This document shows, one piece after another, positions 1-64,000 of a stretch of DNA of 64,000 nt (within the stretch, counting starts at the first letter, position 1; every line of letters begins with the position of its first letter). Source of the stretch: Herminiimonas sp. Its GTDB lineage: Bacteria > Pseudomonadota > Gammaproteobacteria > Burkholderiales > Burkholderiaceae_D. The stretch covers positions 1-64,000 of the forward strand of contig JAQGMR010000018.1 in NCBI GenBank assembly GCA_028292265.1, given 5' to 3'. The position numbers and the translations under genes were made by a program. Under the pieces are notes generated by a model. It searched no databases and had not been told where the DNA came from. It worked only from the letters and a program-made list of their open reading frames with translations.

Positions 1-159
1 CCGAAGCACCGAAGCACCGAAGCACCGAAGCACCGAAGCACCGAAGCACCGAAGCACCGAAGCACCGAAGCACCGAAGCACCGAAGCACCGAAGCACCGA
101 AGCACCGAAGCACCAAAGCACCGAAGCACCAAAGCACCAAAGCACCAAAGCACCAAAGC
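1..159. repeat. 8-bp tandem repeat array, unit CCGAAGCA
   Basis: About twenty head-to-tail copies of an 8-base unit, perfect at the left and drifting to CCAAAGCA at the right. The array runs off the left edge, so its full length is unknown. It lies downstream of the leftward cobA-like gene and no convincing reading frame crosses it. The period is not a multiple of three, so copy changes inside a gene would shift the frame. No function can be assigned. Confidence 0.95.
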
Positions 160-164
160 TCCCC

Positions 165-246
165 AGCATCAGCATCAGCATCGCGGCATCGCGGCATCAA
201 GGCATCAAGGCATCAAGGCATCAAGGCATCGAAGCATCAGGGCACC
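165..246. repeat. second degenerate tandem repeat, unit near AAGGCATC
   Basis: Immediately after the first array come three AGCATC hexamers. They are followed by 8-base units that drift from GCGGCATC through four perfect AAGGCATC copies to GAAGCATC and AGGGCACC, the last resembling the first array again. The two arrays look like stages of one slipped-strand expansion. Bases 247-299 show nothing further. Confidence 0.85.
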
Positions 247-299
247 GAAGCGCCACGCAGCCACAGAGAGCCTGAGCCGGGACATGGCAGCACTCTTTT

Positions 300-1046
300 T
301 CAATTCCCCGGCCGTGGCGCCAGAGCCTCCCCGATCATCACCAGCACGGGCCCCTCGCAATCCGACAATCCCTGTTCCAGCTCGCTCAAGCGCATTTCCC
401 GTACGCGTTCGTTGCGCAGGCTGATGTTTTCCACAATCACGACCGGGGTTGTCGGCGAATGCCCATGCGAAAGTAGCCACCGGGCCGTGGCAATTGCCTC
501 ACGGCCCCCCATGTACTGGACCAGCGTATCGCAGTTTGGCAGCGTCACGCGCTCCGGCTGATTCGGTGCTGTGCTTGAGGTAAAAAAGGCGACGCTGCGC
601 GCGATACCGCGGCGGGTTAGCGGCTTGCGTGCCGCTGCTGCGCCGGCAAGCGCTGCAGTGATACCGGGCACAATTTCATACTCGATGCCTGCCGCATCCA
701 GTGCTGTCAACTCCTCATCGGCACGACCAAAAATCATTGGGTCACCGCCCTTGAGGCGAACCACCAGACTGTATTGGCGGGCGCAGTCGACCAGCGCCTG
801 ATTAATCAGCACCTGCGCCGTAGAGCGCTGGCCGGAGCGTTTTCCGACCGGTATCTTGCGCGCCTGCGGACACAGTTCAAGCATTTCGGCCGTAACCAGA
901 GCATCGTGCAAAACGACGTCGGCACGGGCCAAGATGCGGGCACCGCGGACGGTGATCAAGTCCGCAGCGCCGGGGCCGGCGCCGATGAGGTAGACCTTTC
1001 CAGGGAGCTGGTCGCGGGGCGGGAATGGCAGGACGGAGTCCGTCAT
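300..1046 (-). CDS. cobA: uroporphyrinogen-III C-methyltransferase (SUMT)
   Basis: 248 aa, a stand-alone SUMT. It uses two S-adenosylmethionines to turn uroporphyrinogen III into precorrin-2, the first committed step to siroheme. The N-terminal loop VYLIGAGPG (about residues 18-26) and KGGDPMIFGR (about 99-108) are the signature SAM- and substrate-binding segments of the tetrapyrrole methylase family. The dehydrogenase/ferrochelatase half found in fused CysG is absent. The gene starts 22 bp after cysN and is the last gene of the leftward sulfate-assimilation operon, where it would supply siroheme for the sulfite reductase. Cytoplasmic. The assignment is firm. The symbol could equally be cysG or nirE, because the family does not separate by role. 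Confidence 0.93.
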   Translation of the reverse strand: MTDSVLPFPPRDQLPGKVYLIGAGPGAADLITVRGARILARADVVLHDALVTAEMLELCPQARKIPVGKRSGQRSTAQVLINQALVDCARQYSLVVRLKGGDPMIFGRADEELTALDAAGIEYEIVPGITAALAGAAAARKPLTRRGIARSVAFFTSSTAPNQPERVTLPNCDTLVQYMGGREAIATARWLLSHGHSPTTPVVIVENISLRNERVREMRLSELEQGLSDCEGPVLVMIGEALAPRPGN

Positions 1047-1068
1047 GCTGGCTTCTCGCCCTTTTCCA

Positions 1069-2400
1069 TCATTCGGCCCGGATCATTCCGGCGGCGACGG
1101 TTTGGTGTGTCACCTCATCGATCAGGATGAAGGAACCGGTAGAACGGATTTCCGAGTAGGAGTCCGTTGCCAGTGGCTGTTGCACATTGAGCGTGAGACG
1201 GGCAATGCCATTGAGACGGAGCGATTCCGCCGGCCGACGTTCCTGGGTATTGATGTCGAGCAGCGAGTCAATGCGGGCGACGCGCGCGGCCACCTGCCGC
1301 GTCGTGTGCTTGAGCCAATACTTGCGGCGCAGGTCGAGCGGTTCCTCCGACAGCCAGCAAACGTCGGCTGAGACGGTTTTCTGCAGCGTGGCCGGGCGAT
1401 CCGCCGACGACAACATGTCGCCGCGCGAAATGTCCAGGTGCTCTTCAAGAAGCAACGTAACGGACTGGCCTGCCACCGCCATGTCAAGCGAGCCGTCCAG
1501 CGTAACAATGTCTTTCACGGTTGCGGTCTGGCTGCCAGGTTGCACCGCCAGCTTGTCGCCGCGCCGAACCACGCCGGCTTCGATCCGCCCCATGTAACCC
1601 CGGAAGTCATTGGCCTCATGGCCATTGTGGCGCGCAACCAGCTGCACCGGGAAGCGCAGCGGCTTGTTGTGCGCCTCGTCATGGACAGGAAGCGATTCGA
1701 GCAAATCGATCATGGTGGGGCCTCGGTGCCATGGCATGTTGGCGCCTGGCGTGACCACATTATCGCCTGCCAGCGCGGACATTGGTATCGGGTGAATATC
1801 CTTGAGGCCAAGCTGGATCGCGAAGCTGCGATAGGCGCCAACGATGCGCTCGTACACGGATTGATCGTAGCCGACCAGATCCATCTTGTTGACCGCGACA
1901 ATGACGTGCTCAATCTGCAGCAGGTGCGCAATAGTGGAATGGCGCTTCGTCTGGATCAGCAGCTCGACGCTACCGTCGTCGCCAAGCTTGACCTTGGAGG
2001 CGTCGATCAGAATGACGACTGCATCGGCGGTTGATGCGCCAGTCACCATGTTGCGGGTGTACTGCTCATGCCCCGGTGTGTCGGCAATGATGAATTTGCG
2101 GCGAGGCGTGGCGAAATAACGGTAGGCCACATCAATGGTGATGCCTTGCTCGCGCTCGGCTTCCAGGCCATCGGTCAGGAGAGACAGGTCGACCGTGTCG
2201 CCGACGGTGCGCTTGTGCCGCGCGCGAGAAATGGCGTCGAGCTGATCCGCGAAGATGCCCTTGCTGTCGAAAAGCAGGCGGCCAATCAGCGTGCTTTTGC
2301 CATCATCGACCGAGCCAGCTGTTATAAAGCGCAGCAGACCGCGCTGCGCGGCGAGATTGCCGGGCGATCCGGAAAAAGGCTTTTCAGTTACCGCGTTCAT
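1069..2400 (-). CDS. cysN: sulfate adenylyltransferase subunit 1 (GTPase)
   Basis: 443 aa, the regulatory GTPase subunit of ATP sulfurylase. It couples GTP hydrolysis to adenylylsulfate (APS) formation by CysD. EF-Tu-like G motifs are visible: GSVDDGKST (P-loop, about 29-37), DTPGHEQ (about 107-113) and NKMDL (about 171-175), followed by beta-barrel domains. Length fits CysN alone. No APS-kinase domain is fused, unlike NodQ/CysNC. The start codon overlaps the cysD stop by one base (TGATG), so the two subunits are translationally coupled. With no cysC nearby and an APS-type CysH, the pathway appears to reduce APS directly. Confidence 0.97.
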   Translation of the reverse strand: MNAVTEKPFSGSPGNLAAQRGLLRFITAGSVDDGKSTLIGRLLFDSKGIFADQLDAISRARHKRTVGDTVDLSLLTDGLEAEREQGITIDVAYRYFATPRRKFIIADTPGHEQYTRNMVTGASTADAVVILIDASKVKLGDDGSVELLIQTKRHSTIAHLLQIEHVIVAVNKMDLVGYDQSVYERIVGAYRSFAIQLGLKDIHPIPMSALAGDNVVTPGANMPWHRGPTMIDLLESLPVHDEAHNKPLRFPVQLVARHNGHEANDFRGYMGRIEAGVVRRGDKLAVQPGSQTATVKDIVTLDGSLDMAVAGQSVTLLLEEHLDISRGDMLSSADRPATLQKTVSADVCWLSEEPLDLRRKYWLKHTTRQVAARVARIDSLLDINTQERRPAESLRLNGIARLTLNVQQPLATDSYSEIRSTGSFILIDEVTHQTVAAGMIRAE

Positions 2401-3350
2401 CAGAAATATCCTTCCTTCTTGCGTTTCTCCATCGAGGCTTCCGAGGTCTGGTCGTCCATCCTCGTTGCGCCGCGCTCGGTGATTTGCGTCACGGCGGTTT
2501 CGGCAATGATGGCGTCTACGGTTGCGGCATCCGAGGCGACCGGGCAGGTGCAGGAAATGTCGCCGACAGTGCGAAAGCGGACAGTGCGCGATTCGACGGC
2601 TTCGCCTTCACGGGCGGGCGTCAAGTCGGTCAACGGTACTAGCAAACCGTTGCGCGAAATGACGTCGCGCTGGTGCGCGAAATAGATGGAGGGCAGCGCC
2701 AGCCTTTCACGGCCAATGTATTGCCAAATGTCGAGTTCGGTCCAGTTGGAAATCGGGAATACCCGCATGTTCTCACCCGGGTGGACGCGGGTGTTATACA
2801 GGTCCCACAGCTCGGGCCGCTGTGCCTTCGGATTCCATTGGCCGAACTCGTCGCGGAAGGAAAAGATGCGCTCCTTGGCGCGTGCCTTTTCTTCGTCCCG
2901 TCGCGCGCCGCCAATGCAGGCGTCGAAGTTGTATTCGGCGATGGTTTCAAGCAGCGTGACAGCCTGGGCCGCGTTGCGCGAATCGGTTTGCGGGTTGCGC
3001 AAGCGCACCGTCCCGCGCTTGATGGAGTCTTCCACCGACCCGACGATCAGGCGCTCGCCCAGTTCCGCCACCTTGCGGTCACGGAAGCTGATGACTTCGG
3101 CGAAGTTGTGGCCGGTGTCGATGTGAACCAGCGGAAACGGGAAGCGGCCGGGACGGAACGCTTTCTCGGCGATCCGCAGCAGCACGACGGAGTCTTTCCC
3201 GCCGGAGAAGAGCAGGGCAGGGTTGCTGCATTCGGCGGCGACCTCGCGCATGATGTGGATGGCTTCAGATTCCAGCCAGTCGAGGTGGCGCTGGTTCAGG
3301 GCAGCGTCTTCGAAAGCGGTTTCCATCAATTGCGGATGCGGATTGTTCAT
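2400..3350 (-). CDS. cysD: sulfate adenylyltransferase subunit 2
   Basis: 316 aa, the catalytic subunit of ATP sulfurylase. It belongs to the PAPS-reductase-like PP-loop ATPase family, with the PP-loop SGGKDS at about residues 49-54. The start at 3350 is chosen because the protein then begins with the usual MNNP... leader before HLDWLESEAI, and because its ATG overlaps the cysH stop as ATGA. A 51-residue in-frame upstream extension lies inside cysH and is not expected to be translated. It works with CysN on sulfate plus ATP to make APS. Confidence 0.96.
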   Translation of the reverse strand: MNNPHPQLMETAFEDAALNQRHLDWLESEAIHIMREVAAECSNPALLFSGGKDSVVLLRIAEKAFRPGRFPFPLVHIDTGHNFAEVISFRDRKVAELGERLIVGSVEDSIKRGTVRLRNPQTDSRNAAQAVTLLETIAEYNFDACIGGARRDEEKARAKERIFSFRDEFGQWNPKAQRPELWDLYNTRVHPGENMRVFPISNWTELDIWQYIGRERLALPSIYFAHQRDVISRNGLLVPLTDLTPAREGEAVESRTVRFRTVGDISCTCPVASDAATVDAIIAETAVTQITERGATRMDDQTSEASMEKRKKEGYF

Positions 3351-4093
3351 GATGTGACTTCTACAGAATTGTTTTGTGCGACGACCTTGATGCGAACCAG
3401 TTTGCCGTCCACGACATGCAGGCCGCACTCCTTTGATTCCGGGTTTTCCCACCACCACCGACCGGCGCGGACATCTTCGCCAGGCTGGATGGCGCGCGTA
3501 CACGGCTCGCAGCCGATGGAGGGATAGCCTTTGTCATGCAGCGGGTTGTACGGCACATCGTTCGCCCGAATGTATTGCCAGACGTCGTCCTCGGACCAGT
3601 CCGCCAACGGGTTGAATTTTTCCAGGCCGTGAGCGACATCGTGTTCTTGCACTGGCAACTCGGCACGCGTCGTCGATTGCGCGCGGCGCTGGCCGGTAAG
3701 CCAGGCGCGGTTGCCCGCGAGCGCGCGCTGCAGTGGCTCTACTTTGCGGATACGGCAGCATTCCTTGCGCAGGTGCACGCTGTCGTAAAAAGCGTTCAGA
3801 CCGTTTTGCTTGACCCACCCGTCAACCGCCTCCGAATCTGGCCGGTATGGCGTGACCTGGTATCCATACTTCTCCTTGATGCGGTCCAGCATGCCAAGCG
3901 TTTCGGCATGCAGGCGGCCTGTCTCCAGGGTGAAAATGCCGATCGGCAGTTTCGCGCGCAGGATGAGATGGGTCAGCACCATGTCCTCGGCAGCCAGGCT
4001 GGAAGCAAACACGGCCGGTGTGTACTCGGCCGCGATGCGATCGAGCGTTGCGCCGGTCGCAGCGACCAGCGTGGCGTAATCCGAGGTCTTCAT
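3347..4093 (-). CDS. cysH: assimilatory adenylylsulfate (APS) reductase
   Basis: 248 aa. It reduces APS to sulfite plus AMP. The substrate domain is followed by the cysteine pattern of iron-sulfur APS reductases: a CC pair at about 112-113 (KECCRIRK), CEPC at about 195-198, and the redox-active ECGLH near 222-226. The [4Fe-4S] cysteines distinguish it from the cluster-free PAPS reductase of enterobacteria and fit the missing cysC. The start (MKTSDYA) is placed at 4093, where it overlaps the DUF934 stop by four bases (ATGA). A further 33 in-frame residues upstream fall inside the previous gene. Confidence 0.95.
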   Translation of the reverse strand: MKTSDYATLVAATGATLDRIAAEYTPAVFASSLAAEDMVLTHLILRAKLPIGIFTLETGRLHAETLGMLDRIKEKYGYQVTPYRPDSEAVDGWVKQNGLNAFYDSVHLRKECCRIRKVEPLQRALAGNRAWLTGQRRAQSTTRAELPVQEHDVAHGLEKFNPLADWSEDDVWQYIRANDVPYNPLHDKGYPSIGCEPCTRAIQPGEDVRAGRWWWENPESKECGLHVVDGKLVRIKVVAQNNSVEVTS

Positions 4094-4668
4094 TGCGTTG
4101 CCTGCTCCTGGTTCTGGGTCCGAGTCTGATCCTGCTGCTGGCCCTTGCCGGCCCGCTGCACGCGCCGGAACAGCGGCGTCTTGCGGTCCCATGCGGTTTG
4201 ATACGCTTCCGAAAAATCGGTCAGGCCCTTGAGCGCATCGTGGATATTGCGGTCGGGCCGGGTGGCAAAGGAGTCAAAGCCGACACGCTGCATGTAGAAC
4301 AACTGGTCGCGTAGCACATCACCAATGGCGCGCAATTCGCCGGTGTAGCCGTGGCGCAGGCGAAGGTTGTAGGCGATGGAATAGCCCCGCCCATCTGCAA
4401 ATTTCGGGAAGTCGACCGCGACCAGGCCGAACAGCCCTACATCCTCCTTCAACGCCTCCGGACGTTCGTCACTGGCGAACCAGACTGCAATGTCGCCGTG
4501 CTCACGCAAGCGCGCCAGCAGCGTTTCGCGCTGTGCAAACCATACGGTAAGCGGGACGATCGTCCTGCCATCTGGAACCTCGACGGTGTCGGGAGATTGC
4601 TCCTCTTCCAGCTTCAGCACGTTCCAGTCATCCTGCACTACGGTGCGGTCCTTGATGATTTCACGCAT
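4090..4668 (-). CDS. DUF934 family protein of the sulfate-assimilation operon
   Basis: 192 aa, a member of the DUF934 family that in proteobacteria sits between cysI and cysH. A biochemical role is not established from sequence. Position suggests an accessory or electron-transfer helper for sulfite reduction in operons lacking cysJ, which is inference. The body carries the conserved LRLRHGYTGELRAIGDVLRD stretch and ends in a Gln-rich tail. The start at 4668 (MREII) is preferred over an ATG six bases upstream because a GGAGAGG Shine-Dalgarno then lies six bases away. It overlaps cysI by 8 nt and cysH by 4 nt. Confidence 0.9.
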   Translation of the reverse strand: MREIIKDRTVVQDDWNVLKLEEEQSPDTVEVPDGRTIVPLTVWFAQRETLLARLREHGDIAVWFASDERPEALKEDVGLFGLVAVDFPKFADGRGYSIAYNLRLRHGYTGELRAIGDVLRDQLFYMQRVGFDSFATRPDRNIHDALKGLTDFSEAYQTAWDRKTPLFRRVQRAGKGQQQDQTRTQNQEQATQ

Positions 4669-6355
4669 ATGCATCCTCTCCGGCTGGCAGTCTGGTTTTG
4701 ATCGGGGTCGCGTAGACACGCTCCTTGAACGGCGCAATGCCGATGCGACGTGCGGTTTCAATGAAGCGCTCATCTTCATGGCGGCACTCCACATACACCT
4801 TCAGTACGCGCTCAATGACTTCGGGCATCTGGTGCGCCGAGAACGAGGGGCCGATGATCTTGCCGATCGAACTCTCATTGCCCTGCGCGCCGCCGATCGA
4901 CACCTGGTACCACTCGGCGCCATCCTTGTCGACGCCGAGCACGCCAATGTTGCCGATGTGATGGTGGCCGCAAGCGTTGATGCAACCGGAGATGTTCAAA
5001 TCGATTTCGCCGATGTCGTGCTGGAAGTCCAGGTTGTCGAAGCGCTCCGCGATGGCTTCTGCAATCGGGATCGATTTCGCGTTAGCCAGTGCGCAGAAGT
5101 CGCCGCCCGGGCAGCAGACGATGTCGGTCAAGAGGCCGATGTTGGGCGTCGCCAGGCCATGCGCCTTGGCTTCCTGCCACACTTCAAGGAGGTCGGATTG
5201 CCGGACGTCGGCCAGCACCAGGTTTTGCTCATGCGTGGCCCGCAGTTCACCAGAACTGTAGCGGTCGGCCAGGTCGGCAATAAAGTCCATCTGTGCAGCG
5301 GTGACATCGCCGGGGGGCACGCCGGTTTTCTTCAGCGACAGCACGACAATCGCGTAGCCCGGAACCTTGTGGGGGCGGACATTGCGCTTGAGCCAGTTCG
5401 CAAATGGCTTGCTGTCGGTTTTCCACTGTTCAACGCGCGGTTCATCGCCCGCCAGCTTCGCATACGCCGGCGGCGCGAAGAACGAAGTGACCCGCTGCAG
5501 TTCCGCGTCGGTCAGCGTGCTTTCGCTATCCTTCAGGTCGAGCCATTCGGCCTCGACCTGGCGCGCAAATTCTTCGGCGCCAAGTGCCTTTACCAAAATC
5601 TTGACGCGTGCCTTGTAGATGTTGTCGCGCCGGCCGTACTGGTTGTAGACGCGCATGATTGCTTCGGTATAGGTGAGCATGTGCCGCCACGGCAGGAAAT
5701 CGCGAATCACGCTGCCGAGAATCGGGGTACGGCCGAGACCGCCGCCAACCAGTACGCGAAAACCAAGTTCCCCCTCCGCATTGCGGATCACGTTCATGCC
5801 GATGTCGTGCATCGCTGTCGCCACGCGGTCTTCGGTAGCCGCGTTGAAGGCAATCTTGAACTTGCGCGGCAGGTAGGCGAACTCGGGATGGAAGGTGCTC
5901 CATTCACGCATGATCTCCGCGAAAGGTCGCGGATCAATCAGTTCGTCTGGCGCCACGCCGCAAAATTCGTCCGAGGTTATATTGCGGATGCAATTGCCCG
6001 AAGTCTGAATGGCATGCATCTCGACCGAAGCCAATTTTTCCAGGATGTCCGGAGTTTGTTCCAGCTGAATCCAGTTGAACTGGATGTTCTGGCGCGTGGT
6101 GAAATGGCCATAGCCGCGATCATGTTCGCGGGCGATACGGGCCAGCATGCGCAGCTGGTGAGCGGAAAGCAGGCCATAAGGAACTGCTATCCGGTGCATA
6201 TAGGCGTGCCGCTGCAAATACAGTCCATTTTGCAGGCGCAGCGGACGAAACTCGTCTTCAGTCAATTCATCGCTCAAGCGGCGGCGGACTTGGTCGCGGA
6301 ATTGCGCAACGCGCTCCTTGACGATCTGCTGGTCATACTGATCATATCTATACAT
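4661..6355 (-). CDS. cysI: sulfite reductase, siroheme/[4Fe-4S] hemoprotein subunit
   Basis: 564 aa, in the nitrite/sulfite reductase ferredoxin-like family. It reduces sulfite to sulfide with six electrons. The two ferredoxin-like half domains and the catalytic halves are visible: TSGNCIRNITSDE near 118-130, then the cluster/siroheme cysteines C415-x5-C421 (CCPGGDFC) and C458-x3-C462 (SGCINACGHHH). No CysJ flavoprotein gene is present, so the electron donor must be a ferredoxin or another partner. It lies 25 bp downstream of the permease gene and overlaps DUF934 by 8 nt. Confidence 0.95.
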   Translation of the reverse strand: MYRYDQYDQQIVKERVAQFRDQVRRRLSDELTEDEFRPLRLQNGLYLQRHAYMHRIAVPYGLLSAHQLRMLARIAREHDRGYGHFTTRQNIQFNWIQLEQTPDILEKLASVEMHAIQTSGNCIRNITSDEFCGVAPDELIDPRPFAEIMREWSTFHPEFAYLPRKFKIAFNAATEDRVATAMHDIGMNVIRNAEGELGFRVLVGGGLGRTPILGSVIRDFLPWRHMLTYTEAIMRVYNQYGRRDNIYKARVKILVKALGAEEFARQVEAEWLDLKDSESTLTDAELQRVTSFFAPPAYAKLAGDEPRVEQWKTDSKPFANWLKRNVRPHKVPGYAIVVLSLKKTGVPPGDVTAAQMDFIADLADRYSSGELRATHEQNLVLADVRQSDLLEVWQEAKAHGLATPNIGLLTDIVCCPGGDFCALANAKSIPIAEAIAERFDNLDFQHDIGEIDLNISGCINACGHHHIGNIGVLGVDKDGAEWYQVSIGGAQGNESSIGKIIGPSFSAHQMPEVIERVLKVYVECRHEDERFIETARRIGIAPFKERVYATPIKTRLPAGEDAYA

Positions 6356-6380
6356 GGTGTTGCCCTTGGTTGAAGCGCAA

Positions 6381-7154
6381 TTAGAAGATGAGTTTGGCGG
6401 CGACTGCGGTCAGCGTGACTGCCAGAAGGCCGCGCGCGATTTTTTCAGGCACGGCCTTGGCGGCGAGCGATCCGACGGTGATGCCGGGTACCGACCCAAC
6501 CAGCAGGGTCAGCAAAAGCATCCAGTCAATCGATCCAAGCCACCAGTGGCCAAAAGCCGCGATGGCTGTCAGTGGCACCGCATAGGCGATGTCGGTGCCG
6601 GCGATTTCCGCGGCTGACAGGCGCGGATACAGCAGCACCAGCACGGTCGCGCCAACGGCGCCCGCGCCAATTGAGGAAACGGTAACCAACACACCGAGTA
6701 TTGCGCCGGCGGTCACCGTGGCAGCGGCCAGGCGAGCGCCGCTCAACTGGCGGCTCGGCTTGGCCTGGACCCATTCCCGCATCCGGCGTCGGTACACCAG
6801 CGAAATCACGGTAAGCAGGACGGAAAAAGCGATGGAATAGCGAATGAACTGGGCAATTTCCTTGTCCAGTGCACCAAAATACTTGAGCATTACCGCGGCC
6901 AGAATGGCAGCCGGTATGGCGCCCCAGCACAAAAGACGCACGACACGCCATTGGACCGTGCCGCCGACCCGGTGCGCCGCAGTGCCGGCAACCTTGGTCA
7001 CAGAAGCGAAGGCAAGGTCGGTTCCGACGGCCACCGCCGGGTTGATGCCGAAGAGCAGAGTCAGCAGCGGCGTCATGAGCGATCCGCCGCCGACGCCAGT
7101 CAGCCCGACCAGAAGGCCGACTGCAAAACCGGACGCGACGTAGGTAATGTTCAT
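6381..7154 (-). CDS. TauE/SafE family anion permease
   Basis: 257 aa, a polytopic inner-membrane protein. The N-terminal GVGGGSLMTPLL motif and two homologous blocks of transmembrane helices are characteristic of TauE/SafE (DUF81) permeases, which carry sulfite, sulfoacetate or related anions. As first gene of the cys operon, just downstream of the divergent CysB-controlled region, it is likely to move sulfate or sulfite. Substrate and direction are inference. C-terminal glycine-rich motifs such as SVPGITVGSLAAK are also typical. Gene start MNITYVASG is the only ATG close to the intergenic region. Confidence 0.9.
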   Translation of the reverse strand: MNITYVASGFAVGLLVGLTGVGGGSLMTPLLTLLFGINPAVAVGTDLAFASVTKVAGTAAHRVGGTVQWRVVRLLCWGAIPAAILAAVMLKYFGALDKEIAQFIRYSIAFSVLLTVISLVYRRRMREWVQAKPSRQLSGARLAAATVTAGAILGVLVTVSSIGAGAVGATVLVLLYPRLSAAEIAGTDIAYAVPLTAIAAFGHWWLGSIDWMLLLTLLVGSVPGITVGSLAAKAVPEKIARGLLAVTLTAVAAKLIF

Positions 7155-7340
7155 AACGCTCCATTCAAAGGATCGTGAATCGTAATAAACTTCCCCCTTA
7201 TTCCAAACTACTGAGTGTTCATTTGCTTATATGCTTATGAGGTATATAGAAGAAGGGGGGACGCAAGAAGCCCGCGACACCACCCCAAACAGCGTCACAA
7301 CGCGGCGGTGCCGGCGCCGGCGCCCGCACCGGGATAAGCA
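7155..7340. promoter_or_regulatory. divergent cys operon / cysB control region
   Basis: An AT-rich island between two divergent genes. A tandem direct repeat TGCTTATA TGCTTATG lies at 7224-7239, flanked on the left by TTTGGAATAAGGGGG read on the minus strand. LysR proteins of the CysB class bind degenerate AT-rich sites around -35. This is the obvious place for sulfur-responsive control of the leftward operon and autoregulation of the regulator. The exact -35/-10 elements are not clear enough to assign. Confidence 0.6.
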
Positions 7341-8282
7341 ATGAACCTGCATCAACTGCGCTTTGTGCGGGAGGCTGTCCGCCAGAACTTCAACCTTACA
7401 GAGGCAGCCAAGGCGCTGTTTACCTCGCAACCCGGTGTGTCAAAGGCCATCATCGAGCTCGAGGAAGAGCTTGGCGTTGACATCTTCACCAGGCATGGCA
7501 AGCGCATACGCGGACTGACTGAACCGGGGCGGGCAGTCTTGACCGCGGTAGAAACGATCATGCAGGAGGTAGAAAGCCTCAAGCAGATTGGCAAGGAGTT
7601 CGCAGGACAGGATAGCGGCAGTTTTACCATTGCCACCACGCACACTCAAGCGCGTTATTCACTGCCGAAGGTGGTACAGGCCTTTGTGCAGAAGTACCCG
7701 AAAGTGCGCCTCTCGCTACTGCAGGGCAATCCGCGCCAGGTGGCGGAGATGGTGCTCAGGGATCAGGCCGACCTGGCGATTGCGACGGAATCCATTGCCG
7801 ACATCGACGGCCTAATTTCCTTGCCTTGCTACCAGTGGGAGCATGTTGTCGTCGTGCCACCGGACCATCCCTTGCTCAAGTCCAAACCGGTAAGTCTTGA
7901 GGAAATCGCGAAGTACCCGCTGATTACCTACGATGCGGCTTTCGCCGGCCGTAACAAGATAGACCATGCTTTCCAGCTTCGTTCCCTGAAGCCCGATGTT
8001 CTGCTGGAAGCGATTGATGCGGACGTTATCAAGACCTATGTGGAACTGGGTCTTGGCGTTGGCATCATTGCCGGCATGGCTTTCGATGCGCAGCGTGATA
8101 TCAACCTCAGGACCATTCCTGTCGGCCACCTGTTTGGAAGCAATATCTCCCGCGTGGCCCTGAAAAAAGGCGCCTATCTGCGCGGCTATGTGTACACCTT
8201 CATCGAGTTGCTGGCGCCGACGCTGAATCGCAAACTGCTCGAACGCGCCCTGACCGGCGAAAAAGACCTGTACGAACTGTGA
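7341..8282 (+). CDS. cysB: CysB-family LysR transcriptional regulator
   Basis: 313 aa. An N-terminal winged HTH (MNLHQLRFVREAVRQNFNLT, helices to about residue 60, with LFTSQPGVSKAI as recognition helix) is followed by a periplasmic-binding-like effector domain. That domain contains TTHTQARYSLP and GNPRQVAEMV, both characteristic of CysB/Cbl. It activates sulfate-assimilation genes, sensing N-acetylserine in enterobacteria and probably a related ligand here. It diverges from the cys operon across 186 bp and its stop overlaps the following gene by four bases. Confidence 0.94.
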   Translation: MNLHQLRFVREAVRQNFNLTEAAKALFTSQPGVSKAIIELEEELGVDIFTRHGKRIRGLTEPGRAVLTAVETIMQEVESLKQIGKEFAGQDSGSFTIATTHTQARYSLPKVVQAFVQKYPKVRLSLLQGNPRQVAEMVLRDQADLAIATESIADIDGLISLPCYQWEHVVVVPPDHPLLKSKPVSLEEIAKYPLITYDAAFAGRNKIDHAFQLRSLKPDVLLEAIDADVIKTYVELGLGVGIIAGMAFDAQRDINLRTIPVGHLFGSNISRVALKKGAYLRGYVYTFIELLAPTLNRKLLERALTGEKDLYEL

Positions 8283-9076
8283 AACCACTGACCGACTGGC
8301 CGCTTCAGGAACGCGCCTCAATCGTCGGCGTCCTGACTGACATTGACGACACGCTGACCACCCATGGGGCCTTGACGCCGGGCGTGCTGGCTGCACTCGA
8401 CGGGTTGCGCCATGCCGGACTGCGCCTTATAGCCGTTACGGGCCGGCCCACCTATTGGGCACTGCCTCTTTTAAAACTGTGTCGGTTCGATGGTCTTGTT
8501 GCAGAAAATGGCGCAAGCGCATTCTGGCGTGACCGGTTCGGGCGAGAGCAAAGTTTGTTCTACGCCGACCAGGCAATTCGCGCTGCGCACCGGGAGAAAT
8601 TGAACGCTTTCTCGATCGTCCTGCGGGAGCGTTTCCCGCATATTGAGGTGGCCGACGACGCGCCGATGCGCATTGGCGACCTCGCCTTTAACATTGGCGA
8701 GGACCGGCCCCGACTGGCGCAGGCCGAGGTCGACGCGTTGCTCCAATTCATTCGGGACCACCGCTATTTCGCCACGGCCAGCAGCATCCATGCCCATGCG
8801 TCGCTCGCCCCATTTTCAAAGCAGGTCATGACGCGGCGCCTGCTGGAACAAGCTTTCGAGGTGGACGACGCCAGCGCGCGGGCCAGCCATGTGTTTGTTG
8901 GTGACTCCGGCAACGACGCGTCGATGTTTGCGCACTACCCGCACAGTGTAGGGGTCGCCAACATTTCGCAGTACCTTCCCTCGTTGCCATGTGCGCCCGC
9001 CTGGATCGCCAGCAACGCGTCTGGAGCCGGATTCGTCGAAGTCGCCGAGGCGATTCTTGAGGCGCATGGCGCATGA
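8279..9076 (+). CDS. HAD-IIB family sugar-phosphate phosphatase
   Basis: 265 aa. HAD motif I is DIDDTLT (about residues 21-27), motif II is TGRP, and motif IV is GDSGND, with a type IIB cap in between. This resembles mannosyl-3-phosphoglycerate or sucrose-phosphate phosphatases. It should be a Mg-dependent cytoplasmic phosphatase, but the substrate cannot be read from sequence. It starts with GTG, overlapping the cysB stop as GTGA, so it is co-translated with the regulator, an unusual pairing. No glycosyl-phosphoglycerate synthase gene is nearby. Confidence 0.85.
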   Translation: MKPLTDWPLQERASIVGVLTDIDDTLTTHGALTPGVLAALDGLRHAGLRLIAVTGRPTYWALPLLKLCRFDGLVAENGASAFWRDRFGREQSLFYADQAIRAAHREKLNAFSIVLRERFPHIEVADDAPMRIGDLAFNIGEDRPRLAQAEVDALLQFIRDHRYFATASSIHAHASLAPFSKQVMTRRLLEQAFEVDDASARASHVFVGDSGNDASMFAHYPHSVGVANISQYLPSLPCAPAWIASNASGAGFVEVAEAILEAHGA

Positions 9077-9168
9077 GGTGTGACGGGTGAACGTGCGGCC
9101 GTGCCATGCTTTGCTTCGACGTTGCGCAAGATGACACTGCACCGTCGGAAAGACCCAACCGCCGCCGC

Positions 9169-9174
9169 TATAAT
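9169..9174 (+). promoter_or_regulatory. probable -10 element of the FAH-family gene
   Basis: A perfect TATAAT lies 45 bases before the chosen start of the hydrolase gene. No good -35 is visible at the proper distance, so this is a tentative promoter assignment. Confidence 0.4.
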
Positions 9175-9219
9175 GGTTGCAAACCTTTCAACCTGACCTT
9201 CTCTGGCATCGTTCAACCC

Positions 9220-10494
9220 ATGAAACTGGCTACCATCAAGGACGGCACGCGCGACGGACAACTTGCCGTTGTGTCGCGCGATCTCAAAACCGCCGTTCTG
9301 GCGGACGGCATAGCGCCCACGCTGCAGCGAGCACTGGACGACTGGCGCTTCATCGCGCCGCAACTGGAAGACCTGGCGCAGCAACTTAACGCAGACCGCG
9401 CGCCGCGCAGCTTTGAGTTTGACCCCGAGCGCTGCATGGCGCCGCTGCCGCGTGCCTACCAGTGGGCCGATGGGTCGGCTTATGTGAACCATGTAGAACT
9501 GGTCCGACGCGCGCGCCACGCCGAGATGCCGGCATCGTTCTGGCACGAGCCGTTGATGTACCAGGGTGGATCGGACGATTTCCTTGGCCCGACCGACGAC
9601 ATTGGTCTCGGCTCCGAAGAGTGGGGCATTGATTTTGAGGGCGAAGTCGCGGTGATCACTGATGACGTGCCAACCGGCGTGACGGCGGAACAGGCGGCAT
9701 CTCACATCCGGCTTGTCATGCTGGTCAACGACGTATCGTTGCGCAACCTGATTCCGGCTGAGCTTGCCAAGGGCTTTGGCTTCCTCCAGTCCAAATCCGC
9801 ATCGAGTTTTTCGCCAGTCGCAGTGACGCCGGACGAACTTGGCGACGCTTGGCGGGACGGCAAACTCAACCTGCCGCTGCAGGCCATCTGGAATGGTGTT
9901 CAGGTGGGTCATCCGGACGCTGGCGTAGACATGGTATTTAGCTTTCCGCAGTTGATTGCCCACCTTGCCAAGACGCGTAATGCGCGGGCCGGATCAATCA
10001 TTGGGTCCGGCACGGTTTCCAACAAGGATGCGAAAAAGGGCTATACCTGCATCGCGGAAAAGCGCGCCCTAGAAATGATCGCGGAGGGCGAGGCGAAAAC
10101 GCCATTCATGAAATTCGGAGACAGCATTCGCATTGAAATGCTCGACCGTGCCAGCAAGTCCATCTTCGGCGCGATCAACCAGCAGGTTACCCAGGTTACG
10201 GCCCCCATAACGCCGCGGCCAATTCGGGTCAGGACCAACGCTGCCGCGCAGGCGGCGGGAACGCGTGGCGCGACGGAGAGTGCCGGTGCTGTCGCTGGCA
10301 CTGCCAATGCCACAGGTGCAGGTGCAGGTGCGGATGCGGGGGAGCCGCCGCCCTCTATCGCTTCAGCGCCGGAAGCACACCCTGATACGGCATTGGGCAA
10401 CGCAGCGCCGGCCGATGCAGCACTTCCAGAAGAGGCCCCGCTCCATCCCCTGGAGCACCTCGAGCAAGCCGAGTCCAAAGGCGATACGGATTGA
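9220..10494 (+). CDS. fumarylacetoacetate hydrolase family protein with long C-terminal tail
   Basis: 424 aa. The first about 325 residues form an N-terminal FAH domain plus the catalytic domain, with metal-binding acidic residues in SEEWGIDFEGEVAVI and the GSIIGSGTVSNKD stretch. The family hydrolyses C-C bonds in 2,4-dioxo acids, but the substrate is not predictable. The start MKLATIKDG at 9220 is preferred to an upstream in-frame ATG because it matches the family N-terminus and follows the -10 element. The remaining roughly 95 residues are Ala/Gly/Glu/Pro-rich low complexity (AGTANATGAGAGADAGEPPP region) and have no counterpart in the usual family length. Confidence 0.88.
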   Translation: MKLATIKDGTRDGQLAVVSRDLKTAVLADGIAPTLQRALDDWRFIAPQLEDLAQQLNADRAPRSFEFDPERCMAPLPRAYQWADGSAYVNHVELVRRARHAEMPASFWHEPLMYQGGSDDFLGPTDDIGLGSEEWGIDFEGEVAVITDDVPTGVTAEQAASHIRLVMLVNDVSLRNLIPAELAKGFGFLQSKSASSFSPVAVTPDELGDAWRDGKLNLPLQAIWNGVQVGHPDAGVDMVFSFPQLIAHLAKTRNARAGSIIGSGTVSNKDAKKGYTCIAEKRALEMIAEGEAKTPFMKFGDSIRIEMLDRASKSIFGAINQQVTQVTAPITPRPIRVRTNAAAQAAGTRGATESAGAVAGTANATGAGAGADAGEPPPSIASAPEAHPDTALGNAAPADAALPEEAPLHPLEHLEQAESKGDTD

Positions 10495-10582
10495 TGCCGC
10501 CATTGTCGATTGCCGCGGTAGCCCTTCGTTCATGTCGCGTCGCGGCGCTTCCCAACCGGAATGTCCATGACCAGGTAACCAC

Positions 10583-11764
10583 ATGATTTCACGCTCTCGA
10601 GCCCCTTTCGCACGGCTTGGTGCGGTGCTGCTCCAGTTCGCTTCTTCGATGTTGCTCTGCACGTCGGCTGCGGCCCAGATCAAGGTCGGCATCACGATCT
10701 CCACGACCGGGCCGGCTGCGGCAATCGGCGCCCCTACAAAAAACGCGATTCTTCTCTGGCCCAAGGAAATCGGCGGGCAGAAGGTCGAGTATGTCCTGCT
10801 CGATGATGGGTCCGACGTCAGCAATGCCGTTCGAAATGCGCGCAAGCTCACCGCCGAAGAGAAGGTGGACGTGATCGTCGGTCCTAATACCACGCCGAAT
10901 GCACTTGCCATGCTGGACGTCCTCGCGGAGACCCACACCCCGATGGTGGCGCTTGCCGCTTCGGCGGCGATCGTGGAACCCATGGACGCCAGACGCGCAT
11001 GGGCCTTCAAGATGCCGCAGAACGATACGCACATGGCAACCATACTTACCCAGCACATGGCGGAGTCTGGCGTGAAGACAGTTGCGTTCATCGGTTTCGC
11101 CGATGCCTACGGCGAAGGATGGTGGCGCGAGTTTTCCAAGCTGGCCGAAGTGCGCAAGCTGCAGGTCGTTGCGAGCGAACGCTATGCGCGTACGGACACC
11201 AGCGTCACCGGCCAGATACTGAAGATCATGGCGGCCAAACCGGATGCGGTGTTGATTGCCGCCTCCGCCACGCCCGCCGTCCTGCCGCAAAAAACGCTAC
11301 TGGAACGTGGCTACAAGGGACGCATATACCAGACACACGGCATCGGCACTCTGGATTTCTTGAAGGTCGGTGGCAAGGACGTCGAGGGCACCTGGTTTCC
11401 CACCGGTCCGGCGGTAGTGGCCCGCCAACTGCCACCAAACAATCCGGTAAGGAAGCTGGCGGTCGACTTCACCGAGCGCTACGAAGCGGCTTACGGACCC
11501 AACACCGTGACGCAGTTTGCGGCCGATGCCTGGGGCGCCTACCTGCTGATCGCCAATGCCGTGCCACAGGCGCTAAAGACTGCCCGCCCGGGCACCCGCG
11601 AATTCCGGGAGGCGCTAAGAACAGCCATTGAAAATACAAACAACCTCACGGTGCCGCAAGGCGTCATCAACATGAATCCGAAGGACCATGTCGGCCTGGA
11701 CCAGCGCTCACGCGTCATGGGCCGGATCATGGGGAATCGCTTCACTTACGCCTTCGGCGGCTAG
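10583..11764 (+). CDS. branched-chain amino-acid-type ABC transporter substrate-binding protein
   Basis: 393 aa. A signal peptide (Arg-rich start, hydrophobic core, cleavage probably after CTSAAA near residue 31) precedes a type-I periplasmic binding fold. Mature sequence IKVGITISTTGPAAAIG and VIVGPNTTPNALAM are typical of the Peripla_BP_6/LivJ-like family. It would capture a ligand in the periplasm for an ABC importer. No permease or ATPase genes are adjacent, so it is either an orphan receptor or uses components elsewhere. Ligand unknown. The 88 bases before it show no clear promoter. Confidence 0.9.
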   Translation: MISRSRAPFARLGAVLLQFASSMLLCTSAAAQIKVGITISTTGPAAAIGAPTKNAILLWPKEIGGQKVEYVLLDDGSDVSNAVRNARKLTAEEKVDVIVGPNTTPNALAMLDVLAETHTPMVALAASAAIVEPMDARRAWAFKMPQNDTHMATILTQHMAESGVKTVAFIGFADAYGEGWWREFSKLAEVRKLQVVASERYARTDTSVTGQILKIMAAKPDAVLIAASATPAVLPQKTLLERGYKGRIYQTHGIGTLDFLKVGGKDVEGTWFPTGPAVVARQLPPNNPVRKLAVDFTERYEAAYGPNTVTQFAADAWGAYLLIANAVPQALKTARPGTREFREALRTAIENTNNLTVPQGVINMNPKDHVGLDQRSRVMGRIMGNRFTYAFGG

Positions 11765-11772
11765 TCCTGGCA

Positions 11773-11813
11773 AAGCCGCCTTGAGCCCCACAGCTTACGG
11801 CGGACTTCGGCTT
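11773..11813. terminator. possible hairpin between convergent genes
   Basis: CCGCC/GGCGG and AAGCCG/CGGCTT inverted arms fall between the convergent binding-protein and thioesterase genes, followed by TTATTATTT on the plus strand. This is a plausible but imperfect terminator. Confidence 0.4.
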
Positions 11814-11825
11814 ATTATTTCCGGC

Positions 11826-12251
11826 TCAGCGAGCCCAAAGAATCATTTGCGTGCAACGAAATAGCGCAATGGTTTTGCCCTTGGCCGTCACGATGGAATC
11901 CCATACCTGCGTAGTCCGCCCGAGGTGAACCGGAGTCGCCTTGCACTCAATGTCCCCGTCGAGCGCGGTACCAAGATGGTTGCTCTTCAATTCGATCGTG
12001 GTAAAGCCCTTCGCGCCCTCGGGCAGGAAAGCCAGGCATCCGTAACCGGCACAGGTATCAGCCAGCATGACTACCGTGGCCGCATGAAGATAACCGTTGG
12101 GGGCAAGGTGATGTTTGAGTACGGCAAGCCGCGCCTGTACACCCGAATCGTCAACGCTAAGAACTTCCACGCCAAGCAGGTCGGGCAGCGCGCCTTTCTG
12201 GAAACTGTTGTAGTGGGCGGGCGTCAGATTTGGATTCACGGAGGCGGGCAT
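11826..12251 (-). CDS. PaaI family hotdog-fold thioesterase
   Basis: 141 aa, the normal single hotdog-domain length. The segment NGYLHAATVVMLADTCAGYGC matches the PaaI/YdiI active-site helix with the H-G/A and Asp positions, and FTTIELKSNHLG is the typical second strand. These enzymes hydrolyse acyl-CoA thioesters in the cytoplasm. Substrate unknown. It is transcribed leftward and convergent with the preceding gene. Divergent promoters should lie in the 196-bp gap up to the ParA gene, where nothing distinctive is visible. Confidence 0.9.
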   Translation of the reverse strand: MPASVNPNLTPAHYNSFQKGALPDLLGVEVLSVDDSGVQARLAVLKHHLAPNGYLHAATVVMLADTCAGYGCLAFLPEGAKGFTTIELKSNHLGTALDGDIECKATPVHLGRTTQVWDSIVTAKGKTIALFRCTQMILWAR

Positions 12252-12447
12252 GAAGGTCCTTGATTTGAAGATCAGTGCGAAAGGTCGCTGGGGAAGGTCG
12301 GTGGAGCATGTTCGTGCCAGCTAAAACCAGCAGAGAGTGCACGGCGGGCGCTCCACGACGTCATGTTATTCTTGCACAAAACTCATGATTGGACCGGGAG
12401 CGACACCCCTGCGCAACCGCCCGGCCTCGTGAAAAAAGGGGAGTTCC

Positions 12448-13059
12448 GTGCCTGTATTCGTCATTGCAAATCCAAAGGGCGGCGTTGGCAAGAGCACCAT
12501 CGCCACCAACCTCGCCGGTTACCTGGCGAAGCAGGGCCACAGTGTCATGCTCGGCGACGCCGATCTCCAGCAATCCTCGCGCTCCTGGCTTGCGTTGCGT
12601 CCCGGTTCCCTTCCACCGATTCATGCCTGGGATATCAGCGACGGCCACGTCGCGCGACCGCCGAAAGGGACGACCCATGTTGTGCTGGACACCCCGGCGG
12701 GGCTTGACGGCAGCCGCCTTGACGACGTCTTGCGCATTGCAGACAAGGTGATCGTCCCGCTTCAAGCCTCCATGTTCGACATCCTTGCGACGCAAGCTTT
12801 CCTTCAGAAGATCGCCGCCCGTCGCGGCAAATTTTCCGCAGGCGTGATTGGCACGCGTGTCAACATCCGCACGCGCGCGGCTGAGCAACTTGCCCATTAC
12901 ATCGGTACGGTTGGATTGCCGGTACTGGGCTACCTGCGCGAGACGCAGAATTATGTTCAGCTTGCGGCGCTTGGGGCAACGCTATGGGATGTAGCGCCAT
13001 CGCGGGTCGACAAGGACGTAGCGCAATGGGAAGCAACGCTGCGCTGGCTGGAAGACTGA
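12448..13059 (+). CDS. ParA/MinD-family ATPase
   Basis: 203 aa, a minimal deviant Walker ATPase. It has the P-loop KGGVGKST with the signature lysine (about 9-16), DADLQQSS as switch I region and VVLDTPAGLDG as Walker B. It starts with GTG preceded by GGGGAG. No ParB or centromere-like gene is adjacent, so it is an orphan. Similar small ParA proteins position cellular cargo such as chemotaxis arrays, cellulose synthase or carboxysomes, but nothing nearby identifies the cargo. Confidence 0.88.
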   Translation: MPVFVIANPKGGVGKSTIATNLAGYLAKQGHSVMLGDADLQQSSRSWLALRPGSLPPIHAWDISDGHVARPPKGTTHVVLDTPAGLDGSRLDDVLRIADKVIVPLQASMFDILATQAFLQKIAARRGKFSAGVIGTRVNIRTRAAEQLAHYIGTVGLPVLGYLRETQNYVQLAALGATLWDVAPSRVDKDVAQWEATLRWLED

Positions 13060-13148
13060 TTGCGGGGCGTCGCAGCGCCCGGTGGACTGGCGCGTCGGGT
13101 GGCAGGTGGCCCCGGTAACGGGACGGAACCTTCAGGCCGCCACGAAGA

Positions 13149-14869
<1,721 letters not shown>

Positions 14870-14875
14870 GACCGG

Positions 14876-15085
14876 TCAACCCTTGGTCTGATAGACGTAA
14901 GGCTGCTGGGCAACCCCGGATTCCTGGGCGCGCTGGCGCGCTTCAAGGTCAATTGGAGCCTTGTCCCACAGCAGTGCACGGCCATCTCGCTGGGATTGCT
15001 CCAGCGCCGGGTTCTTTTTCTTGAGCCCATCGATGAACTGCGTGAATTCGGAGGTGTATCCTGAATACTGCTTGCTGAATTTCAT
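14876..15085 (-). CDS. DUF3460 family small protein
   Basis: 69 aa, conserved in Burkholderiales. The stretch RDGRALLWDKAPIDLEARQRAQ and the C-terminal PYVYQ are the family hallmarks. It is predicted soluble and mostly helical; its function is unknown. The start at 15085 (MKFSKQY) is chosen because homologues begin with this segment, although an in-frame ATG six codons upstream exists. It is probably the first gene of the DUF3460-scpA-panC operon. Confidence 0.85.
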   Translation of the reverse strand: MKFSKQYSGYTSEFTQFIDGLKKKNPALEQSQRDGRALLWDKAPIDLEARQRAQESGVAQQPYVYQTKG

Positions 15086-15173
15086 GGGGAAGCCCTGCAA
15101 CATTGGAATGAATCAGGCGCTATTCTACCCTGTCTGGCAGGGGGTTCTGAGGATCAAGGAGCATGGACGGAAC

Positions 15174-15710
15174 ATGATTGCGAAACAATCGACAGCGGGG
15201 CGCACTGGACGCGCCATCCTGCTGGCGCTGGCACTTTCCGTGCTGGGCGCGGGCTGCGACAACAATGGAAGGCCGATCGAGGAAATGGGTCTGGACAAAC
15301 TGGCAAAGGGTATTTCTACCGAGGGCGATGTGCGCAACGCGATGGGGCAGCCCGACACCGTATGGGAAAGCGAGGAGGGCGAGCGCACCCTTGAATATCC
15401 CAAGGGGCCGGAAGGGCATAAAACCTGGGTTTTCGAAATCGGCAAGGACGGCAAGATGAAGGACTACACCCAGGTCCTGACCGCGGAACATTTCGCCCAG
15501 GTCAAGCCGGGAATGAGCCGGGACACGGTTCGACGCATGTTTGGAAAACCACGCACCGTGGTGCAGTTCCGGTTGAAAAAAGAAGAAGTGTGGGATTGGC
15601 TCTATCGCGACAACGCCCAGACGCCGCGCCTGTTCAATGTCCATTTCGACATTGCAACCGGCAAGGTGACTGGAACATCGGCCTCAGAGGCGCCGAGCCA
15701 GGCGTCGTAA
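15174..15710 (+). CDS. SmpA/OmlA (BamE-like) outer-membrane lipoprotein
   Basis: 178 aa. The signal peptide ends in lipobox LGAGC, so the mature protein starts at Cys about residue 27. The following region carries two SmpA/OmlA-like modules: GDVRNAMGQPDTVWE...ERTLEYPKG and VKPGMSRDTVRRMFGKPRTV...VWDWLY. Such lipoproteins stabilise the outer-membrane assembly machinery, but this duplicated-module version is not classical BamE, so its partner is uncertain. It is divergent from the DUF3460 gene and the 88-bp gap should hold both promoters. Confidence 0.82.
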   Translation: MIAKQSTAGRTGRAILLALALSVLGAGCDNNGRPIEEMGLDKLAKGISTEGDVRNAMGQPDTVWESEEGERTLEYPKGPEGHKTWVFEIGKDGKMKDYTQVLTAEHFAQVKPGMSRDTVRRMFGKPRTVVQFRLKKEEVWDWLYRDNAQTPRLFNVHFDIATGKVTGTSASEAPSQAS

Positions 15711-15764
15711 CTGCGAACTCCGGTTCGAATTCGCATGGACAGCATAAGTCGGCGCTTCGACCTC

Positions 15765-15780
15765 AATGCGACTTCGCATT
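15765..15780. other. short hairpin between convergent genes
   Basis: AATGCG-ACTT-CGCATT forms a 6-bp stem in the 143-bp gap between the lipoprotein and SulP genes. There is no T-run, so termination is uncertain. The rest of the gap shows nothing recognisable. Confidence 0.3.
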
Positions 15781-15853
15781 TGAATGCAGTTAGCTGCGGT
15801 CATGGTTGCGACCCGGTGCGACCGCGGTAGTGCTCCGACGCAGCAGACGTATT

Positions 15854-17566
15854 TCAGCCGGCTGACGCCAGCTCGCCAGGGCTCAGTCCAGTCACCTGGG
15901 CCGCGCGGGCAAGCGCGGCTGCCATATCGGAAACGCAATTCGCGGGACCCAACCGGGCAAGGAATCCACCGCGGCTCATCATGGCGAGCGGCTGGCTGTT
16001 TGCGTCGCACAAAATCAGTTCGCCACCATTGCGTTGCAGTGAAGCGTGCAACGCTTCGAGCGCGTGCAGGCCGGTGACGTCGACGTTGATGAGCTTGTGC
16101 ATCTCCAGGATCACCACGCGGCGCTCGACCGAGTCGATGTCCGTCAAGGCTTCCAGCTTGTCGACGGCGCCGAAGAACAGCGAGCCATACACCGAGTAGG
16201 CCGTGACGCCAAATGGCAGCGCGGAGGGCAGCGTACCGGGCAATATCGGTTCGATCCGGGTCAGTCCTGATATCCGGATGATGAAGAACGCGCAAGCCAG
16301 AACCAGGCCGACCTCCACCGCCACGCTCAGATCGAGCACGACGGTAAGCGTGAAGGTCGCGAGAATCAGCACCCGATAGGGCAGCGGAAAATGCATCATG
16401 CGGCGGAACTCATGCCACTCGCCCATATGCCACGCCACAAACAGCAGGATCGCGGCAAGCGAGGCAAGCGGTATGTCGCGCGCAAGCGGTGCGGCCACCA
16501 GCACAATTATCAGCAGCACAAGAGCATGGAGGATTCCCGCGACCGGCGACGTCGCGCCGGACCGGATATTGGTGACGGTTCGGGCAATCGTGCCGGTCGC
16601 CGGCAGGCCTCCGAAAAACGGCGTCACGATATTGGCAATCCCTTGCGCCATTAATTCCTGATTTGGATCGTGGCGGTCTCCGATGATGTCGTCGGCAACG
16701 CGCGCACACAGGAGCGATTCAATCGCGCCCAGCAAGGCAATGGTCAGGGCCGGTGGGAACAGTTGTTTCACCAACTCCCAGCGGAACTCCGGAATGGCAA
16801 AAGCGGGCAGCGCCTGCGGCACGCCGCCGAAGCGGGTCCCGATGGTTTCCACAGGCAGCGACATAAGGCTGACCGTTAGCGTGCCGACGACCAGCACGAT
16901 CACCGTGGCTGGCAGCGCGGTGAGCACACGCACGATGCGGTTGGTCGCCTCAGTTCGCTGGTCCACCAGCAGCATGATCCTGGGCCACCCGAAAACCGTC
17001 AGAAGTGAAATCACGCCAAGTGCAAGTGCCGGCATGCTGAACTGGCTTGCATGCTGCGCGATCACCTCGACTTGCGCGAAGAAATCGCCAGGCATTTTTT
17101 GGATCGGCAAGCCGAAGAAATCCTTGAGCTGTGACAGCGCAATCAGTATTGCTATACCGTTGGTAAAGCCGATCACGATTGGTACTGGTATGTAGCGGAT
17201 CACCGAACCGAGCCTGAACATGCCCATCGCCAGCAGCATCAGTCCGGCGAAGACGGTTGAGATCAACAGATTGGCCAGCCCGTACTTTTCCAGGATGCCG
17301 TAGATGATGACAATGAAAGCGCCGGCTGGTCCGCCGATCTGCACTCGCGATCCGCCCAGCGCCGACACCAGGAAGCCAGCAATGATTGCGGTGAAGATGC
17401 CGTTCTCGGGCTTGACCCCGGATGCAATGGCGAAGGCCATCGCCAGCGGAAGCGCCACGATGGCAACCGTGACACCGGCGGAAAGGTCACGAGCGAAACG
17501 GCCAGCGTCGTAGTCGCGCAGTTCGTCCAGAAGGCGGGGACGAAAGCGCGGACGGAACGCAGCCAT
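15854..17566 (-). CDS. SulP family sulfate/anion transporter with STAS domain
   Basis: 570 aa. The N-terminal half is a multi-helix SLC26/SulP membrane domain (AGVTVAIVALPLAMAFAIASG, GGPAGAFIVI, IPVPIVIGFTNGIAI). The C-terminal about 110 residues form a STAS domain (VVILEMHKLINVDVTGLHALE). It imports sulfate, bicarbonate or a similar anion. Given the cys operon in the same window, sulfate is attractive but unproven. The start at 17566 (MAAFRPRF) lies 8 bp after the metG stop. A longer frame would extend into metG. Confidence 0.9.
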   Translation of the reverse strand: MAAFRPRFRPRLLDELRDYDAGRFARDLSAGVTVAIVALPLAMAFAIASGVKPENGIFTAIIAGFLVSALGGSRVQIGGPAGAFIVIIYGILEKYGLANLLISTVFAGLMLLAMGMFRLGSVIRYIPVPIVIGFTNGIAILIALSQLKDFFGLPIQKMPGDFFAQVEVIAQHASQFSMPALALGVISLLTVFGWPRIMLLVDQRTEATNRIVRVLTALPATVIVLVVGTLTVSLMSLPVETIGTRFGGVPQALPAFAIPEFRWELVKQLFPPALTIALLGAIESLLCARVADDIIGDRHDPNQELMAQGIANIVTPFFGGLPATGTIARTVTNIRSGATSPVAGILHALVLLIIVLVAAPLARDIPLASLAAILLFVAWHMGEWHEFRRMMHFPLPYRVLILATFTLTVVLDLSVAVEVGLVLACAFFIIRISGLTRIEPILPGTLPSALPFGVTAYSVYGSLFFGAVDKLEALTDIDSVERRVVILEMHKLINVDVTGLHALEALHASLQRNGGELILCDANSQPLAMMSRGGFLARLGPANCVSDMAAALARAAQVTGLSPGELASAG

Positions 17567-17573
17567 GTCGCTG

Positions 17574-19730
17574 TTACTGGACCCGCATGCCGGGCACTGC
17601 GCCCGGCCACGGTTGCAAAATATAGATGCCGGGCGCCGCACCGGGGCCGCTCGCGGATGCGGCCAGCACCATGCCTTCCGACATGCCGAACTTCATTTTG
17701 CGCGGCGCGAGATTGGCCACCATGACGGTCAACTTGCCGATCAAGTCTTGCGGCGCGTAAGCCGACTTGATTCCGGAAAAAACATTACGCAGGCGGCCTT
17801 CGCCGACATCCAGGGTCAGGCGCAGCAGCTTGTCGGAGCCTTCCACCGCTTCGCAATTGACGATTTTCGCGATTCGCAGATCGACCTTGGCGAAGTCATC
17901 GATCTTTATCTCGGGGGCGATGCCTTCGCCATCGGTCGCAACGTTCGCGGCGGTCGCTGTGCCGTTTGTTCCAACCGCTGTGCCAACCGCTTTTGCCGCG
18001 ACTTCGACCGACTGAACACTGCTGGCTGCGAGTGCATCCACGGCCGGCGCTTTCGGCGCTTCCGGCACTTCAAAAAGCGCATCAAGCATCTTGACGTCAA
18101 CTCGCGTCATCAGGTGGCTATAGGCATTGACACGGTGCCCGTCGGGCAGCGGATTATCGATGTCGTCCCAGGTCAGCGGCGCAATGTTAAGCAGCGCTTC
18201 AACCTGCGCCGCCAGCGCAGGCAAAACCGGCTTGAGGTAGATGGTTAATATGCGGAAGGCTTCAAGCAGCCGGCTGCACACTTCCTGCAGGCGCTCGGCA
18301 TTGGCAGGATCCTTGGCCAGTTCCCACGGCTTGTTGGCGTCGACATAGGCGTTGACCGCGTCGGCCTGCTCCATTACGGCGCGGAGGGCCTTGCCGAATT
18401 CTCGCGCTTCATAAAGTTTGGCGATGTCGTCGGCGACATCCCGCAGGCGGAACAGGAACGGGTCTGAGGTGGTGGCCCAGCCAGTGGCCACCATGCCGTC
18501 GAAGCGCTTCGCAATGAAACCAGCGGACCGGCTCGCTATGTTGATGTACTTGCCGATAAGGTCGCTGTTGACGCGGACAACGAAGTCATCAGGATTGAAA
18601 TCGACGTCTTCAACCTTTGCGTTGAGTTTGGCAGCGATGTAGTACCGCAGCCATTCCGGGTTCATGCCGATGTCGAGGTAGCGCAGCGGCGAAATGCCGG
18701 TGCCGCGCGACTTGGACATTTTTTCGCCGCTGACGGTGATGAAGCCGTGGACGAAGATATTGTCGGGTGTTTTCAACCCGGCGAAATGCAGCATGGCCGG
18801 CCAGAACAGCGTGTGGAAATACGTGATGTCCTTGCCGATGAAGTGATACTGCTCGGTCCTGGAGTCGGCCATGAACGCATCGTAGTCGCGGCCAGTCTTT
18901 GCAAAATAGTTTTTCAGCGAAGCCAGGTATCCGATCGGTGCGTCGAGCCAGACATAGAAGTACTTGCCCGGCGCATCGGGAATCTCGATACCGAAGTAGG
19001 GCGCATCGCGGCTGATGTCCCAATCGCCGAGGCCCACGTCGCCTTCGAGCCATTCACGCGCCTTGTTGGCCACTTCGGGCTGCAGCCGGTTTGGATCGAG
19101 GGCCCATTCGCGCAAGAAGGCCGAACATTTCGGGTCGGACAGGCGGAAGAAGAAATGTTCGGACGACTTCCTGATGGGTGTGGCGCCAGTCAGGGTCGAG
19201 TAGGGATTGACAAGGTCGGTCGGCGCATAGACGGCGCCGCAGTTTTCGCAGGAGTCGCCGTACTGGTCGCGCGCGCCGCAGCGCGGACACTCGCCCTTGA
19301 TATAGCGGTCCGGCAGGAACATTTCCTTGACCGGATCGTAGAATTGTTCCACGGTTTTTGTAGTGACAAGCTGGGCATCGTCGCGAAGACGGCGATAGAT
19401 GTCACGCGACAGCTCATGGTTTTCGGGGCCATCGGTCGAGTGCCAATTGTCAAAGGCGATATGGAAGCCGTCGAGGTACTGCTTGCGACCAGCGGCAATA
19501 TTGGCCACGAACTCTTGCGGCGTGACCTTCGCCTGTTCAGCCGCGATCATGATTGGCGCACCGTGAGCGTCGTCGGCCCCTACGAAGCTGACATCGTTGC
19601 CCCGCATGCGCTGGAAGCGAACCCAGATATCGGCCTGGATATATTCCATGATGTGCCCGATATGGAATGCGCCATTGGCATAGGGCAGGGCGGTGGTAAC
19701 GAAAAGCTGGCGGGGCGGGGTCTGGCTCAT
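17574..19730 (-). CDS. metG: methionyl-tRNA synthetase
   Basis: 718 aa, class I synthetase. It has the HIGH motif HIGHIMEY (about 23-30), zinc knuckle cysteines CPRC and CENC, and the KMSKS motif in [10 protein letters not shown]. The anticodon-binding domain is followed by an Ala-rich linker ([17 protein letters not shown] region). A C-terminal Arc1p/Trbp111-like tRNA-binding domain ([28 protein letters not shown]) dimerises the enzyme. Complete at both ends. Confidence 0.97.
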
Positions 19731-20138
19731 GGAATGCTTGCTTGCGGCAATCTGGTGGGATAAGAGGACGATTGTAGCAGCGCGACAGCGGCGCTTGCCT
19801 CAGGCTAAGGTCTGGAACGCTGGGTGGCACGGTAAAATAGCGAAATTCCGCCATGGACCAGCTGGCATGCAACAGTTCTGCGCCGCATCGCCCGATGGCC
19901 GCTGCGTGCCATGGCCTGCTGCGACTGGCGTCGTATTTTGCGTCCTGGCGAGTTTGCTGCGTGGCCGAATACGCGCCATGCGTGGTCTTGCCGTGTGCCC
20001 AGGCTTGACGCATGCCGGGTGTGCTTTATGGCCGGCGTTGCTGTGCGCTGGCTGCGACTGGCACCGCTATGGGGCTTTGCTCTGCCTTGCGCCTTCGTGT
20101 GGCGCTTTTCTTCCACTCATTTTCACTGATCGTTGACC
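19731..20138. other. 408-bp intergenic region between metG and gltX
   Basis: Divergent gap. Reading frames cross it but none has a ribosome site or recognisable product. A GGTAAAATAG segment near 19831-19840 resembles a -10 element, without a clear -35. No repeats or RNA gene are seen. Confidence 0.4.
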
Positions 20139-21530
20139 ATGACCGTCCGCACCCGATTTGCTCCGAGCCCTACCGGGTTTCTTCACCTTGGTGGCGCCCG
20201 CACGGCGCTCTTCGCCTGGGCCTATGCACGCCGCCACAGCGGCACATTCATCTTGCGCATCGAAGATACCGATCTGGAACGTTCCACGCCAGAGGCGGTG
20301 CAAGCCATTATCGAAGGGATGCTGTGGCTCGGCTTGCAGCACGACGAAGGACCGTTTTTCCAGATGCAGCGCATGGACCGCTACCGGGAGGTGATCGCGC
20401 AAATGCTCGAGCAGGGCACGGCATACCACTGCTACACCTCGCCAGAAGAAGTTGAGGCCATGCGCGAGAAGCAGCGCGCCGCCGGCAAGAAGCCGCGCTA
20501 CGACGGCACCTGGAGGCCCGAACCCGGCAAGGCTTTGCCCGCGATCCCGGCTGGACGCAAGCCGGTCGTGCGCTTCCGCAACCCGCAGGACGGCGAGGTC
20601 ACCTGGAATGACGCGGTTAAAGGCCCCATTACGATTTCGAACCAGGAAATGGACGACCTCGTGATTGCCCGTCCCGATGGCACGCCGACCTACAACTTCT
20701 GCGTCGTGGTCGACGATTGGGACATGAAGATAACCCACGTCATTCGCGGCGACGACCATGTGAACAACACGCCGCGCCAAATCAATATTCTCAAGTCGCT
20801 CGGGGCCGAAGTGCCGGTCTATGGGCATGTGCCCATGATCCTCGGCGCGGACGGCGAAAAGCTCTCGAAGCGTCACGGCGCCGTCAGCGTGATGGACTAT
20901 CCGGCCCAAGGCTTTCTGCCGGAGGCAATGCTTAATTATCTGGCCAGGCTGGGATGGAGCCACGGCGACGAAGAAATTTTCACCATGGAGCAGTTTTGCG
21001 CATGGTTCGACCTTAACCACCTCACCAAATCGCCGGCCCAGTTCAATCCCGAAAAGCTGGCCTGGCTTAATAACCACTACATCAAGGCCGCCGACAATGC
21101 GCGCCTCGCGAGTTTGGTGCGACCAGTGCTGGAGGCGGAGGTTGGAGAGACGTCAGGCGGCCCGGACCTGCAAGCCGCGATTGAATTAATGAAAGAGCGC
21201 GCGCACACGATCAACGACCTGGCGCTATCGTGCTCAATGTTCTATAAAGAGCCGCGACCGGATCAGGGCTTGATGGCGGAGCACCTGATTGAGGGTGTCA
21301 AGCCTGCCCTGAGCGAATATGCGTCGCAATTGAAGTCGGTGACGTGGAACAGGGCAGCCCTCTCGGCATTGATGAAAGGGCTTCTCGCTACCCACAAATT
21401 GAAGATGCCACAGCTCGCCATGCCGCTGCGGTTGATGCTTACGGGTCAACTGCAGACCCCATCGATTGATGCCGTTGTCGAATTGATCGGTCGTGACACC
21501 GCTGTCGCGCGGATCGAAAAGTACCTTTGA
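20139..21530 (+). CDS. gltX: glutamyl-tRNA synthetase
   Basis: 463 aa, class I synthetase charging tRNA-Glu. [13 protein letters not shown] holds the HIGH-like motif and GEKLSKRHG the KMSKS-like motif. [13 protein letters not shown] is the glutamate-site segment. Start ATG at 20139 gives [11 protein letters not shown]; a TTG six bases upstream is less likely. It stands about 280 bp from a tRNA-Glu gene, its own substrate. Confidence 0.97.
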
Positions 21531-21548
21531 TAAATTTCGGAAACGCGA

Positions 21549-21578
21549 TTTACATGGCGGGAACTAGCCTGCTATAAT
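21549..21578 (+). promoter_or_regulatory. promoter of tRNA-Ala
   Basis: TTTACA, 18-base spacer, TATAAT. The tRNA begins 15 bases further on. A good sigma70-type stable-RNA promoter. Confidence 0.75.
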
Positions 21579-21592
21579 TTCGCTTCTGCGCA

Positions 21593-21668
<76 letters not shown>

Positions 21669-21751
21669 GCGAAAGCTGTTGCAGTACCGCAGAAGCGCCT
21701 GCGACGGTATTACGGGCTGCTAGAAGTGGAACAAAAAGCGGCACAGAAGCA

Positions 21752-21777
21752 GGGCAGTAAGTACGGGCAGTAAGCAC
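21752..21777. repeat. 13-bp tandem duplication in the tRNA spacer
   Basis: GGGCAGTAAGTAC followed directly by GGGCAGTAAGCAC. The spacer between the two tRNA genes contains nothing else recognisable. Confidence 0.8.
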
Positions 21778-21809
21778 GACAATCAGGAGTGAAAGCAGGA
21801 CAGATTTCT

Positions 21810-21885
21810 GTCCCCATCGTCTAGAGGCCTAGGACATCACCCTTTCACGGTGAGTACAGGGGTTCGAATCCCCTTGGGGACGCCA
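21810..21885 (+). tRNA. tRNA-Glu (anticodon TTC)
   Basis: 76 nt with encoded CCA. Acceptor GTCCCCA pairs with TGGGGAC. The anticodon stem TCACC/GGTGA encloses CTTTCAC, giving anticodon TTC. The 3' half is overlapped on the other strand by the end of the prophage recombinase gene, so this is the likely integration target, with the tRNA restored intact. Confidence 0.97.
21845..21885. other. presumed attL within the 3' half of tRNA-Glu
   Basis: The recombinase stop codon lies at 21845, inside the tRNA. Everything to the right through the window end looks phage-derived. Integration at a tRNA 3' end would leave a repeat of part of this segment at the right end. No second copy is visible before 64000, so core limits are unknown. 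Confidence 0.5.
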
Positions 21886-23374
21886 TTCCAAGACCGGTAG
21901 CGGCGTCTAATCGGTAAGTAATCTGGAAGGTCTGAGCAGTGTCGTCCAACACGACCTGCTCGACCAATCCTTTCAGCAAGTCTCGCAGTCCTTCCCGATC
22001 TATTCTCTCGAATTCTTCAGCCATCGTGGCGAGCAGTTTGCCCACTTGTGGCGCCGCGAGCGCTTTGACCTTTGCCGCCTCGTGGGCCTCCTCCATTCGC
22101 TGGTGAATCTGCCTTGCAAAGTCTGCCCGTTGCACCTCGTACTCTTCAACTTGGCGCAGCAGCGGCTCTGGCCGGGAGGTATCCGCGAGCATTTCCGTGA
22201 GCCGCCTGATCCGTCGGTCTAGCTCCGCACATTCCTTTTTCATGCGAGGAATCGCATCATCGTTCTTCCGGTCGTCGAACTGCTTGCGGGCAGCGTCCGT
22301 CAGGCCTTGCACGAATGCCGGCGTGCGCAGCGCGCGCTGCACCTCTCCCATGATGGCCGCCTCGACGATGGAAGCCTTTATCCGTTTCCCTTTGCCGAGA
22401 CGGTAATATCCGCCGGCGCCGCCGTCAGATCCCCGCCAGTTCTCACCGGCCGTCGACTTGAGCAGTCCTGTCAGGATGTAATCCGCATGGGCATGGTGTC
22501 CGCGGTCAAAGGCTTCCAGCCGAGCCAGAAGTGATTCTGCTTCCTCATTGGTAATCAGCGGTTCGTGCGTGTCCCGCTGCACGACCCATTCCGCGCGCGG
22601 CCGGCGCTTGACGCTGTTGGCATAGCCGCCGGCGCCGTGTTCGTATCGGACGTTCCAAGCAGTATGGCCCGCGTAGGTAAGGGCGTTCCACTCGACGCCC
22701 ACCAGCGTGCTTGAGGACGATTTGAGCCCAGACAGCGTGCAGGCTTTCGTTCGGTTGCAATCCTCGGCGCGCAGCTTGAGGTAGGCCTGCACCGTTGCCG
22801 CAGCGTCCCCCTTGATCAGTTTGCTTTTCTTGACCGGCGCGCCCTCACGGATTGCACCGGTCTCGACGTGCTGGAGCTCATAGCCCATCGGTGCCCGACC
22901 GCCCGCGCGCCAGCCTTGACGCACGTTCTCCGCCATGCCGGCGAGTCCCTTCTGTTTCGACGTGAGGCTGTGCCATTCATCCATCGCCTGGAGGATGGAT
23001 TTCAGGAGCATCTCTGTGATGGGATCTGAATCTGGAAGGGACTTATACACGACGCGGACGCCGTGCTTCCGCGCCTCGACCTCTTCGAATACCAGAGAAA
23101 TATGCCTGCGCCGCGCAAGCCGTGACGTATCGAGGATCAGCAGCGTGTCCCAGCCACGTCGTTTGTTTCGGACGGCGCCAAGCAATCGCTGAAAGCCGGC
23201 GCGCAGCTCGTCCTTCCCCGATTCGACCACATCGGAAAATTCCTCCGTGATCACGAAGCCGCGATCAGTCGCCAGCTGCTGGAGCTGCCTCCTCTGTGCG
23301 TCGATCGACACGTCTGACCTGTCCTTGCTGCTCCGAAGGTACAGGGCCGCCCTGGTTATTTGAGTTATTATCAT
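21845..23374 (-). CDS. large serine recombinase (prophage integrase)
   Basis: 509 aa. The N-terminal resolvase domain has Y-x-R-x-S (YLRSS, about 12-16, nucleophile Ser16), SIDAQRRQL and LDTSRLARR with the catalytic arginines. The recombinase domain follows (GWRAGGRAPMGYEL), then a long helical coiled-coil region (about 390-480). The segment where relatives hold a Cys4 zinc ribbon (LLKSTAGENWRGS...GGYYRLG) has no cysteine. The ATG at 23374 is preferred to an upstream TTG. The C-terminus MASPRGFEPLYSP is encoded by the antisense strand of tRNA-Glu. It should integrate and excise the prophage. Confidence 0.92.
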   Translation of the reverse strand: MIITQITRAALYLRSSKDRSDVSIDAQRRQLQQLATDRGFVITEEFSDVVESGKDELRAGFQRLLGAVRNKRRGWDTLLILDTSRLARRRHISLVFEEVEARKHGVRVVYKSLPDSDPITEMLLKSILQAMDEWHSLTSKQKGLAGMAENVRQGWRAGGRAPMGYELQHVETGAIREGAPVKKSKLIKGDAAATVQAYLKLRAEDCNRTKACTLSGLKSSSSTLVGVEWNALTYAGHTAWNVRYEHGAGGYANSVKRRPRAEWVVQRDTHEPLITNEEAESLLARLEAFDRGHHAHADYILTGLLKSTAGENWRGSDGGAGGYYRLGKGKRIKASIVEAAIMGEVQRALRTPAFVQGLTDAARKQFDDRKNDDAIPRMKKECAELDRRIRRLTEMLADTSRPEPLLRQVEEYEVQRADFARQIHQRMEEAHEAAKVKALAAPQVGKLLATMAEEFERIDREGLRDLLKGLVEQVVLDDTAQTFQITYRLDAATGLGMASPRGFEPLYSP

Positions 23375-23458
23375 TTGCTGTTCCGTCAAGCAGCGGGAGC
23401 GCCAATCTTACCGCAGCTTCAATGCAGGGCTGGTTTATGGAAGGTAAGGCGCGAAGTT

Positions 23459-24220
23459 TCATGCTTTGCGTTCCATAGCATCATCCGCGGCCACCGCCGA
23501 ACTGCTGCAAGAAGTGCATGAGTTCGATTTAATAGCAGCGTCAACGATCTCGTCTATTTTGGATGGCGTCTCCGCGTTGCCGAGTGCATGACAGGTGGTT
23601 GAATCGGTGTCATTGATCCAGAACGAGCGAAGCCACTGATACCGCGCTGCATCCTCGCCAAAGTTGGCAGTCCGGTTGTCTGCCAGCCGAAGACCATGCC
23701 GCAACGTGTCGCACTCGATTCCCAAGTTCGCAATCTTCGCCAGATCGTCGTCCGCCTGGCGGGAGAAGTTCACGATGACCCTCGCCTGGCGCGCGACCTC
23801 GGCCCGGGCGGCTTCGAGTTCGTCGCAAATCCCGATGATTACGGTCGGGCTAGCGGCGGCAATAAACTCAGCGTTGCAAATGTCCTCGTAAAAGGACCCG
23901 CTATATCCGACATCGCACACGAGTTTCCCGGACCCAGTCCTGATGGCATGGAGTTCTTGCGTCGGATCCTCGGCGCGCCACTGACCTGGAGTTGCGTAGC
24001 GGGCCAGTCTGCGAAGTTCGCACGTATCCGCCGTTGCTTGTTTTTCGCAATGTTCAACGCGCAGCTGGTCGATCCGGAGCGCCATCTTCGAAAGGAGGAG
24101 CGCCTGATCTCGCAAGACGTCGTCGGGGCTTTGCAGGTGGGCGCGCACACCGTCGATCACGGCAAGCAAGTCGGCATCCGAGATCGGCGCGGAGTCGCGA
24201 GTGAAGGAGATGTTAAGCAT
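23459..24220 (-). CDS. Ead/Ea22-like phage protein
   Basis: 253 aa. The middle segment CNAEFIAAASPTVIIGICDELEAARAE matches the recurrent motif of Ead/Ea22-like phage early proteins, in which it precedes a coiled coil. Downstream is EDAARYQWLRSFW, another segment common in phage early proteins. A Ser/Cys-rich tail (SCTSCSSSAV) ends it. Function unknown, non-essential in known phages. Last gene before the recombinase in the leftward early operon; its start overlaps the next upstream gene by eight bases. Confidence 0.7.
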   Translation of the reverse strand: MLNISFTRDSAPISDADLLAVIDGVRAHLQSPDDVLRDQALLLSKMALRIDQLRVEHCEKQATADTCELRRLARYATPGQWRAEDPTQELHAIRTGSGKLVCDVGYSGSFYEDICNAEFIAAASPTVIIGICDELEAARAEVARQARVIVNFSRQADDDLAKIANLGIECDTLRHGLRLADNRTANFGEDAARYQWLRSFWINDTDSTTCHALGNAETPSKIDEIVDAAIKSNSCTSCSSSAVAADDAMERKA

Positions 24221-24536
24221 CGGCGACCTCCGTCCCAGTTCCCGAGCCGTCAGAGCGCGAGCGAATTAGCCCTGGAGGAAGACCTTCGATTTCATCGACC
24301 GACTCACCGTTTAGTAAGGCCATCAACAAGGTAGTGATTGGATCGACAAGGCGCGCGAAGCCGTGAATGGCGAGTTCCGGATCGACATCGCCCTTCGACA
24401 GTCCGCAATTACCGGGGAAGTTCGGAACGACCGATTCCAGAGACTCGATCGCGTCGCACAGGGTGCACACCGCATCTGAGAGAAGGCGTCTGCGCTTTGC
24501 ATCCAGCTGCGGTTTAGGGGCGGAGGATTTAGTCAT
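24213..24536 (-). CDS. hypothetical small helical phage protein A
   Basis: 107 aa. No family recognised. Two amphipathic helical segments (LSDAVCTLCDAIESLES and ARLVDPITTLLMALLNG) flank a Gly/Pro-rich loop. A Lys-rich start and a Ser/Gly-rich tail frame them. It overlaps both neighbours by eight bases, so it is translated as part of a coupled string from 26277 to 23459. Its layout resembles the neighbouring small proteins. Confidence 0.65.
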   Translation of the reverse strand: MTKSSAPKPQLDAKRRRLLSDAVCTLCDAIESLESVVPNFPGNCGLSKGDVDPELAIHGFARLVDPITTLLMALLNGESVDEIEGLPPGLIRSRSDGSGTGTEVADA

Positions 24537-24843
24537 GGGTCTGCTCCGTCGCGCCGGGTCCGACCATGCTCTTCATAACTTCGTCTAACCCTTCGATTAC
24601 CCTCCAAGAATTGTCTGCCTGCCGTTGCAATAGCGATGCGACCGCCTTAATAACCACCTCGGGGCAGAACGTCGAACCGCCGATCAACTCTGTTTCAGGC
24701 AGCCGGTCGGCCGCCGATTGAATCGTCGACAAGCCGGCTTCGATTTGGGTAAGCAGCAGGGACGCATCCTCTCTTATCCTTGCCACCAGGCTGAGCGGAT
24801 GGGCTTCGGGGATCTCGGGCACGATTGACGTGTTCTCCATCAT
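24529..24843 (-). CDS. hypothetical small helical phage protein B
   Basis: 104 aa, acidic. No family recognised. Helix IREDASLLLTQIEAGLSTIQSAADRL, a short loop containing one Cys, then helix VVIKAVASLLQRQADNSWRVIEGLDEVMKSM. It overlaps the upstream gene by four bases (ATGA) and the downstream gene by eight. Predicted cytoplasmic, with no signal or membrane segment. Confidence 0.65.
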   Translation of the reverse strand: MMENTSIVPEIPEAHPLSLVARIREDASLLLTQIEAGLSTIQSAADRLPETELIGGSTFCPEVVIKAVASLLQRQADNSWRVIEGLDEVMKSMVGPGATEQTHD

Positions 24844-25175
24844 GCCTCTCCTTTTGCTTGCCGAAAAAGGTGGCTTCCGAGGACGCTCGCATCGGCATTG
24901 CCACTGTCTGTCAAGACGACCAGCGCATCGAAAAGACCGTAGACGGTTTTGATGTCCAGCAGATCACCGTCCGGACCTTGCGCATCCCGTTCAGTCTCGT
25001 TGGCGTAGAGGATTTTGACGATCGCGCTGATACCGTCCAGTGCGCGGCAAACGCTGTTCAATGAAACCCGGGACTTCTCGCATAAAATCTCACGCTCGGG
25101 GAACCTGCCTTGGAAGTCGATCCGAAGAGCGGCGATGCAAGGGGAGACGGCCTCGGACTTGTTATTTTTTGCCAT
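24840..25175 (-). CDS. hypothetical small helical phage protein C
   Basis: 111 aa from ATG 25175, which is preceded by an AGGGGGT ribosome site. An in-frame extension to 25223 would overlap the preceding gene further. Helical segment VSLNSVCRALDGISAIVKILYANE, an acidic loop, then IKTVYGLFDALVVLTDSG. No family recognised. Overlaps the preceding gene by 14 bases and the next by four. Confidence 0.62.
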   Translation of the reverse strand: MAKNNKSEAVSPCIAALRIDFQGRFPEREILCEKSRVSLNSVCRALDGISAIVKILYANETERDAQGPDGDLLDIKTVYGLFDALVVLTDSGNADASVLGSHLFRQAKGEA

Positions 25176-25506
25176 GGCGACCCCCTGCATTCTTGGCAAG
25201 ATAGGCATCGTTGGCCTTGTCAATGGCGTCTTCGGCTATGCTGGCCAGCATGCGCATGGAGCAGATTGCAAGGCGCACCAGCGTGCCGCGTGAGTAATCG
25301 TCGAACAATGCAGCGTCTCCATTCGAGACCGCCACGTCGGAACTCTCAACCGCGAGAAGAACCGTTTCAATGCCGCGCCCGATGTCCTTCACTGCGCATT
25401 GCAGGTAGGACGCTTCGTCGTGCCGACTGGGATCGTAATGCCACTTGATCGGTTCGAAAATCGGGTCCGGTTTCTCGGTCGTGTTTTGCGGAGCGGAGGT
25501 CGTCAT
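25162..25506 (-). CDS. hypothetical small helical phage protein D
   Basis: 114 aa from ATG 25506, which overlaps the preceding stop as TGATG. Core helices YLQCAVKDIGRGIETVLLAV and LVRLAICSMRMLASIAEDAID are separated by an acidic loop, with a basic Gly-rich end (NAGGRHGKK). No family recognised. Same architecture as its neighbours. Confidence 0.62.
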   Translation of the reverse strand: MTTSAPQNTTEKPDPIFEPIKWHYDPSRHDEASYLQCAVKDIGRGIETVLLAVESSDVAVSNGDAALFDDYSRGTLVRLAICSMRMLASIAEDAIDKANDAYLAKNAGGRHGKK

Positions 25507-25937
25507 CACGCATCGCCTTTCAACGTTGATTGATCGGTGGGCAATAGAACCTGGCACGGTATGCCGGATCGGATTTCAGAGTCGTGCTTGTGCTGCTCGT
25601 CCTGGTAGCGGTCGTAAGTGCGCTGTGCGATGGATTCGAGATGCGCATCCATGTTTTCGGCGTGGCGCCGTCCTTGAGTCGCGATGCCGTGGATGAGCTT
25701 CAGTCGGCGAGCGAGGTTGGCATTCCCCGTCGTCTCCGGATTGCTCAGTTCGAGAATCGGTTCGATGAAATCGACCAGCTCGCCGACGATGCACTTGCCA
25801 AGCGTCGTATTATCGTGAGACTCCAAGGCGAGCTCCACGAGCATGCTGCGAAGGCTTGCTCGAAGCGCGTTGTACCCGGCGTCGGGAAGACCCGTTTGAT
25901 CTTTCGCGGGTTCCCCTGTAGACTTTTTTGCAGCCAT
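25506..25937 (-). CDS. hypothetical small helical phage protein E
   Basis: 143 aa from ATG 25937, which follows GGGAGCAGAAA. An upstream in-frame extension to 26051 lies in the preceding gene. Helices ALRASLRSMLVELALES, CIVGELVDFIEPILELSN and ANLARRLKLIHGIATQ, then a His-rich helical tail. LVDFIEPIL resembles LVDPITTLL in protein A. No family recognised. Confidence 0.62.
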   Translation of the reverse strand: MAAKKSTGEPAKDQTGLPDAGYNALRASLRSMLVELALESHDNTTLGKCIVGELVDFIEPILELSNPETTGNANLARRLKLIHGIATQGRRHAENMDAHLESIAQRTYDRYQDEQHKHDSEIRSGIPCQVLLPTDQSTLKGDA

Positions 25938-26019
25938 TTTCTGCTCCCTGTGGTTGATGGTCAGGTCGTCGGAGTGGTGCAAACACTTCGGCGACCGATT
26001 CGTTCCGCTTTCTGTTTTT

Positions 26020-26277
26020 CTACGCCTTGTGCTGCTGAGACCAGCGCACATAGAGCCGCTGATTGATGGCTTTTACATCTGCCGCATATCTTTCTGCTAC
26101 CGCGACAAGAGTCAGGCCCCGACGGCTTTCCTGCGCCAGCTCTTCCGAGGCCAATGAAAGAAGGTCCGAAAGGACGTTCGAAATGGTTTCAAGATCCGTC
26201 GCGATGTCGTGAATCGATTCGTTCGTGTGTGTCTCATGACGGCTGTTCTCGAGCCGGGCCGCGTTAGTGGTGTTCAT
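26020..26277 (-). CDS. hypothetical small helical phage protein F, first gene of the leftward operon
   Basis: 85 aa. A polar N-terminus leads into helix IHDIATDLETISNVLSDLLSLASEEL, then a second helix LVAVAERYAADVKAINQRL. No family recognised. It begins about 45 bases downstream of the leftward promoter at 26329-26357 and is followed after 82 bases by protein E. As the first product of the operator-controlled operon it is expected early after induction. Confidence 0.62.
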   Translation of the reverse strand: MNTTNAARLENSRHETHTNESIHDIATDLETISNVLSDLLSLASEELAQESRRGLTLVAVAERYAADVKAINQRLYVRWSQQHKA

Positions 26278-26328
26278 GTCGTTCTTGAGGTCCTATTCAC
26301 GCCGCGCAGTCAGCGGGTACTAATTGGA

Positions 26329-26357
26329 ATAATATACTAGAAAAACTAGTATTGCAA
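26329..26357 (-). promoter_or_regulatory. leftward early promoter (PL-like)
   Basis: Read on the minus strand: TTGCAA at 26357-26352, a 17-base spacer, and TATTAT at 26334-26329. The spacer is almost exactly filled by a CTAG operator palindrome, so repressor binding would block polymerase. It drives the string of small genes from 26277 leftward. Confidence 0.75.
26334..26352. promoter_or_regulatory. operator OL, perfect ATACTAG-N5-CTAGTAT palindrome
   Basis: A 7-bp perfect inverted repeat around AAAAA. Another CTAG follows at 26364-26367. The same CTAG-N5-CTAG geometry recurs at 27842-27863 between the cI-like and cro-like genes and once inside the cI-like gene. These are presumed CI/Cro binding sites. 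Confidence 0.75.
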
Positions 26358-26384
26358 GATAATCTAGCTATTGCACCAAGGGCG

Positions 26385-26600
26385 AGTCGAAAACGGCTGT
26401 AGAGGGGAATGCAATGCTGAGGCTAGGGACATTAGAGAACCTTTCGTGAGAAACCAGCCGAGGCGGCGTGATGAAAGGTTAGCTATGTAATGTTTCCCTG
26501 TAACCCGATGAGCCTGCACGGTGGGAAACGTACAGGTATGGAGGGAACGATGCCGGGTTGGTGGTCACCTTGCCTGCTAGGTGGTAACTCTACGGGCAGG
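26385..26600. ncRNA. structured non-coding stretch, candidate regulatory RNA or ribozyme remnant
   Basis: No gene covers these 216 bases. Inverted repeats are dense: AACCTTTC 26438-26445 with GAAAGGTT 26473-26480 enclosing GCCG/CGGC; GTTTCCC 26492-26498 with GGGAAAC 26523-26529; AACCCG 26502-26507 with CGGGTT 26554-26559; GGTGGTCACC; and CCTGC with GCAGG. Several pairings overlap, allowing alternative folds or pseudoknots. It lies between the stop of the 277-aa gene and the PL promoter. No known RNA class was recognised, and the transcribed strand is unknown. Confidence 0.45.
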
Positions 26601-26601
26601 G

Positions 26602-27435
26602 TTACTTAGATTCTCTCGTCCAAATGGGAATCCATTTTTTGACAATGGTGTCGAACGAGATTATGGGGCTCCCGTCCTTGTCGGTCGGAATTTTAGTCAG
26701 CATATCGCTTGCAAATGCGGATTGCTTGGGGTATTTACCAGAGTCACGCTGCCATTCTATCCAGCACTCTTTTATAAATTTTTTCGCTTCTTGTTTCGGG
26801 TCGTCCCTGTACCTTTCAAGAGCGCCTGCCAAGCCGATCTCGCTCCTGGCCTGCTGCAGGCTGGTGCTTCCGGAATCTATTGCCACAAAGTTTGCGAAGG
26901 CGTTTGCGGCCTCTATAGCGGAATAAACGCCTCCGCCATCTAGGTGATTCGCGATGAGGCCATGCTCAATGCTCTCAAGGCACGCGAACAGGAAATTATT
27001 TTTTATAACCGCGGCGTCGGCAGCGCCCGCCTTTACCAATTTCCACGCAATTTCGAGGATTCCCATGCTGGTGAAGTCGTCGAAATCCGGTTCGATAGGT
27101 TGGTCGTCTTCATTCTTGAACACGACTCGTTTCTCTATCGCTACGGCCGCAATGGAGGTCCGAAGCCCTTTAATCATCTTGTAATGCTCAGCCAGACTGG
27201 CGTCGAACTCTTCCTTGTTTGAGCATGGCGGCAGCTTTAGGTATGCATCTCGTCCGAGTCGCCAGAGTGCTACGTCGTCCTCTGACATCCATTCCGGATC
27301 ATTTTTTTGAGCAATAAACGCCGGTTTACCATTTCGGTCAACGAAATGCTTGTTCGCCATTCCATACGTCATAAACGGATCGTAGGAATAAAAGCTCCAG
27401 CGCCCAGGCTCCCAGTCACTAATCAAAGTTGACAT
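26602..27435 (-). CDS. unknown 277-aa protein co-transcribed with the repressor
   Basis: 277 aa, not recognised. It starts inside the last codons of the cI-like gene (13-base overlap), so it should be expressed from the repressor promoter in the lysogen. Trp- and Tyr-rich N-terminus (WEPGRWSFYSYDPF), a helical middle, and a C-terminal basic/aromatic segment (KKFIKECWIEWQRD ... FDTIVKKWIPIW) that could bind nucleic acid. No signal peptide or membrane helix. Base composition is more AT-rich than neighbours. Position suggests a lysogeny-expressed accessory gene such as superinfection exclusion or phage defence. This is inference only. Confidence 0.75.
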   Translation of the reverse strand: MSTLISDWEPGRWSFYSYDPFMTYGMANKHFVDRNGKPAFIAQKNDPEWMSEDDVALWRLGRDAYLKLPPCSNKEEFDASLAEHYKMIKGLRTSIAAVAIEKRVVFKNEDDQPIEPDFDDFTSMGILEIAWKLVKAGAADAAVIKNNFLFACLESIEHGLIANHLDGGGVYSAIEAANAFANFVAIDSGSTSLQQARSEIGLAGALERYRDDPKQEAKKFIKECWIEWQRDSGKYPKQSAFASDMLTKIPTDKDGSPIISFDTIVKKWIPIWTRESK

Positions 27436-27794
27436 CCAAAAGCCGTAAGTTGAGATTTAACAGCGGCTCGCTGAGCCGGGTTGAGTCGATCAAACGCCTT
27501 AGCGATCCGCTGCGCCTCCATGCTCAGCCCTTCGAACTCAGTTCCAGCAACATCTTGAAGTGCGCTGGATTTGCTTTGCCTATGCTCCTCTGCGGGGCCA
27601 AAAAGCAGAGCTTCTGGGGATGTCTGCAATGCTTTGGCGACTGCATGTAGCCGCTCCCTTTTAGGAGCGGTTCCGCCTTCTTTCTCCCACTGCTGAATAG
27701 TTTGCCAAGCCGACACTCCCACTAGATCGGCTAGTGCTTGCATCGAGAGTCCCAGATGCTCCCTTCTCTGTTTGATTCGCTTGTGTATCGACAT
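27423..27794 (-). CDS. CI-type phage repressor, HTH only
   Basis: 123 aa. An XRE-family HTH occupies residues 1-65 (RIKQRREHLGLSMQALADLVGVSAWQTIQQWEKE). A short C-terminal helical segment (SMEAQRIAKAFDRLNPAQRAAVKSQL) is probably for oligomerisation. There is no LexA/S24 autoprotease domain, so induction cannot follow the usual RecA-stimulated self-cleavage. It is divergent from the cro-like gene across CTAG operators and co-transcribed with the 277-aa gene. A CTAG-N5-CTAG site lies within its own coding sequence at 27722-27734. Confidence 0.85.
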   Translation of the reverse strand: MSIHKRIKQRREHLGLSMQALADLVGVSAWQTIQQWEKEGGTAPKRERLHAVAKALQTSPEALLFGPAEEHRQSKSSALQDVAGTEFEGLSMEAQRIAKAFDRLNPAQRAAVKSQLTAFGCQL

Positions 27795-27801
27795 GGCCGG
27801 T

Positions 27802-27830
27802 ATCCTATACGCTAGTTTTTATGGTGTCAT
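27802..27830 (-). promoter_or_regulatory. repressor-maintenance promoter (PRM-like), possibly giving a leaderless mRNA
   Basis: Minus strand ATGACA (27830-27825), 17-base spacer, TAGGAT (27807-27802). Initiation would fall at or next to the repressor ATG at 27794, as in lambda cI. A half operator (CTAG at 27812-27815) lies in the spacer. No Shine-Dalgarno is seen. Confidence 0.55.
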
Positions 27831-27841
27831 CGCAGGAAAAT

Positions 27842-27866
27842 CTAGCATAACTAGTAAAACTAGCAT
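27842..27866. promoter_or_regulatory. operator OR: three CTAG elements at 5-base spacing
   Basis: CTAG CATAA CTAG TAAAA CTAG at 27842-27863, giving two overlapping sites of the same type as OL at 26334-26352. It lies directly before the cro-like start. The rightward promoter itself is not clear. Confidence 0.7.
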
Positions 27867-27878
27867 ATGCTTATGTTT

Positions 27879-28127
27879 ATGAACGGAATCGAAAAAGCGA
27901 TCAAACACTTCGGCAGCTTGGCTGCCATAGCTCGTGCTCTGGACCTCAGCGGGTACCAAGTCGTGCAGGCATGGCGTGAAGCGGACCGCGTGCCGGCCGA
28001 GCATTGCCCTCGCATCGAAGAACTTACAAATGGGGAGATCCGATGCGAGGACCTGAACGATCGCGTGGATTGGAGCGTCGTTCGGCGTGCTGGTGCGATC
28101 TCCTCCACCGCCCCGCCTCCGTCATAA
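27879..28127 (+). CDS. Cro/YdaS-like transcriptional regulator
   Basis: 82 aa. MNGIEKAIKHFGSLAAIARALDLSGYQVVQAWREADRVPAEHC is the HTH of the YdaS/Cro family, with the typical VPAEHCPRIEELTNGEI continuation. The start at 27879 is chosen to match the family. ATGs at 27867 and 27873 are also in frame, and none has a clear ribosome site. Divergent from the repressor and first rightward early gene. Expected to compete for the CTAG operators and favour lytic growth. Confidence 0.82.
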   Translation: MNGIEKAIKHFGSLAAIARALDLSGYQVVQAWREADRVPAEHCPRIEELTNGEIRCEDLNDRVDWSVVRRAGAISSTAPPPS

Positions 28128-28136
28128 CTTTCTTTT

Positions 28137-28162
28137 AGAGAGGCACTCGCCTCTCTTTTTTT
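28137..28162 (+). terminator. intrinsic terminator after the cro-like gene
   Basis: GAGAGGC-ACTC-GCCTCTC stem followed by seven T. It stands where lambda has tR1, between cro and the replication genes, so early rightward transcription may need antitermination or partial readthrough. Confidence 0.88.
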
Positions 28163-28213
28163 CCAAAAATTTCAAACCTTGAGATTTATCAAGCTGCAGT
28201 ACGGGAGGGAAAC

Positions 28214-28384
28214 ATGGACCACCAAATCATTCCGGTTGACGAAATTACCCGTCGCGCCCGGGATGCCGCTGAAGGGCGCTTGCCAGTGACGGCGTGCCCA
28301 TTTCCGGAAGACACCGACGCGGCAATCCGCTGGCAGGTCGCTTTCCACGCAAAGGAAGTGGACCTGCTCGGAGAATCAGCATGA
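28214..28384 (+). CDS. 56-aa early phage protein
   Basis: Preceded by GGGAGGGA. The product starts MDHQIIPVDEITRRARDA and contains CPFPEDTDAAIRWQVAF. The Cys-Pro-Phe and W-x2-AF spacing recalls small phage relatives of ribosome modulation factor/CrpP, a weak resemblance only. Its stop overlaps the next start (ATGA), so it is the first member of a coupled early operon. Confidence 0.6.
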   Translation: MDHQIIPVDEITRRARDAAEGRLPVTACPFPEDTDAAIRWQVAFHAKEVDLLGESA

Positions 28385-28491
28385 TGAAAACCGCCATGAA
28401 GCGCTGCGTGATGTGGTGTTGGTCGCGGCGCCTAATCGAAGGTGCCACGGTGCTGCGAATGTTCCGTCGCTTCGAGTTGTGGGGCGTCTGA
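28381..28491 (+). CDS. 36-aa basic micro-protein
   Basis: Starts MMKTAMKRCVMWCWSRRL and ends ELWGV. It is very basic, with two Cys and three Trp. It overlaps the preceding stop by four bases and its own stop overlaps the ParB-like start as TGATG. Either a real micro-protein or a translational bridge between two genes. Confidence 0.5.
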   Translation: MMKTAMKRCVMWCWSRRLIEGATVLRMFRRFELWGV

Positions 28492-29345
28492 TGGATTACC
28501 AACTGCATCCCTTGTGCTCGCTTTTTCCGCCGATGTCCGGTTGGGAATTCGATTCGCTCAAGTCAGACATCGCGGCCAATGGCCTGCGCCAACCAATCAC
28601 GGTCCACCGGTGCCTCATCCTGGACGGGGGCAATCGGTACCGCGCCTGCCTGGAACTCGGCATTAAGCCCACTTTCGCCGAGTTTGCGCACGCTGAGAGG
28701 GAGATGCTTGCCTTCGTCCTTTCCTCCAACCTGCACCGCCGGCACCTCACGACCGGCCAGCATGCGGCAATCGTTGCGAGCGCGCAGAACTGGGGGCACG
28801 CGCAAACTGTCGGGAAACCGTCCAAATCCGGTAGTACTACCGGATTAGAGACCGTAGCCAACCGGGCCGCGGCTTCCGGCGCAAGCGACAAGACCCAGCG
28901 CATGGCCGACAAAGTGGCGCGCGACGCCCCTGACTTGGCGTGGAAAGTAGCCCACGGCGAAATCAGCCTCGCCAAAGCACATCAGCAAATCGCTACACCG
29001 TTGGCACCGGCGTTACGGTCGCGCACCGCACCAACAAACGCCGCACCAACGGCGACATTGCGGGAAGCCGCCCCGACACAGAAAATCGAAGAACTCCAAG
29101 ACGAGCTGGACGAGACGCGAGAAGTGATCGACGCGTTGAAACGGCGCAACGACGAACTCGAAGCGGAAAACAAAACCCTGCTGCTCGCCGCCGATTCGAA
29201 GGTTCTGGACCGGCTGCAGGAGCTGCAAGGCTATATTAAGGCGGTGGAAAGTCAGCGCAACGACTGGCAGAACCAGTGCTCCGAAATGAAAAAGCAGGTC
29301 AAACGCCTGCAGCGCGATCTCGACAAGGCGAAGGTCAATGTCTGA
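28491..29345 (+). CDS. ParB-like nuclease/CTPase-fold protein with C-terminal coiled coil
   Basis: 284 aa from ATG 28491, coupled to the preceding stop. The ParB/Srx N-terminal fold has the phosphate-binding box in LDGGNRYRACLEL (about residues 45-57) and SSNLHRRHLTTGQHAA, followed by a helical HTH-like region. From about 195 on it is a long charged coiled coil (IEELQDELDETREVIDALKR onward). There is no partner ParA in the prophage. Phage ParB-like proteins of this sort sit with replication genes and may bind origin or operator DNA; the precise role is unknown. Confidence 0.8.
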   Translation: MDYQLHPLCSLFPPMSGWEFDSLKSDIAANGLRQPITVHRCLILDGGNRYRACLELGIKPTFAEFAHAEREMLAFVLSSNLHRRHLTTGQHAAIVASAQNWGHAQTVGKPSKSGSTTGLETVANRAAASGASDKTQRMADKVARDAPDLAWKVAHGEISLAKAHQQIATPLAPALRSRTAPTNAAPTATLREAAPTQKIEELQDELDETREVIDALKRRNDELEAENKTLLLAADSKVLDRLQELQGYIKAVESQRNDWQNQCSEMKKQVKRLQRDLDKAKVNV

Positions 29346-30894
29346 AGAGATCGTCCTCCGCCCTTATCAGCTGGAATCGATTGACGGATTGCGTGATGGT
29401 CGCCGGGCGGGCCACCGGTCCCAAATATTAATGGCGCCGACCGGTGCCGGCAAGAGCGTGATTGCCGCCCATCTTCTGCGAGAGGCCGCGCGGAAGTACA
29501 GCAAGGCCGCCTTCGTCGTCGATCGCATAAACTTGGTTGACCAGACCAGCGCGCTGCTGGACAGGTACGGCATCGATCACGGCGTGGTGCAAGCCGGCCA
29601 CTGGCGCTGGCGCCCGTATGAGCGCATTCAGGTCTGTTCCGCGCAAACGATCGAGAAGCGAGGCTTCTTTCCGGACTTGAACCTGCTGATCGTCGACGAG
29701 GCGCATACCACTCGAAGGTTGACCGCGGACCTTATCCGGAATCGGCCCGACCTGACTGTCATCGGACTGACCGCAACTCCCTTCGCCAAGGGAATGGCAA
29801 AAATTTATTCCAACCTGGTCAACGTCTGCACCACGAACCAATTGGTTGCCGACGGATTCCTTGTTCCCCTGAAGATGTATGCGGCAAAGGCCGTCGACAT
29901 GGCCGGCGCAAAGGTGGTGGCCGGCGAATGGGCGGATCGGGAGATTGAGAAGCGCGGCATCGAGATCGTTGGCGACATCGTGTCCGAGTGGGTCGATAAA
30001 ACACATCTGCACTTCGGCGGCCCAGTCAAGACGATTGTCTTCAGCGCCACCGTCGACCACGGCGAGGAGCTTTGCCGCCAGTTCAACGCGGCCGGCTACA
30101 ACTTCCAGCAGGTCAGCTACCGCGACGGCAGCGACGAGACGCGGCGCGAGCTCATCCAGGAATTCCGCAAGGCGGACAGCAGCATTCACGGTTTGATCTC
30201 GTGCGAGGTCTTCACCAAGGGCTTTGATGTTCCGGACATCCTGTGCGGCGTCGCCGCGCGGCCGTACCGTAAAAGCCTGTCGAGTCACGTCCAGCAGATG
30301 GGGCGAGTCATGCGTACGTCGCCCGGCAAGGAGTTCGGCCTGTGGCTAGACCACTGCGGTAACGTGACGCGATTTTGGGATGACACGGAAGACCTGTTCG
30401 AGCACGGCACGCAGACGCTGGAGGATGGCGCCACGCGGGATGCCGTGGCACGTAAAGAGCGAGATCCGAAGGAATGCGCCGACTGGGGCTGCACTTGTGG
30501 CTATATCTTCCCCCAACGGATGGACCGGTGCCCGGCCTGCGGCAAAGAGCATGTCCGGCAGTCAATGGTGGAAAGTGTGGCCGGTGTCATGGAGGAGGTC
30601 GACGGCGGCAAAGCGAAGAAGGTCAAAACCGCGAGACACCTCGAAGACAAAAGCGCTGTCTGGCGTCAGCTGTGCGGCTATGCGATGGAGCGTAAGAAGG
30701 GCGATCAAGTCACTGCCCAGAAATTCGCGCTGGCGCAGTTCAAAACCATATACGGACACTTCCCACAAAGTCACTTCAAGCCTGAGGATGCACCGCCCAT
30801 TTCGCGGGAGCTGAAAGGTACGGTACAGAACAACATCATCCGCCATTTCTACAAGGGCAAAGGCAAAGGAGCAGCACGTGCAGACGTTCGCTGA
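29338..30894 (+). CDS. DEAD/DEAH-box SF2 helicase with zinc ribbon
   Basis: 518 aa. Motif I is APTGAGKS, motif II DEAH, motif III-like LTATPF, then VFSATVDH and motif VI QMGRVMR, giving two RecA-like domains. A Cys4 ribbon follows (CTCGYIFPQRMDRCPACG, about 385-405). A C-terminal helical domain ends in a basic Gly-Lys-rich tail. Type-III-restriction-like phage helicases of this kind unwind DNA for replication. It overlaps the ParB-like gene by eight bases and the TOPRIM gene by 17. Confidence 0.9.
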   Translation: MSEEIVLRPYQLESIDGLRDGRRAGHRSQILMAPTGAGKSVIAAHLLREAARKYSKAAFVVDRINLVDQTSALLDRYGIDHGVVQAGHWRWRPYERIQVCSAQTIEKRGFFPDLNLLIVDEAHTTRRLTADLIRNRPDLTVIGLTATPFAKGMAKIYSNLVNVCTTNQLVADGFLVPLKMYAAKAVDMAGAKVVAGEWADREIEKRGIEIVGDIVSEWVDKTHLHFGGPVKTIVFSATVDHGEELCRQFNAAGYNFQQVSYRDGSDETRRELIQEFRKADSSIHGLISCEVFTKGFDVPDILCGVAARPYRKSLSSHVQQMGRVMRTSPGKEFGLWLDHCGNVTRFWDDTEDLFEHGTQTLEDGATRDAVARKERDPKECADWGCTCGYIFPQRMDRCPACGKEHVRQSMVESVAGVMEEVDGGKAKKVKTARHLEDKSAVWRQLCGYAMERKKGDQVTAQKFALAQFKTIYGHFPQSHFKPEDAPPISRELKGTVQNNIIRHFYKGKGKGAARADVR

Positions 30895-31699
30895 GTTCTG
30901 CCTCCTCCATGGCCTGCTGGCCGCAGATCCCGTCCCTGATGGTCGTGTGCATCGCTGTCCTACCGAATTGCATCCGCGGTCCCGAAATGGTGCGTATCGC
31001 TATTTCGGCGACTGGGGCTGGCTGCAAGCCTGGGATGCGCACGCGGAAACAATTATCTGGCAGGCGCGCGGCAACGACGACTCGCCGGTTCCCATTCCAA
31101 AGCGCGATCTCGCAATGCTGCGGCAGGCCGAGGGACGACGATATGCCGATGCGGCTGCGACGGCGAAGGAAGTTTTGCACCGCTGCCGCACCGACATTCA
31201 TCCCTACCTGACGCGCAAGGGCTTTCCGAGCGAAGCAGGACTGATCGATAACGATGGCCGCCTGGTCATTCCCATGCGCGATTGCCGCGACTACAAGCGC
31301 GTCAATAGCGTCCAGTGGATCGACAGTCACGGCAGTAAGTTGTTCCTCCCAGGAGGGCGTGCAGGCGGATCAATGCACGTCATCGGCAGCGGCGCCGAGA
31401 AGTGGCTTTGCGAGGGGTACGCGACCGGCCTGAGCCTACGCGCGGCGCTACGTCACCTCCATCGAGCGGCGAGTGTGGTCGTGTGCTTCTCCGCGGGGAA
31501 TCTCGCTCATGTGGCAACGCAGATCAGCGGTAACCGATTCGTCTTTGCGGACCACGACAAATCCGGCACTGGTCAGCGCGCCGCCGAGTCGACCGGCCTT
31601 CCTTGGGTAATGCCTCCGGACGAAGGACATGACGCCAATGACCATCATCAGGCGCACGGCGTGCGGCCGCTGGCAGAACTTATGAGGCGGCTCTTGTAG
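30878..31699 (+). CDS. TOPRIM-domain primase-like replication protein
   Basis: 273 aa, GTG start inside the helicase gene. An N-terminal region is followed by a TOPRIM core: LCEGYATGLSLRAAL (catalytic Glu), VVVCFSAGNL, and FVFADHDKSGTGQRAAE (metal-binding D-x-D). The C-terminal DEGHDANDHHQ completes the metal site region. This is the plasmid/phage primase-type TOPRIM family. With the adjacent helicase it probably initiates phage DNA replication. It lacks an N-terminal zinc finger and a fused helicase. Confidence 0.87.
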   Translation: MQTFAEFCLLHGLLAADPVPDGRVHRCPTELHPRSRNGAYRYFGDWGWLQAWDAHAETIIWQARGNDDSPVPIPKRDLAMLRQAEGRRYADAAATAKEVLHRCRTDIHPYLTRKGFPSEAGLIDNDGRLVIPMRDCRDYKRVNSVQWIDSHGSKLFLPGGRAGGSMHVIGSGAEKWLCEGYATGLSLRAALRHLHRAASVVVCFSAGNLAHVATQISGNRFVFADHDKSGTGQRAAESTGLPWVMPPDEGHDANDHHQAHGVRPLAELMRRLL

Positions 31700-31998
31700 C
31701 GCGCATGACCCGCGCCTCTGGGACAGCAACTGGGCCTGAATGGGCTGGCAAGGCAAGAAACACCGAGCGTACCCGTGGCTCGTCAAAACCGGTAAGCAGA
31801 CACGCCGAAGTTTGGCACCGGTGCAATTCCGCATGTGAGCTGCTGGGCTGGCTGGATCCAGGCCCGGGGGTCAGCGAGGGTAACCACGGCGCTGACATGG
31901 ATCGCCGCGCAAGCGGGGTGAAGCCGAAACCTCTCCCAAATCCCATGCGTGGGGTAGGGGGGGCTTTCGGGTGAAGTTATGCCACAGGAGATGGATGG
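31700..31998. other. 299-bp stretch without a convincing gene
   Basis: Open frames exist on both strands (one of 89 codons from 31705) but lack ribosome sites and known motifs. The DNA is G-rich towards the end (GGGGTAGGGGGGG near 31950). It could hold an origin or a regulatory site; nothing specific can be claimed. Confidence 0.4.
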
Positions 31999-32304
31999 AT
32001 GAGCGTTCGGGAACAGATGATCGCGGACATGCGCTACCTGCGTCAGCGCTACGGGTGGACGGACGAAGATGCGGATGAAATCCGCGCGGCCCTTAGGTCT
32101 TGTGGTGCGTCGCTGGCGCGCTATTTCGCCACGCTAGCCGCAGCGCACCGAGCAGGGTATGAGCAGACCGCCGAGAACGGATTCGTGCGTCTGCACGCCT
32201 GGTGCGCGCAGCAAGGGCTGCCTGATCCTTACCAGTTGAACGCAGGCGAGTGGTTTCAGGCAGTCGCTGCATTGGCCTTGAAGACGAGGGAAGGGAAGCG
32301 ATGA
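31999..32304 (+). CDS. hypothetical phage protein
   Basis: 101 aa, helical: MSVREQMIADMRYLRQRYGWTDEDADEIRA, then a second half with WCAQQGLPDPY. No family recognised. Preceded by AGGAGATGGATGG. Its stop overlaps the next ATG (ATGA). Confidence 0.65.
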   Translation: MSVREQMIADMRYLRQRYGWTDEDADEIRAALRSCGASLARYFATLAAAHRAGYEQTAENGFVRLHAWCAQQGLPDPYQLNAGEWFQAVAALALKTREGKR

Positions 32305-32729
32305 TTGCAATCGCCCGCATTCAAGCCGCGCTCGCAACGAGCCAGGGGAAGCCGCGGTCGGGCAAGCAGCTTGCGCACGCCATCAAAGTGTCCACGGTGC
32401 GACTGCAAAGCCAGATGGCGCGGATGGTTCAGGCCGGCCACGTCAGTAGGGAGAGAATGGAAGATGCCCAAGGCCGCTGCTGCTTCCACTATCACCTGAA
32501 TGCGCGACAACTCAAGGCATATCGCACCGGCGCGTCGCAGCGCGACAAGAGCCGTAAGCCACCGGTTGAAATTGCACTTGGCGCGACGGATCTTCCCGGC
32601 AGACTCGCTTTTCTGCGCATGCTGAAGACAAAAACGATCTTTGCGGAGCATAGCGTTCTGCAGTTAATCATCGGCGACTACGAGAGAACTCTCAAGGTGC
32701 GCCAAGCAATCGAATCTAGGAAGCAGTAA
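32301..32729 (+). CDS. hypothetical phage protein, possible winged-helix DNA-binding
   Basis: 142 aa. The first about 60 residues (ARIQAALATSQGKPRSGKQL ... STVRLQSQMARMVQAGHVSR) read like a winged HTH, with helix-turn-helix then wing. The rest is basic and helical. A regulatory role before the late switch is possible but unproven. Start 32301 is coupled to the preceding stop. Confidence 0.6.
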   Translation: MIAIARIQAALATSQGKPRSGKQLAHAIKVSTVRLQSQMARMVQAGHVSRERMEDAQGRCCFHYHLNARQLKAYRTGASQRDKSRKPPVEIALGATDLPGRLAFLRMLKTKTIFAEHSVLQLIIGDYERTLKVRQAIESRKQ

Positions 32730-32751
32730 TCGGTTAAAAGGGAGTCGCGCA

Positions 32752-33255
32752 ATGGGAATCATCGAATCGTATAGTCGGGCAACGCAGTCGTCGAACCTGC
32801 GGGATGACGAGCACCACCACGCAACAGAGAAATTGGCCGCAGTCGCGCTGTCGAGCGATCTGGGCGCCGCACTGTTTCGGGTGAAGTTCGGGAACGATGC
32901 CACGACGTACAAAGCGCTGCTCACTGCATGGCAGGCGAAGGTTACCGTGAAAGCTGGGTTGCGCAAAAACTGGCCGGACCACATTAAGCCGAACAAACTG
33001 GCTGCGAAGTCTCTGAATTACTGGCTTAACGACATCTGCGAGGCTTGCTCCGGCAAGGGCTACGAGGTTGCGACTGGCACGCCGAAGCTGTCGAACGACT
33101 TGTGCAAGCTCTGTAATGGGGAGAAGAAAGCGCCGTTGGTCTGTGAGCCGGACTGGCGCGAGTACATTCTCGACATGATCGAGGACTTGGACGACTTGGT
33201 GCGCTATTCGGCGGGGCGGGCAATGCGCAAGCTGGCCAAGGATATGGAGCGGTGA
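32752..33255 (+). CDS. zinc-motif protein, candidate late antiterminator (Q-like)
   Basis: 167 aa. Two Cys pairs in DnaJ-like spacing, CEACSGKGYEV (about 98-108) and CKLCNGEKK (about 120-128), resemble the zinc element in phage Q antiterminators. The N-terminal two thirds is helical and basic. Position is what a Q gene would have: last early gene, followed directly by a putative promoter (33423-33451) and terminator (33493-33517) and then all late genes. Assignment rests on the Cys pattern and context. No sequence match to lambda Q is claimed. Confidence 0.6.
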   Translation: MGIIESYSRATQSSNLRDDEHHHATEKLAAVALSSDLGAALFRVKFGNDATTYKALLTAWQAKVTVKAGLRKNWPDHIKPNKLAAKSLNYWLNDICEACSGKGYEVATGTPKLSNDLCKLCNGEKKAPLVCEPDWREYILDMIEDLDDLVRYSAGRAMRKLAKDMER

Positions 33256-33257
33256 AC

Positions 33258-33293
33258 ACTGCGCGCTGTCCGTAAATAAACCTTGCGCGCAGT
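33258..33293. repeat. perfect 9-bp inverted repeat after the Q-like gene
   Basis: ACTGCGCGC at 33258-33266 and GCGCGCAGT at 33285-33293 around an 18-base AT-richer loop, starting three bases after the stop codon. No T-run follows, so it is more likely a binding site or attenuator than a strong terminator. Confidence 0.7.
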
Positions 33294-33422
33294 AAAGTTG
33301 ATCAATATCATGTTGCTACTGCGAATCGATCGGTGCCATCGTTGGGTTCGCATAACTTGAGAGCAATTCACAGCCATTAGCCGAACTCGCTCCAAAACTT
33401 GCCAATACGTGAGTAGATTCAC

Positions 33423-33451
33423 TTCACGCCGTAGCCCCTTTTCACTATAGG
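33423..33451 (+). promoter_or_regulatory. candidate late promoter (pR'-like)
   Basis: TTCACG, 17-base spacer, TATAGG. Initiation near 33458 would give a leader of about 60 nt ending at the hairpin terminator 33493-33517. It is the only promoter candidate before the late genes. Confidence 0.5.
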
Positions 33452-33726
33452 ACTGGGCGCCGGGAATCTTCTCCTGTATTGGTAGAACGAAGAAAGCCAC
33501 CCGTTGCGGTGGCTTTTGCGTTTACTGGGAGGGTAGTCTTACCCCGGAACGCCGTGAGTGGTGGGATGTTGCATTCCATATTTTGGCGGCGTAGCAGATA
33601 CGGGGCGAGGAATTCAACAGAGACCATCGCACTGTTTTTCTCCCGATGGCGTTGCCGGAGATACGCAAAACCGGACGACCCGTTTGTGGGGGTCGCTATT
33701 GAATACACGCCGTCCGGCGGTGGCAT
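33445..33726 (-). CDS. possible Ash-like small phage protein, antisense in the late-control region
   Basis: 93 aa on the minus strand. Its C-terminal part PLTAFRGKTTLPVNAKATATGGFLR resembles small phage ORFs of the Ash type, whose KATATGGF is encoded by a terminator-like palindrome. Here that palindrome is the 33493-33517 hairpin. Start MPPPDGVYS at 33726. It could be real or only a by-product of the hairpin. Low certainty. Confidence 0.35.
   Translation of the reverse strand: MPPPDGVYSIATPTNGSSGFAYLRQRHREKNSAMVSVEFLAPYLLRRQNMECNIPPLTAFRGKTTLPVNAKATATGGFLRSTNTGEDSRRPVL
33493..33517 (+). terminator. intrinsic terminator downstream of the late promoter (tR'-like)
   Basis: AAAGCCACC-CGTTGC-GGTGGCTTT: a perfect 9-bp stem followed by T. 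It would stop unmodified late transcripts after about 60 nt, the arrangement expected for Q-type antitermination control. Confidence 0.85.
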
Positions 33727-33756
33727 AATGACTTCCTTTTATAGGGAGCGTCGTAG

Positions 33757-34254
33757 ATGTTCAAAGTCTATCCAGGGAACGAAATCGCAGACCTGTACGG
33801 TACACTTGGCATAGCTGAAGATCTATGTAGTGTCGCTTCGAGGCTCAAAGCCCTGATCACGGACGGTATTGCGAAAAGTCCCGCCGACGTTTATAAGGTC
33901 AACCTCGCAAAGCTTGGCGATGACGAAGCGATGCTAGATTTCCGCTGGTCGTCGCCATTGGGACAAGTGTATTCCCGCTTCGGCTTGGTGAAATACGGGT
34001 CGAAGCTGCTCGGCCAATACACCTTTTATGCGGAAGAGCGGGACCCTCAGAACTGTCTAACGCGTAAACCCGTTTTCGCATTCCTGTTTCGGTCGGACGG
34101 ATATTGTCGGATGGGCGGTACAGCTGATGCAGCTCGAATGAACGAAGGGTTCGAGCGAGCTGACGGTGATTTTGTATGGTATTTGGCCGGAAATGTCACC
34201 CATGCCCTCCTCGACAACCTCGATACGATTCCATTGGCGCTAAAGTCAGTCTAG
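33757..34254 (+). CDS. hypothetical protein, first gene after the late switch
   Basis: 165 aa, not recognised. Soluble, mixed alpha/beta, starting MFKVYPGNEIADLYGTLG. It is preceded by GGGAGCGTCG at a suitable distance and by a TTTTAT segment. It has its own terminator directly downstream (34271-34305), so it may be an independently expressed accessory gene. AT content is slightly higher than the structural genes. Confidence 0.65.
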   Translation: MFKVYPGNEIADLYGTLGIAEDLCSVASRLKALITDGIAKSPADVYKVNLAKLGDDEAMLDFRWSSPLGQVYSRFGLVKYGSKLLGQYTFYAEERDPQNCLTRKPVFAFLFRSDGYCRMGGTADAARMNEGFERADGDFVWYLAGNVTHALLDNLDTIPLALKSV

Positions 34255-34270
34255 TTTCGCGCGTTCCCGA

Positions 34271-34305
34271 AATGCCCCGCCGCGAGAACGTGCCGGGGCA
34301 TTTTT
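34271..34305 (+). terminator. intrinsic terminator
   Basis: AATGCCCC at 34271-34278 pairs with GGGGCATT at 34295-34302 and is followed by T residues. It ends the 165-aa gene. Confidence 0.85.
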
Positions 34306-34391
34306 CATTTGCGGCTTCAGGTACGGGTCGGAGCGCAGTTCGGGAAGCGGCGTCATCCGATTCCGCGGCTCGCAACCAATCGAGGCACTCC

Positions 34392-34550
34392 ATGCCGCAG
34401 CCCGTCCAGCCCACAAAGCAGGAAGTCCGCGACTACATGGAGAAGCGCCAGGAATCGCGCCAGCCACCGCCAAGCAGGAAAGACATACTGCGACAACTCG
34501 GCTGGGAATTGATCGAGCAGTCGCGCAAGGAAGCAGCCAGGCGCAGATAG
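34392..34550 (+). CDS. small conserved phage protein
   Basis: 52 aa, MPQPVQPTKQEVRDYMEKRQ then a Pro-rich turn and DILRQLGWELIEQSRKEA. This Arg/Lys-rich helical pattern (R-Y-x-E-R...PPPS...LGW-L) recurs in small phage proteins of unknown function. A GAGG ribosome site precedes it. Too short for a functional call. Confidence 0.6.
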   Translation: MPQPVQPTKQEVRDYMEKRQESRQPPPSRKDILRQLGWELIEQSRKEAARRR

Positions 34551-34587
34551 AACAGAGTTCTCCATATCGTCCAACCGGATGATATTT

Positions 34588-34621
34588 AAGCCCACCGGCT
34601 AATAACTGGTGGGCTTTTTTT
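34588..34621 (+). terminator. hairpin with T-run abutting the homing-endonuclease start
   Basis: AAGCCCACC (34588-34596) pairs with GGTGGGCTT (34608-34616), then T's up to the ATG at 34622. It can terminate transcription. Its right arm GGTGGG is also the only ribosome-site-like sequence for the next gene, so the hairpin could hide it. Confidence 0.85.
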
Positions 34622-35071
34622 ATGGCCAAAATCAAAGTTTATCCAGACTGCGAAGCGCAGGTTGATGATGAGGATGTGCCACTGCTTTCTCAGTATCGGT
34701 GGTATCTGAAGGGCCAATACGCCTCGACGAACATCAAGAGGAAGCCGGTCACTATGCATTCGCTCTTGCTGTCGGTTGGAGACGGCATGGTACGAGATCA
34801 CATCAACCGCGACCGTCTGGATAATCGGAAGGCCAATCTCCGGCCCGCCACGATGCTTCAAAACTCGCATAACGCATCGCTTCGCAAGGACAACCAGTCG
34901 GGTTTCAAGGGTGTTTATTGGAACAAGCAATACGGCAGATGGAAGGCTCAGATTCGGCACGAGAAGAAGCGCGTATTCCTCGGCTATCACGACAGTCTCA
35001 TAGCGGCGGCAAAGGCTTACGACCGCGCAGCAAGTGAGTTTTTCGGGGCGTTCGCCAGTCTTAATTTCTAA
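34622..35071 (+). CDS. HNH homing endonuclease with AP2 DNA-binding domain
   Basis: 149 aa. The N-terminal HNH core has RDHINRDRLDNRKANLRPAT and the trailing Asn/His (LQNSHNAS). The C-terminal AP2 domain is SGFKGVYWNKQYGRWKAQIR ... FLGYHDSLIAAAKAYDRAA. Free-standing HNH-AP2 endonucleases are selfish elements that cut phage DNA lacking them. The protein starts MAKIKVYP right after a terminator hairpin and has its own terminator after it, so it is a self-contained insertion between the early and structural modules. Confidence 0.92.
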   Translation: MAKIKVYPDCEAQVDDEDVPLLSQYRWYLKGQYASTNIKRKPVTMHSLLLSVGDGMVRDHINRDRLDNRKANLRPATMLQNSHNASLRKDNQSGFKGVYWNKQYGRWKAQIRHEKKRVFLGYHDSLIAAAKAYDRAASEFFGAFASLNF

Positions 35072-35091
35072 TCTATTCGCCGCCCCTTCGA

Positions 35092-35110
35092 AAGATCGGA
35101 CGGTCTTTTT
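35092..35110 (+). terminator. weak intrinsic terminator after the homing endonuclease
   Basis: AAGATC-GGAC-GGTCTT with one G-U pair, then TTT. The gap 35072-35254 holds nothing else clear, apart from AATAATTAAAGGATTGAT before the next ATG, which serves as its ribosome site. Confidence 0.55.
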
Positions 35111-35254
35111 ATTTGCACGACCCGTTTCATGGCCCGAGCGGTTCACAGGCTTAAATGGTCCGCAGCCGTCGACGTAGAAGGCGCACTCCCTCACCAGCGA
35201 AGTTGCTGGCTTCAAAGCGCGCGGGCGCCGGCACCTAATAATTAAAGGATTGAT

Positions 35255-35710
35255 ATGCGAGGCGATGTTCACTGGTTTGCCAACTTCGAGTTAAAGGCGA
35301 AATCCGGCGTGAGTTTCAATCTCACCTCGGACACGCTCAAGCTCGGCATTGTCGGTAATGGCGTCGTCCCGACTGCCTCAACCGCTGATCCACGATGGGG
35401 CGCAGGCGGCTCAGTGGACTTCTCTGCGCAAGAGGTTGGACACGCCACAGCTTACACCGCGCCTGTCACCCTGACATCCGTCACCTGGACCCGCTCCAGC
35501 GCTGTGAATACGCTCGCTGCTGCCAACATAACCATCGCTCAGGACGCGGCAGGCTTCACCACTGGCTACTACGGCATCATCTATGACGACACTGTTGCGG
35601 GCAAATACGCTATCGGCTTCGTTGATCTGGGCGGGCCGGTCTCCATCGTTGGCGGGCCACTGAATATCAACTGGAATGCGTCCGGCGTCTTGACGGATAC
35701 GGTGGCCTAA
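35255..35710 (+). CDS. putative phage structural protein
   Basis: 151 aa, beta-rich. The segment FNLTSDTLKLGIVGNGVVPTA, then WGAGGSVDFSAQEV and AYTAPVTL, follows the pattern of small phage virion proteins found beside fibre genes. It ends in Gly-rich strands. Its stop and the next start overlap by one base (TAATG). First gene of a five-gene cassette upstream of the terminase. Virion location is inferred from context only. Confidence 0.6.
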   Translation: MRGDVHWFANFELKAKSGVSFNLTSDTLKLGIVGNGVVPTASTADPRWGAGGSVDFSAQEVGHATAYTAPVTLTSVTWTRSSAVNTLAAANITIAQDAAGFTTGYYGIIYDDTVAGKYAIGFVDLGGPVSIVGGPLNINWNASGVLTDTVA

Positions 35711-37437
35711 TGACTTACGCCGACCGCGTTAAGGACACGACGACCACGACCGGCACCGGTACGATTACGCTTGCCGGATCGCCACCGAGCGGCTTTCAGT
35801 CGTTCGCTGCTGGACTGCCTGCTTCGGCCTCGGTTCCTTATTGCATCGCAGGGCAGACGGGTTCTGAGTGGGAAGTCGGCGTCGGCGTTCTCCTGACCGG
35901 CACCACGCTTTCACGCAGCCCGACCGCAAGCTCTAACTCCGGGTCATTGGTCAACTTCAGCGCAGGCACCAAAGACGTTTTCTGTACGCAGTCAGCCAGT
36001 CAGATTGCAAAACTGCTGTCTTCGGATGATGTGGCCTTCGCTCTGGCTGTCCCTTTGACCGCTCAAGGCATCCGGTACATGCCGCAGCAGACCGTATCGA
36101 GCGTACAGGCTTTCACTGTCGCCTCTAGCCCGGTCAAGAACGCGCAAGTGTACGTTCGCCTGATTGCGGACGGCACCAACGCGCCAACATTCACTGGTTA
36201 CAAGGAATGGGGCGGCTCACTCGGTTATGACAACCGCAACGGCATCGTCAACGAAATAACCTTCTTTTATGACGGATACGATTACTGGTATTCGGTAAGT
36301 CAGGCAGTCGGAGCAACACCTGTCGTCGCAGCACCAAGCCAAGTCCTCGGCCTGACAGCAGGGACGCCAACCAATAGCACTGTTCCTCTGTCGTGGAGCC
36401 TGCCAACTGGGGGCGGCACACCGACCGACTACATTGTCGAATACAAGCTCACATCGTCCGGAACATGGCTTACGTTCTCGGACGGCACCAGTACCGCACT
36501 ATCGGCAACCGTTACCGGCCTTGCATCGTCCTCTGCCTACGACTTCCGCGTATCAGCGACTAATACAGGCGGGACAGGCGCGGTATCGAGTACGGTATCA
36601 GCCACGACCGCAGCAGCAGCCACCGTACCCGCTACGATGTCCGCGCCAACCGCGACCGCAGGCGATACCACGGCCAGTATTGCGTTCACGATCCCATCGA
36701 ACGGCGGGGCAACGATCACGGGCTATACGATTACCCCGTATATCGGGGCAACCGCGCAGACGGCACAGACCAGCGGCACCTTGACGAGCCCGATTGTGGC
36801 AACAGGTTTGACAAACAGCACCGCTTACACGTTCAAGATTCACGCCAATAACAGCGTCGGGTCAGGAGTTGACTCGCCTGCATCGAACAGCGTCACGCCG
36901 GTTGCGGCCGCAGCCTTCCTGCGTGCCGTGACAATCGGGTCACCAGTAACAGAGAGTGGAACCGGCCCTTATACCTACACGGCAGCGGGCGGAAGCCTCA
37001 CCAGTGGCGCTGGCATCGTGTTGGACAAGCATTTCCAATCTGGCGTTGATGGAAGCGTCCAGGCCACGTTCGGTAGTGTCACTGGCTCCAATGAGTTCAT
37101 GATTGGCCTGCGCGACGATACAACCGTAGGCGCTTGGACTACGCTCAAGGGCGGTTTGTACGCTTGGATGAATGGAACAAATCAGTACAACCAAGTTACG
37201 TTGACTGGTGGCGGTCCAGGTGGGATTGATGTGGCTTCCGTACCTGCCAGTGGCGACGTAATCAAACTTACTCGCACCGGCACAACCATAACGTTCGGCC
37301 TTGCGAGAGCAGCAACGCCAACCGTATTCGCGACCATTCACACGCTCACCGGCGCATCGACAGCATTGCAATACGTCGAGATCATCGCCATTGGCACAGT
37401 TACGGTTAGCGGCCTGACAAGTACCGGGCTGGCGTAA
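35710..37437 (+). CDS. phage surface protein with two fibronectin type III domains
   Basis: 575 aa. A Thr/Ser-rich N-terminal region (about 1-205) precedes two FN3 repeats: LTAGTPTNSTVPLSWSLPTG ... YDFRVSATNTGG (about 215-300) and APTATAGDTTASIAFTIPSN ... YTFKIHANNSVG (about 305-395). A C-terminal beta-sandwich-like region (FLRAVTIGSP... onward) may be a lectin-type domain. FN3 modules in tailed phages decorate capsids or tails and aid weak surface binding. Almost no charged residues in large stretches. The location before the terminase is unusual for a fibre. Confidence 0.75.
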   Translation: MTYADRVKDTTTTTGTGTITLAGSPPSGFQSFAAGLPASASVPYCIAGQTGSEWEVGVGVLLTGTTLSRSPTASSNSGSLVNFSAGTKDVFCTQSASQIAKLLSSDDVAFALAVPLTAQGIRYMPQQTVSSVQAFTVASSPVKNAQVYVRLIADGTNAPTFTGYKEWGGSLGYDNRNGIVNEITFFYDGYDYWYSVSQAVGATPVVAAPSQVLGLTAGTPTNSTVPLSWSLPTGGGTPTDYIVEYKLTSSGTWLTFSDGTSTALSATVTGLASSSAYDFRVSATNTGGTGAVSSTVSATTAAAATVPATMSAPTATAGDTTASIAFTIPSNGGATITGYTITPYIGATAQTAQTSGTLTSPIVATGLTNSTAYTFKIHANNSVGSGVDSPASNSVTPVAAAAFLRAVTIGSPVTESGTGPYTYTAAGGSLTSGAGIVLDKHFQSGVDGSVQATFGSVTGSNEFMIGLRDDTTVGAWTTLKGGLYAWMNGTNQYNQVTLTGGGPGGIDVASVPASGDVIKLTRTGTTITFGLARAATPTVFATIHTLTGASTALQYVEIIAIGTVTVSGLTSTGLA

Positions 37438-38135
37438 TGGGGCCAGCATTTCTCGGCTATCGCAAGGCCAGCTTCGCCGCAGCCAGTTACAACATGGTCA
37501 CGGTAGGCAACTCAATTATGTCGTCTGACCTGTCGGACATGGTGACGCAGATCGCGGCGCTGCCTCCGATCAGCGGGCAATTGGTCATCAACAATCAAGC
37601 AGCCAGCAGCCAAACAATCGTTGACGAGATCAACAACCCGACCAATGTTGACGCTGCCTATGTGGTCGGCAAGGTCAATATCATGCTGTTTTGGGAGCAG
37701 ACGAATAACGTATTCCTGATCGGACATGGCGGCGCACAGACCATCACCGACATGCAGACCTATATCACGGCACGGCAAGCGGCGGTCCAAAGCAGCCACC
37801 CCGGAGCATCGCCGTGGTTTGTCATCCTGATGACGACACTTCCACGCGGCGACTTTTTCAACGGCTACTTCACCACGCCGATTACTGCGGGCGAGGTAGA
37901 ACTCACTTACATCAACAACTATATCCGGGCCAACTACCGCGCTATGGGCGCTCGTGCCTTCGTGGAAGCGCGTCGGACTGGTGGCCCATTCGACTTTACG
38001 GATGTATCGAACGCAGCGAATTTCCCCGCGTTGCTGTGGACGGACAAGACGCACCCGTCGAACGGCGCAAACGGTGGCAAAGCGATCCTTGCCGGCTATG
38101 TGGCGGACGTTCTCAAACGCCTGCCTGCGAGGTAG
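37437..38135 (+). CDS. SGNH/GDSL-type hydrolase
   Basis: 232 aa. Block I is VGNSIMSSD (nucleophile Ser in G-N-S), an Asn/Gly region lies mid-protein, and block V is DKTHPSNG with the catalytic Asp-x-x-His. SGNH esterases on phage virions remove acetyl groups from surface glycans. Here it is coupled by one base to the FN3 protein (TAATG), so both probably act as a receptor-recognition or receptor-trimming unit. No signal peptide. Substrate unknown. Interesting beside the acyltransferases at the right end. Confidence 0.78.
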   Translation: MGPAFLGYRKASFAAASYNMVTVGNSIMSSDLSDMVTQIAALPPISGQLVINNQAASSQTIVDEINNPTNVDAAYVVGKVNIMLFWEQTNNVFLIGHGGAQTITDMQTYITARQAAVQSSHPGASPWFVILMTTLPRGDFFNGYFTTPITAGEVELTYINNYIRANYRAMGARAFVEARRTGGPFDFTDVSNAANFPALLWTDKTHPSNGANGGKAILAGYVADVLKRLPAR

Positions 38136-38138
38136 ACG

Positions 38139-38564
38139 ATGCTCGGCTTCGCTCCACTATCCAGCACTCCAGTAGGCGCAGAGTCAGGCAGCACAGTATC
38201 GACCGCGACCACCGTAACCGCATCCACTGGTAACGCTGCATTAGCAGGACTGCTCGCTGTTGTCCTGTCCGCGACGGCCATTAACTGCACGACGGGCAAT
38301 TCTGCGCATGCCGGGCTTGCTGCATCGATCGCGGCAGCGACCACCGTTCTTTGCACCATTGGCCAGAACAGCAAGGCAGGGCTCGCCGCTTCGGTGGTAG
38401 TGATTGAAGCGACGGCCACCGTCATTACCGCGAGCATCGGCGCAATGGCTTCTGCCGGCCTGCATGCATCGATCACCATTGGCGGCGCAGTCGTGCTGAT
38501 ACCGAACGCTGCCAGAACGGTAGTGGGTAAGCATAGCCCCCGCATTGCAACATGGACCAATTAA
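38139..38564 (+). CDS. Ala/Thr-rich repeat protein
   Basis: 141 aa. After MLGFAPLSSTPVG come four imperfect repeats of about 23-25 residues, each with a Thr-Gly or Ile-Gly turn and A-G-L (for example TASTGNAALAGLLAV, NCTTGNSAHAGLAAS, CTIGQNSKAGLAASV, ASIGAMASAGLHASI). This suggests a beta-solenoid or membrane-like repeat stack. No family recognised. Part of the presumed surface cassette. Confidence 0.6.
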   Translation: MLGFAPLSSTPVGAESGSTVSTATTVTASTGNAALAGLLAVVLSATAINCTTGNSAHAGLAASIAAATTVLCTIGQNSKAGLAASVVVIEATATVITASIGAMASAGLHASITIGGAVVLIPNAARTVVGKHSPRIATWTN

Positions 38565-38571
38565 GGACGCG

Positions 38572-38649
38572 ATGAACTGGATACCTAAGCGCGTCGGTGC
38601 GATCGAGATCTTCACCGCCGACTACACAAAGCTGTTGAGCGCGCGATGA
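38572..38649 (+). pseudogene. 25-aa truncated copy of the following gene's N-terminus
   Basis: MNWIPKRVGAIEIFTADY aligns with the start of the next gene (SWNGPKRVTETETFTVDY): W, PKRV, E, FT and DY are shared in order. It has its own AAGGA ribosome site and overlaps the next start by four bases. Probably the remnant of a tandem gene duplication, possibly still translated. Confidence 0.6.
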
Positions 38650-38972
38650 GTAGCTGGAATGGACCCAAACGCGTCACTGAGACCGAAACCTTCACCGTGG
38701 ATTACGCTGGCGGACAACATCCTCGCGTAGCGCCAGGCGTGACAGTTGTCGACGGCTCCGCAGTGTGGACCTGTCGTGCAGTCATTGGCACCGACCCGGC
38801 GGCGGACGCGATGGTAGTGGGCGGCTCAACCGTCAATGGGGCAAAGGTCAGCAATCTTATTGGCGCCGGTGTCTCACAGGTCACTTACCAAGTCTATTGC
38901 ACGGCTAGGATGAGCGACGGCCAGACGCTTACGCTCCCAGAGCCCGGCGAAGATCTGCTGTACGTGGTCTGA
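38646..38972 (+). CDS. small phage structural protein, possibly fibre-adaptor type
   Basis: 108 aa, beta-rich, MSSWNGPKRVTETETFTVDY, a central VTVVDGSAVWTCRAVIGTDP and C-terminal LTLPEPGEDLLYVV. The pattern resembles small immunoglobulin-like or adaptor proteins that accompany phage fibre genes. Family not identified with certainty. Confidence 0.55.
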   Translation: MSSWNGPKRVTETETFTVDYAGGQHPRVAPGVTVVDGSAVWTCRAVIGTDPAADAMVVGGSTVNGAKVSNLIGAGVSQVTYQVYCTARMSDGQTLTLPEPGEDLLYVV

Positions 38973-38973
38973 G

Positions 38974-39654
38974 ATGAACTCGTTCGAGATGTCCATTCGC
39001 AGCAATGTGAAGGAGATCCAGAAGAAGCTTAGTGCGCTGGCATATCAACAGCTGCCGTTCGCGACAGCCACGGCGTTGACTGAACTGGCCAAGAAGGTGC
39101 AGGACGCGGAAGTAAAGAACATGCAGGCCACGTTCAAGAACCCATCGCCGTTCACACTGAAGTCGGTCCGCATCACCAAGGCGCGAAAGGACAACCTGGT
39201 CGCAACTGTTTTCGTTATGGACAAGACGGCCGCATACCTGCAGCCCTATGAGCGCGGCGGCGTTCACAAGATCAACAGTAAGGCGCAGCTGGTGCCCGGC
39301 GATATACCGCTGAACCAGTATGGCCAGCTGCGCAAGGGAACGCTGGCTTCACTCAAGGCGCGAAGCGACATCTACATCGGACCGATCAAGACCAGGCACG
39401 GCATCGTGAACGGGATCTGGCAGCGCACTGCGGACAAGGCGGCCATCGCAAGCAAGCGCACAGGCAAGATCAGGATCAGCAAGCGAGGCGTCAACCAGAC
39501 GGGGAAACTGAAGCTGCTGATCCGCTTCACTGATGCGCTGCCTGTCACGCAGCACCTGAACTACCGCGACAGGGCAAAGCAGGTGATCGCGATGAACGTC
39601 AACAAGGAACTTGGGCGCGCGATCGGCAAGGCGATGGCGTCGGCGAAGGGGTGA
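38974..39654 (+). CDS. hypothetical virion-morphogenesis protein
   Basis: 226 aa, basic. LPFATATALTELAKKVQDAEVKNM followed by FTLKSVRITKARKDNLVATVFVMDKTAAYLQPYERGG is a pattern seen in neck or minor-tail proteins of siphophages and myophages. The C-terminal helix is positively charged. Role in head-tail completion is inferred from sequence style and from lying two genes before the terminase. Confidence 0.55.
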   Translation: MNSFEMSIRSNVKEIQKKLSALAYQQLPFATATALTELAKKVQDAEVKNMQATFKNPSPFTLKSVRITKARKDNLVATVFVMDKTAAYLQPYERGGVHKINSKAQLVPGDIPLNQYGQLRKGTLASLKARSDIYIGPIKTRHGIVNGIWQRTADKAAIASKRTGKIRISKRGVNQTGKLKLLIRFTDALPVTQHLNYRDRAKQVIAMNVNKELGRAIGKAMASAKG

Positions 39655-39658
39655 TCGA

Positions 39659-39817
39659 ATGGCACATGGAACGCTTCGCTTGGAGATCAGGCTCGCATGG
39701 TGGGTCGTGCCCTATGTTCGATTCGTTGGTTTGTTCGCTCGGCTGCATGGGTGCGAGCCCAACGTCGACAAGGTGGTGCGGGTGATGCGGCGGGGCATGA
39801 AGGCTCGGGTCGTATGA
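39659..39817 (+). CDS. small conserved phage protein with amphipathic helix
   Basis: 52 aa, MAHGTLRLEIRLAWWVVPYV then RFVGLFARLHGCEPNVDKVV. An aromatic hydrophobic stretch is bordered by Arg, with a basic end. Small proteins of this type recur before terminase genes in betaproteobacterial phages. Function unknown. Confidence 0.6.
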   Translation: MAHGTLRLEIRLAWWVVPYVRFVGLFARLHGCEPNVDKVVRVMRRGMKARVV

Positions 39818-39930
39818 GGGCGGGTGTGGTGCCTCAACCATCGCGGGTCCCTCCTGAGCTTTTCTGCAGCGAGGGCATTGCGCGCCGCGATGTAAATCTA
39901 GGTTAAGAATTTCCAAATTCAGGTAACGCC
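39818..39930. other. non-coding gap before the terminase
   Basis: 113 bases with no gene. Packaging sites (cos or pac) commonly lie close to the small terminase gene, so this is a candidate, but no repeat or palindrome settles it. Confidence 0.3.
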
Positions 39931-40461
39931 ATGACCGTTGTTTCACAGGCCGAGTTTGCGCGACTTCGCGGCGTCAGCAAGAAGACGGTTACACAATGGA
40001 AACATGGCGGCAAATTGGTATTGGCCGACGGCGGTGTTGACGTCGAGGCGACCGACGCGTACCTGAAGAAATATCGCACTGCCGGCCTGAAGGGTAACGA
40101 CAAGGGTAACGCGTTACCCAAGGCTCGTTCCGGAGAAAGCGCCGAGCAGGCCGCCGTCAGAATCCTGTCCGCCACTGGCGCTGACATGACGATCGAGGAA
40201 GCCAAGCGGGTCAAGGAAAATTACCTGGCCCTGCTCAACCAACTTGAGTATGACCAGAGGTCCGGCGCCGTGGTGTTGGTCTCGGACGTGGCGAAGGCCG
40301 TCGGCGAAGAGTACGCAAAGGTCAGGACCCGGCTGCTGGCAATCCCGGCTGAACAGGCGCCACGGGTGCACCGCCTCAAGACGGTCACCGAGGTGCAGGA
40401 CGTTTTGCAAGAACTGATCACCGAGGCACTGGAAGAGCTAACGCGCGATGGAGGACACTGA
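39931..40461 (+). CDS. terminase small subunit, gpNu1-like
   Basis: 176 aa. The N-terminal winged-HTH segment MTVVSQAEFARLRGVSKKTVTQW is typical of DNA-packaging protein Nu1. It is followed by a linker and a helical oligomerisation region (TIEEAKRVKENYLALLNQLE). It recognises phage DNA and delivers it to the large subunit. Overlaps terL by 14 bases. Confidence 0.87.
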   Translation: MTVVSQAEFARLRGVSKKTVTQWKHGGKLVLADGGVDVEATDAYLKKYRTAGLKGNDKGNALPKARSGESAEQAAVRILSATGADMTIEEAKRVKENYLALLNQLEYDQRSGAVVLVSDVAKAVGEEYAKVRTRLLAIPAEQAPRVHRLKTVTEVQDVLQELITEALEELTRDGGH

Positions 40462-42397
40462 GCGGTACGCAAGCGGGCTGCAGTCGCTTGACTGCGAATT
40501 GCGCCTCGCGAGGCTGAAGAATATCCAGCCCCCGCCGAAGCTGAGCCTGAGCCAATGGGCTGAGAGGTACGCGGTGCTGTCGAAGGAGACGAGCGCGCAG
40601 ACAGGGCGTTTCAGGGCGTTCCCTTATCAGGTCGGCATGATGGACGCCATCACCGACCCGGCTGTCACCTATGTGACGGTCAAGAAATCCGCACGGGTCG
40701 GCTACACAAAGACGCTCGATCACGTGATTGGATACTACATGCACCAGGATCCTTCCCCGATTCTGATGGTCCAGCCTCGCGTCGAGGACGCCGAGGATTA
40801 TTCAAAGACGGAAGTTTCACCAATGCTGCGCGACACGCCAGTGTTGGCCGCTCTTGCGGGCGATGTGAAGGCGAAGGACAGCAATCAGACCATTCTGAAG
40901 AAAACGTTCCTGAATGGATCGAGCCTGTCGCTGGTCGGGGCGAACTCCCCAGGCGGCTTCCGGCGGATTACGGCCCGGGTCATCCTGTTTGACGAAGTCG
41001 ACGGTTATCCAACTGGTGGCGCCGGCATGGAAGGCGACCAGATCGCCCTCGGCACGAAGCGCAGTGAAACGTTTTGGAACCGGAAGATTGTTGTGGGAAG
41101 CACGCCGACGGTAAAAGGAATGAGCCGGATCGACCGGAGCTGGGAAGAAAGCGACCAGCGAAGGTATTTCGTTCCGTGCCCGCATTGCGGTGAGTTTCAG
41201 CCGCTGGAGTGGGGTGGCCCTGATACGCCGCACGGCTTCAAGTGGGACAAGGACGAATCCGATAACGGAATTCCGGCATCGGTCTATTACGTGTGTCGTG
41301 AGTCCGGCTGCATCATTCACGACATTGACAAGCCGGACATGGTGGCGGCCGGCGAGTGGCGCGCGGCAAAGCCGTTCTCAGGGCACGCCGGGTTCCATAT
41401 ATGGGCCGGCTACAGTCTTTTCCCGAATGCTTCATGGGTCAACCTGGTCACCGAGTGGTTGCGGGTCAAGGACGATCCGTTGGCCCGGCAGACCTTCATC
41501 AACCTGGTGCTCGGCGAATGCTACGAGGACCGCGGCGACAAGGCGTTGAACGAGGCGCGGCTTGCAGCGCGCTGCGAGGTTTGGCCTGCGGAAGTGCCGG
41601 ACGGCGTCGCGGTGCTGACCGTCGGTGTTGACACGCAGGATGCGCGATTCGAATGCGAAGTGATCGGATGGGGCCGCAACGAGGAAAGCTGGTCGGTTGA
41701 CTACGAGGTGATCGAAGGCGACATGGAAACGCCGGATCCATGGACTCGGCTGGACGCGTACCTGAAGCGGCTGTGGTACCGGGCTGATGGGCGGGGCTTC
41801 GAGGCGATGGCGGTCTGTATCGACTCCGGCGGACACCACACACAGAAGGTGTACGAATTTGCAAAGGCGAGACTTGGACGCCGGATCTGGGCAATTAAGG
41901 GCGAGTCGGCGATTGGCGGCAAGCGCTCCCCGGTCTGGCCTACGAAGAAGCCGAGCAGCCGCAACAAATCTAGTTTCCGACCGGTGATTCTCGGCGTGAA
42001 CGCAGCGAAGGACTCCATCCGGTCCCGCCTGCACATTGAGAAGCACGGCCCGGGTTACATGCACTACCCGTCGGACCGCGACGTGAACTACTTCGCGCAG
42101 TTGACCGCCGAGCGTTCGGTGCGCAAGACGTCGGGCGGACAGCATTACCGGGTGTGGGAGCTTCCCCCAGGCAGGGCAAACGAAGCGCTGGACTGCCGCG
42201 TTTATGGATACGGCGCGCTGTGCGGGCTGATGCACTTTGGATTGAAATTGAATCGGCGGGCTGACGAGATTGCATTGACGATCACGGAAGCGCTGCCTGT
42301 ACCAAAAACGGATGCGCCCGAGATCGAGACGGTGCGCGTGACCACCGAAGCCAAGCCCGTCAAGAAGTCTTTAGCCAGTCGGCTAGCAAGGATATAA
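40448..42397 (+). CDS. terminase large subunit, lambda gpA family
   Basis: 649 aa. The packaging ATPase has a P-loop-like VKKSARVGYTK (about 78-88), Walker B VILFDEVDG and a zinc-type CPHCGEFQPL. The nuclease domain contains VGVDTQDARFECEV and IDSGGHHT. It cuts and pumps DNA into the procapsid through the portal. Length and layout match GpA-type (lambda/P21-like) terminases rather than the Mu type, so the head module is lambda-like. Confidence 0.95.
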   Translation: MEDTERYASGLQSLDCELRLARLKNIQPPPKLSLSQWAERYAVLSKETSAQTGRFRAFPYQVGMMDAITDPAVTYVTVKKSARVGYTKTLDHVIGYYMHQDPSPILMVQPRVEDAEDYSKTEVSPMLRDTPVLAALAGDVKAKDSNQTILKKTFLNGSSLSLVGANSPGGFRRITARVILFDEVDGYPTGGAGMEGDQIALGTKRSETFWNRKIVVGSTPTVKGMSRIDRSWEESDQRRYFVPCPHCGEFQPLEWGGPDTPHGFKWDKDESDNGIPASVYYVCRESGCIIHDIDKPDMVAAGEWRAAKPFSGHAGFHIWAGYSLFPNASWVNLVTEWLRVKDDPLARQTFINLVLGECYEDRGDKALNEARLAARCEVWPAEVPDGVAVLTVGVDTQDARFECEVIGWGRNEESWSVDYEVIEGDMETPDPWTRLDAYLKRLWYRADGRGFEAMAVCIDSGGHHTQKVYEFAKARLGRRIWAIKGESAIGGKRSPVWPTKKPSSRNKSSFRPVILGVNAAKDSIRSRLHIEKHGPGYMHYPSDRDVNYFAQLTAERSVRKTSGGQHYRVWELPPGRANEALDCRVYGYGALCGLMHFGLKLNRRADEIALTITEALPVPKTDAPEIETVRVTTEAKPVKKSLASRLARI

Positions 42398-42398
42398 A

Positions 42399-42665
42399 TT
42401 GAGCTTCTGCACCCCGCGAGCAAGCCTGCTGGCAGGCCGATCCACGTCTGTGCTCCAGGCCGATTTGGCAGCCGCGCAACAGGCCTATATGGACCTGTCA
42501 TCCGGCGCGAAGGGTGTCTCGTATTCCTATTCACAAGGCGATGGCGCGCGGGCGGTGACCTACACGCAGGCAAACATTGCGGATCTAGCGGCACTGATCC
42601 AGTCGCTGCAGTTTCAATTGAAGGTCCCGGGCTCGGGCCGCCGTCCAGTAAGGTTTAAATTTTGA
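42399..42665 (+). CDS. gpW-like head-tail joining protein
   Basis: 88 aa, TTG start. LQADLAAAQQAYMDLSSGAKGVSYSYSQGDG is the GpW/Gp25 family core, followed by DLAALIQSLQFQL. It closes the filled head for tail attachment. Position between terminase and portal is as in lambda. Overlaps the portal start by one base. Confidence 0.88.
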   Translation: MSFCTPRASLLAGRSTSVLQADLAAAQQAYMDLSSGAKGVSYSYSQGDGARAVTYTQANIADLAALIQSLQFQLKVPGSGRRPVRFKF

Positions 42666-44299
42666 TGGACAACCCAGTGACGATTCTCGGCCCTAACGGC
42701 TTGCCGTTCGCGCCGAAGCGAAGCCGCGCGTCCATGCTGGTTGGAGGGAGCAATACGCCCTACGACGCTGCAGATCAGCGCGGTGACCATATGGCGGAGT
42801 GGAACCCGTACCTGGGATCGCCTGACGGCGAGCTCAATATGTACCGCGACCGGATCGTGTCGCGAGTGCGGGATTTGGTTCGCAATGATGGCTGGGCGTC
42901 TGGCGCCGTAACCCGGATCCTGGACAACGCGATCGGCGCGAACTTCAGGCCGATCTTCAAGCCGGATTATCAGGCGCTGGCCCAGCATACCGGGATCAAG
43001 GCGTTCGATCATGTCTGGGCGGACGAATACGGCCAGGCACTGGAGGCGGCGTGGCGCACCTGGGCTAACGACACGGGCCGTTACTGCGATGCACAGCGGA
43101 ACTTGACGGTCGCTCAGATCATGCGGCTGGCTTTCCGTCACAAACTGATTGATGGCGACGCGCTGGCGATGCTGCACTGGCTGCCGAACCGCATCGGCGA
43201 GGGCCGCGCGCGGTACGCAACAACGATCCAGGTGATCGACCCCGACCGCCTGTCGAATCCGCAATTGCAGTTCGATATGGACAAGGTGCGCGGTGGCGTC
43301 GAGATTGACGCGTACGGTGCTGCCATTGCTTATTACATCCGCAAAGCACACCAGGGCGACTACTTCGCTGCGGCCAAGGCTGTGACGTGGGAGCGCATTG
43401 CCAAGGAAACCACCTGGGGCCGTCCGATCATCGTGCACGACTACGATCATGACCGCGCCGCGCAGCACCGCGGCGGTGCCGGGATCTTCGCGCCGGTCCT
43501 CCAGCGCTTAAAGATGCTGGTTAAGTACGACGGCGCCGAGCTCGACGCGGCGATCCTCAACGCCATCTTCGGTGCCTACGTCGAGTCGCCGTATGACCCG
43601 GCCATGGTTGAGTCTGCCTTGGGCGATGACGGCAGCGTCGGCAACTATCAGGACGAGCGGTCTGCCTTCCACAAGGACCAGAAGATCAAGCTGGGCGGCG
43701 CACGCATGCCGATCTTGTTTCCAGGCGAGAAGATCAACGCGGTGACCGCAGCACGCCCGAACAGTAACTTCAAGGATTTCGAGAGTGCGGTCCTGCGCAA
43801 TTTCTCCGCCGGAACCGGATTGTCTGCCCAGCAGGTCAGCAACGACTGGTCCGACGTCAATTACAGCTCGGCTCGAGGCGCGATGCTGGAAGCCTGGAAG
43901 ACCTTGTCCCGGCGCCGCAACGACTTCGCCGTTGGGTTCGGCCAGCCGATCGTGTGCGCCTTCACTGAAGAATCCATGGAAGTGGACGACTTGCCACTGC
44001 CGGCCGGCGCACCGCCATACGCCGAGTTCCGCGCCGCCTACTCCCGCACGAAATGGATGGGACCAGGGCGCGGAATCATTGATCCCGTCAAGGAACGCCA
44101 AGGCGCGATTCTTGGCATGGACGCGGCCCTGTCAACGTTGGAAGACGAGGCGGCCGAGCTCGGCGGTGTTGACTGGCGTGAAACGGTTGCACAGCGCGCC
44201 ATTGAGATTGCCCGCTTCAAGGAGCTCGGGATTCCCCTTCCCGAGTGGGCTGCCGGCGCGGATGCCACTGAAGCGATCACCGAGCCAAAGGCAACCTGA
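42665..44299 (+). CDS. portal protein, lambda gpB family
   Basis: 544 aa from ATG 42665 (a TTG one codon earlier is also open). RSRASMLVGGSNTPYDAADQ and the long central region with TTIQVIDPDRLSNPQ and SARGAMLEAWKTLSRRRNDF are characteristic of lambda-type portals. It forms the dodecameric vertex through which DNA is packaged. Stop and next start overlap by one base (TGATG). Confidence 0.95.
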   Translation: MDNPVTILGPNGLPFAPKRSRASMLVGGSNTPYDAADQRGDHMAEWNPYLGSPDGELNMYRDRIVSRVRDLVRNDGWASGAVTRILDNAIGANFRPIFKPDYQALAQHTGIKAFDHVWADEYGQALEAAWRTWANDTGRYCDAQRNLTVAQIMRLAFRHKLIDGDALAMLHWLPNRIGEGRARYATTIQVIDPDRLSNPQLQFDMDKVRGGVEIDAYGAAIAYYIRKAHQGDYFAAAKAVTWERIAKETTWGRPIIVHDYDHDRAAQHRGGAGIFAPVLQRLKMLVKYDGAELDAAILNAIFGAYVESPYDPAMVESALGDDGSVGNYQDERSAFHKDQKIKLGGARMPILFPGEKINAVTAARPNSNFKDFESAVLRNFSAGTGLSAQQVSNDWSDVNYSSARGAMLEAWKTLSRRRNDFAVGFGQPIVCAFTEESMEVDDLPLPAGAPPYAEFRAAYSRTKWMGPGRGIIDPVKERQGAILGMDAALSTLEDEAAELGGVDWRETVAQRAIEIARFKELGIPLPEWAAGADATEAITEPKAT

Positions 44300-45171
44300 T
44301 GAAATTCGAATTCCTTGCACAGCGACTGTTCAACGTTCCGCTTGCCATCGCGCCTGGAAAGGCTGAGGTCATCATGGCGGCCTTGGCTGATCGCCTGGGC
44401 ATCGGGCATATCGCCCGCCTGGACGGAAGCGCGATCGCGCCATTAATGATGGAAGACGACGAGGGTTACTCCGACGCCGGCCGTAATCCTCGCGTTGGCT
44501 ACGATGTCGTCGGCGGCGTGGCGATCATCGAGGTGTGCGGAACCCTGGTGCAAAAACTGGGTTCACTGCGCCCGTACAGTGGGATGTCTGGGTATGACGG
44601 CATCCGCCAGAACTTCTTGACGGCGATGACCGACCCGGAAGTCAAAGCAATCATGCTCGACATTGATAGCCCGGGTGGTGAAGTGTCGGGCTGCTTCGAC
44701 CTGGTCGACGCGATCTACAACGCACGGGGCGCAAAGCCGATCTGGTCGATCCTGAATGAGTCCGCTTATTCCGCTGCTTACGCAATCGCCAGCGCGGCGG
44801 ACCGGATCATCGTCCCGCGAACCGGCGGCACAGGATCGATCGGCGTGATCTGGATGCACATGGACTGGTCCAAAGCGCTGACTGGCGCCGGTTTCAAGGT
44901 GACGTTCATCACCTACGGCGAAACCAAGGCGGACGGACGTCCGGAAATACCGCTCTCCGCTGATGCCCTGGCGCGGTTCCAATCCGACATAGACAAAATG
45001 GGCGAACTGTTCGTATCGACAGTTGCCCGCAACCGAAATATTCCGGCCGACGCTGTCCGGGATACACAAGCCGCAACGTATTTAGGGGCCGATGGCGTAA
45101 GCCAAGGTCTTGCGGATGCTGTGATGGCCCCTGACGCTGCGTTCCGGGCTTTGCTCGCCGAGATCGCCTGA
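44299..45171 (+). CDS. S49 family capsid-maturation protease
   Basis: 290 aa. SppA-like Ser/Lys dyad: DSPGGEVSGCFDLVDAI oxyanion region, catalytic Ser in NESAYSAAYAIASAA, general-base Lys near GETKADGRP. It corresponds to the protease half of lambda gpC, without the scaffold Nu3 part, which appears as the separate next gene. It processes the portal or scaffold during procapsid maturation. Confidence 0.92.
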   Translation: MKFEFLAQRLFNVPLAIAPGKAEVIMAALADRLGIGHIARLDGSAIAPLMMEDDEGYSDAGRNPRVGYDVVGGVAIIEVCGTLVQKLGSLRPYSGMSGYDGIRQNFLTAMTDPEVKAIMLDIDSPGGEVSGCFDLVDAIYNARGAKPIWSILNESAYSAAYAIASAADRIIVPRTGGTGSIGVIWMHMDWSKALTGAGFKVTFITYGETKADGRPEIPLSADALARFQSDIDKMGELFVSTVARNRNIPADAVRDTQAATYLGADGVSQGLADAVMAPDAAFRALLAEIA

Positions 45172-45192
45172 CCTTTTTTATAAGGAAACAAG

Positions 45193-45783
45193 ATGAAATT
45201 AGCTAAAGTACTTGGCGCGTTGTCTTATGCGCATCTGCTCGGCATCTCTGCTGCAAAAGTGGAAGACGACGAGAAAAAGCAACGTGCCGACGAGTCGGAC
45301 GAGGACTATGCGAAGCGCATGGAAGACGGCGACGAAAAGAAGGAGAAGGACGACGACGCGAAGAAGGCTGAGGAAGAAGAAAAAAAGAAGGACGACGAAG
45401 CCAAAAAAGCGGAAGAGGACAAGGAGAAGGAAAAGTCCAAAAAGGCTGAAGAGTCGGACGACGAAGAAAAGGACAAGGCTGCGCGCCAGTCCGAACGCGC
45501 ACGCTGCGCCGCTATCTTCGCATGCGAGGCGGCAGGTTCCCGTCCCGACATGGCCGCGCACCTTGCCTTCAATACCGACATGACGGTCGACGCTGCAACT
45601 GAAATGCTGAAAACAATCTCAGCCGGCCACGTCGGGAAAACTCGCAGCCTTGCCAACCGCATGGCTGAAGTCCAGACCCCAAATGTGGGGACGGAAGCAG
45701 GCGCTGCACCCGCAGCAGATAGCCCGCAAGGTGTAGCAGCAAGAATCGTCGCCGCGGGCAAGTTGCGCCGCGGCGAATCCTGA
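45193..45783 (+). CDS. putative capsid scaffold protein
   Basis: 196 aa. A very long Lys/Glu/Asp-only coiled region (about 25-105) is followed by ARCAAIFACEAAGSRPDMAAHLAF, a segment found at the end of protease-scaffold fusions in lambda-like phages. Position between protease and decoration protein is that of Nu3. Its charged low-complexity half makes the opposite strand full of spurious frames. Confidence 0.75.
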   Translation: MKLAKVLGALSYAHLLGISAAKVEDDEKKQRADESDEDYAKRMEDGDEKKEKDDDAKKAEEEEKKKDDEAKKAEEDKEKEKSKKAEESDDEEKDKAARQSERARCAAIFACEAAGSRPDMAAHLAFNTDMTVDAATEMLKTISAGHVGKTRSLANRMAEVQTPNVGTEAGAAPAADSPQGVAARIVAAGKLRRGES

Positions 45784-45811
45784 TTTCAACTTTCACATTT
45801 AGGAAAAAACC

Positions 45812-46228
45812 ATGACTCTTACTGTCAACTCGTTGGGCGACAACCCACAAACCCCGGGCATTTACGCCGAGGCCTACATCCCTGATCAACTGATCGCGGG
45901 CAATCACAAACTGGTTACCGACTCGGTGACGATCCTCTCCGGTCAAGTCCTGCAGCGCGGTTCCGTGCTGGGCAAGATCACTGCATCGGGTAAGTACATC
46001 CTGGCATTGAGCGCAGCGGGCGACGGCTCGCAGACCCCGGTGGCAATCGCTGCGGACTACATCGACGCATCCGGCGGCGACGTCGTTGGCGGCATCTACC
46101 TGGCCGGCGAATTCAACAGCACCGTAGTCACGCTCGGCACCGGCATCACGCTGGCCGCGGCGACGGCAGCATTGCGGCCGCTGTCGATCTACCTGAAGAC
46201 CAACGTCCCAGCCACCGACCCGACCTAA
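45812..46228 (+). CDS. head decoration protein, gpD family
   Basis: 138 aa. YAEAYIPDQLIAGNHKLVTDSVTI, LQRGSVLGKIT and the VAIAADYIDASGGD segment are typical of the lambda gpD-type decoration trimer that stabilises the expanded capsid. Preceded by AGGAAAAAACC. An efficient terminator follows it. Confidence 0.92.
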   Translation: MTLTVNSLGDNPQTPGIYAEAYIPDQLIAGNHKLVTDSVTILSGQVLQRGSVLGKITASGKYILALSAAGDGSQTPVAIAADYIDASGGDVVGGIYLAGEFNSTVVTLGTGITLAAATAALRPLSIYLKTNVPATDPT

Positions 46229-46244
46229 ACAATCCAGTCCAGCG

Positions 46245-46270
46245 AAAGCCCTCTTCGGAGGGCTTTTTTT
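46245..46270 (+). terminator. intrinsic terminator with TTCG loop between gpD and gpE genes
   Basis: AAAGCCCTC-TTCG-GAGGGCTTT plus further T's. It sits inside the head operon, so it implies partial readthrough, RNA processing or an antiterminated polymerase. No distinct promoter is seen before the capsid gene. Confidence 0.9.
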
Positions 46271-46297
46271 ATGGGCAAAAATCTACGGAGCTAGCAA

Positions 46298-47371
46298 ATG
46301 CCAAACAACACCTTCATCTACGACACCAACGCATTGATTGGCGTCGTTCCGAACCTGAAGCGCCCGCAGAAATTCCTGCTGGACCGGTTCTTCCCCAACA
46401 TCGTCATGTCCGACACCGAATACGTGTCGATCGACGTTGACGTCGGCAAGCGTCGCATGTCGCCGTTCGTCTCCCCGCTCGTCGAGGGCAAGCTGGTTGA
46501 GCAGCGCCGGTTCCAAACCAACGTTTTCAAGCCTGCCTACATCAAGGACAAACGCGCACCTGACCTGCGCAAGCCAGTTCGCCGCATGATCGGCGAGCGT
46601 ATTGGTGGCGACCTGATGGGCGCTGAGCGTGAAGCAGCCAATCTCGAAGCCGAGATGACTGACCAGATCGACATGATCGACCGTCGCCTGGAGTGGATGG
46701 CATCGCAAGCCCTGGTTGGCGGATCCGTCACGATCGCTGGCGACGGCTTTCCTACGGTAGTAGTCGACTTCGGCCGCGATGCAGCGCTCTCAATCGCCCT
46801 GTCCGGCTCTGCCAAGTGGGATACCGCCTTTGCGGCTGTCGGTGCAAACGGCATCTTCACCGTGCCATCGACCAATATCGAGCAGTGGTCGCACATCATG
46901 CTCAAGAAGTCGGGCGGCGTTGCTACCGATCTGATCTTCACCACCACCTCCTGGCTGCTGTTCATTGCAGACACGAACGTGCAGAAGAGCGTCTACTACC
47001 CACGCGTCGGCGAAAGCAACAACGTGAACTACGGTTCACAGACCCAGCGCGGCGCCCAGTACAAAGGCAAATGGGGTCAGTACGATCTGTGGGTCTACAA
47101 CGACTGGTACGTCGATGACAACAACGTCGAGCAGCCAATGCTGGTCGATGGTTCCGTCATCATGAGCGGCGCCGATCTGATGGGCACGCGCGCATTCGGT
47201 CAGATCCTCGACCCTGCGTTTAACTATCAGTCCCTGCCGTACGCACCGAAGACCTGGCTCGAGAACGATCCTGCCCAGCGCTTCATCATGATGCAGTCTT
47301 CGCCGATCGTCATTCCGTCGCGCGTCAATGCATCGCTGTGCGCATCGGTTGCCACCGCAGTGGTGAGCTAA
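46298..47371 (+). CDS. major capsid protein, gpE family
   Basis: 357 aa, HK97-fold lambda gpE-type coat. LDRFFPNIVMSDTEYVSIDV and the C-terminal PLPYAPKTWLENDPAQRFI-type end are hallmarks of the family. It has a CGGAG ribosome site and lies 70 bases after the decoration gene across a terminator. It builds the icosahedral shell. Confidence 0.94.
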   Translation: MPNNTFIYDTNALIGVVPNLKRPQKFLLDRFFPNIVMSDTEYVSIDVDVGKRRMSPFVSPLVEGKLVEQRRFQTNVFKPAYIKDKRAPDLRKPVRRMIGERIGGDLMGAEREAANLEAEMTDQIDMIDRRLEWMASQALVGGSVTIAGDGFPTVVVDFGRDAALSIALSGSAKWDTAFAAVGANGIFTVPSTNIEQWSHIMLKKSGGVATDLIFTTTSWLLFIADTNVQKSVYYPRVGESNNVNYGSQTQRGAQYKGKWGQYDLWVYNDWYVDDNNVEQPMLVDGSVIMSGADLMGTRAFGQILDPAFNYQSLPYAPKTWLENDPAQRFIMMQSSPIVIPSRVNASLCASVATAVVS

Positions 47372-47373
47372 CC

Positions 47374-47601
47374 ATGGCCGCCAAACTTGTTAAGGCGGTA
47401 GTCGCGCCGCGCAAGACCGTCCTGTTCGAGGGCAAGTATGTCGGCCCAGGCACTGAAATCAGCCTTGCGGCTGACGAAGTGGCGGAGCTGCGCGGCTTGG
47501 GGTTCCTGGTGGACCCCGAGGCGCCCGAAGCGCCGGCAGCCGGAGAGGGGCCGAAGTTCGGCCCTGTGGATGAGGGCCCGACGGTAACTGTCGAGTCATG
47601 A
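47374..47601 (+). CDS. small head protein in gpFI position
   Basis: 75 aa from ATG 47374, just after the capsid stop. MAAKLVKAVVAPRKTVLFEG, EVAELRGLGFLVDPE and an acidic Pro/Ala tail. Similar short proteins with a LRGLGFL core follow capsid genes in many phages. Function unproven. Confidence 0.6.
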   Translation: MAAKLVKAVVAPRKTVLFEGKYVGPGTEISLAADEVAELRGLGFLVDPEAPEAPAAGEGPKFGPVDEGPTVTVES

Positions 47602-47915
47602 TCGACTGGGACAAGGTCGTGCACGGCCCCATACAGGGCGCGTTCGGTGAGCTGGTGACGTATCAGCCAGCAGCCGGTGCGCCTTTTACGGTGTCGGGCG
47701 TGTATGACCGTCCGTTTCTGGATGCTGAATTGGCCGGTGGTACCGGGGTGAGCGTCACAGCCCCGGTGATCGGCGTTCAGCTGTCCCAGTTCTCAACCGC
47801 TCCTGCCCAAGGTGATCGCCTGACCGTGCTTCGGACAGGGGAGTCTTTCATCGTCCGCGAAGTGCAGCCAGATAGCCATGGCTGGGCGAAGCTGCTTCTG
47901 AATGTGAGCTCCTGA
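47598..47915 (+). CDS. head-tail joining protein, gpFII-like
   Basis: 105 aa. MIDWDKVVHGPIQGAFGELVTY, VSGVYDRPF, and RTGESFIVREVQPDSHGWAKLLL match the lambda FII / prophage head-tail adaptor style. It overlaps its neighbours by four and one bases. It would form the connector ring between head and contractile tail, a junction where the lambda-like head meets the Mu-like tail. Confidence 0.75.
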   Translation: MIDWDKVVHGPIQGAFGELVTYQPAAGAPFTVSGVYDRPFLDAELAGGTGVSVTAPVIGVQLSQFSTAPAQGDRLTVLRTGESFIVREVQPDSHGWAKLLLNVSS

Positions 47916-48538
47916 TGGCTGATGCAACGATGCTGGCAAGCAGGCAGGTTCGGCTCGCTGTTTTGGCCGCACTGACAGGATCCGTCTTTGAGGGCGTCGA
48001 CATCAGGTCGCCGGGTGCCTGGACGACGCCCGGGTCGAAACTGCCGGCGATCCTTCTGCGCTCGCCGCGCACAAGGAAGATGTCGATCAACATGGGGCAG
48101 CCGGAGTTCACTTCGACCGTCACGATCGAGCTCGAGGGGCGAGTGTCTGGCAGCACGGAAGAGGCCACTCAGGATTCGCTCGATGCGCTCGTCTACTGTA
48201 TCGAGCAGGCGTTGCTGACTAATCACGACTTGATCGCGATGACGCAGCAGGTCTCCTCGATCGACACGGTGATGGATGTTTCCGCTGAAGGCGACATCTA
48301 TCTCGGCGGGATGAAGATGTCGATGGACTTTGAGCTTTGTGAAATGTTTGATCCGTTCGTCAATGTTCAGCTCACGCCGTTCACCAGCATGGGTGTCCAC
48401 GTCGATTCCATCGGCACCTTCGATGCGACCGGCACGTATCCGAATCCGGCATTCCCAGCCTCTGTAACCGCAGCACCGCGTACATCCGGGCCAGACGGCC
48501 GCGATGAAGGCACGCTCGAATTTACTCTGCCCCAATAA
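47915..48538 (+). CDS. putative tail terminator / neck protein
   Basis: 207 aa. LASRQVRLAVLAALTGSVFEGVDI, PAILLRSPRTRKMSIN and STVTIELEGRV resemble the fold order of phage tail-completion (gpU/gpZ-like) proteins. Position before the sheath genes supports a neck or tail-terminator role. Family not certain. Confidence 0.6.
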   Translation: MADATMLASRQVRLAVLAALTGSVFEGVDIRSPGAWTTPGSKLPAILLRSPRTRKMSINMGQPEFTSTVTIELEGRVSGSTEEATQDSLDALVYCIEQALLTNHDLIAMTQQVSSIDTVMDVSAEGDIYLGGMKMSMDFELCEMFDPFVNVQLTPFTSMGVHVDSIGTFDATGTYPNPAFPASVTAAPRTSGPDGRDEGTLEFTLPQ

Positions 48539-48548
48539 AGGAAAAACC

Positions 48549-48719
48549 ATGTTCGTAAAACCTGCGCCCGGTCTCGTAATCCGAGATCCGGACCTGAAAG
48601 ACCTTTTGCCGGCAGAGGGCCGAGAAGTGCCCGATTCCGATTACTGGCACCGCCGCGTGCTCGACAAGGATGTCGTCGAGAGCCAACCGGACCTGCAACA
48701 CACTGGGAGCGCTGAATAA
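48549..48719 (+). CDS. DUF2635 family tail-module protein
   Basis: 56 aa from ATG 48549. MFVKPAPGLVIRDPDLKDLLPAEG and DYWHRRVLDKDV are characteristic of DUF2635, a small protein preceding the sheath gene in Mu-like tails. Its stop overlaps the sheath start. Confidence 0.8.
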   Translation: MFVKPAPGLVIRDPDLKDLLPAEGREVPDSDYWHRRVLDKDVVESQPDLQHTGSAE

Positions 48720-50206
48720 TGATTCCGTTCAAACAAATTCCCTCGAATATCCGGGTTCCGCTGTTCTATGCCGAACTGGATAACTCCCAGGCGAACTCAG
48801 CGCAGATCAATCAGCGCGCCCTGATCGTTGGCCAGGTCACCGCGGCCGCCATCACCGCCGGTACCGTGCCGAACGTGCCAATCATTAGCCAGGGCGCCAG
48901 CGACGCAATCTCGGTCGGCGGCAACGGCTCCATGTTGGCCCTGATGACCGCGGCGTACCGCCAGAATGACACCTTCGGGGAAGTCTGGTACCTGCCACTG
49001 GCCGACGACGGTGCTGCGGTCGCCGCAACCGGTACCGTCGTCATCGGTACCGCACCGACCACAAACGGGTCGCTTTACCTGTACATCGGCGGCGTGCGCA
49101 TCGTGCAGGCCGTCCTGACGACTCAGACCGCTGCTCAGATTGCCACCGCCCTGGCAGCGACGATCAACGCAACGCCTGGCCTGCCAGTAACTGCAGCGGC
49201 GTCGACCGGGACCGTCACCCTCACGGCCATCAACAAGGGCCCTGCCGGCAACGACATCGATCTGCGCCTGAACTACCAGGGCAGCCGCGGCGGTGAGGCG
49301 ACAGCCACCGGCATGACGGTCACGATTACTGCCATGGCCAGCGGTGCAACAGCGCCAAGCCTGGCCACGGCGTTCCTCAACCTGTCCAGCCTGCCGTTCG
49401 ACTTCATCGTCTGCCCGTACACCGACGCCACGTCGCTGGATGCGTTCAAGACGCTGCTGAACGACCTGACTGGCCGCTGGTCTTGGAGCGTTCAGATTTA
49501 CGGGCACTTCTTTGCCGCCTATCGCGGCACGGTGGGAGCTTTGACCACGTTCGGCACCGGTCGCAACGACCAGCACGGCACGGTGATGGGCTTCAACGAC
49601 TCCCCCACGCCAAACTGGATCTGGGCCGCCGCGCTCGCCGGTGCAGCTGCGGTCAGTGTTCGTGCGGATCCTGCCACGCCGCTCCAGACTGTCCAGATTC
49701 AGGGCGTCCTGGCACCCCCGATCCAATCGCGCTTCATCCTCACGGACCGCAATACGCTGCTGTTCGACGGCATCTCGACATTCATCGTTGGCGACGACGG
49801 CACGGTGTTCATCGAGAACCTGATCACGACCTACCAGAAGAACGCTTTCGGCAACCCGGATAACAGCTATCTCGAGGTCGAGACGCTGTTCACCCTGGCG
49901 TTTGTCCTGCGGGCGCTCAAGACGGTGGTGACCAGCAAGTACTCGAGAGTCAAGTTGGCGGCGAACGGAACGCGCTTCAATGCCGGCTCCAACGTGGTGA
50001 CGCCAAACGTGATCCGGGCTGACCTGATCGCGCAGTATCGACAGCTGGAGGCACAGGGCCTGGTGCAAAACGGTGACGCCTTCAAGGCAGCGCTGATCGT
50101 ACAGCAGAGTACGACCAATCCGAACCGGGTGGACGTCCTGTACCCGCCGACGCTGATTAACCAATTGCGCATCTTCGCGCTGCTCGCCCAGTTCCGCCTG
50201 CAGTAA
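48719..50206 (+). CDS. tail sheath protein, Mu gpL family
   Basis: 495 aa. IPSNIRVPLFYAELDNSQAN and LIVGQVTAAA begin it, and SRFILTDRNTLLFDGIS ... RADLIAQYRQLEAQGLVQN ends it in the conserved handshake region. An inserted domain (about 100-215) is Ala/Thr-rich. It forms the contractile sheath, so the particle is a myovirus. Confidence 0.94.
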   Translation: MIPFKQIPSNIRVPLFYAELDNSQANSAQINQRALIVGQVTAAAITAGTVPNVPIISQGASDAISVGGNGSMLALMTAAYRQNDTFGEVWYLPLADDGAAVAATGTVVIGTAPTTNGSLYLYIGGVRIVQAVLTTQTAAQIATALAATINATPGLPVTAAASTGTVTLTAINKGPAGNDIDLRLNYQGSRGGEATATGMTVTITAMASGATAPSLATAFLNLSSLPFDFIVCPYTDATSLDAFKTLLNDLTGRWSWSVQIYGHFFAAYRGTVGALTTFGTGRNDQHGTVMGFNDSPTPNWIWAAALAGAAAVSVRADPATPLQTVQIQGVLAPPIQSRFILTDRNTLLFDGISTFIVGDDGTVFIENLITTYQKNAFGNPDNSYLEVETLFTLAFVLRALKTVVTSKYSRVKLAANGTRFNAGSNVVTPNVIRADLIAQYRQLEAQGLVQNGDAFKAALIVQQSTTNPNRVDVLYPPTLINQLRIFALLAQFRLQ

Positions 50207-50226
50207 GGCGATTCATCAGGCCAATA

Positions 50227-50250
50227 GGGCCGCTTTCGGGCGGCCCTTCT
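50227..50250 (+). terminator. hairpin between sheath and tube genes
   Basis: GGGCCGC-TTTCGG-GCGGCCC followed by a weak TTCT tract. Possibly a processing or attenuation element adjusting sheath:tube ratios. Confidence 0.5.
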
Positions 50251-50266
50251 CAATTAGGGAATCAAC

Positions 50267-50635
50267 ATGGCAGATACAACCAATCGCCTGGCGGGTGTCG
50301 CATATGTCACCGTCGACGGGCAGTCCTACATGCTGGCTGGCGATCTCGGCTATAGCCCCTCCAAAATATCGCGGGAAACGCTGGTCGGGCAGGACCGCGT
50401 TCACGGGTACTCCGAGAAGCCACACGCAGGCTATATCTCCGGCACGTTCCGCGACGCCGGTGGCCTCACAGTAGCGGCTTTCAATGCCATGACGAACGTT
50501 ACCGTCGTTGCCGAGCTCGCTAACGGCAAGACAGTCATTCTTCGCAACGGCTGGACCATCGAGGCGCAAGAAGTGAAGACGTCTGAAGGCACGTTCGAGG
50601 TTAAGTGGGAATCGCCGTCGGTCGAGGAGGCGTGA
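50267..50635 (+). CDS. tail tube protein, Mu gpM family
   Basis: 122 aa. TNRLAGVAYVTVDGQSYMLA, GDLGYSPSKISRETLVGQD and GYSEKPHAGYISGTFRDAGG are the gpM-type tube signature. Forms the inner tube under the sheath. Stop overlaps the chaperone start by one base. Confidence 0.93.
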   Translation: MADTTNRLAGVAYVTVDGQSYMLAGDLGYSPSKISRETLVGQDRVHGYSEKPHAGYISGTFRDAGGLTVAAFNAMTNVTVVAELANGKTVILRNGWTIEAQEVKTSEGTFEVKWESPSVEEA

Positions 50636-50937
50636 TGGAAATTCCAGACGAAAAATCCGTCGTCCTGCGTAAGGCAATCAAGGAAGTCGACCAAACCGTC
50701 GCCGAAGTCAACTTGCGCGAGCCGACCGTCCGGGAGCTGGAGAAATTCCAGAAGGACATCGAGAAGCATGGCCCGATCAATGCCATGAGCCTCCTGGTGG
50801 CGACGATCTCCGGTCTGCAGAAGCCGACGATCGATCAAATGGGCGCCCGCGACTTCAAGGACTGCCAGAACTACCTCGCCTCTTTTTTGGAATACGGGGA
50901 AGCACCGGACTCCCCAGAAACTGGCGAAGTGAACTAG
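50635..50937 (+). CDS. tail assembly chaperone, short form (gpE/gp41-like)
   Basis: 100 aa from ATG 50635. Acidic helical protein, KEVDQTVAEVNLREPTVREL then LLVATISGLQKPTIDQMG, as in contractile-phage tail chaperones. It helps tape measure and tube assembly. A T-TTT-TTG slippery heptamer at 50883-50889 sits exactly in the zero frame near its end, so a minority of ribosomes should make a longer fusion. Confidence 0.85.
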   Translation: MEIPDEKSVVLRKAIKEVDQTVAEVNLREPTVRELEKFQKDIEKHGPINAMSLLVATISGLQKPTIDQMGARDFKDCQNYLASFLEYGEAPDSPETGEVN

Positions 50938-51047
50938 CGGTCGTCACGAAGTTCTACGGGTGGGGCCCGCATGACGCATGGGGCCTCACCTGGACCGAAC
51001 TGATGTGGTGGCGTGACGAAGCAATACGAATGACGAAACGGGACTGA
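50883..51047 (+). CDS. tail chaperone extension (E') reached by -1 ribosomal frameshift
   Basis: After slipping at T-TTT-TTG (50883-50889) the -1 frame stays open to TGA at 51045-51047, four bases before the tape-measure ATG. The fusion would be 137 aa, ending KFYGWGPHDAWGLTWTELMW then WRDEAIRMTKRD. The Trp-rich end lacks a start codon of its own and matches the usual E' half of P2/Mu-like chaperones. Frameshifted tail chaperones are well established, and phage P2 uses the same heptamer. Confidence 0.85.
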   Translation, partial: FFGIRGSTGLPRNWRSELAVVTKFYGWGPHDAWGLTWTELMWWRDEAIRMTKRD

Positions 51048-51050
51048 ACC

Positions 51051-52700
51051 ATGGCCAATGACTTCAAGATTGTCATCTCGGCGACCGACAAGGCGACCGC
51101 TTCGATCAAGCGGATCAACGACTCGATCTCAAAGATGACGCGGCCGTTTGAAAACGTCCAGCGGTCGATGAAGAGCCTGTCTAAGGAACTCGATCGCAAT
51201 CCGGTTGTGAAGGGCATGAAGAAGATCAGCAATGCCGCGCTTGGCGTCGCTGAAAGCGTGGCGAAGATTGCCGCTCCTATGGCGGCGCTGATCGGGATCG
51301 GCTCCGTCACTGGCATCAGCATGCTGGTAAGCGAGTGGGGAAAGCTCGGCTTTGAGGTATCGAAAACCAGCGCCTTGCTTGACGTATCGGCATCAAGTCT
51401 GCAAACCCTTCGCGGCGCGGCGCAACTGGCCGGCGTTTCATCGGAAGAGTTAACGGGCGGCCTCACCAACCTGCAAACGACCCTTCAGGACGCGAAGTGG
51501 GGCAGGAATTCTGCCGTTGCCGGTTTGATGTCAAGGCTCGGTATGTCGTTTCACCAGACCGCCAACGGATCCGTTGACGTCATCAAAAGCTTCGATGATA
51601 TTGCGGACGCGATTGCTGCTCAAAAAGACATTGGGGCGAAGCACACCCTGGCGCGCGGGTTCGGGGTGGAATCAAATCTGCCCTACCTGATGAAGAGTCG
51701 GGCGGAGCGGAAAAAACTGCAGCAGGAAGCGCAGCGCCTAAACCCGTTGCTCGACCCAGAGAAAGGGGCTGCCTATACGGAGCAAATCCTTCGAATGAAC
51801 ATGGCGCTCCAGGGACTAAAAAACACAATCGGCAGTTCATTGATGCCCGTTCTGCAGCCGCTGGTGGAGAAGTTCACCAGTTTCGTGGCCTTAAACCGTG
51901 AAGACATCGGCAAGAACATTGCCGACTGGACAGACCGATTCACCAAGTGGATTAAGTCTGACGACTTCAAGAAGTTGAAAGACGATCTCGAAAAAATCGG
52001 TAATTCGATTGGATGGGTAATTGGCAAGGTAGGCGACTTGATCACTGCTTTCGGGAAGATCAGCCCGGCGATCAATCTTCTGCCGCCTCCCGTCAAGGCC
52101 GCTATGTCCGCTTGGGGCGCGATATTAGGGGGCGGTGCAACGGGCGGGAAACGCGAGGCCTCCGGAACAATTACGGGGCTATCTCCCGCCGCCCAAGGTG
52201 GAAGCGGTAGCCCGCTCGGAATTCGCAACAACAACCCGGGCAACCTACGCTCATGGGGCGGCGCGCCGACGCAAAACGGATTTGCCGTGTTCCCGACCGC
52301 TGAAGCCGGAATTCTGGCGATGGCCAAGCAACTCCAGCTGTACGGAAGCCGCGGCAACGACACCATTTCGGGAATCATTTCGAAGTGGGCGCCATCAAGC
52401 GATAACAACAACACCGGCGCATATATCGACCAGGTATCGCGACAGACCGGCTTGCCGGCATCGCAGCGCCTGAACATGAAAGACCCGAGCGTTCTGAGCC
52501 CGCTGATGGCTGCGATGATCCAACACGAAAACGGACAGCAGCCCTACAGTAAATCGACGATCGATGATGCCGCGAGCCGGTCGATTGAACTCACGCTCCA
52601 CGGCCTGCCGCAGGGCGTGACCGCAACCGCCAGGACGAAAGCCGGATCCATAACGCCAGTTCGTGTCGCGACCGGTATGCCACAAATGGCGATGCCATGA
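51051..52700 (+). CDS. tail tape measure protein with lysozyme-like domain
   Basis: 549 aa. The N-terminal KIVISATDKATASIKRINDS and helical hydrophobic segments are typical of tape measure proteins. From about residue 390 it carries a virion-lysin-type domain: GIRNNNPGNLRSWGG, FPTAEAGILAMAKQLQLYG, TISGIISKWAP and NNTGAYIDQV, the pattern of phage peptidoglycan-degrading P5-like domains. It sets tail length and may open the cell wall during injection. Start 51051 follows the E' stop by three bases. Confidence 0.88.
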   Translation: MANDFKIVISATDKATASIKRINDSISKMTRPFENVQRSMKSLSKELDRNPVVKGMKKISNAALGVAESVAKIAAPMAALIGIGSVTGISMLVSEWGKLGFEVSKTSALLDVSASSLQTLRGAAQLAGVSSEELTGGLTNLQTTLQDAKWGRNSAVAGLMSRLGMSFHQTANGSVDVIKSFDDIADAIAAQKDIGAKHTLARGFGVESNLPYLMKSRAERKKLQQEAQRLNPLLDPEKGAAYTEQILRMNMALQGLKNTIGSSLMPVLQPLVEKFTSFVALNREDIGKNIADWTDRFTKWIKSDDFKKLKDDLEKIGNSIGWVIGKVGDLITAFGKISPAINLLPPPVKAAMSAWGAILGGGATGGKREASGTITGLSPAAQGGSGSPLGIRNNNPGNLRSWGGAPTQNGFAVFPTAEAGILAMAKQLQLYGSRGNDTISGIISKWAPSSDNNNTGAYIDQVSRQTGLPASQRLNMKDPSVLSPLMAAMIQHENGQQPYSKSTIDDAASRSIELTLHGLPQGVTATARTKAGSITPVRVATGMPQMAMP

Positions 52701-53602
52701 GCACGAACGGAATCTTGAGCGGCGTGCAGTCAATCACCACGTCCATCTCGTCCGGCGTCAACACGGTTATTCGCACGGCTGCCGATCTCGGGCTGGGGAC
52801 GGTCGGCGGGAGCCAGGCAACATGGCTCGACCAGCTGAAGCCAGCGTCCTTCCGTGGCGTGCCGTTTGGCGTGCTGGACGGCGAGAGCCGCTTCGGCCGC
52901 AAGAACGTGGTGCACGAGTACCCGTATCGCGATCAGCCATGGGTCGAAGACCTGGGCAAGTCGGCCCGGGCAATTGCGATCACCGGCTTCCTGGTCGGGG
53001 ACGATGTCATCGCCCAGCGGGACCGAATGATTGCCGCGGCCGAGTCTTCGGTCGACCTGTCGCTGTTGGTCCACCCGACATACGGGCAATTGAAGGTCAA
53101 CCTGGTCGGCTCGCTGATCGTGAGCGAAACATGGGATCGTGGCCGCGTCTTCGAAATAAAATTTTCTTTTATTGAATCAGGAGAGCGGCTTTTCCCCTCC
53201 GTTTCAACGTTCACCAGTTCGGCGATCGAGGCCGCCGCCGACGCCGCGGATGCCGCCGCAGCAGGCGATTTCTTAACGAAGGCTAAGGCATCACTGAAGC
53301 TTGGGGCGGCGGTTGTCCAGCAGGTGGCAGGCACGGCAGCCATGTGGGGACGGAAAGTTCAGAACCTTGTGAACGACGCCACGAACCTTGCGAACACGGT
53401 ATCGACGCTCAAGGGAGGCTTTGGCCGATTCTCAGGAGGCAGGACAGTGGGCGGCGTTATTGCCGCAGTCTCGGTCGCGCGGGCCGCATCTGGTGGCGCA
53501 ACAGTGCAGTCCTTGATCGCTTCCGGCGCCGCGGCACGGACAGGCGCTTCCTCCGCTGTTTCCACGTTGTCTTCTGTTGCATCAAGCCTGAGCGGATTAT
53601 GA
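52697..53602 (+). CDS. DNA circularisation protein, Mu gpN N-terminal type
   Basis: 301 aa. WLDQLKPASFRGVPFGVLDGESRFGRKNVVHEYPYRD is the DNA-circularisation N-terminal domain signature. An Ala-rich helical C-terminal half follows. In Mu, gpN is a baseplate/tail protein despite the domain name. It overlaps the tape measure and the next gene by four bases each. The normal gpN C-terminal part appears to be the next gene. Confidence 0.88.
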   Translation: MSTNGILSGVQSITTSISSGVNTVIRTAADLGLGTVGGSQATWLDQLKPASFRGVPFGVLDGESRFGRKNVVHEYPYRDQPWVEDLGKSARAIAITGFLVGDDVIAQRDRMIAAAESSVDLSLLVHPTYGQLKVNLVGSLIVSETWDRGRVFEIKFSFIESGERLFPSVSTFTSSAIEAAADAADAAAAGDFLTKAKASLKLGAAVVQQVAGTAAMWGRKVQNLVNDATNLANTVSTLKGGFGRFSGGRTVGGVIAAVSVARAASGGATVQSLIASGAAARTGASSAVSTLSSVASSLSGL

Positions 53603-54162
53603 CCACTGCAAACGACTTTTCAGCTGCTGCCCGGGCGGCCGTGGCTGCGCTTGCCTCGTCTACTGTGAATCCGGCCGATGCTGTTCGCCTGCTTTCCCAA
53701 CTGGCGATCTATTCACCGACCAATGCGACATCGACTTCACCAATCGGCGTGGCCATGGGAGTGATGCAGGCGGCATCGAACGACCTGTTTAGGCGAGCTG
53801 CAGTAGTCGCACTGGCGCGCGCCTCTGCAAAGTATCAACCGTTCTCGGTCGACGACGCAGCTCGGGTGCGCGGCATAGTGTGTGGCGCCTTAGACAGCGA
53901 AATATCGATCGCCGGCGACCAACACGAGGACGCGACGTTTAACGCACTGCGAAGCCTACGCGCTGCTGTGGTGCTGGACCTGACCGCCCGAGGTGCGGGA
54001 TTGCCAACGATCGCGCAGGTTGGCACGCCGCTACCAATTCCGGCGATCGCACTTGCCCAGCAGTTATACCGGGATCCAAGTCGCGCCGACGAGCTCGTCA
54101 CGCAAGCCAATTGCCCACACCCGGCGTTCATGCCTGTTTCATTTAAGGCGCTGTCCCAATGA
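53599..54162 (+). CDS. gpN-associated tail protein
   Basis: 187 aa from ATG 53599 (an upstream in-frame extension lies in gpN). Ala-rich helical: PADAVRLLSQLAIYSPTNAT, then ASNDLFRRAAVVALARASAK and a C-terminal IPAIALAQQLYRD. This resembles the C-terminal half found fused in other DNA-circularisation proteins, so it may be a split partner of gpN. Overlaps both neighbours by four bases. Confidence 0.7.
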   Translation: MTTANDFSAAARAAVAALASSTVNPADAVRLLSQLAIYSPTNATSTSPIGVAMGVMQAASNDLFRRAAVVALARASAKYQPFSVDDAARVRGIVCGALDSEISIAGDQHEDATFNALRSLRAAVVLDLTARGAGLPTIAQVGTPLPIPAIALAQQLYRDPSRADELVTQANCPHPAFMPVSFKALSQ

Positions 54163-55259
54163 CGGATGATTTGAGCCTGCTGGTAAATGGCGCGCTGGTC
54201 TCCGGCTGGACGCAGTCACGGGTGACGAGGGGCGTGGAGCGGTGCCCTTCGGACTTCGATTTCGAGATGACAGAGCGGTACCCGAACGAGCCGAATGCAT
54301 TCATCGTGCAGGAAGGCGATTCTTGCCAGGTGCTGCTCGGCAGTGACGTTGTGATAACCGGGTACGTTGACCGGGTGACGCCGTCCATCGATGCCGGCTC
54401 CCACTCAATCCATGTTTCAGGGCGCGGGAAGTGCGCCGACCTTGTGGATTGCGCAGCCGAGTGGCCAGGCGGTCAGATTAGCGGATCGTCCGTTTTGGCG
54501 ATTGCTCAGAAGCTTTGCCTACCATACGGCGTTTTCTCCGACGGCCGCGTGGCCAGCCCAATAACGGTGAGCACCGACGTGGCCGATGTTGGGCCGGTGA
54601 TTCCTCTGCTCAGCTTAATCTTGGGCGAGACCCCGTTTTCCATCATCGAGCGGATCTGCCGGTATTCCGCGCTGCTGGCTTACGAGGAAGCGGACGGCAA
54701 TCTTTTCTTGACCCGTGTCGGGGCAATTGAGGCTGCCAGCGGCCTGGTGCAGGGGAAGAACGTGCAGCGTGCCAGCATCATGAAGTCAATGGACCAACGA
54801 TATTCCGAGGTCTACGGGTATATCCAGTCTGTCGACACTTTCCACGACGTGGGGGATCTGGGAAATCTTCAACACATTGCGGTCGACCCGAATGTCGCCC
54901 GTCACCGGCGCATGGTCGTTATTGCCGAATCCGGGGATAGCGGGTTCGAAATACTCCGACGCAGGACACTGTGGGAAGTCGCTCGCCGTTTCGGACGGTC
55001 CTACCCATTAAGCGTGACCGTCGACAGCTGGCGCGACGGTGCCGGAACGCTGTGGACGCCGAATACGCTGGTGCCCGTGTCTCTACCGGCACTGAAGATC
55101 CCGGACGGGAAATGGATCGTCAGCGAAGTTTCGTATAACCAGTCTCCGGCTGGCGGCACGACCGCTGATCTGGTGCTTATGCCGCCGGACGCCTTCCTGC
55201 CGCAGCCGGTCACGCTCCTGCCTGCATTCCTCGATGTAAAACCGGTGCCGCGGCAATGA
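54159..55259 (+). CDS. baseplate hub protein, Mu gp44 / gpP family
   Basis: 366 aa. LSLLVNGALVSGWTQSRVTRG, a hub-type beta-barrel series, and GYVDRVTPSIDAGSHSIHVSGRGKCADLVDC are the gpP hallmark. ETPFSIIERICRYSALLAYE marks the second domain. It forms the trimeric hub holding the spike. Confidence 0.93.
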   Translation: MTDDLSLLVNGALVSGWTQSRVTRGVERCPSDFDFEMTERYPNEPNAFIVQEGDSCQVLLGSDVVITGYVDRVTPSIDAGSHSIHVSGRGKCADLVDCAAEWPGGQISGSSVLAIAQKLCLPYGVFSDGRVASPITVSTDVADVGPVIPLLSLILGETPFSIIERICRYSALLAYEEADGNLFLTRVGAIEAASGLVQGKNVQRASIMKSMDQRYSEVYGYIQSVDTFHDVGDLGNLQHIAVDPNVARHRRMVVIAESGDSGFEILRRRTLWEVARRFGRSYPLSVTVDSWRDGAGTLWTPNTLVPVSLPALKIPDGKWIVSEVSYNQSPAGGTTADLVLMPPDAFLPQPVTLLPAFLDVKPVPRQ

Positions 55260-55720
55260 TGGATTCTATTCAACGGCTCTATCAGCGCCTGCTGCACGTG
55301 ATCGGGCGCGGCCGTGTGACCCAGGGCAACGACACAGGCAACGTCCAGACGCTGCAGCTGCGTCTCGGCCCAGACGAGGTGCGCGACAACACGCCGCGCC
55401 TGGCCGAGTTCGGTTTCACATCGATGCCGCCGACCGGATCAGATGCGGTCCTGGTGTTCGTCGGCGGCGATCGCTCGAACGGCGTCGTGATAGCGACCGG
55501 TCATCAATCGTCCCGACTAAAAAATCTGAAGGCCGGCGAGGTCGCGATCTATGACGACCAGGGGCAATCGGTATACCTAACGCGTGCCGGGATCATCGTG
55601 AACGGCGGCGGCCATGCCGTCACGGTCATCGGTGACGTGATAGCCGATGGCATCAGCCTCAAGCACCACGTCCACAGCGGTGTTTCAACCGGCCTCAGCA
55701 ATACAGGCGGACCAGTATGA
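55256..55720 (+). CDS. baseplate spike, Mu gp45 / gpV family
   Basis: 154 aa. RVTQGNDTGNVQTLQLRLGPDEVRDNT opens the OB-type domain. A beta-helix follows, ending HHVHSGVSTGLSNTGGPV, whose H-x-H fits the iron-binding apex known in P2 gpV/Mu gp45-type spikes. It is the membrane-piercing tip. Confidence 0.93.
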   Translation: MMDSIQRLYQRLLHVIGRGRVTQGNDTGNVQTLQLRLGPDEVRDNTPRLAEFGFTSMPPTGSDAVLVFVGGDRSNGVVIATGHQSSRLKNLKAGEVAIYDDQGQSVYLTRAGIIVNGGGHAVTVIGDVIADGISLKHHVHSGVSTGLSNTGGPV

Positions 55721-56163
55721 GCGACACGACGACGACATGGATTCCGGCTCTCGGGCGCGGGGATTGGGCACTGAACGGCGCGCAGCTGCAGGCCGGAAGC
55801 GATCTCCAGTCGGCGCTGCTGATCAGCATCTTCACTGACCGCGAAGCCGAGCCGGACGACGTTATCCCGGATGGCACGACGAATCCGCGGGGCTGGTGGT
55901 GCGATGCTGATCAGCCGTACAAGATCGGCTCGCGGCTGTGGCTGCTGTCGCGCGCCAAGCAATCGAAAGAGACGCTGGACCGTGCCAACAAGTACATCGC
56001 CGAGGCCTTGAAGTGGTTTCTGGACGATGGCGTCGTCGCGCGGTTCGACATCACTACGGAATGGACACGGTCCTCCCAACTGGGCGCCAAGGTGGTGGCC
56101 TATCGCAACGATGGAACCTCGATGGCACTGAACTTTGCCAGCGTATGGAAGGGGATTAACTAA
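55717..56163 (+). CDS. baseplate wedge protein, Mu gp46 family
   Basis: 148 aa. GDWALNGAQLQAGSDLQSALLISIFTDREA and GWWCDADQPYKIGSRLWLLSRAK are the GP46 signature. LGAKVVAYRNDGTSMALNFAS ends it. Overlaps gp45 by four bases and gp47 by one. Confidence 0.93.
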   Translation: MSDTTTTWIPALGRGDWALNGAQLQAGSDLQSALLISIFTDREAEPDDVIPDGTTNPRGWWCDADQPYKIGSRLWLLSRAKQSKETLDRANKYIAEALKWFLDDGVVARFDITTEWTRSSQLGAKVVAYRNDGTSMALNFASVWKGIN

Positions 56164-57278
56164 TGCCGTTCACAAGGCCGTCACTATCGGATCTACGGTC
56201 CCAAGTCGCCCAGGACATCGCGTCCGCGGCGCCTGGGTCCGATCCGCTGCTGCGATTCTCGAATCTGAAGATCACCGGCGACGCGCAGGCTGCGCTGGCG
56301 AATCTCCACTACGGTTACCTCGACTGGATCGCGAAGAACGCGGTTCCGTTCACGGCATCGGGTGAGTTCCTGGAAGGATGGGCCGGCCTGATCGGCGTCA
56401 TCCGCAAGCCAGCGACATCTGCTTCCGGTTCGGTGACCTTCATCGGGACGCCAGGAGCCGTCATTCCAGCCGGAGTAAAGGTGGTGCGGGGCGATGGCGT
56501 AACGTTCACCACAGGGGCAGGACAGACCCTAGGCGGCGGTGGAACAGCAATTGTGACTGCTACTGCCGATGCAGACTTGACTGGCCAAACTGGCGCCTTT
56601 GGGAATAACGCCCTCAGCACTGTCATGACGCTTGGCCAAGCGATTGCCGGCGTGCAGTCCAACGGCACGGTGTCGGCGGTGTTCGCCGGCGGTGCGGATC
56701 TCGAAACGGATGACGCGCTTCGCAGCCGGATGCTTTTCGCGTACCAGAACCCACCCCAGGGCGGCGATAAGAACGACTACGTGCAGTGGGCGCTGGCGGT
56801 ACCGGGCGTGACGCGCGCCTGGTGCTTCCCGAATGTGGCGGGCCCAGGCACGGTGTCGGTCTATACCATGTGGGATGTCAGCGAAGCGGCGCACGGCGGA
56901 TTCCCGCAAGGGAGCAACGGTGTCGCAACCGGTGAGACCCGAGCGGCAGCCGCAACCGGTGACCAGCTGGCGGTGGCCAATGCGCTTTTCGCGCTGCAGC
57001 CTGTCACGGCTCTGGTCTATCACCTCACGCCGACAGCCAACCCGGTTGCTTTCACGATCAGCGGCATTCCTGTTGCCTCGCGTGCCGCGATCCCTGGTGC
57101 CATCGCTGGCGTGTTCCTGAACGACGGCGTGCCGGGCGGCTCGATCCCGCTGGCCCATATCTGGTCCGCTATCGCAGCCGTGTCCGGCGTGAACGATTTC
57201 GTCATCACGTCGCCAGCAGTGGACATCACCAACGCCGCCGGCGCACTGCCGACGGTCGGCGCGCTCACCTTTACCTAA
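56163..57278 (+). CDS. baseplate J-like protein, Mu gp47 family
   Basis: 371 aa. MPFTRPSLSDLRSQVAQDIA, FLEGWAGLIGVIRKPA and the middle ETDDALRSRMLFAYQNPPQGG ... DYVQWALAVPGVTRAW are typical of baseplate J. It forms the outer wedge that attaches fibres. Confidence 0.94.
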   Translation: MPFTRPSLSDLRSQVAQDIASAAPGSDPLLRFSNLKITGDAQAALANLHYGYLDWIAKNAVPFTASGEFLEGWAGLIGVIRKPATSASGSVTFIGTPGAVIPAGVKVVRGDGVTFTTGAGQTLGGGGTAIVTATADADLTGQTGAFGNNALSTVMTLGQAIAGVQSNGTVSAVFAGGADLETDDALRSRMLFAYQNPPQGGDKNDYVQWALAVPGVTRAWCFPNVAGPGTVSVYTMWDVSEAAHGGFPQGSNGVATGETRAAAATGDQLAVANALFALQPVTALVYHLTPTANPVAFTISGIPVASRAAIPGAIAGVFLNDGVPGGSIPLAHIWSAIAAVSGVNDFVITSPAVDITNAAGALPTVGALTFT

Positions 57279-57281
57279 GCC

Positions 57282-57878
57282 ATGTCAGCTCCTCAATATA
57301 ACGCCGCAGACTATCTGTCGGCGCTGAAGGCGCTTATGCCACGCGGTCCCGTTTGGCCACGCGACGTGGATGCAGTGCAGTCAAAAGTTCTGTCTGGCCT
57401 GACGCCGACCTATGTGCGGCAGAACGCCCGGGCGAATGCCTTACTCGGTGAAGCGCTGCCGCTCACAACGTTCGAGCTGCTGCCGGAATGGGAAGCCACA
57501 CTCGGGCTGCCCGATCCGTGCGCCGGCGTGTCGCCGACGGTTCAGGGCCGGCGCGCCCAAGTGGTGGCACGGTTCGCCAACGTCGGCGGCCAGTCGGTGG
57601 CTCAAATGGTGGCCTTTGCGAAAACGCTCGGCTACACGATCACCGTCACGCAGTTCACGCCTGCTAGGGCGGGCTTGCTTCGAGCAGGTCAGCCGCTATG
57701 TGCGAGCGCTTGGGCGCATGCCTGGCGCGTGAATGCGCCGACCAATACCGTCAACCCGTTCCGGGCCGGATCAGCAACGGCTGGTGAGCCGCTTTCCTCA
57801 TCCGGCAATGCTGTTCTTGAATGTGAGCTGGCTGCAGTCAAGCCCGCGCATACCACTGTGTTTTTCAAATACACCTGA
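57282..57878 (+). CDS. DUF2313 / YmfQ baseplate protein, Mu gp48 family
   Basis: 198 aa. YLSALKALMPRGPVWPRDVD is the family start, followed by LLPEWEATLGLPDPCAG and a Cys-containing C-terminal half. Last wedge component before the fibre genes. Confidence 0.93.
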   Translation: MSAPQYNAADYLSALKALMPRGPVWPRDVDAVQSKVLSGLTPTYVRQNARANALLGEALPLTTFELLPEWEATLGLPDPCAGVSPTVQGRRAQVVARFANVGGQSVAQMVAFAKTLGYTITVTQFTPARAGLLRAGQPLCASAWAHAWRVNAPTNTVNPFRAGSATAGEPLSSSGNAVLECELAAVKPAHTTVFFKYT

Positions 57879-57893
57879 TAGAAGGAACAATCC

Positions 57894-58499
57894 ATGTTTC
57901 GTATTGATGATCCATCAGCCGCTGCAGCGCTGCCAGCACCTGAAGCCGCCGGCACAGAAGGCTATTTCACCGAAGGAAATCCGGGCGTCACGGCCGCGTC
58001 GCTGGTCCGCGCCTCATTCCTGAACATGATTCAGGAAGAACTGCGGGCGATCACTGTTGCAGGCGGTCAGACGCCATCTAAGACCACGTACAACCAGGTA
58101 CTTCTCGCGTTGCAGGCGTTGTTCGTTGGCCTATCCGGCAATCAAACCGTAGCAGGAACAAAGTCCTTTAGTAGCCCGCCAATCGCCAAGAACATCGTCA
58201 AGGCGTGGGTTACGTTCGACGGCGCCACGGGCACTATTAAAGGCTCACACAACGTCTCGAGCGTCACACGAAATTCGGTCGGTGACTACAACGTTAACTT
58301 CCCGGGTGGAGTTTTTGCGGACTTGAATTACTGCCCGGTTGGATCGCTCAATAACTTATCGGTGAACAGCGTAACGATGGACCTAAACGGCGTACCGACT
58401 TCGCAAACCACGAATCGCCTGAGAACCGGCTACGGACTCAGCGGAACATACACCTTGGTCGATATGCCTTTTGTGACCGTCATTTATCTTGGGAGCTAA
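57894..58499 (+). CDS. putative tail fibre protein
   Basis: 201 aa. The N-terminal EGYFTEGNPGVTAASLVRAS and FLNMIQEELRAITVAGGQTP is the usual base-attachment part of short phage tail fibres. A variable beta-rich C-terminal receptor domain follows (from about residue 100). It is short for a fibre, so it may need the FN3/SGNH cassette at 35-38 kb to complete host recognition. Confidence 0.75.
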   Translation: MFRIDDPSAAAALPAPEAAGTEGYFTEGNPGVTAASLVRASFLNMIQEELRAITVAGGQTPSKTTYNQVLLALQALFVGLSGNQTVAGTKSFSSPPIAKNIVKAWVTFDGATGTIKGSHNVSSVTRNSVGDYNVNFPGGVFADLNYCPVGSLNNLSVNSVTMDLNGVPTSQTTNRLRTGYGLSGTYTLVDMPFVTVIYLGS

Positions 58500-58502
58500 A
58501 GA

Positions 58503-58913
58503 GTGAACATCATCTGGAAAAAAGCATCTGGCGGAATCGCGATTACAGCCATGGCCGATGGCGTTTCGGATCCTCGTGACGAGGCCGAAGCGATTCAGTC
58601 ATCTGGCGGCATACCCGCCGATTGGCGAGCCGTAGCATTCGACGTCGAACTCCCCGGCCATCCGGACAGCTTCGACTACGTCAACGGCGCCTTCGTTGCC
58701 ATTACTCCTGCGATCTCATGGGCCGCATATCAAGCTCAAGCGCAAACGGCGCTGGCCAAGTCGGATGTCACCATCTTGCGATGCGTCGAAAGCGGCGTCG
58801 CTGTGCCCTCGGCATGGGCCGGCTATCGGGCGGCGCTCCGAGCAATCGTCGCTGTCTCGACCGGGACGCCGGACACGCTTCCGACCAGGCCGCCTTTCCC
58901 GACTGGAACCTGA
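58503..58913 (+). CDS. tail fibre accessory / assembly protein
   Basis: 136 aa, GTG start. The C-terminal SAWAGYRAALRAIVAVSTGT and LPTRPPFPTGT is typical of small phage proteins next to fibre genes (W..YR.ALR...LP..P..P). It probably assists fibre folding or is a minor fibre component. Confidence 0.7.
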   Translation: MNIIWKKASGGIAITAMADGVSDPRDEAEAIQSSGGIPADWRAVAFDVELPGHPDSFDYVNGAFVAITPAISWAAYQAQAQTALAKSDVTILRCVESGVAVPSAWAGYRAALRAIVAVSTGTPDTLPTRPPFPTGT

Positions 58914-58933
58914 CCCGCGGTCAACGACCTACG

Positions 58934-58955
58934 GCCCGCTTCGGCGGGCTTTTTT
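58934..58955 (+). terminator. intrinsic terminator with TTCG loop after the tail module
   Basis: GCCCGC-TTCG-GCGGGC then six T. It separates tail and lysis modules. Confidence 0.92.
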
Positions 58956-58976
58956 ATGCCTACGGAGTCCTCGCTA

Positions 58977-59354
58977 ATGCTAACCACCATTGCCCTGTAC
59001 CTCGCCGTTGCGTTCGACATCTACTGGCTCGTCTATGCCTATCTCGGGATTGCTACTTGGGTTCTCTACCTCTCCGTCATGCGCTTGCAAGAGACACGCG
59101 ACGGGGTAGGACTGACCAAGCCGGCCCTGATCGTCGGGTACATCGTGCTTGCTATCGGACTGGCCCACGACTGCGCTTTCAACTTCTGGAACACCCCGCT
59201 GTTGTGGGAACTGCCGCAAGAGTGGCTATTCACGCCGAGGTGCTCAAGACATTGCCATCAACCCGGCTGGAAAGGCGCGATCTGCACATGGTATTGCGAC
59301 AACGCGCTGGATCGGTTTGCACCGGGCGGCAAGCACTGTTCCTGTAAAGCTTAG
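58977..59354 (+). CDS. phage membrane protein of the lysis region
   Basis: 125 aa from ATG 58977, with GGAG nine bases upstream. An earlier in-frame ATG lies in the terminator T-run and lacks a ribosome site. Two hydrophobic helices (IALYLAVAFDIYWLVYAYLG and KPALIVGYIVLAIGLA), then a Cys/His/Trp-rich soluble end (RCSRHCHQPGW ... HCSCKA). Possibly a lysis accessory or exclusion protein. Confidence 0.65.
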   Translation: MLTTIALYLAVAFDIYWLVYAYLGIATWVLYLSVMRLQETRDGVGLTKPALIVGYIVLAIGLAHDCAFNFWNTPLLWELPQEWLFTPRCSRHCHQPGWKGAICTWYCDNALDRFAPGGKHCSCKA

Positions 59355-59365
59355 AGGACGCATCC

Positions 59366-59668
59366 ATGAGTCTGAACGACGCACAGTTTAGGGAATTATC
59401 GGACGCCAACATGGCCAGCACCGACGAGCGCGAACTGTTTGCTGCGCGGCTGCTCAAGGTCGAGCGAAAACTTGACGCCAACACGGAATTGACGGCCAAG
59501 CTCGGCACCGACATGGCGACCTTTTTAACCATCTTCGACACGTTCGAGGCGGGTTTTAAGGTGCTTGGCGGCCTCGGAAAAATTGCCAGATGGGCCGCGC
59601 CAATTCTGACCGCCTGCGCCGCTATCTGGGCAATCATGCACGGCAAATTTCCGAAGATTGGCGATTGA
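59366..59668 (+). CDS. small protein with C-terminal membrane helix, possible holin component
   Basis: 100 aa. A soluble charged N-terminal region (FRELSDANMASTDERELFAA) and a single C-terminal hydrophobic helix (IARWAAPILTACAAIWAIMH). It lies directly before the endolysin and overlaps it as TGATG, as holins or their regulators often do. Confidence 0.6.
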   Translation: MSLNDAQFRELSDANMASTDERELFAARLLKVERKLDANTELTAKLGTDMATFLTIFDTFEAGFKVLGGLGKIARWAAPILTACAAIWAIMHGKFPKIGD

Positions 59669-60195
59669 TGATCACCTTGGCGCAGCTTCAGGCGGTCATG
59701 CCCTTTGCCCACGCTGCGGCCGGCAAGTTTCTGGATCCGCTAAATGCCGCAATGGACGAGTTCGACATCAACACGCCCGACCGTGCCGCCGCCTTCCTGG
59801 CGCAGCTGGCGCACGAGTCCGGACAGTTTCGCTACGTCGAAGAGCTGGCCAGCGGGCAGGCCTATGAGTTCCGCTCGGATCTCGGCAACACGCAGCCAGG
59901 GGACGGCAAGCGATTCAAGGGCAGGGGGCTGATACAGATCACCGGCCGCTCCAACTACGTTGCCTGCATGCTCGCGCTCGACGTCGATTGCGTGGTCCAT
60001 CCCGAGCTGCTTTGCGAGCCGGAGAACGCTTGCCGATCCGCCGCATGGTTCTGGAAGTCCCGCGGCTTGAACGAACTGGCCGACGCCGGCGACTTCGAGA
60101 AGATCACGCGCCGGATCAATGGCGGGCTCAATGGGGAAGCGGACCGGCTGGCCCTGTGGGAAGTGGCACGGCAAGTCATCCAGGAGGCAGCGTGA
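59668..60195 (+). CDS. endolysin, glycoside hydrolase family 19 type
   Basis: 175 aa from ATG 59668. Chitinase-class (GH19) lysozyme: catalytic Glu in LAQLAHESGQFRYVEE, then FKGRGLIQITGRSNY. No signal peptide, so it needs a holin to reach the wall. The length fits a single-domain phage endolysin. Confidence 0.93.
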   Translation: MITLAQLQAVMPFAHAAAGKFLDPLNAAMDEFDINTPDRAAAFLAQLAHESGQFRYVEELASGQAYEFRSDLGNTQPGDGKRFKGRGLIQITGRSNYVACMLALDVDCVVHPELLCEPENACRSAAWFWKSRGLNELADAGDFEKITRRINGGLNGEADRLALWEVARQVIQEAA

Positions 60196-60476
60196 ACGAA
60201 TTCTTCAAGCAGATGCTGACCGAGTCCGACAACAGCACGGCGGATGTCTTTCGCTGGCTGGCCGTCGTGTCGGTGCTGGTCGGTCTGGGCCTGTCGATCT
60301 ATTCGGTCGGCTGGCAAAACGAGAAGTTCGACATGCAGAAGTTCGGCGCCGGCGTCGGGATCCTGCTGGCCGGCGTGGGCGTGGCACTGAAGCTCAAACC
60401 CGAGACGCAGTGCGGCACATCGACCTCGACCACCTATACATCCCAGACCACCGACGTCAAGAAACCGGAGGAATGA
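60192..60476 (+). CDS. holin-like membrane protein
   Basis: 94 aa, GTG start overlapping the endolysin stop (GTGA). Two hydrophobic segments, VFRWLAVVSVLVGLGLSIYS and KFGAGVGILLAGVGVAL, and a short charged C-terminus. This two-helix pattern and position fit a class II holin. Confidence 0.7.
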   Translation: MNEFFKQMLTESDNSTADVFRWLAVVSVLVGLGLSIYSVGWQNEKFDMQKFGAGVGILLAGVGVALKLKPETQCGTSTSTTYTSQTTDVKKPEE

Positions 60477-60847
60477 TGGCAGCATTAGGAACCAAGTTGC
60501 GCGCGTTTGAATACGACATGGTCATGTTCTACTGCCCAGGTTGCGACGAGGCGCACACGATCCGCGCTCGCACAGACGCCGTCAACGCGCCGCGCCCATC
60601 GTGGACGTTCAACGGAAACGGTGACGCGCCGACATTCACGCCGTCGATTCTCGTAACCGGGATGCAGACAATTAAGGACGCTAATGGTGAATGGACTGGA
60701 GAGTGGGTGCGCGATGCCGATGGCAAAGGCGTCAAAGGCATTTGCCATTCCTTCGTCACCGATGGCCGCATCCAATTCCTAACCGACTGCACCCATGCCT
60801 TGGCTGGCCAGACGGTCGACCTGCCTGACTATCCGGGAGACGAATGA
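60476..60847 (+). CDS. DUF6527-type phage protein with zinc-like cysteines
   Basis: 123 aa from ATG 60476 (an ATG three bases upstream overlaps the holin stop; GGAGG spacing favours 60476). FYCPGCDEAHTIRA, PSWTFNGNGDAPTFTPSILV and GICHSFVTDGRIQFLTDCTH are the conserved segments of this small family, often found in phage lysis regions and sometimes misnamed ammonia monooxygenase. Function unknown. Confidence 0.8.
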   Translation: MAALGTKLRAFEYDMVMFYCPGCDEAHTIRARTDAVNAPRPSWTFNGNGDAPTFTPSILVTGMQTIKDANGEWTGEWVRDADGKGVKGICHSFVTDGRIQFLTDCTHALAGQTVDLPDYPGDE

Positions 60848-61320
60848 TGTTTGCCTGGCTAACACCCTACAAGCTGATGATCGAGATCGCCTTCTTTGGC
60901 GCGCTGATGGCAGGCGTGGCGTTCGGGGCGCATGTGTTCCTGAACTACGAGCGGCAGATCGGCTATGACAAGGCGGTGGCCGAGTACAAGGTCAAGGAAA
61001 TTGAAGCGAGAGAAGCCGCGGCCGAGAAGACCGCCCTGATGCAAAAACAAATCGATGAGGCGACCCAGAATGCACAAGCGCGCGAACAAACGATCAAGAC
61101 TCTGGCTGCTGGCGCTGTTCGCGCTTCTGGCGGGCTGCACGACACCATCGCTGCTATCAGCCGTGGTGTGCCCAGCGCTACCATCGATGCCCTCCGTCTC
61201 TCAACCACAACCCTCGCAAGAGTACTCAACGACTGCCAGAACACTTATCGAGGCATGGCAGAAATCGCTGACCGACACGCTTCCGACACCCGCACCTTGA
61301 CTGAAGCCTGGCCGAAATGA
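60844..61320 (+). CDS. Rz-type inner-membrane spanin
   Basis: 158 aa. An N-terminal membrane anchor (IEIAFFGALMAGVAFGAHVF) is followed by a long periplasmic coiled coil (AVAEYKVKEIEAREAAAEK onward). Pairs with the embedded Rz1 lipoprotein to fuse inner and outer membranes during lysis. ATG 60844 or 60847 are both possible. Confidence 0.88.
   Translation: MMFAWLTPYKLMIEIAFFGALMAGVAFGAHVFLNYERQIGYDKAVAEYKVKEIEAREAAAEKTALMQKQIDEATQNAQAREQTIKTLAAGAVRASGGLHDTIAAISRGVPSATIDALRLSTTTLARVLNDCQNTYRGMAEIADRHASDTRTLTEAWPK
61070..61300 (+). CDS. Rz1-type outer-membrane lipoprotein spanin
   Basis: 76 aa, read in a different frame wholly inside Rz. Basic start MHKRANKRSRLW, then lipobox LLAGC and a Pro/Ser-rich mature part (PALPSMPSVSQPQPSQ). 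The overlapping Rz/Rz1 arrangement is classic. Confidence 0.88.
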   Translation: MHKRANKRSRLWLLALFALLAGCTTPSLLSAVVCPALPSMPSVSQPQPSQEYSTTARTLIEAWQKSLTDTLPTPAP

Positions 61321-61332
61321 GCGGAGGACGTC

Positions 61333-61566
61333 GTGCGATCCAACTGTTTGTTTTTTTACCTGGCACTCAGCCGGCGTCGAGCAAGGAAGGGGCGGCGCGG
61401 TTACTTCACGATGCGATGGTCCTGGCATGGACCGTTCCCGCATGTGCTGTACCAGTATTGGAGTCCGCTTGGACGCCTACGACAAGTATCGTTCGTGCCG
61501 CTCAACCCCATCACGCGATCCATACCGCCGCTTCTATTTGAGGGGCGGGTGAAGTGGGGGGATTAG
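61333..61566 (+). CDS. small conserved phage protein after the spanins
   Basis: 77 aa, GTG start with GGAGG six bases away. MRSNCLFFYLALSRRRARKG, then RWSWHGPFPHVLYQY and SIPPLLFEGRVKWGD. Small basic proteins with this FPH-L...PPLF.G.V..GD layout follow lysis genes in betaproteobacterial phages. Function unknown. The DNA of its 3' end is repeated, in degenerate form, at 62787-62823. Confidence 0.65.
   Translation: MRSNCLFFYLALSRRRARKGRRGYFTMRWSWHGPFPHVLYQYWSPLGRLRQVSFVPLNPITRSIPPLLFEGRVKWGD
61523..61566 (+). repeat. left copy of a duplicated gene end flanking the acyltransferase
   Basis: 3' end of the 77-aa gene, ACCGCC...GTGAAGTGGGGGGATTAG. It matches 62787-62823 including the stop codon and surroundings (GGTGAAGTGG-GGGATTAG shared). 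Confidence 0.7.
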
Positions 61567-61668
61567 TTCTTCAGTGATTATGGGCGACAGGTCGCACTAG
61601 CGACCCAACGCTGTCGTCACATGAAAAATTCGGGTCGTATCGACTCCGGAGCGGAATCGCAGTGCCGC

Positions 61669-61674
61669 TATAAT
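61669..61674 (+). promoter_or_regulatory. probable -10 of the first acyltransferase gene
   Basis: TATAAT 48 bases before the ATG. The -35 is poor. It suggests independent (lysogen) expression rather than late readthrough. Confidence 0.45.
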
Positions 61675-61721
61675 GCGCGATCAATATTTGGGGGGGAGCC
61701 CTAACGCGCAGTTCGCAACGG

Positions 61722-62753
61722 ATGACAATGAAAACACTAAATTCGCTTCAAATGGTACGAGCACTCGCTGCGATAAGCGTCATCTACTTCCACGTCGGAA
61801 CCCAAATATCATTTGGCTCGTTTGGAGTGGACATTTTTTTCGTTTTGAGCGGCTATGTGATCGCGATGGTTCTTTCTGACAAAGAAAAAACAACCACCTC
61901 CTTTACCAAGGACCGGTTGACGAGGATTGTTCCGTTGTATTGGACGCTCTCTATCTTCGTTTTTGCCGTCGCGTATTTGAAGCCACACCTGTTCAATTCA
62001 ACGACCGCAAACGCGTCAAACCTGCTCAAGTCAATGTTCTTCGTCCCCTACTACAAGGAGAACGGTCAGCTATTCCCGATCCTCTATGTTGGTTGGACCC
62101 TTAATTACGAAATGTTGTTCTATGCGGTAGTAGCGACATGCGTGACCTTCTCCAGGAAATACTGGATGCTGGCGAGCGGAATTGTCATAGCATCGCTCTA
62201 CACAATTTCCTGTTTGCTGGGGCCAATGATGGCCGGAACGGAATTCCTGGCGAATCCGAAAATACTCGAATTTATTTTCGGGCTGTTGATTTGGCGGGTC
62301 TGGCAGAACAAGATTGAGTTTCCTAAGTATCTTGGCTTACTCGGAATCGTGATTTCGTATTTTGCGATGTCTTATTTTGAAGCCAACAATGTGCCAGGCC
62401 CTGCTTTGCTTCTCTTCGGCGTACCGTCGTGCTGCTTGATTATTTTCGCTCTTAGCTTCGAAAAACACATAAAAACGGGTGCGGTATCGCGGCTTCTGAT
62501 CCACCTCGGTGCCGCAAGTTATGCGACGTACCTCAGCCATCCTTATATCGTCGAGTTTGCGAGGAAGGTGGCCCCATCGCTTTACAACGGGTTCCAGATA
62601 ACGACCGCAGTTGGAACGTTAATAACCGTCATCATCGCACTCATTGTTGGGTCGACTGCTTACAGTTTGCTGGATAGGCCGTTAGTGCATTTCTGTCGAG
62701 GGAAGTTGTTTCCGCACCGAAGCGCACGCCGATCGGAATGTACAGAAGGATAG
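61722..62753 (+). CDS. acyltransferase 3 family membrane protein (OafA-like)
   Basis: 343 aa. About ten hydrophobic helices, with MVRALAAISVIYFHVG (catalytic His region), FGVDIFFVLSGYVIAM and RLTRIVPLYWTL, the acyltransferase-3 signature, and YATYLSHPYIVEFARK near the end. It would transfer acetyl or similar groups to lipopolysaccharide or exopolysaccharide in the inner membrane. AT-rich compared with the phage genes and transcribed away from the lysis cassette: a typical lysogenic-conversion cargo. Confidence 0.88.
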   Translation: MTMKTLNSLQMVRALAAISVIYFHVGTQISFGSFGVDIFFVLSGYVIAMVLSDKEKTTTSFTKDRLTRIVPLYWTLSIFVFAVAYLKPHLFNSTTANASNLLKSMFFVPYYKENGQLFPILYVGWTLNYEMLFYAVVATCVTFSRKYWMLASGIVIASLYTISCLLGPMMAGTEFLANPKILEFIFGLLIWRVWQNKIEFPKYLGLLGIVISYFAMSYFEANNVPGPALLLFGVPSCCLIIFALSFEKHIKTGAVSRLLIHLGAASYATYLSHPYIVEFARKVAPSLYNGFQITTAVGTLITVIIALIVGSTAYSLLDRPLVHFCRGKLFPHRSARRSECTEG

Positions 62754-62786
62754 CAGCGGTTAGTTCTCTATGCGCGGGTCATCGCC

Positions 62787-62823
62787 ACCGCAGCTTGAGG
62801 GTCTGGTGAAGTGGAGGGATTAG
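62787..62823 (+). repeat. right, decayed copy of the duplicated gene end
   Basis: ACCGCAGCTTGAGGGTC then TGGTGAAGTGGAGGGATTAG. In frame this reads GLVKWRD-stop against GRVKWGD-stop at 61547-61566. It marks a duplication boundary around the first acyltransferase. Confidence 0.65.
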
Positions 62824-62837
62824 GTACTTGATTGGTG

Positions 62838-63995
62838 TCAGGCGGTTGCTTGAGCAACTGGCGTGGCCCGACTTGTTAAGTAGCGGTTTCCCGCTGCGAT
62901 CATCGGCTTCTCGATGTATCGGTATGTGATCGTAGACAGCAATACGGTTGATGCCAATAGACACAGGAAGTAATGAAGGAAGAACCAGAATCCGTGGACT
63001 GGCCCGTAACCGCCGGTCATGAACATATTGATACCGGAAAGCGATAGGCTGTGATTTCCGGATATAACCACCCAGTGCAATAGGTAGGCGCTGAAGCTAA
63101 TCTTCCCCAGATGCCGGATCGGACCATTTACCAGCGACCTCGCAGCGCCTTCCGCCAAGCAAAAAGAAAATATTCCGAAGCAAACCGCATAGCTAGTGAA
63201 AATCGAAAAATGCAATTTCAGTGGCGCTATACCGATGTCGGCGCCGGGGTGGAGCGCAAGGGCAAACATAGCGGCGATCGCAGCAAAAAGGAGCAGGCGA
63301 ACAGTGCGCAAGGGAAGTCTCCCGCTGTACCGTCGAACTGAGAAAAAGAGAATGAAGCCGACCATAAACGAAGGAACGTAAGCGGGAAGCCAAAGCTTCA
63401 GCAGAATATCTACGAGCCCGTCGGGTTGTCCTGGCCAGATGTTTGCGCGGTGTGCCCACGATAGGTCGTTCACAAAGCTTGCAAGGTAGACCGCAACGAC
63501 GAACGCAGCAACGGCAGATTTCCATCCTCGAATGATCGCAATTAGGAAGGGAAACGCCAAGTAAAACACCATTTCGTTGGCTACGGACCAGTCGCCAGGA
63601 ACAATGCTGTTAATGGTCTCTGGATGCCAGCCATGCAGAAAAGATGCAGTCAAAAGAATGTGGAATAAGCCAACTCCGTTCGGCGCGTAATAGCGAGGGG
63701 CGTATCCGTCCATAGAAAAGTACACGATCATTACTAGCCAAAACATCGGCGCAATGCGGAATAGCCGTCGAATGTAGAACGTTTTTGCGTCGCCTTGTCG
63801 GGCGTACCACGATAGGGACAAGGTTAACGCGCTTACAACGAAGAACAGCACGACCCCTCTGGCGCCTTGATCGAAAAGCCGCATCAAGACTGGGTTCATC
63901 GCAGGACCGGCTTGTGACGCATGTGTGAGGATTACCAACAGAATTGCGTACCCCCGCAGCGCGTCAATGTAATCGTACTTTTTCGGCTCGTTCAT
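62838..63995 (-). CDS. second acyltransferase 3 family membrane protein
   Basis: 385 aa, complete, starting just inside the window end. YIDALRGYAILLVILTHASQ (catalytic His region), FFVVSALTLSLS, FYIRRLFRIAPMFW and a C-terminal FSAYLLHWVV ... YRYIEKPMI are characteristic. Convergent with the first acyltransferase, only 84 bases between their stops. The two are dissimilar, so not a recent duplication. It probably modifies host surface glycan at a different position. Confidence 0.9.
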   Translation of the reverse strand: MNEPKKYDYIDALRGYAILLVILTHASQAGPAMNPVLMRLFDQGARGVVLFFVVSALTLSLSWYARQGDAKTFYIRRLFRIAPMFWLVMIVYFSMDGYAPRYYAPNGVGLFHILLTASFLHGWHPETINSIVPGDWSVANEMVFYLAFPFLIAIIRGWKSAVAAFVVAVYLASFVNDLSWAHRANIWPGQPDGLVDILLKLWLPAYVPSFMVGFILFFSVRRYSGRLPLRTVRLLLFAAIAAMFALALHPGADIGIAPLKLHFSIFTSYAVCFGIFSFCLAEGAARSLVNGPIRHLGKISFSAYLLHWVVISGNHSLSLSGINMFMTGGYGPVHGFWFFLHYFLCLLASTVLLSTITYRYIEKPMIAAGNRYLTSRATPVAQATA

Positions 63996-64000
63996 CGTCC

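What the first reader, a model, noticed from the sequence alone, without database searches (positions are those of the whole stretch)
26385..26600. Unexplained structured non-coding stretch beside the early promoter
At least six inverted-repeat pairs within about 200 bases, several mutually exclusive or pseudoknot-forming, with no gene and an embedded near-repeat GGTGGTCACC / GGTGGTAACT. It lies in lysogeny-expressed territory next to the 277-aa unknown gene. It could be a regulatory RNA, an RNA partner of the adjacent protein, or a remnant of a ribozyme such as a group II intron.
Basis: partly seen in the sequence, partly recalled or inferred. Interest (0 to 1): 0.65.

Follow-up and report, generated by a model that had tools for sequence, protein, structure and literature searches.

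The report
Operator-like DNA array beside unknown gene
The puzzling stretch next to a prophage gene of unknown function is in large part a row of 20-base DNA repeats, probably a docking site for the neighbouring protein and not a new RNA or ribozyme, and the same gene-plus-repeat pair recurs in other phages and genomic islands.

Summary
Relatives of the adjacent 277-aa gene explain its right half. They share a C-terminal domain without a match in four family libraries. At the 3' end of that gene lies an array of 20-bp units alternating A = GTnnnnAC and B = GCYRGC, centres 10 bp apart. A unit matrix trained without the window puts the two best of 127,962 single positions at 26561 and 26581 (+) and the best four-unit array at 26521-26600. 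Leave-one-out, the best array of the locus lies at this gene's 3' end in 37 of 42 loci, against about 5% by position. In islands the order is integrase, this gene, array, alpA, with promoter-like hexamers at fixed phase; in the window and two related viral contigs it is repressor, this gene, array, small-gene operon. Dyad symmetry inside A points to duplex DNA. Best reading: an operator array read by the 277-aa protein; binding is untested. The left half holds one unusually stable hairpin (26424-26500) of unknown role.

The parts
26521..26600 (+). Array of four 20-nt units (A element then B element): 26521 GTGGGAAACGTACAGGTATG, 26541 GAGGGAACGATGCCGGGTTG, 26561 GTGGTCACCTTGCCTGCTAG, 26581 GTGGTAACTCTACGGGCAGG; near-palindromic, so also readable on - from 26608
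   Evidence: Held-out matrix scan: 4-unit score 42.9; best two single units of 127,962 positions at 26561 and 26581; the six best 4-unit positions all overlap this stretch, so anywhere else is at most 5.9. Sequence-only profile trained without the window: only hit at E<=0.01 in its own genome, 26551-26606, E 3.8e-6
26602..27435 (-). 277-aa gene; conserved C-terminal domain (residues about 205-277), variable N-terminal part; array starts at its 3' end
   Evidence: No family in Pfam, PHROGs, NCBIfam, PADLOC; homologues; AlphaFold model pLDDT 86, C-terminal three-helix domain
26424..26500 (.). Imperfect hairpin / inverted repeat left of the array (outer GGGACATTA/TAATGTTTCCC, inner AACCTTTC/GAAAGGTT)
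   Evidence: z -3.6 (-) and -3.7 (+), 0 and 1 of 200 shuffles as stable; sub-range chosen after the fact
26476..26504 (-). Weak promoter-like pair GTTACA-17-TAACCT at the phase where island loci carry promoter-like hexamers
   Evidence: Read against the +24/+47 phase; only 4/6 and 3/6 consensus matches, so tentative
26329..26357 (-). Leftward promoter-like site TTGCAA-17-TATTAT before the small-gene operon
   Evidence: 9 of 12 consensus matches; number of such sites in the scanned region, 2, not above shuffles, 1.8
26337..26349 (.). CTAGAAAAACTAG palindrome in the promoter spacer, a candidate repressor operator (same motif twice at 27842-27863)
27423..27794 (-). 123-aa HTH repressor gene, overlaps the 277-aa gene by 13 nt
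   Evidence: Pfam HTH_3 E 6.4e-11; coordinates
26020..26277 (-). First small gene (85 aa) beyond the promoter
   Evidence: coordinates; no Pfam family, best PHROG E 0.043

Best explanation
The right half of the stretch (26521-26600, reaching the 277-aa stop codon) is a cis-acting DNA array read by the C-terminal, helix-turn-helix-like domain of the 277-aa protein. The protein, probably made together with the repressor in the lysogen (their genes overlap), would sit as dimers on phased palindromic elements (A and B centres 10 bp apart, on one DNA face) upstream of the promoter region of the next operon and control it: alpA in islands, the left small-gene operon in this phage. Shown: the array, its 20-bp phase, its placement at this gene's 3' end, and promoter-like hexamers at fixed phase in islands. 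Inferred: that this protein binds it, and that it regulates the next promoter; activation is slightly more likely than repression because the island -35 boxes are poor and the array abuts them. The left hairpin (26424-26500) is a second feature in the spacer whose role I do not know.
For: Unit matrix trained on 41 homologous loci with the window held out: top two single units and top array of the window fall here. Leave-one-out on whole loci: best two-unit array within -120..+160 of the gene's stop in 37 of 42, window included (expected about 5%); a further one, L070, has two gene copies in tandem and one array after the second, before alpA. Array profile against 392 genomes: hits at E<=0.01 in 15 genomes; the four strongest, window included, are all beside this gene, and so are G109 and G231. 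Two of these six, G044 and G387, were in the profile's training set; window, G304, G109 and G231 were not. G304's family gene had not been matched by the single-sequence protein search. Island order: 10 of 10 upstream ORFs tested are tyrosine integrases; 8 of 10 downstream ORFs tested match Phage_AlpA at E 0.0005 or better, one just below Pfam's cut-off. -10-like hexamers at fixed phase from the last A element: 8 of 34 loci at +26 and 8 of 34 at +47 (15 of 34 within +47..50); TTT at +24 in 11 of 34; 0 of 2000 circular-shift controls reach 8, or 11 for TTT, at any one position. A-element positions 3 and 6 complementary in 47 of 89 units against 29.4 +- 4.1. Viral contigs L041 and L042, related to each other, repeat the window's order: S24 repressor, this gene, array, small-gene operon. 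C-terminal variants ending TI(V/I/K)K(K/R)(W/Y)IP carry GTTACCAC/GTGGGAAC-type elements in 5 of 5 against 1 of 37 others.
Against: No binding or expression data. The C-terminal model has no significant Foldseek match; the VIA second look lists several HTH domains but only at Z below 6, and its top row is a filamentous-virus protein. The link of protein type and array type is close to one event (the four of the five that are in the tree form one clade), and gene and array are adjacent, so linkage alone could keep them together. Five of 42 loci fail leave-one-out (L029, L057, L058, L079, and L070 by position), and L023 and L065 pass only weakly. Nine of 15 genome hits of the array profile are not beside the gene (E 3.7e-4 to 0.0099; about 4 expected at nominal E values); I did not show that they are chance. 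In one search only one of four position pairs inside A exceeds shuffles, several pairs between neighbouring units do so too, and the shuffles ignore relatedness. The promoter-like pair in the window itself is weak, and the +26 loci are partly related. In PICMI115 the authors propose that the gene between int and alpA acts in the excision complex rather than as a regulator (PMC10803314, passages seen).
Confidence: 0.6

Rival explanations
1. Structured regulatory RNA (leader, antisense or protein-bound RNA) made from one strand.
For: 26424-26500 folds at z about -3.7. Stretches between array and alpA in islands fold at z < -1.5 in 25 of 34 (8 of the 34 start positions were off a start codon). 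Some complementarity between neighbouring units exceeds shuffles (p 0.001 to 0.007 for four pairs; covariation score reached by 16 of 500 shuffles) and the B-B pairing far exceeds slid versions (72% against 19-41% of cells), as palindromic units alone would also give.
Against: Array part folds like shuffles; no relevant Rfam match; weak consensus structure; B-B hairpin 72.3% paired cells against 70.1% in shuffles (79 of 500 as high); the arrays score better on the strand opposite the gene in 10 of the 36 loci scoring 18 or more, window included.
Confidence: 0.14
2. Recombination sites: arm-type or excisionase (AlpA/Xis-like) binding repeats used for integration or excision.
For: Array lies between a tyrosine integrase gene and alpA in islands; phased repeats are typical of such sites (general knowledge).
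Against: The window's integrase is a serine recombinase (Pfam Resolvase) and no AlpA follows the array there; L041 also shows no AlpA there. No second two-unit array scoring above 16 was found outside the gene's 3' end in 36 of 37 loci of 3.4-6.5 kb (L070 is the tandem case).
Confidence: 0.08
3. Replication iterons of an origin served by the protein or a nearby Rep.
For: Unit length of 20 bp and gene-array adjacency resemble iteron origins (general knowledge); E. coli PICI origins carry iterons (PMC6092414, passages seen).
Against: Promoter-like hexamers lie at fixed phase from the array; PICI origins are described with two iteron sets round an AT-rich stretch (passage); the window protein and five relatives match no Rep family in Pfam.
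Confidence: 0.06
4. Transcription terminator or insulator between the lysogeny operon and the next one.
For: Array sits between two same-strand operons; B elements can pair across an A loop and T-runs follow in many island loci (sequences).
Against: T-runs lie several bases off the last possible stem; the scan finds no terminator-like site at the array; four units are more than a terminator needs.
Confidence: 0.07

Closest known systems
iolg / icg genes of PICMI satellites (PMC10803314; passages seen)
   Same: Gene of unknown function lying between int and alpA; in PICMI115 needed for helper-induced excision
   Different: No repeat array or DNA-binding domain in the passages seen; the authors suggest a part in the excision complex; whether any iolg belongs to the family described here was not tested
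Gram-negative PICIs with an AlpA switch (PMC6092414; passages seen)
   Same: alpA is the regulated switch gene of an integrative element
   Different: No array upstream of alpA in the passages seen. The window is a prophage with a serine integrase and no alpA at this place
BisR of ICEclc, activator of a promoter upstream of alpA (PMC9286271; passages seen)
   Same: A regulator protein acting on an alpA promoter of an integrative element
   Different: No array described in the passages seen; relation of BisR to the family here was not tested
Operator arrays of phage repressors (general knowledge)
   Same: Phased palindromic DNA sites beside a promoter, next to the gene of their presumed reader
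Plasmid iterons with a Rep protein (general knowledge)
   Same: 20-bp direct units beside the gene of the presumed DNA-binding protein
   Different: No Rep match in Pfam; promoter-like hexamers at fixed phase
Group II intron
   Same: The GAGCC...GGTGGGAAAC stretch superficially recalls a domain V stem (my recollection of that motif, from no call)
   Different: No Rfam group II match even at E 10; most of that stretch is one array unit

Membership tests
Conserved gene-plus-array module (defined here) | 20-bp phased A/B array at the 3' end of a gene with the conserved C-terminal domain | tested here: met
   Held-out window scan and profile search; 37 of 42 loci leave-one-out
Conserved gene-plus-array module (defined here) | Protein binds the array | not testable with these tools
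   Only indirect: dyad symmetry inside A and one clade-level match of protein and site type
Operator of a DNA-binding regulator | Array at fixed distance from a promoter of the controlled gene | tested here: inconclusive
   Island loci: promoter-like hexamers and T-run at fixed phase, 0 of 2000 controls; only a weak pair in the window itself; promoters not mapped
Operator of a DNA-binding regulator | Reader carries a DNA-binding fold | tested here: inconclusive
   Three-helix model pLDDT 86; no significant Foldseek match; VIA rows include homeodomain, Pax-6, NiaR and TnpE domains at Z 4.2-5.4
Group II intron / other Rfam RNA | Match to a family covariance model | tested here: not met
   At gathering scores only two tRNAs elsewhere in the window; at E<=10 in 26250-26700 only two eukaryotic families far below their gathering scores
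Structured regulatory RNA | Compensatory changes that keep helices, beyond chance | tested here: inconclusive
   Array: little beyond shuffles. Left hairpin: no homologous sequence found to test
Structured regulatory RNA | Discrete transcript | not testable with these tools
   No RNA-seq at hand
PICMI iolg | Gene between int and alpA | tested here: not met
   Seen in islands but not in the window, where the gene follows a repressor and no alpA follows
PICMI iolg | Sequence relation to a known iolg protein | not tested
   No iolg sequence was fetched
Iteron replication origin | Rep-type initiator protein | tested here: inconclusive
   No Pfam Rep match, but a missing match does not exclude it

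The most novel reading that the evidence does not exclude
An unnamed family of mobile-element regulators shares one DNA-reading C-terminal domain joined to exchangeable N-terminal sensor domains, and carries its own operator array in the 3' end of its gene. In integrase-alpA islands it would gate alpA, the excision switch, in answer to a helper-phage signal; in temperate phages such as this one it would gate the left early operon alongside the repressor.
Probability: 0.3. Interest if true: 0.75.

Novelty: new variant of a known kind. Interest (0 to 1): 0.52.

Why it matters
How a helper phage activates the early (alpA) regulon of a satellite is posed as an open question in the PICMI paper (PMC10803314, passage seen). 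A gene family that sits between int and alpA and ends in a phased array next to the putative alpA promoter is a concrete candidate for such a switch, and its presence in a repressor operon of phages would link the two kinds of element. It also turns a supposed RNA into a simple, testable protein-DNA pair and gives a search motif that found one further member (G304).

Tried and rejected
Group II intron, ribozyme or known RNA: no relevant Rfam match. Close DNA relatives of the stretch: no convincing one in phages, plasmids or 99 relatives (short matches only). Naming the 277-aa protein or relatives by Pfam, PHROGs, NCBIfam, PADLOC, PDB profile and fold search: nothing significant. Single-protein searches of viral and genome contigs, phages and plasmids: none; alignments of family members were needed. 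RNA pairing between units: little beyond shuffles. First version of the protein-type test (5 of 5 against 6 of 37) counted GTGGGAA inside coding sequence; repeated on the array zone only. The phase-locked promoter in the window is too weak to claim. Literature: the listings (titles and abstract starts) and passages of four papers showed no description of this gene-plus-array pair; only open-licence PMC papers are held.

Rows dropped or approximated: duplicates L056, L069 and L075 left out of counts; from the promoter count (34 loci) also the window and seven loci (L029, L041, L042, L057, L058, L065, L079) with a weak array or no alpA. Upstream ORFs tested are nine of the 19 found (37 loci looked at; 18 without such an ORF) plus L022; downstream ORFs are ten chosen from the list. 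In one search, 8 of 34 assumed alpA starts were not start codons and the stretch was set by a fixed rule in a few. The matrix search was seeded with a consensus that I chose by eye from the homologous loci.

Full report
What was claimed and what is there. The stretch 26385-26600 lies between the stop of a 277-aa gene (minus strand, 26602) and a leftward promoter-like site (TTGCAA 26357, TATTAT 26329) with a CTAG palindrome in its spacer (26337-26349). Counting inverted repeats does not make the stretch special: 8 exact 6-nt pairs against 2.8 in shuffles, but a fifth of 591 other 216-nt stretches of the window have as many. Folding of the whole is mildly better than shuffles on both strands (z -1.8, -1.9). 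Only 26424-26500 stands out (z about -3.7, range chosen after the fact), while the array part is ordinary. Rfam has nothing relevant.

How the array was found. The 277-aa protein matches no family in four libraries. A search of 392 genomes of the same family found 6 with a match, the window's own included, and alignments of these reached more in genomes, viral contigs and genome contigs. The shared part is the C-terminal domain (about DPKQ..K.FVKECW..W....YKSKAAFARDML.K....S..VIE.WCR.W); N-terminal parts differ between groups. Laid out from the stop codon, the downstream DNA shows short phased palindromes in most loci.

The unit. Expectation-maximisation on 41 loci (-90 to +150 round the stop), window held out and seeded with a consensus read by eye from the loci, gave a 20-nt unit GTGAGCACCCTGCCAGCAGA with hits mostly at exact 20-nt steps, often at -24, -4 and +16 from the stop, so that the array often starts inside the last codons. 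Its two cores, A = GTnnnnAC and B = GCYRGC, are both near-palindromic and have centres 10 bp apart. Applied to the 64-kb window, the matrix puts the two best of 127,962 single positions at 26561 (16.0) and 26581 (15.6) on the plus strand; the best elsewhere is 13.8. The best four-unit array is 26521-26600 (42.9); the six best four-unit positions all overlap the stretch, so anywhere else is at most 5.9. Base autocorrelation in the array zone peaks at lag 20 in the loci (0.37) and in the window (0.42, with 0.35 at lag 19).

How general it is. With each locus and its near relatives left out of training, the best two-unit array of the locus lies within -120..+160 of the stop in 37 of 42 loci, window included, against about 5% by position. 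L023 and L065 pass only weakly. The five that fail are L029, L057, L058, L079 and L070. In L070 two family genes lie in tandem and the only array follows the second, just before an alpA-like ORF; the other four show repeats with about 21-nt spacing by eye. A sequence-only profile made from 22 arrays without the window hit 15 of 392 genomes at E <= 0.01. The four best all lie beside a family gene, the window among them at 3.8e-6 as the only hit in its genome; so do G109 and G231. G044 and G387, the two best, were in the training set; the window, G304, G109 and G231 were not. The other nine genomes have no family gene in the 3-kb loci; their hits are weak (3.7e-4 to 0.0099, about four expected at nominal E). 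Of the two whose ORFs I listed, one is a terminator-like hairpin after an ORF (L084) and one lies at the start of another ORF (L087); the rest I did not resolve. G304's family gene was found through the array, not through the first protein search.

Two contexts. In islands the order on one strand is tyrosine integrase (10 of 10 upstream ORFs tested), family gene, array, alpA (8 of 10 downstream ORFs tested match Phage_AlpA). In two viral contigs of about 40 kb, L041 and L042, related to each other, the order is S24 repressor, family gene, array, small genes, as in the window: repressor, 277-aa gene, array, small-gene operon. The window is a prophage with a serine recombinase, terminase, portal, capsid and sheath genes. 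An alpA or tyrosine integrase partner is therefore not essential to the array.

DNA rather than RNA. Within A, positions 3 and 6 are complementary in 47 of 89 units against 29.4 +- 4.1 expected (0 of 2000 shuffles). Two bases lie between them, too few for a hairpin, so this is dyad symmetry of duplex DNA, as a dimer would read it. The other three pairs inside A show no excess, and the shuffles ignore relatedness. Several pairs between neighbouring units also exceed shuffles (p 0.001 to 0.007), which like palindromes would give but a hairpin would too. On the aligned arrays, B-B pairing is 72.3% against 70.1% in shuffles, with a covariation score reached by 16 of 500 shuffles and far above slid versions; the consensus structure is weak. 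Ten of the 36 arrays scoring 18 or more, the window's among them, score better on the strand opposite the gene.

A promoter at fixed phase. Measured from the last A element, -10-like hexamers pile up at +26 (8 of 34 loci, partly related to each other) and +47 (8; 15 within +47..50), with TTT at +24 in 11; none of 2000 circular-shift controls reaches 8, or 11 for TTT, at one position. So in islands the array seems to abut the alpA promoter. Between that place and alpA many loci hold a hairpin of differing sequence (25 of 34 at z < -1.5, median -2.6; 8 assumed starts were off). The window's hairpin at 26424-26500 lies in the comparable spacer, but closer to the array, and I do not claim it is the same thing.

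The protein. AlphaFold gives a mostly helical 277-aa model (pLDDT 86) and a three-helix C-terminal domain (pLDDT 86). No Foldseek match is significant; the second look lists HTH-type domains among low-Z rows, which fits but does not prove DNA binding. Members ending TI(V/I/K)K(K/R)(W/Y)IP, the window's included, carry GTTACCAC- or GTGGGAAC-type elements (5 of 5, against 1 of 37 others). The four of them placed in the tree form one clade, so this is close to a single event.

Verdict. The stretch is a composite: a DNA array that belongs with the 277-aa gene (strong), most likely its operator for the next operon (inferred), plus an unexplained hairpin. In the PICMI115 satellite a gene in the same place between int and alpA is needed for excision, the authors suggest a part in the excision complex, and they ask how the helper phage activates the early regulon (PMC10803314, passages seen); this is why the pair is worth testing.

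Noticed in passing
L070 2398-4170: Two family genes in tandem share one array, placed after the second and before an alpA-like ORF.
   Followed up: partly
island loci, between array and alpA (e.g. L032, L034, L053, L022): Stretches before alpA hold stable hairpins of differing sequence; 25 of 34 at z < -1.5 (some starts approximate). Possibly a second, RNA- or DNA-level control of alpA.
   Followed up: partly
window 27842-27863 and 26337-26349: CTAG-N5-CTAG palindromes (double near the rightward early genes, single at the leftward promoter) look like repressor operators; with one mismatch allowed their number in the window is not above chance.
   Followed up: no
window 21810-23389: The serine-recombinase ORF (21845-23389, -) ends inside the tRNA-Glu gene (21810-21885), suggesting the attachment site.
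   Followed up: no
window 24213-26277: Run of small, partly overlapping ORFs (85-181 aa) without convincing family matches in the four tested; L041 has a similar run of small ORFs after its array.
   Followed up: no
L031/L032 and L033/L067 against window, L022, L046, L077, L078: N-terminal parts look like several different types on the same C-terminal domain, with whole proteins from about 158 aa (L063) to 319 aa (L078), as if sensor domains were swapped.
   Followed up: partly
window 35710-37437: 575-aa ORF with two fibronectin type III stretches among the phage genes.
   Followed up: no
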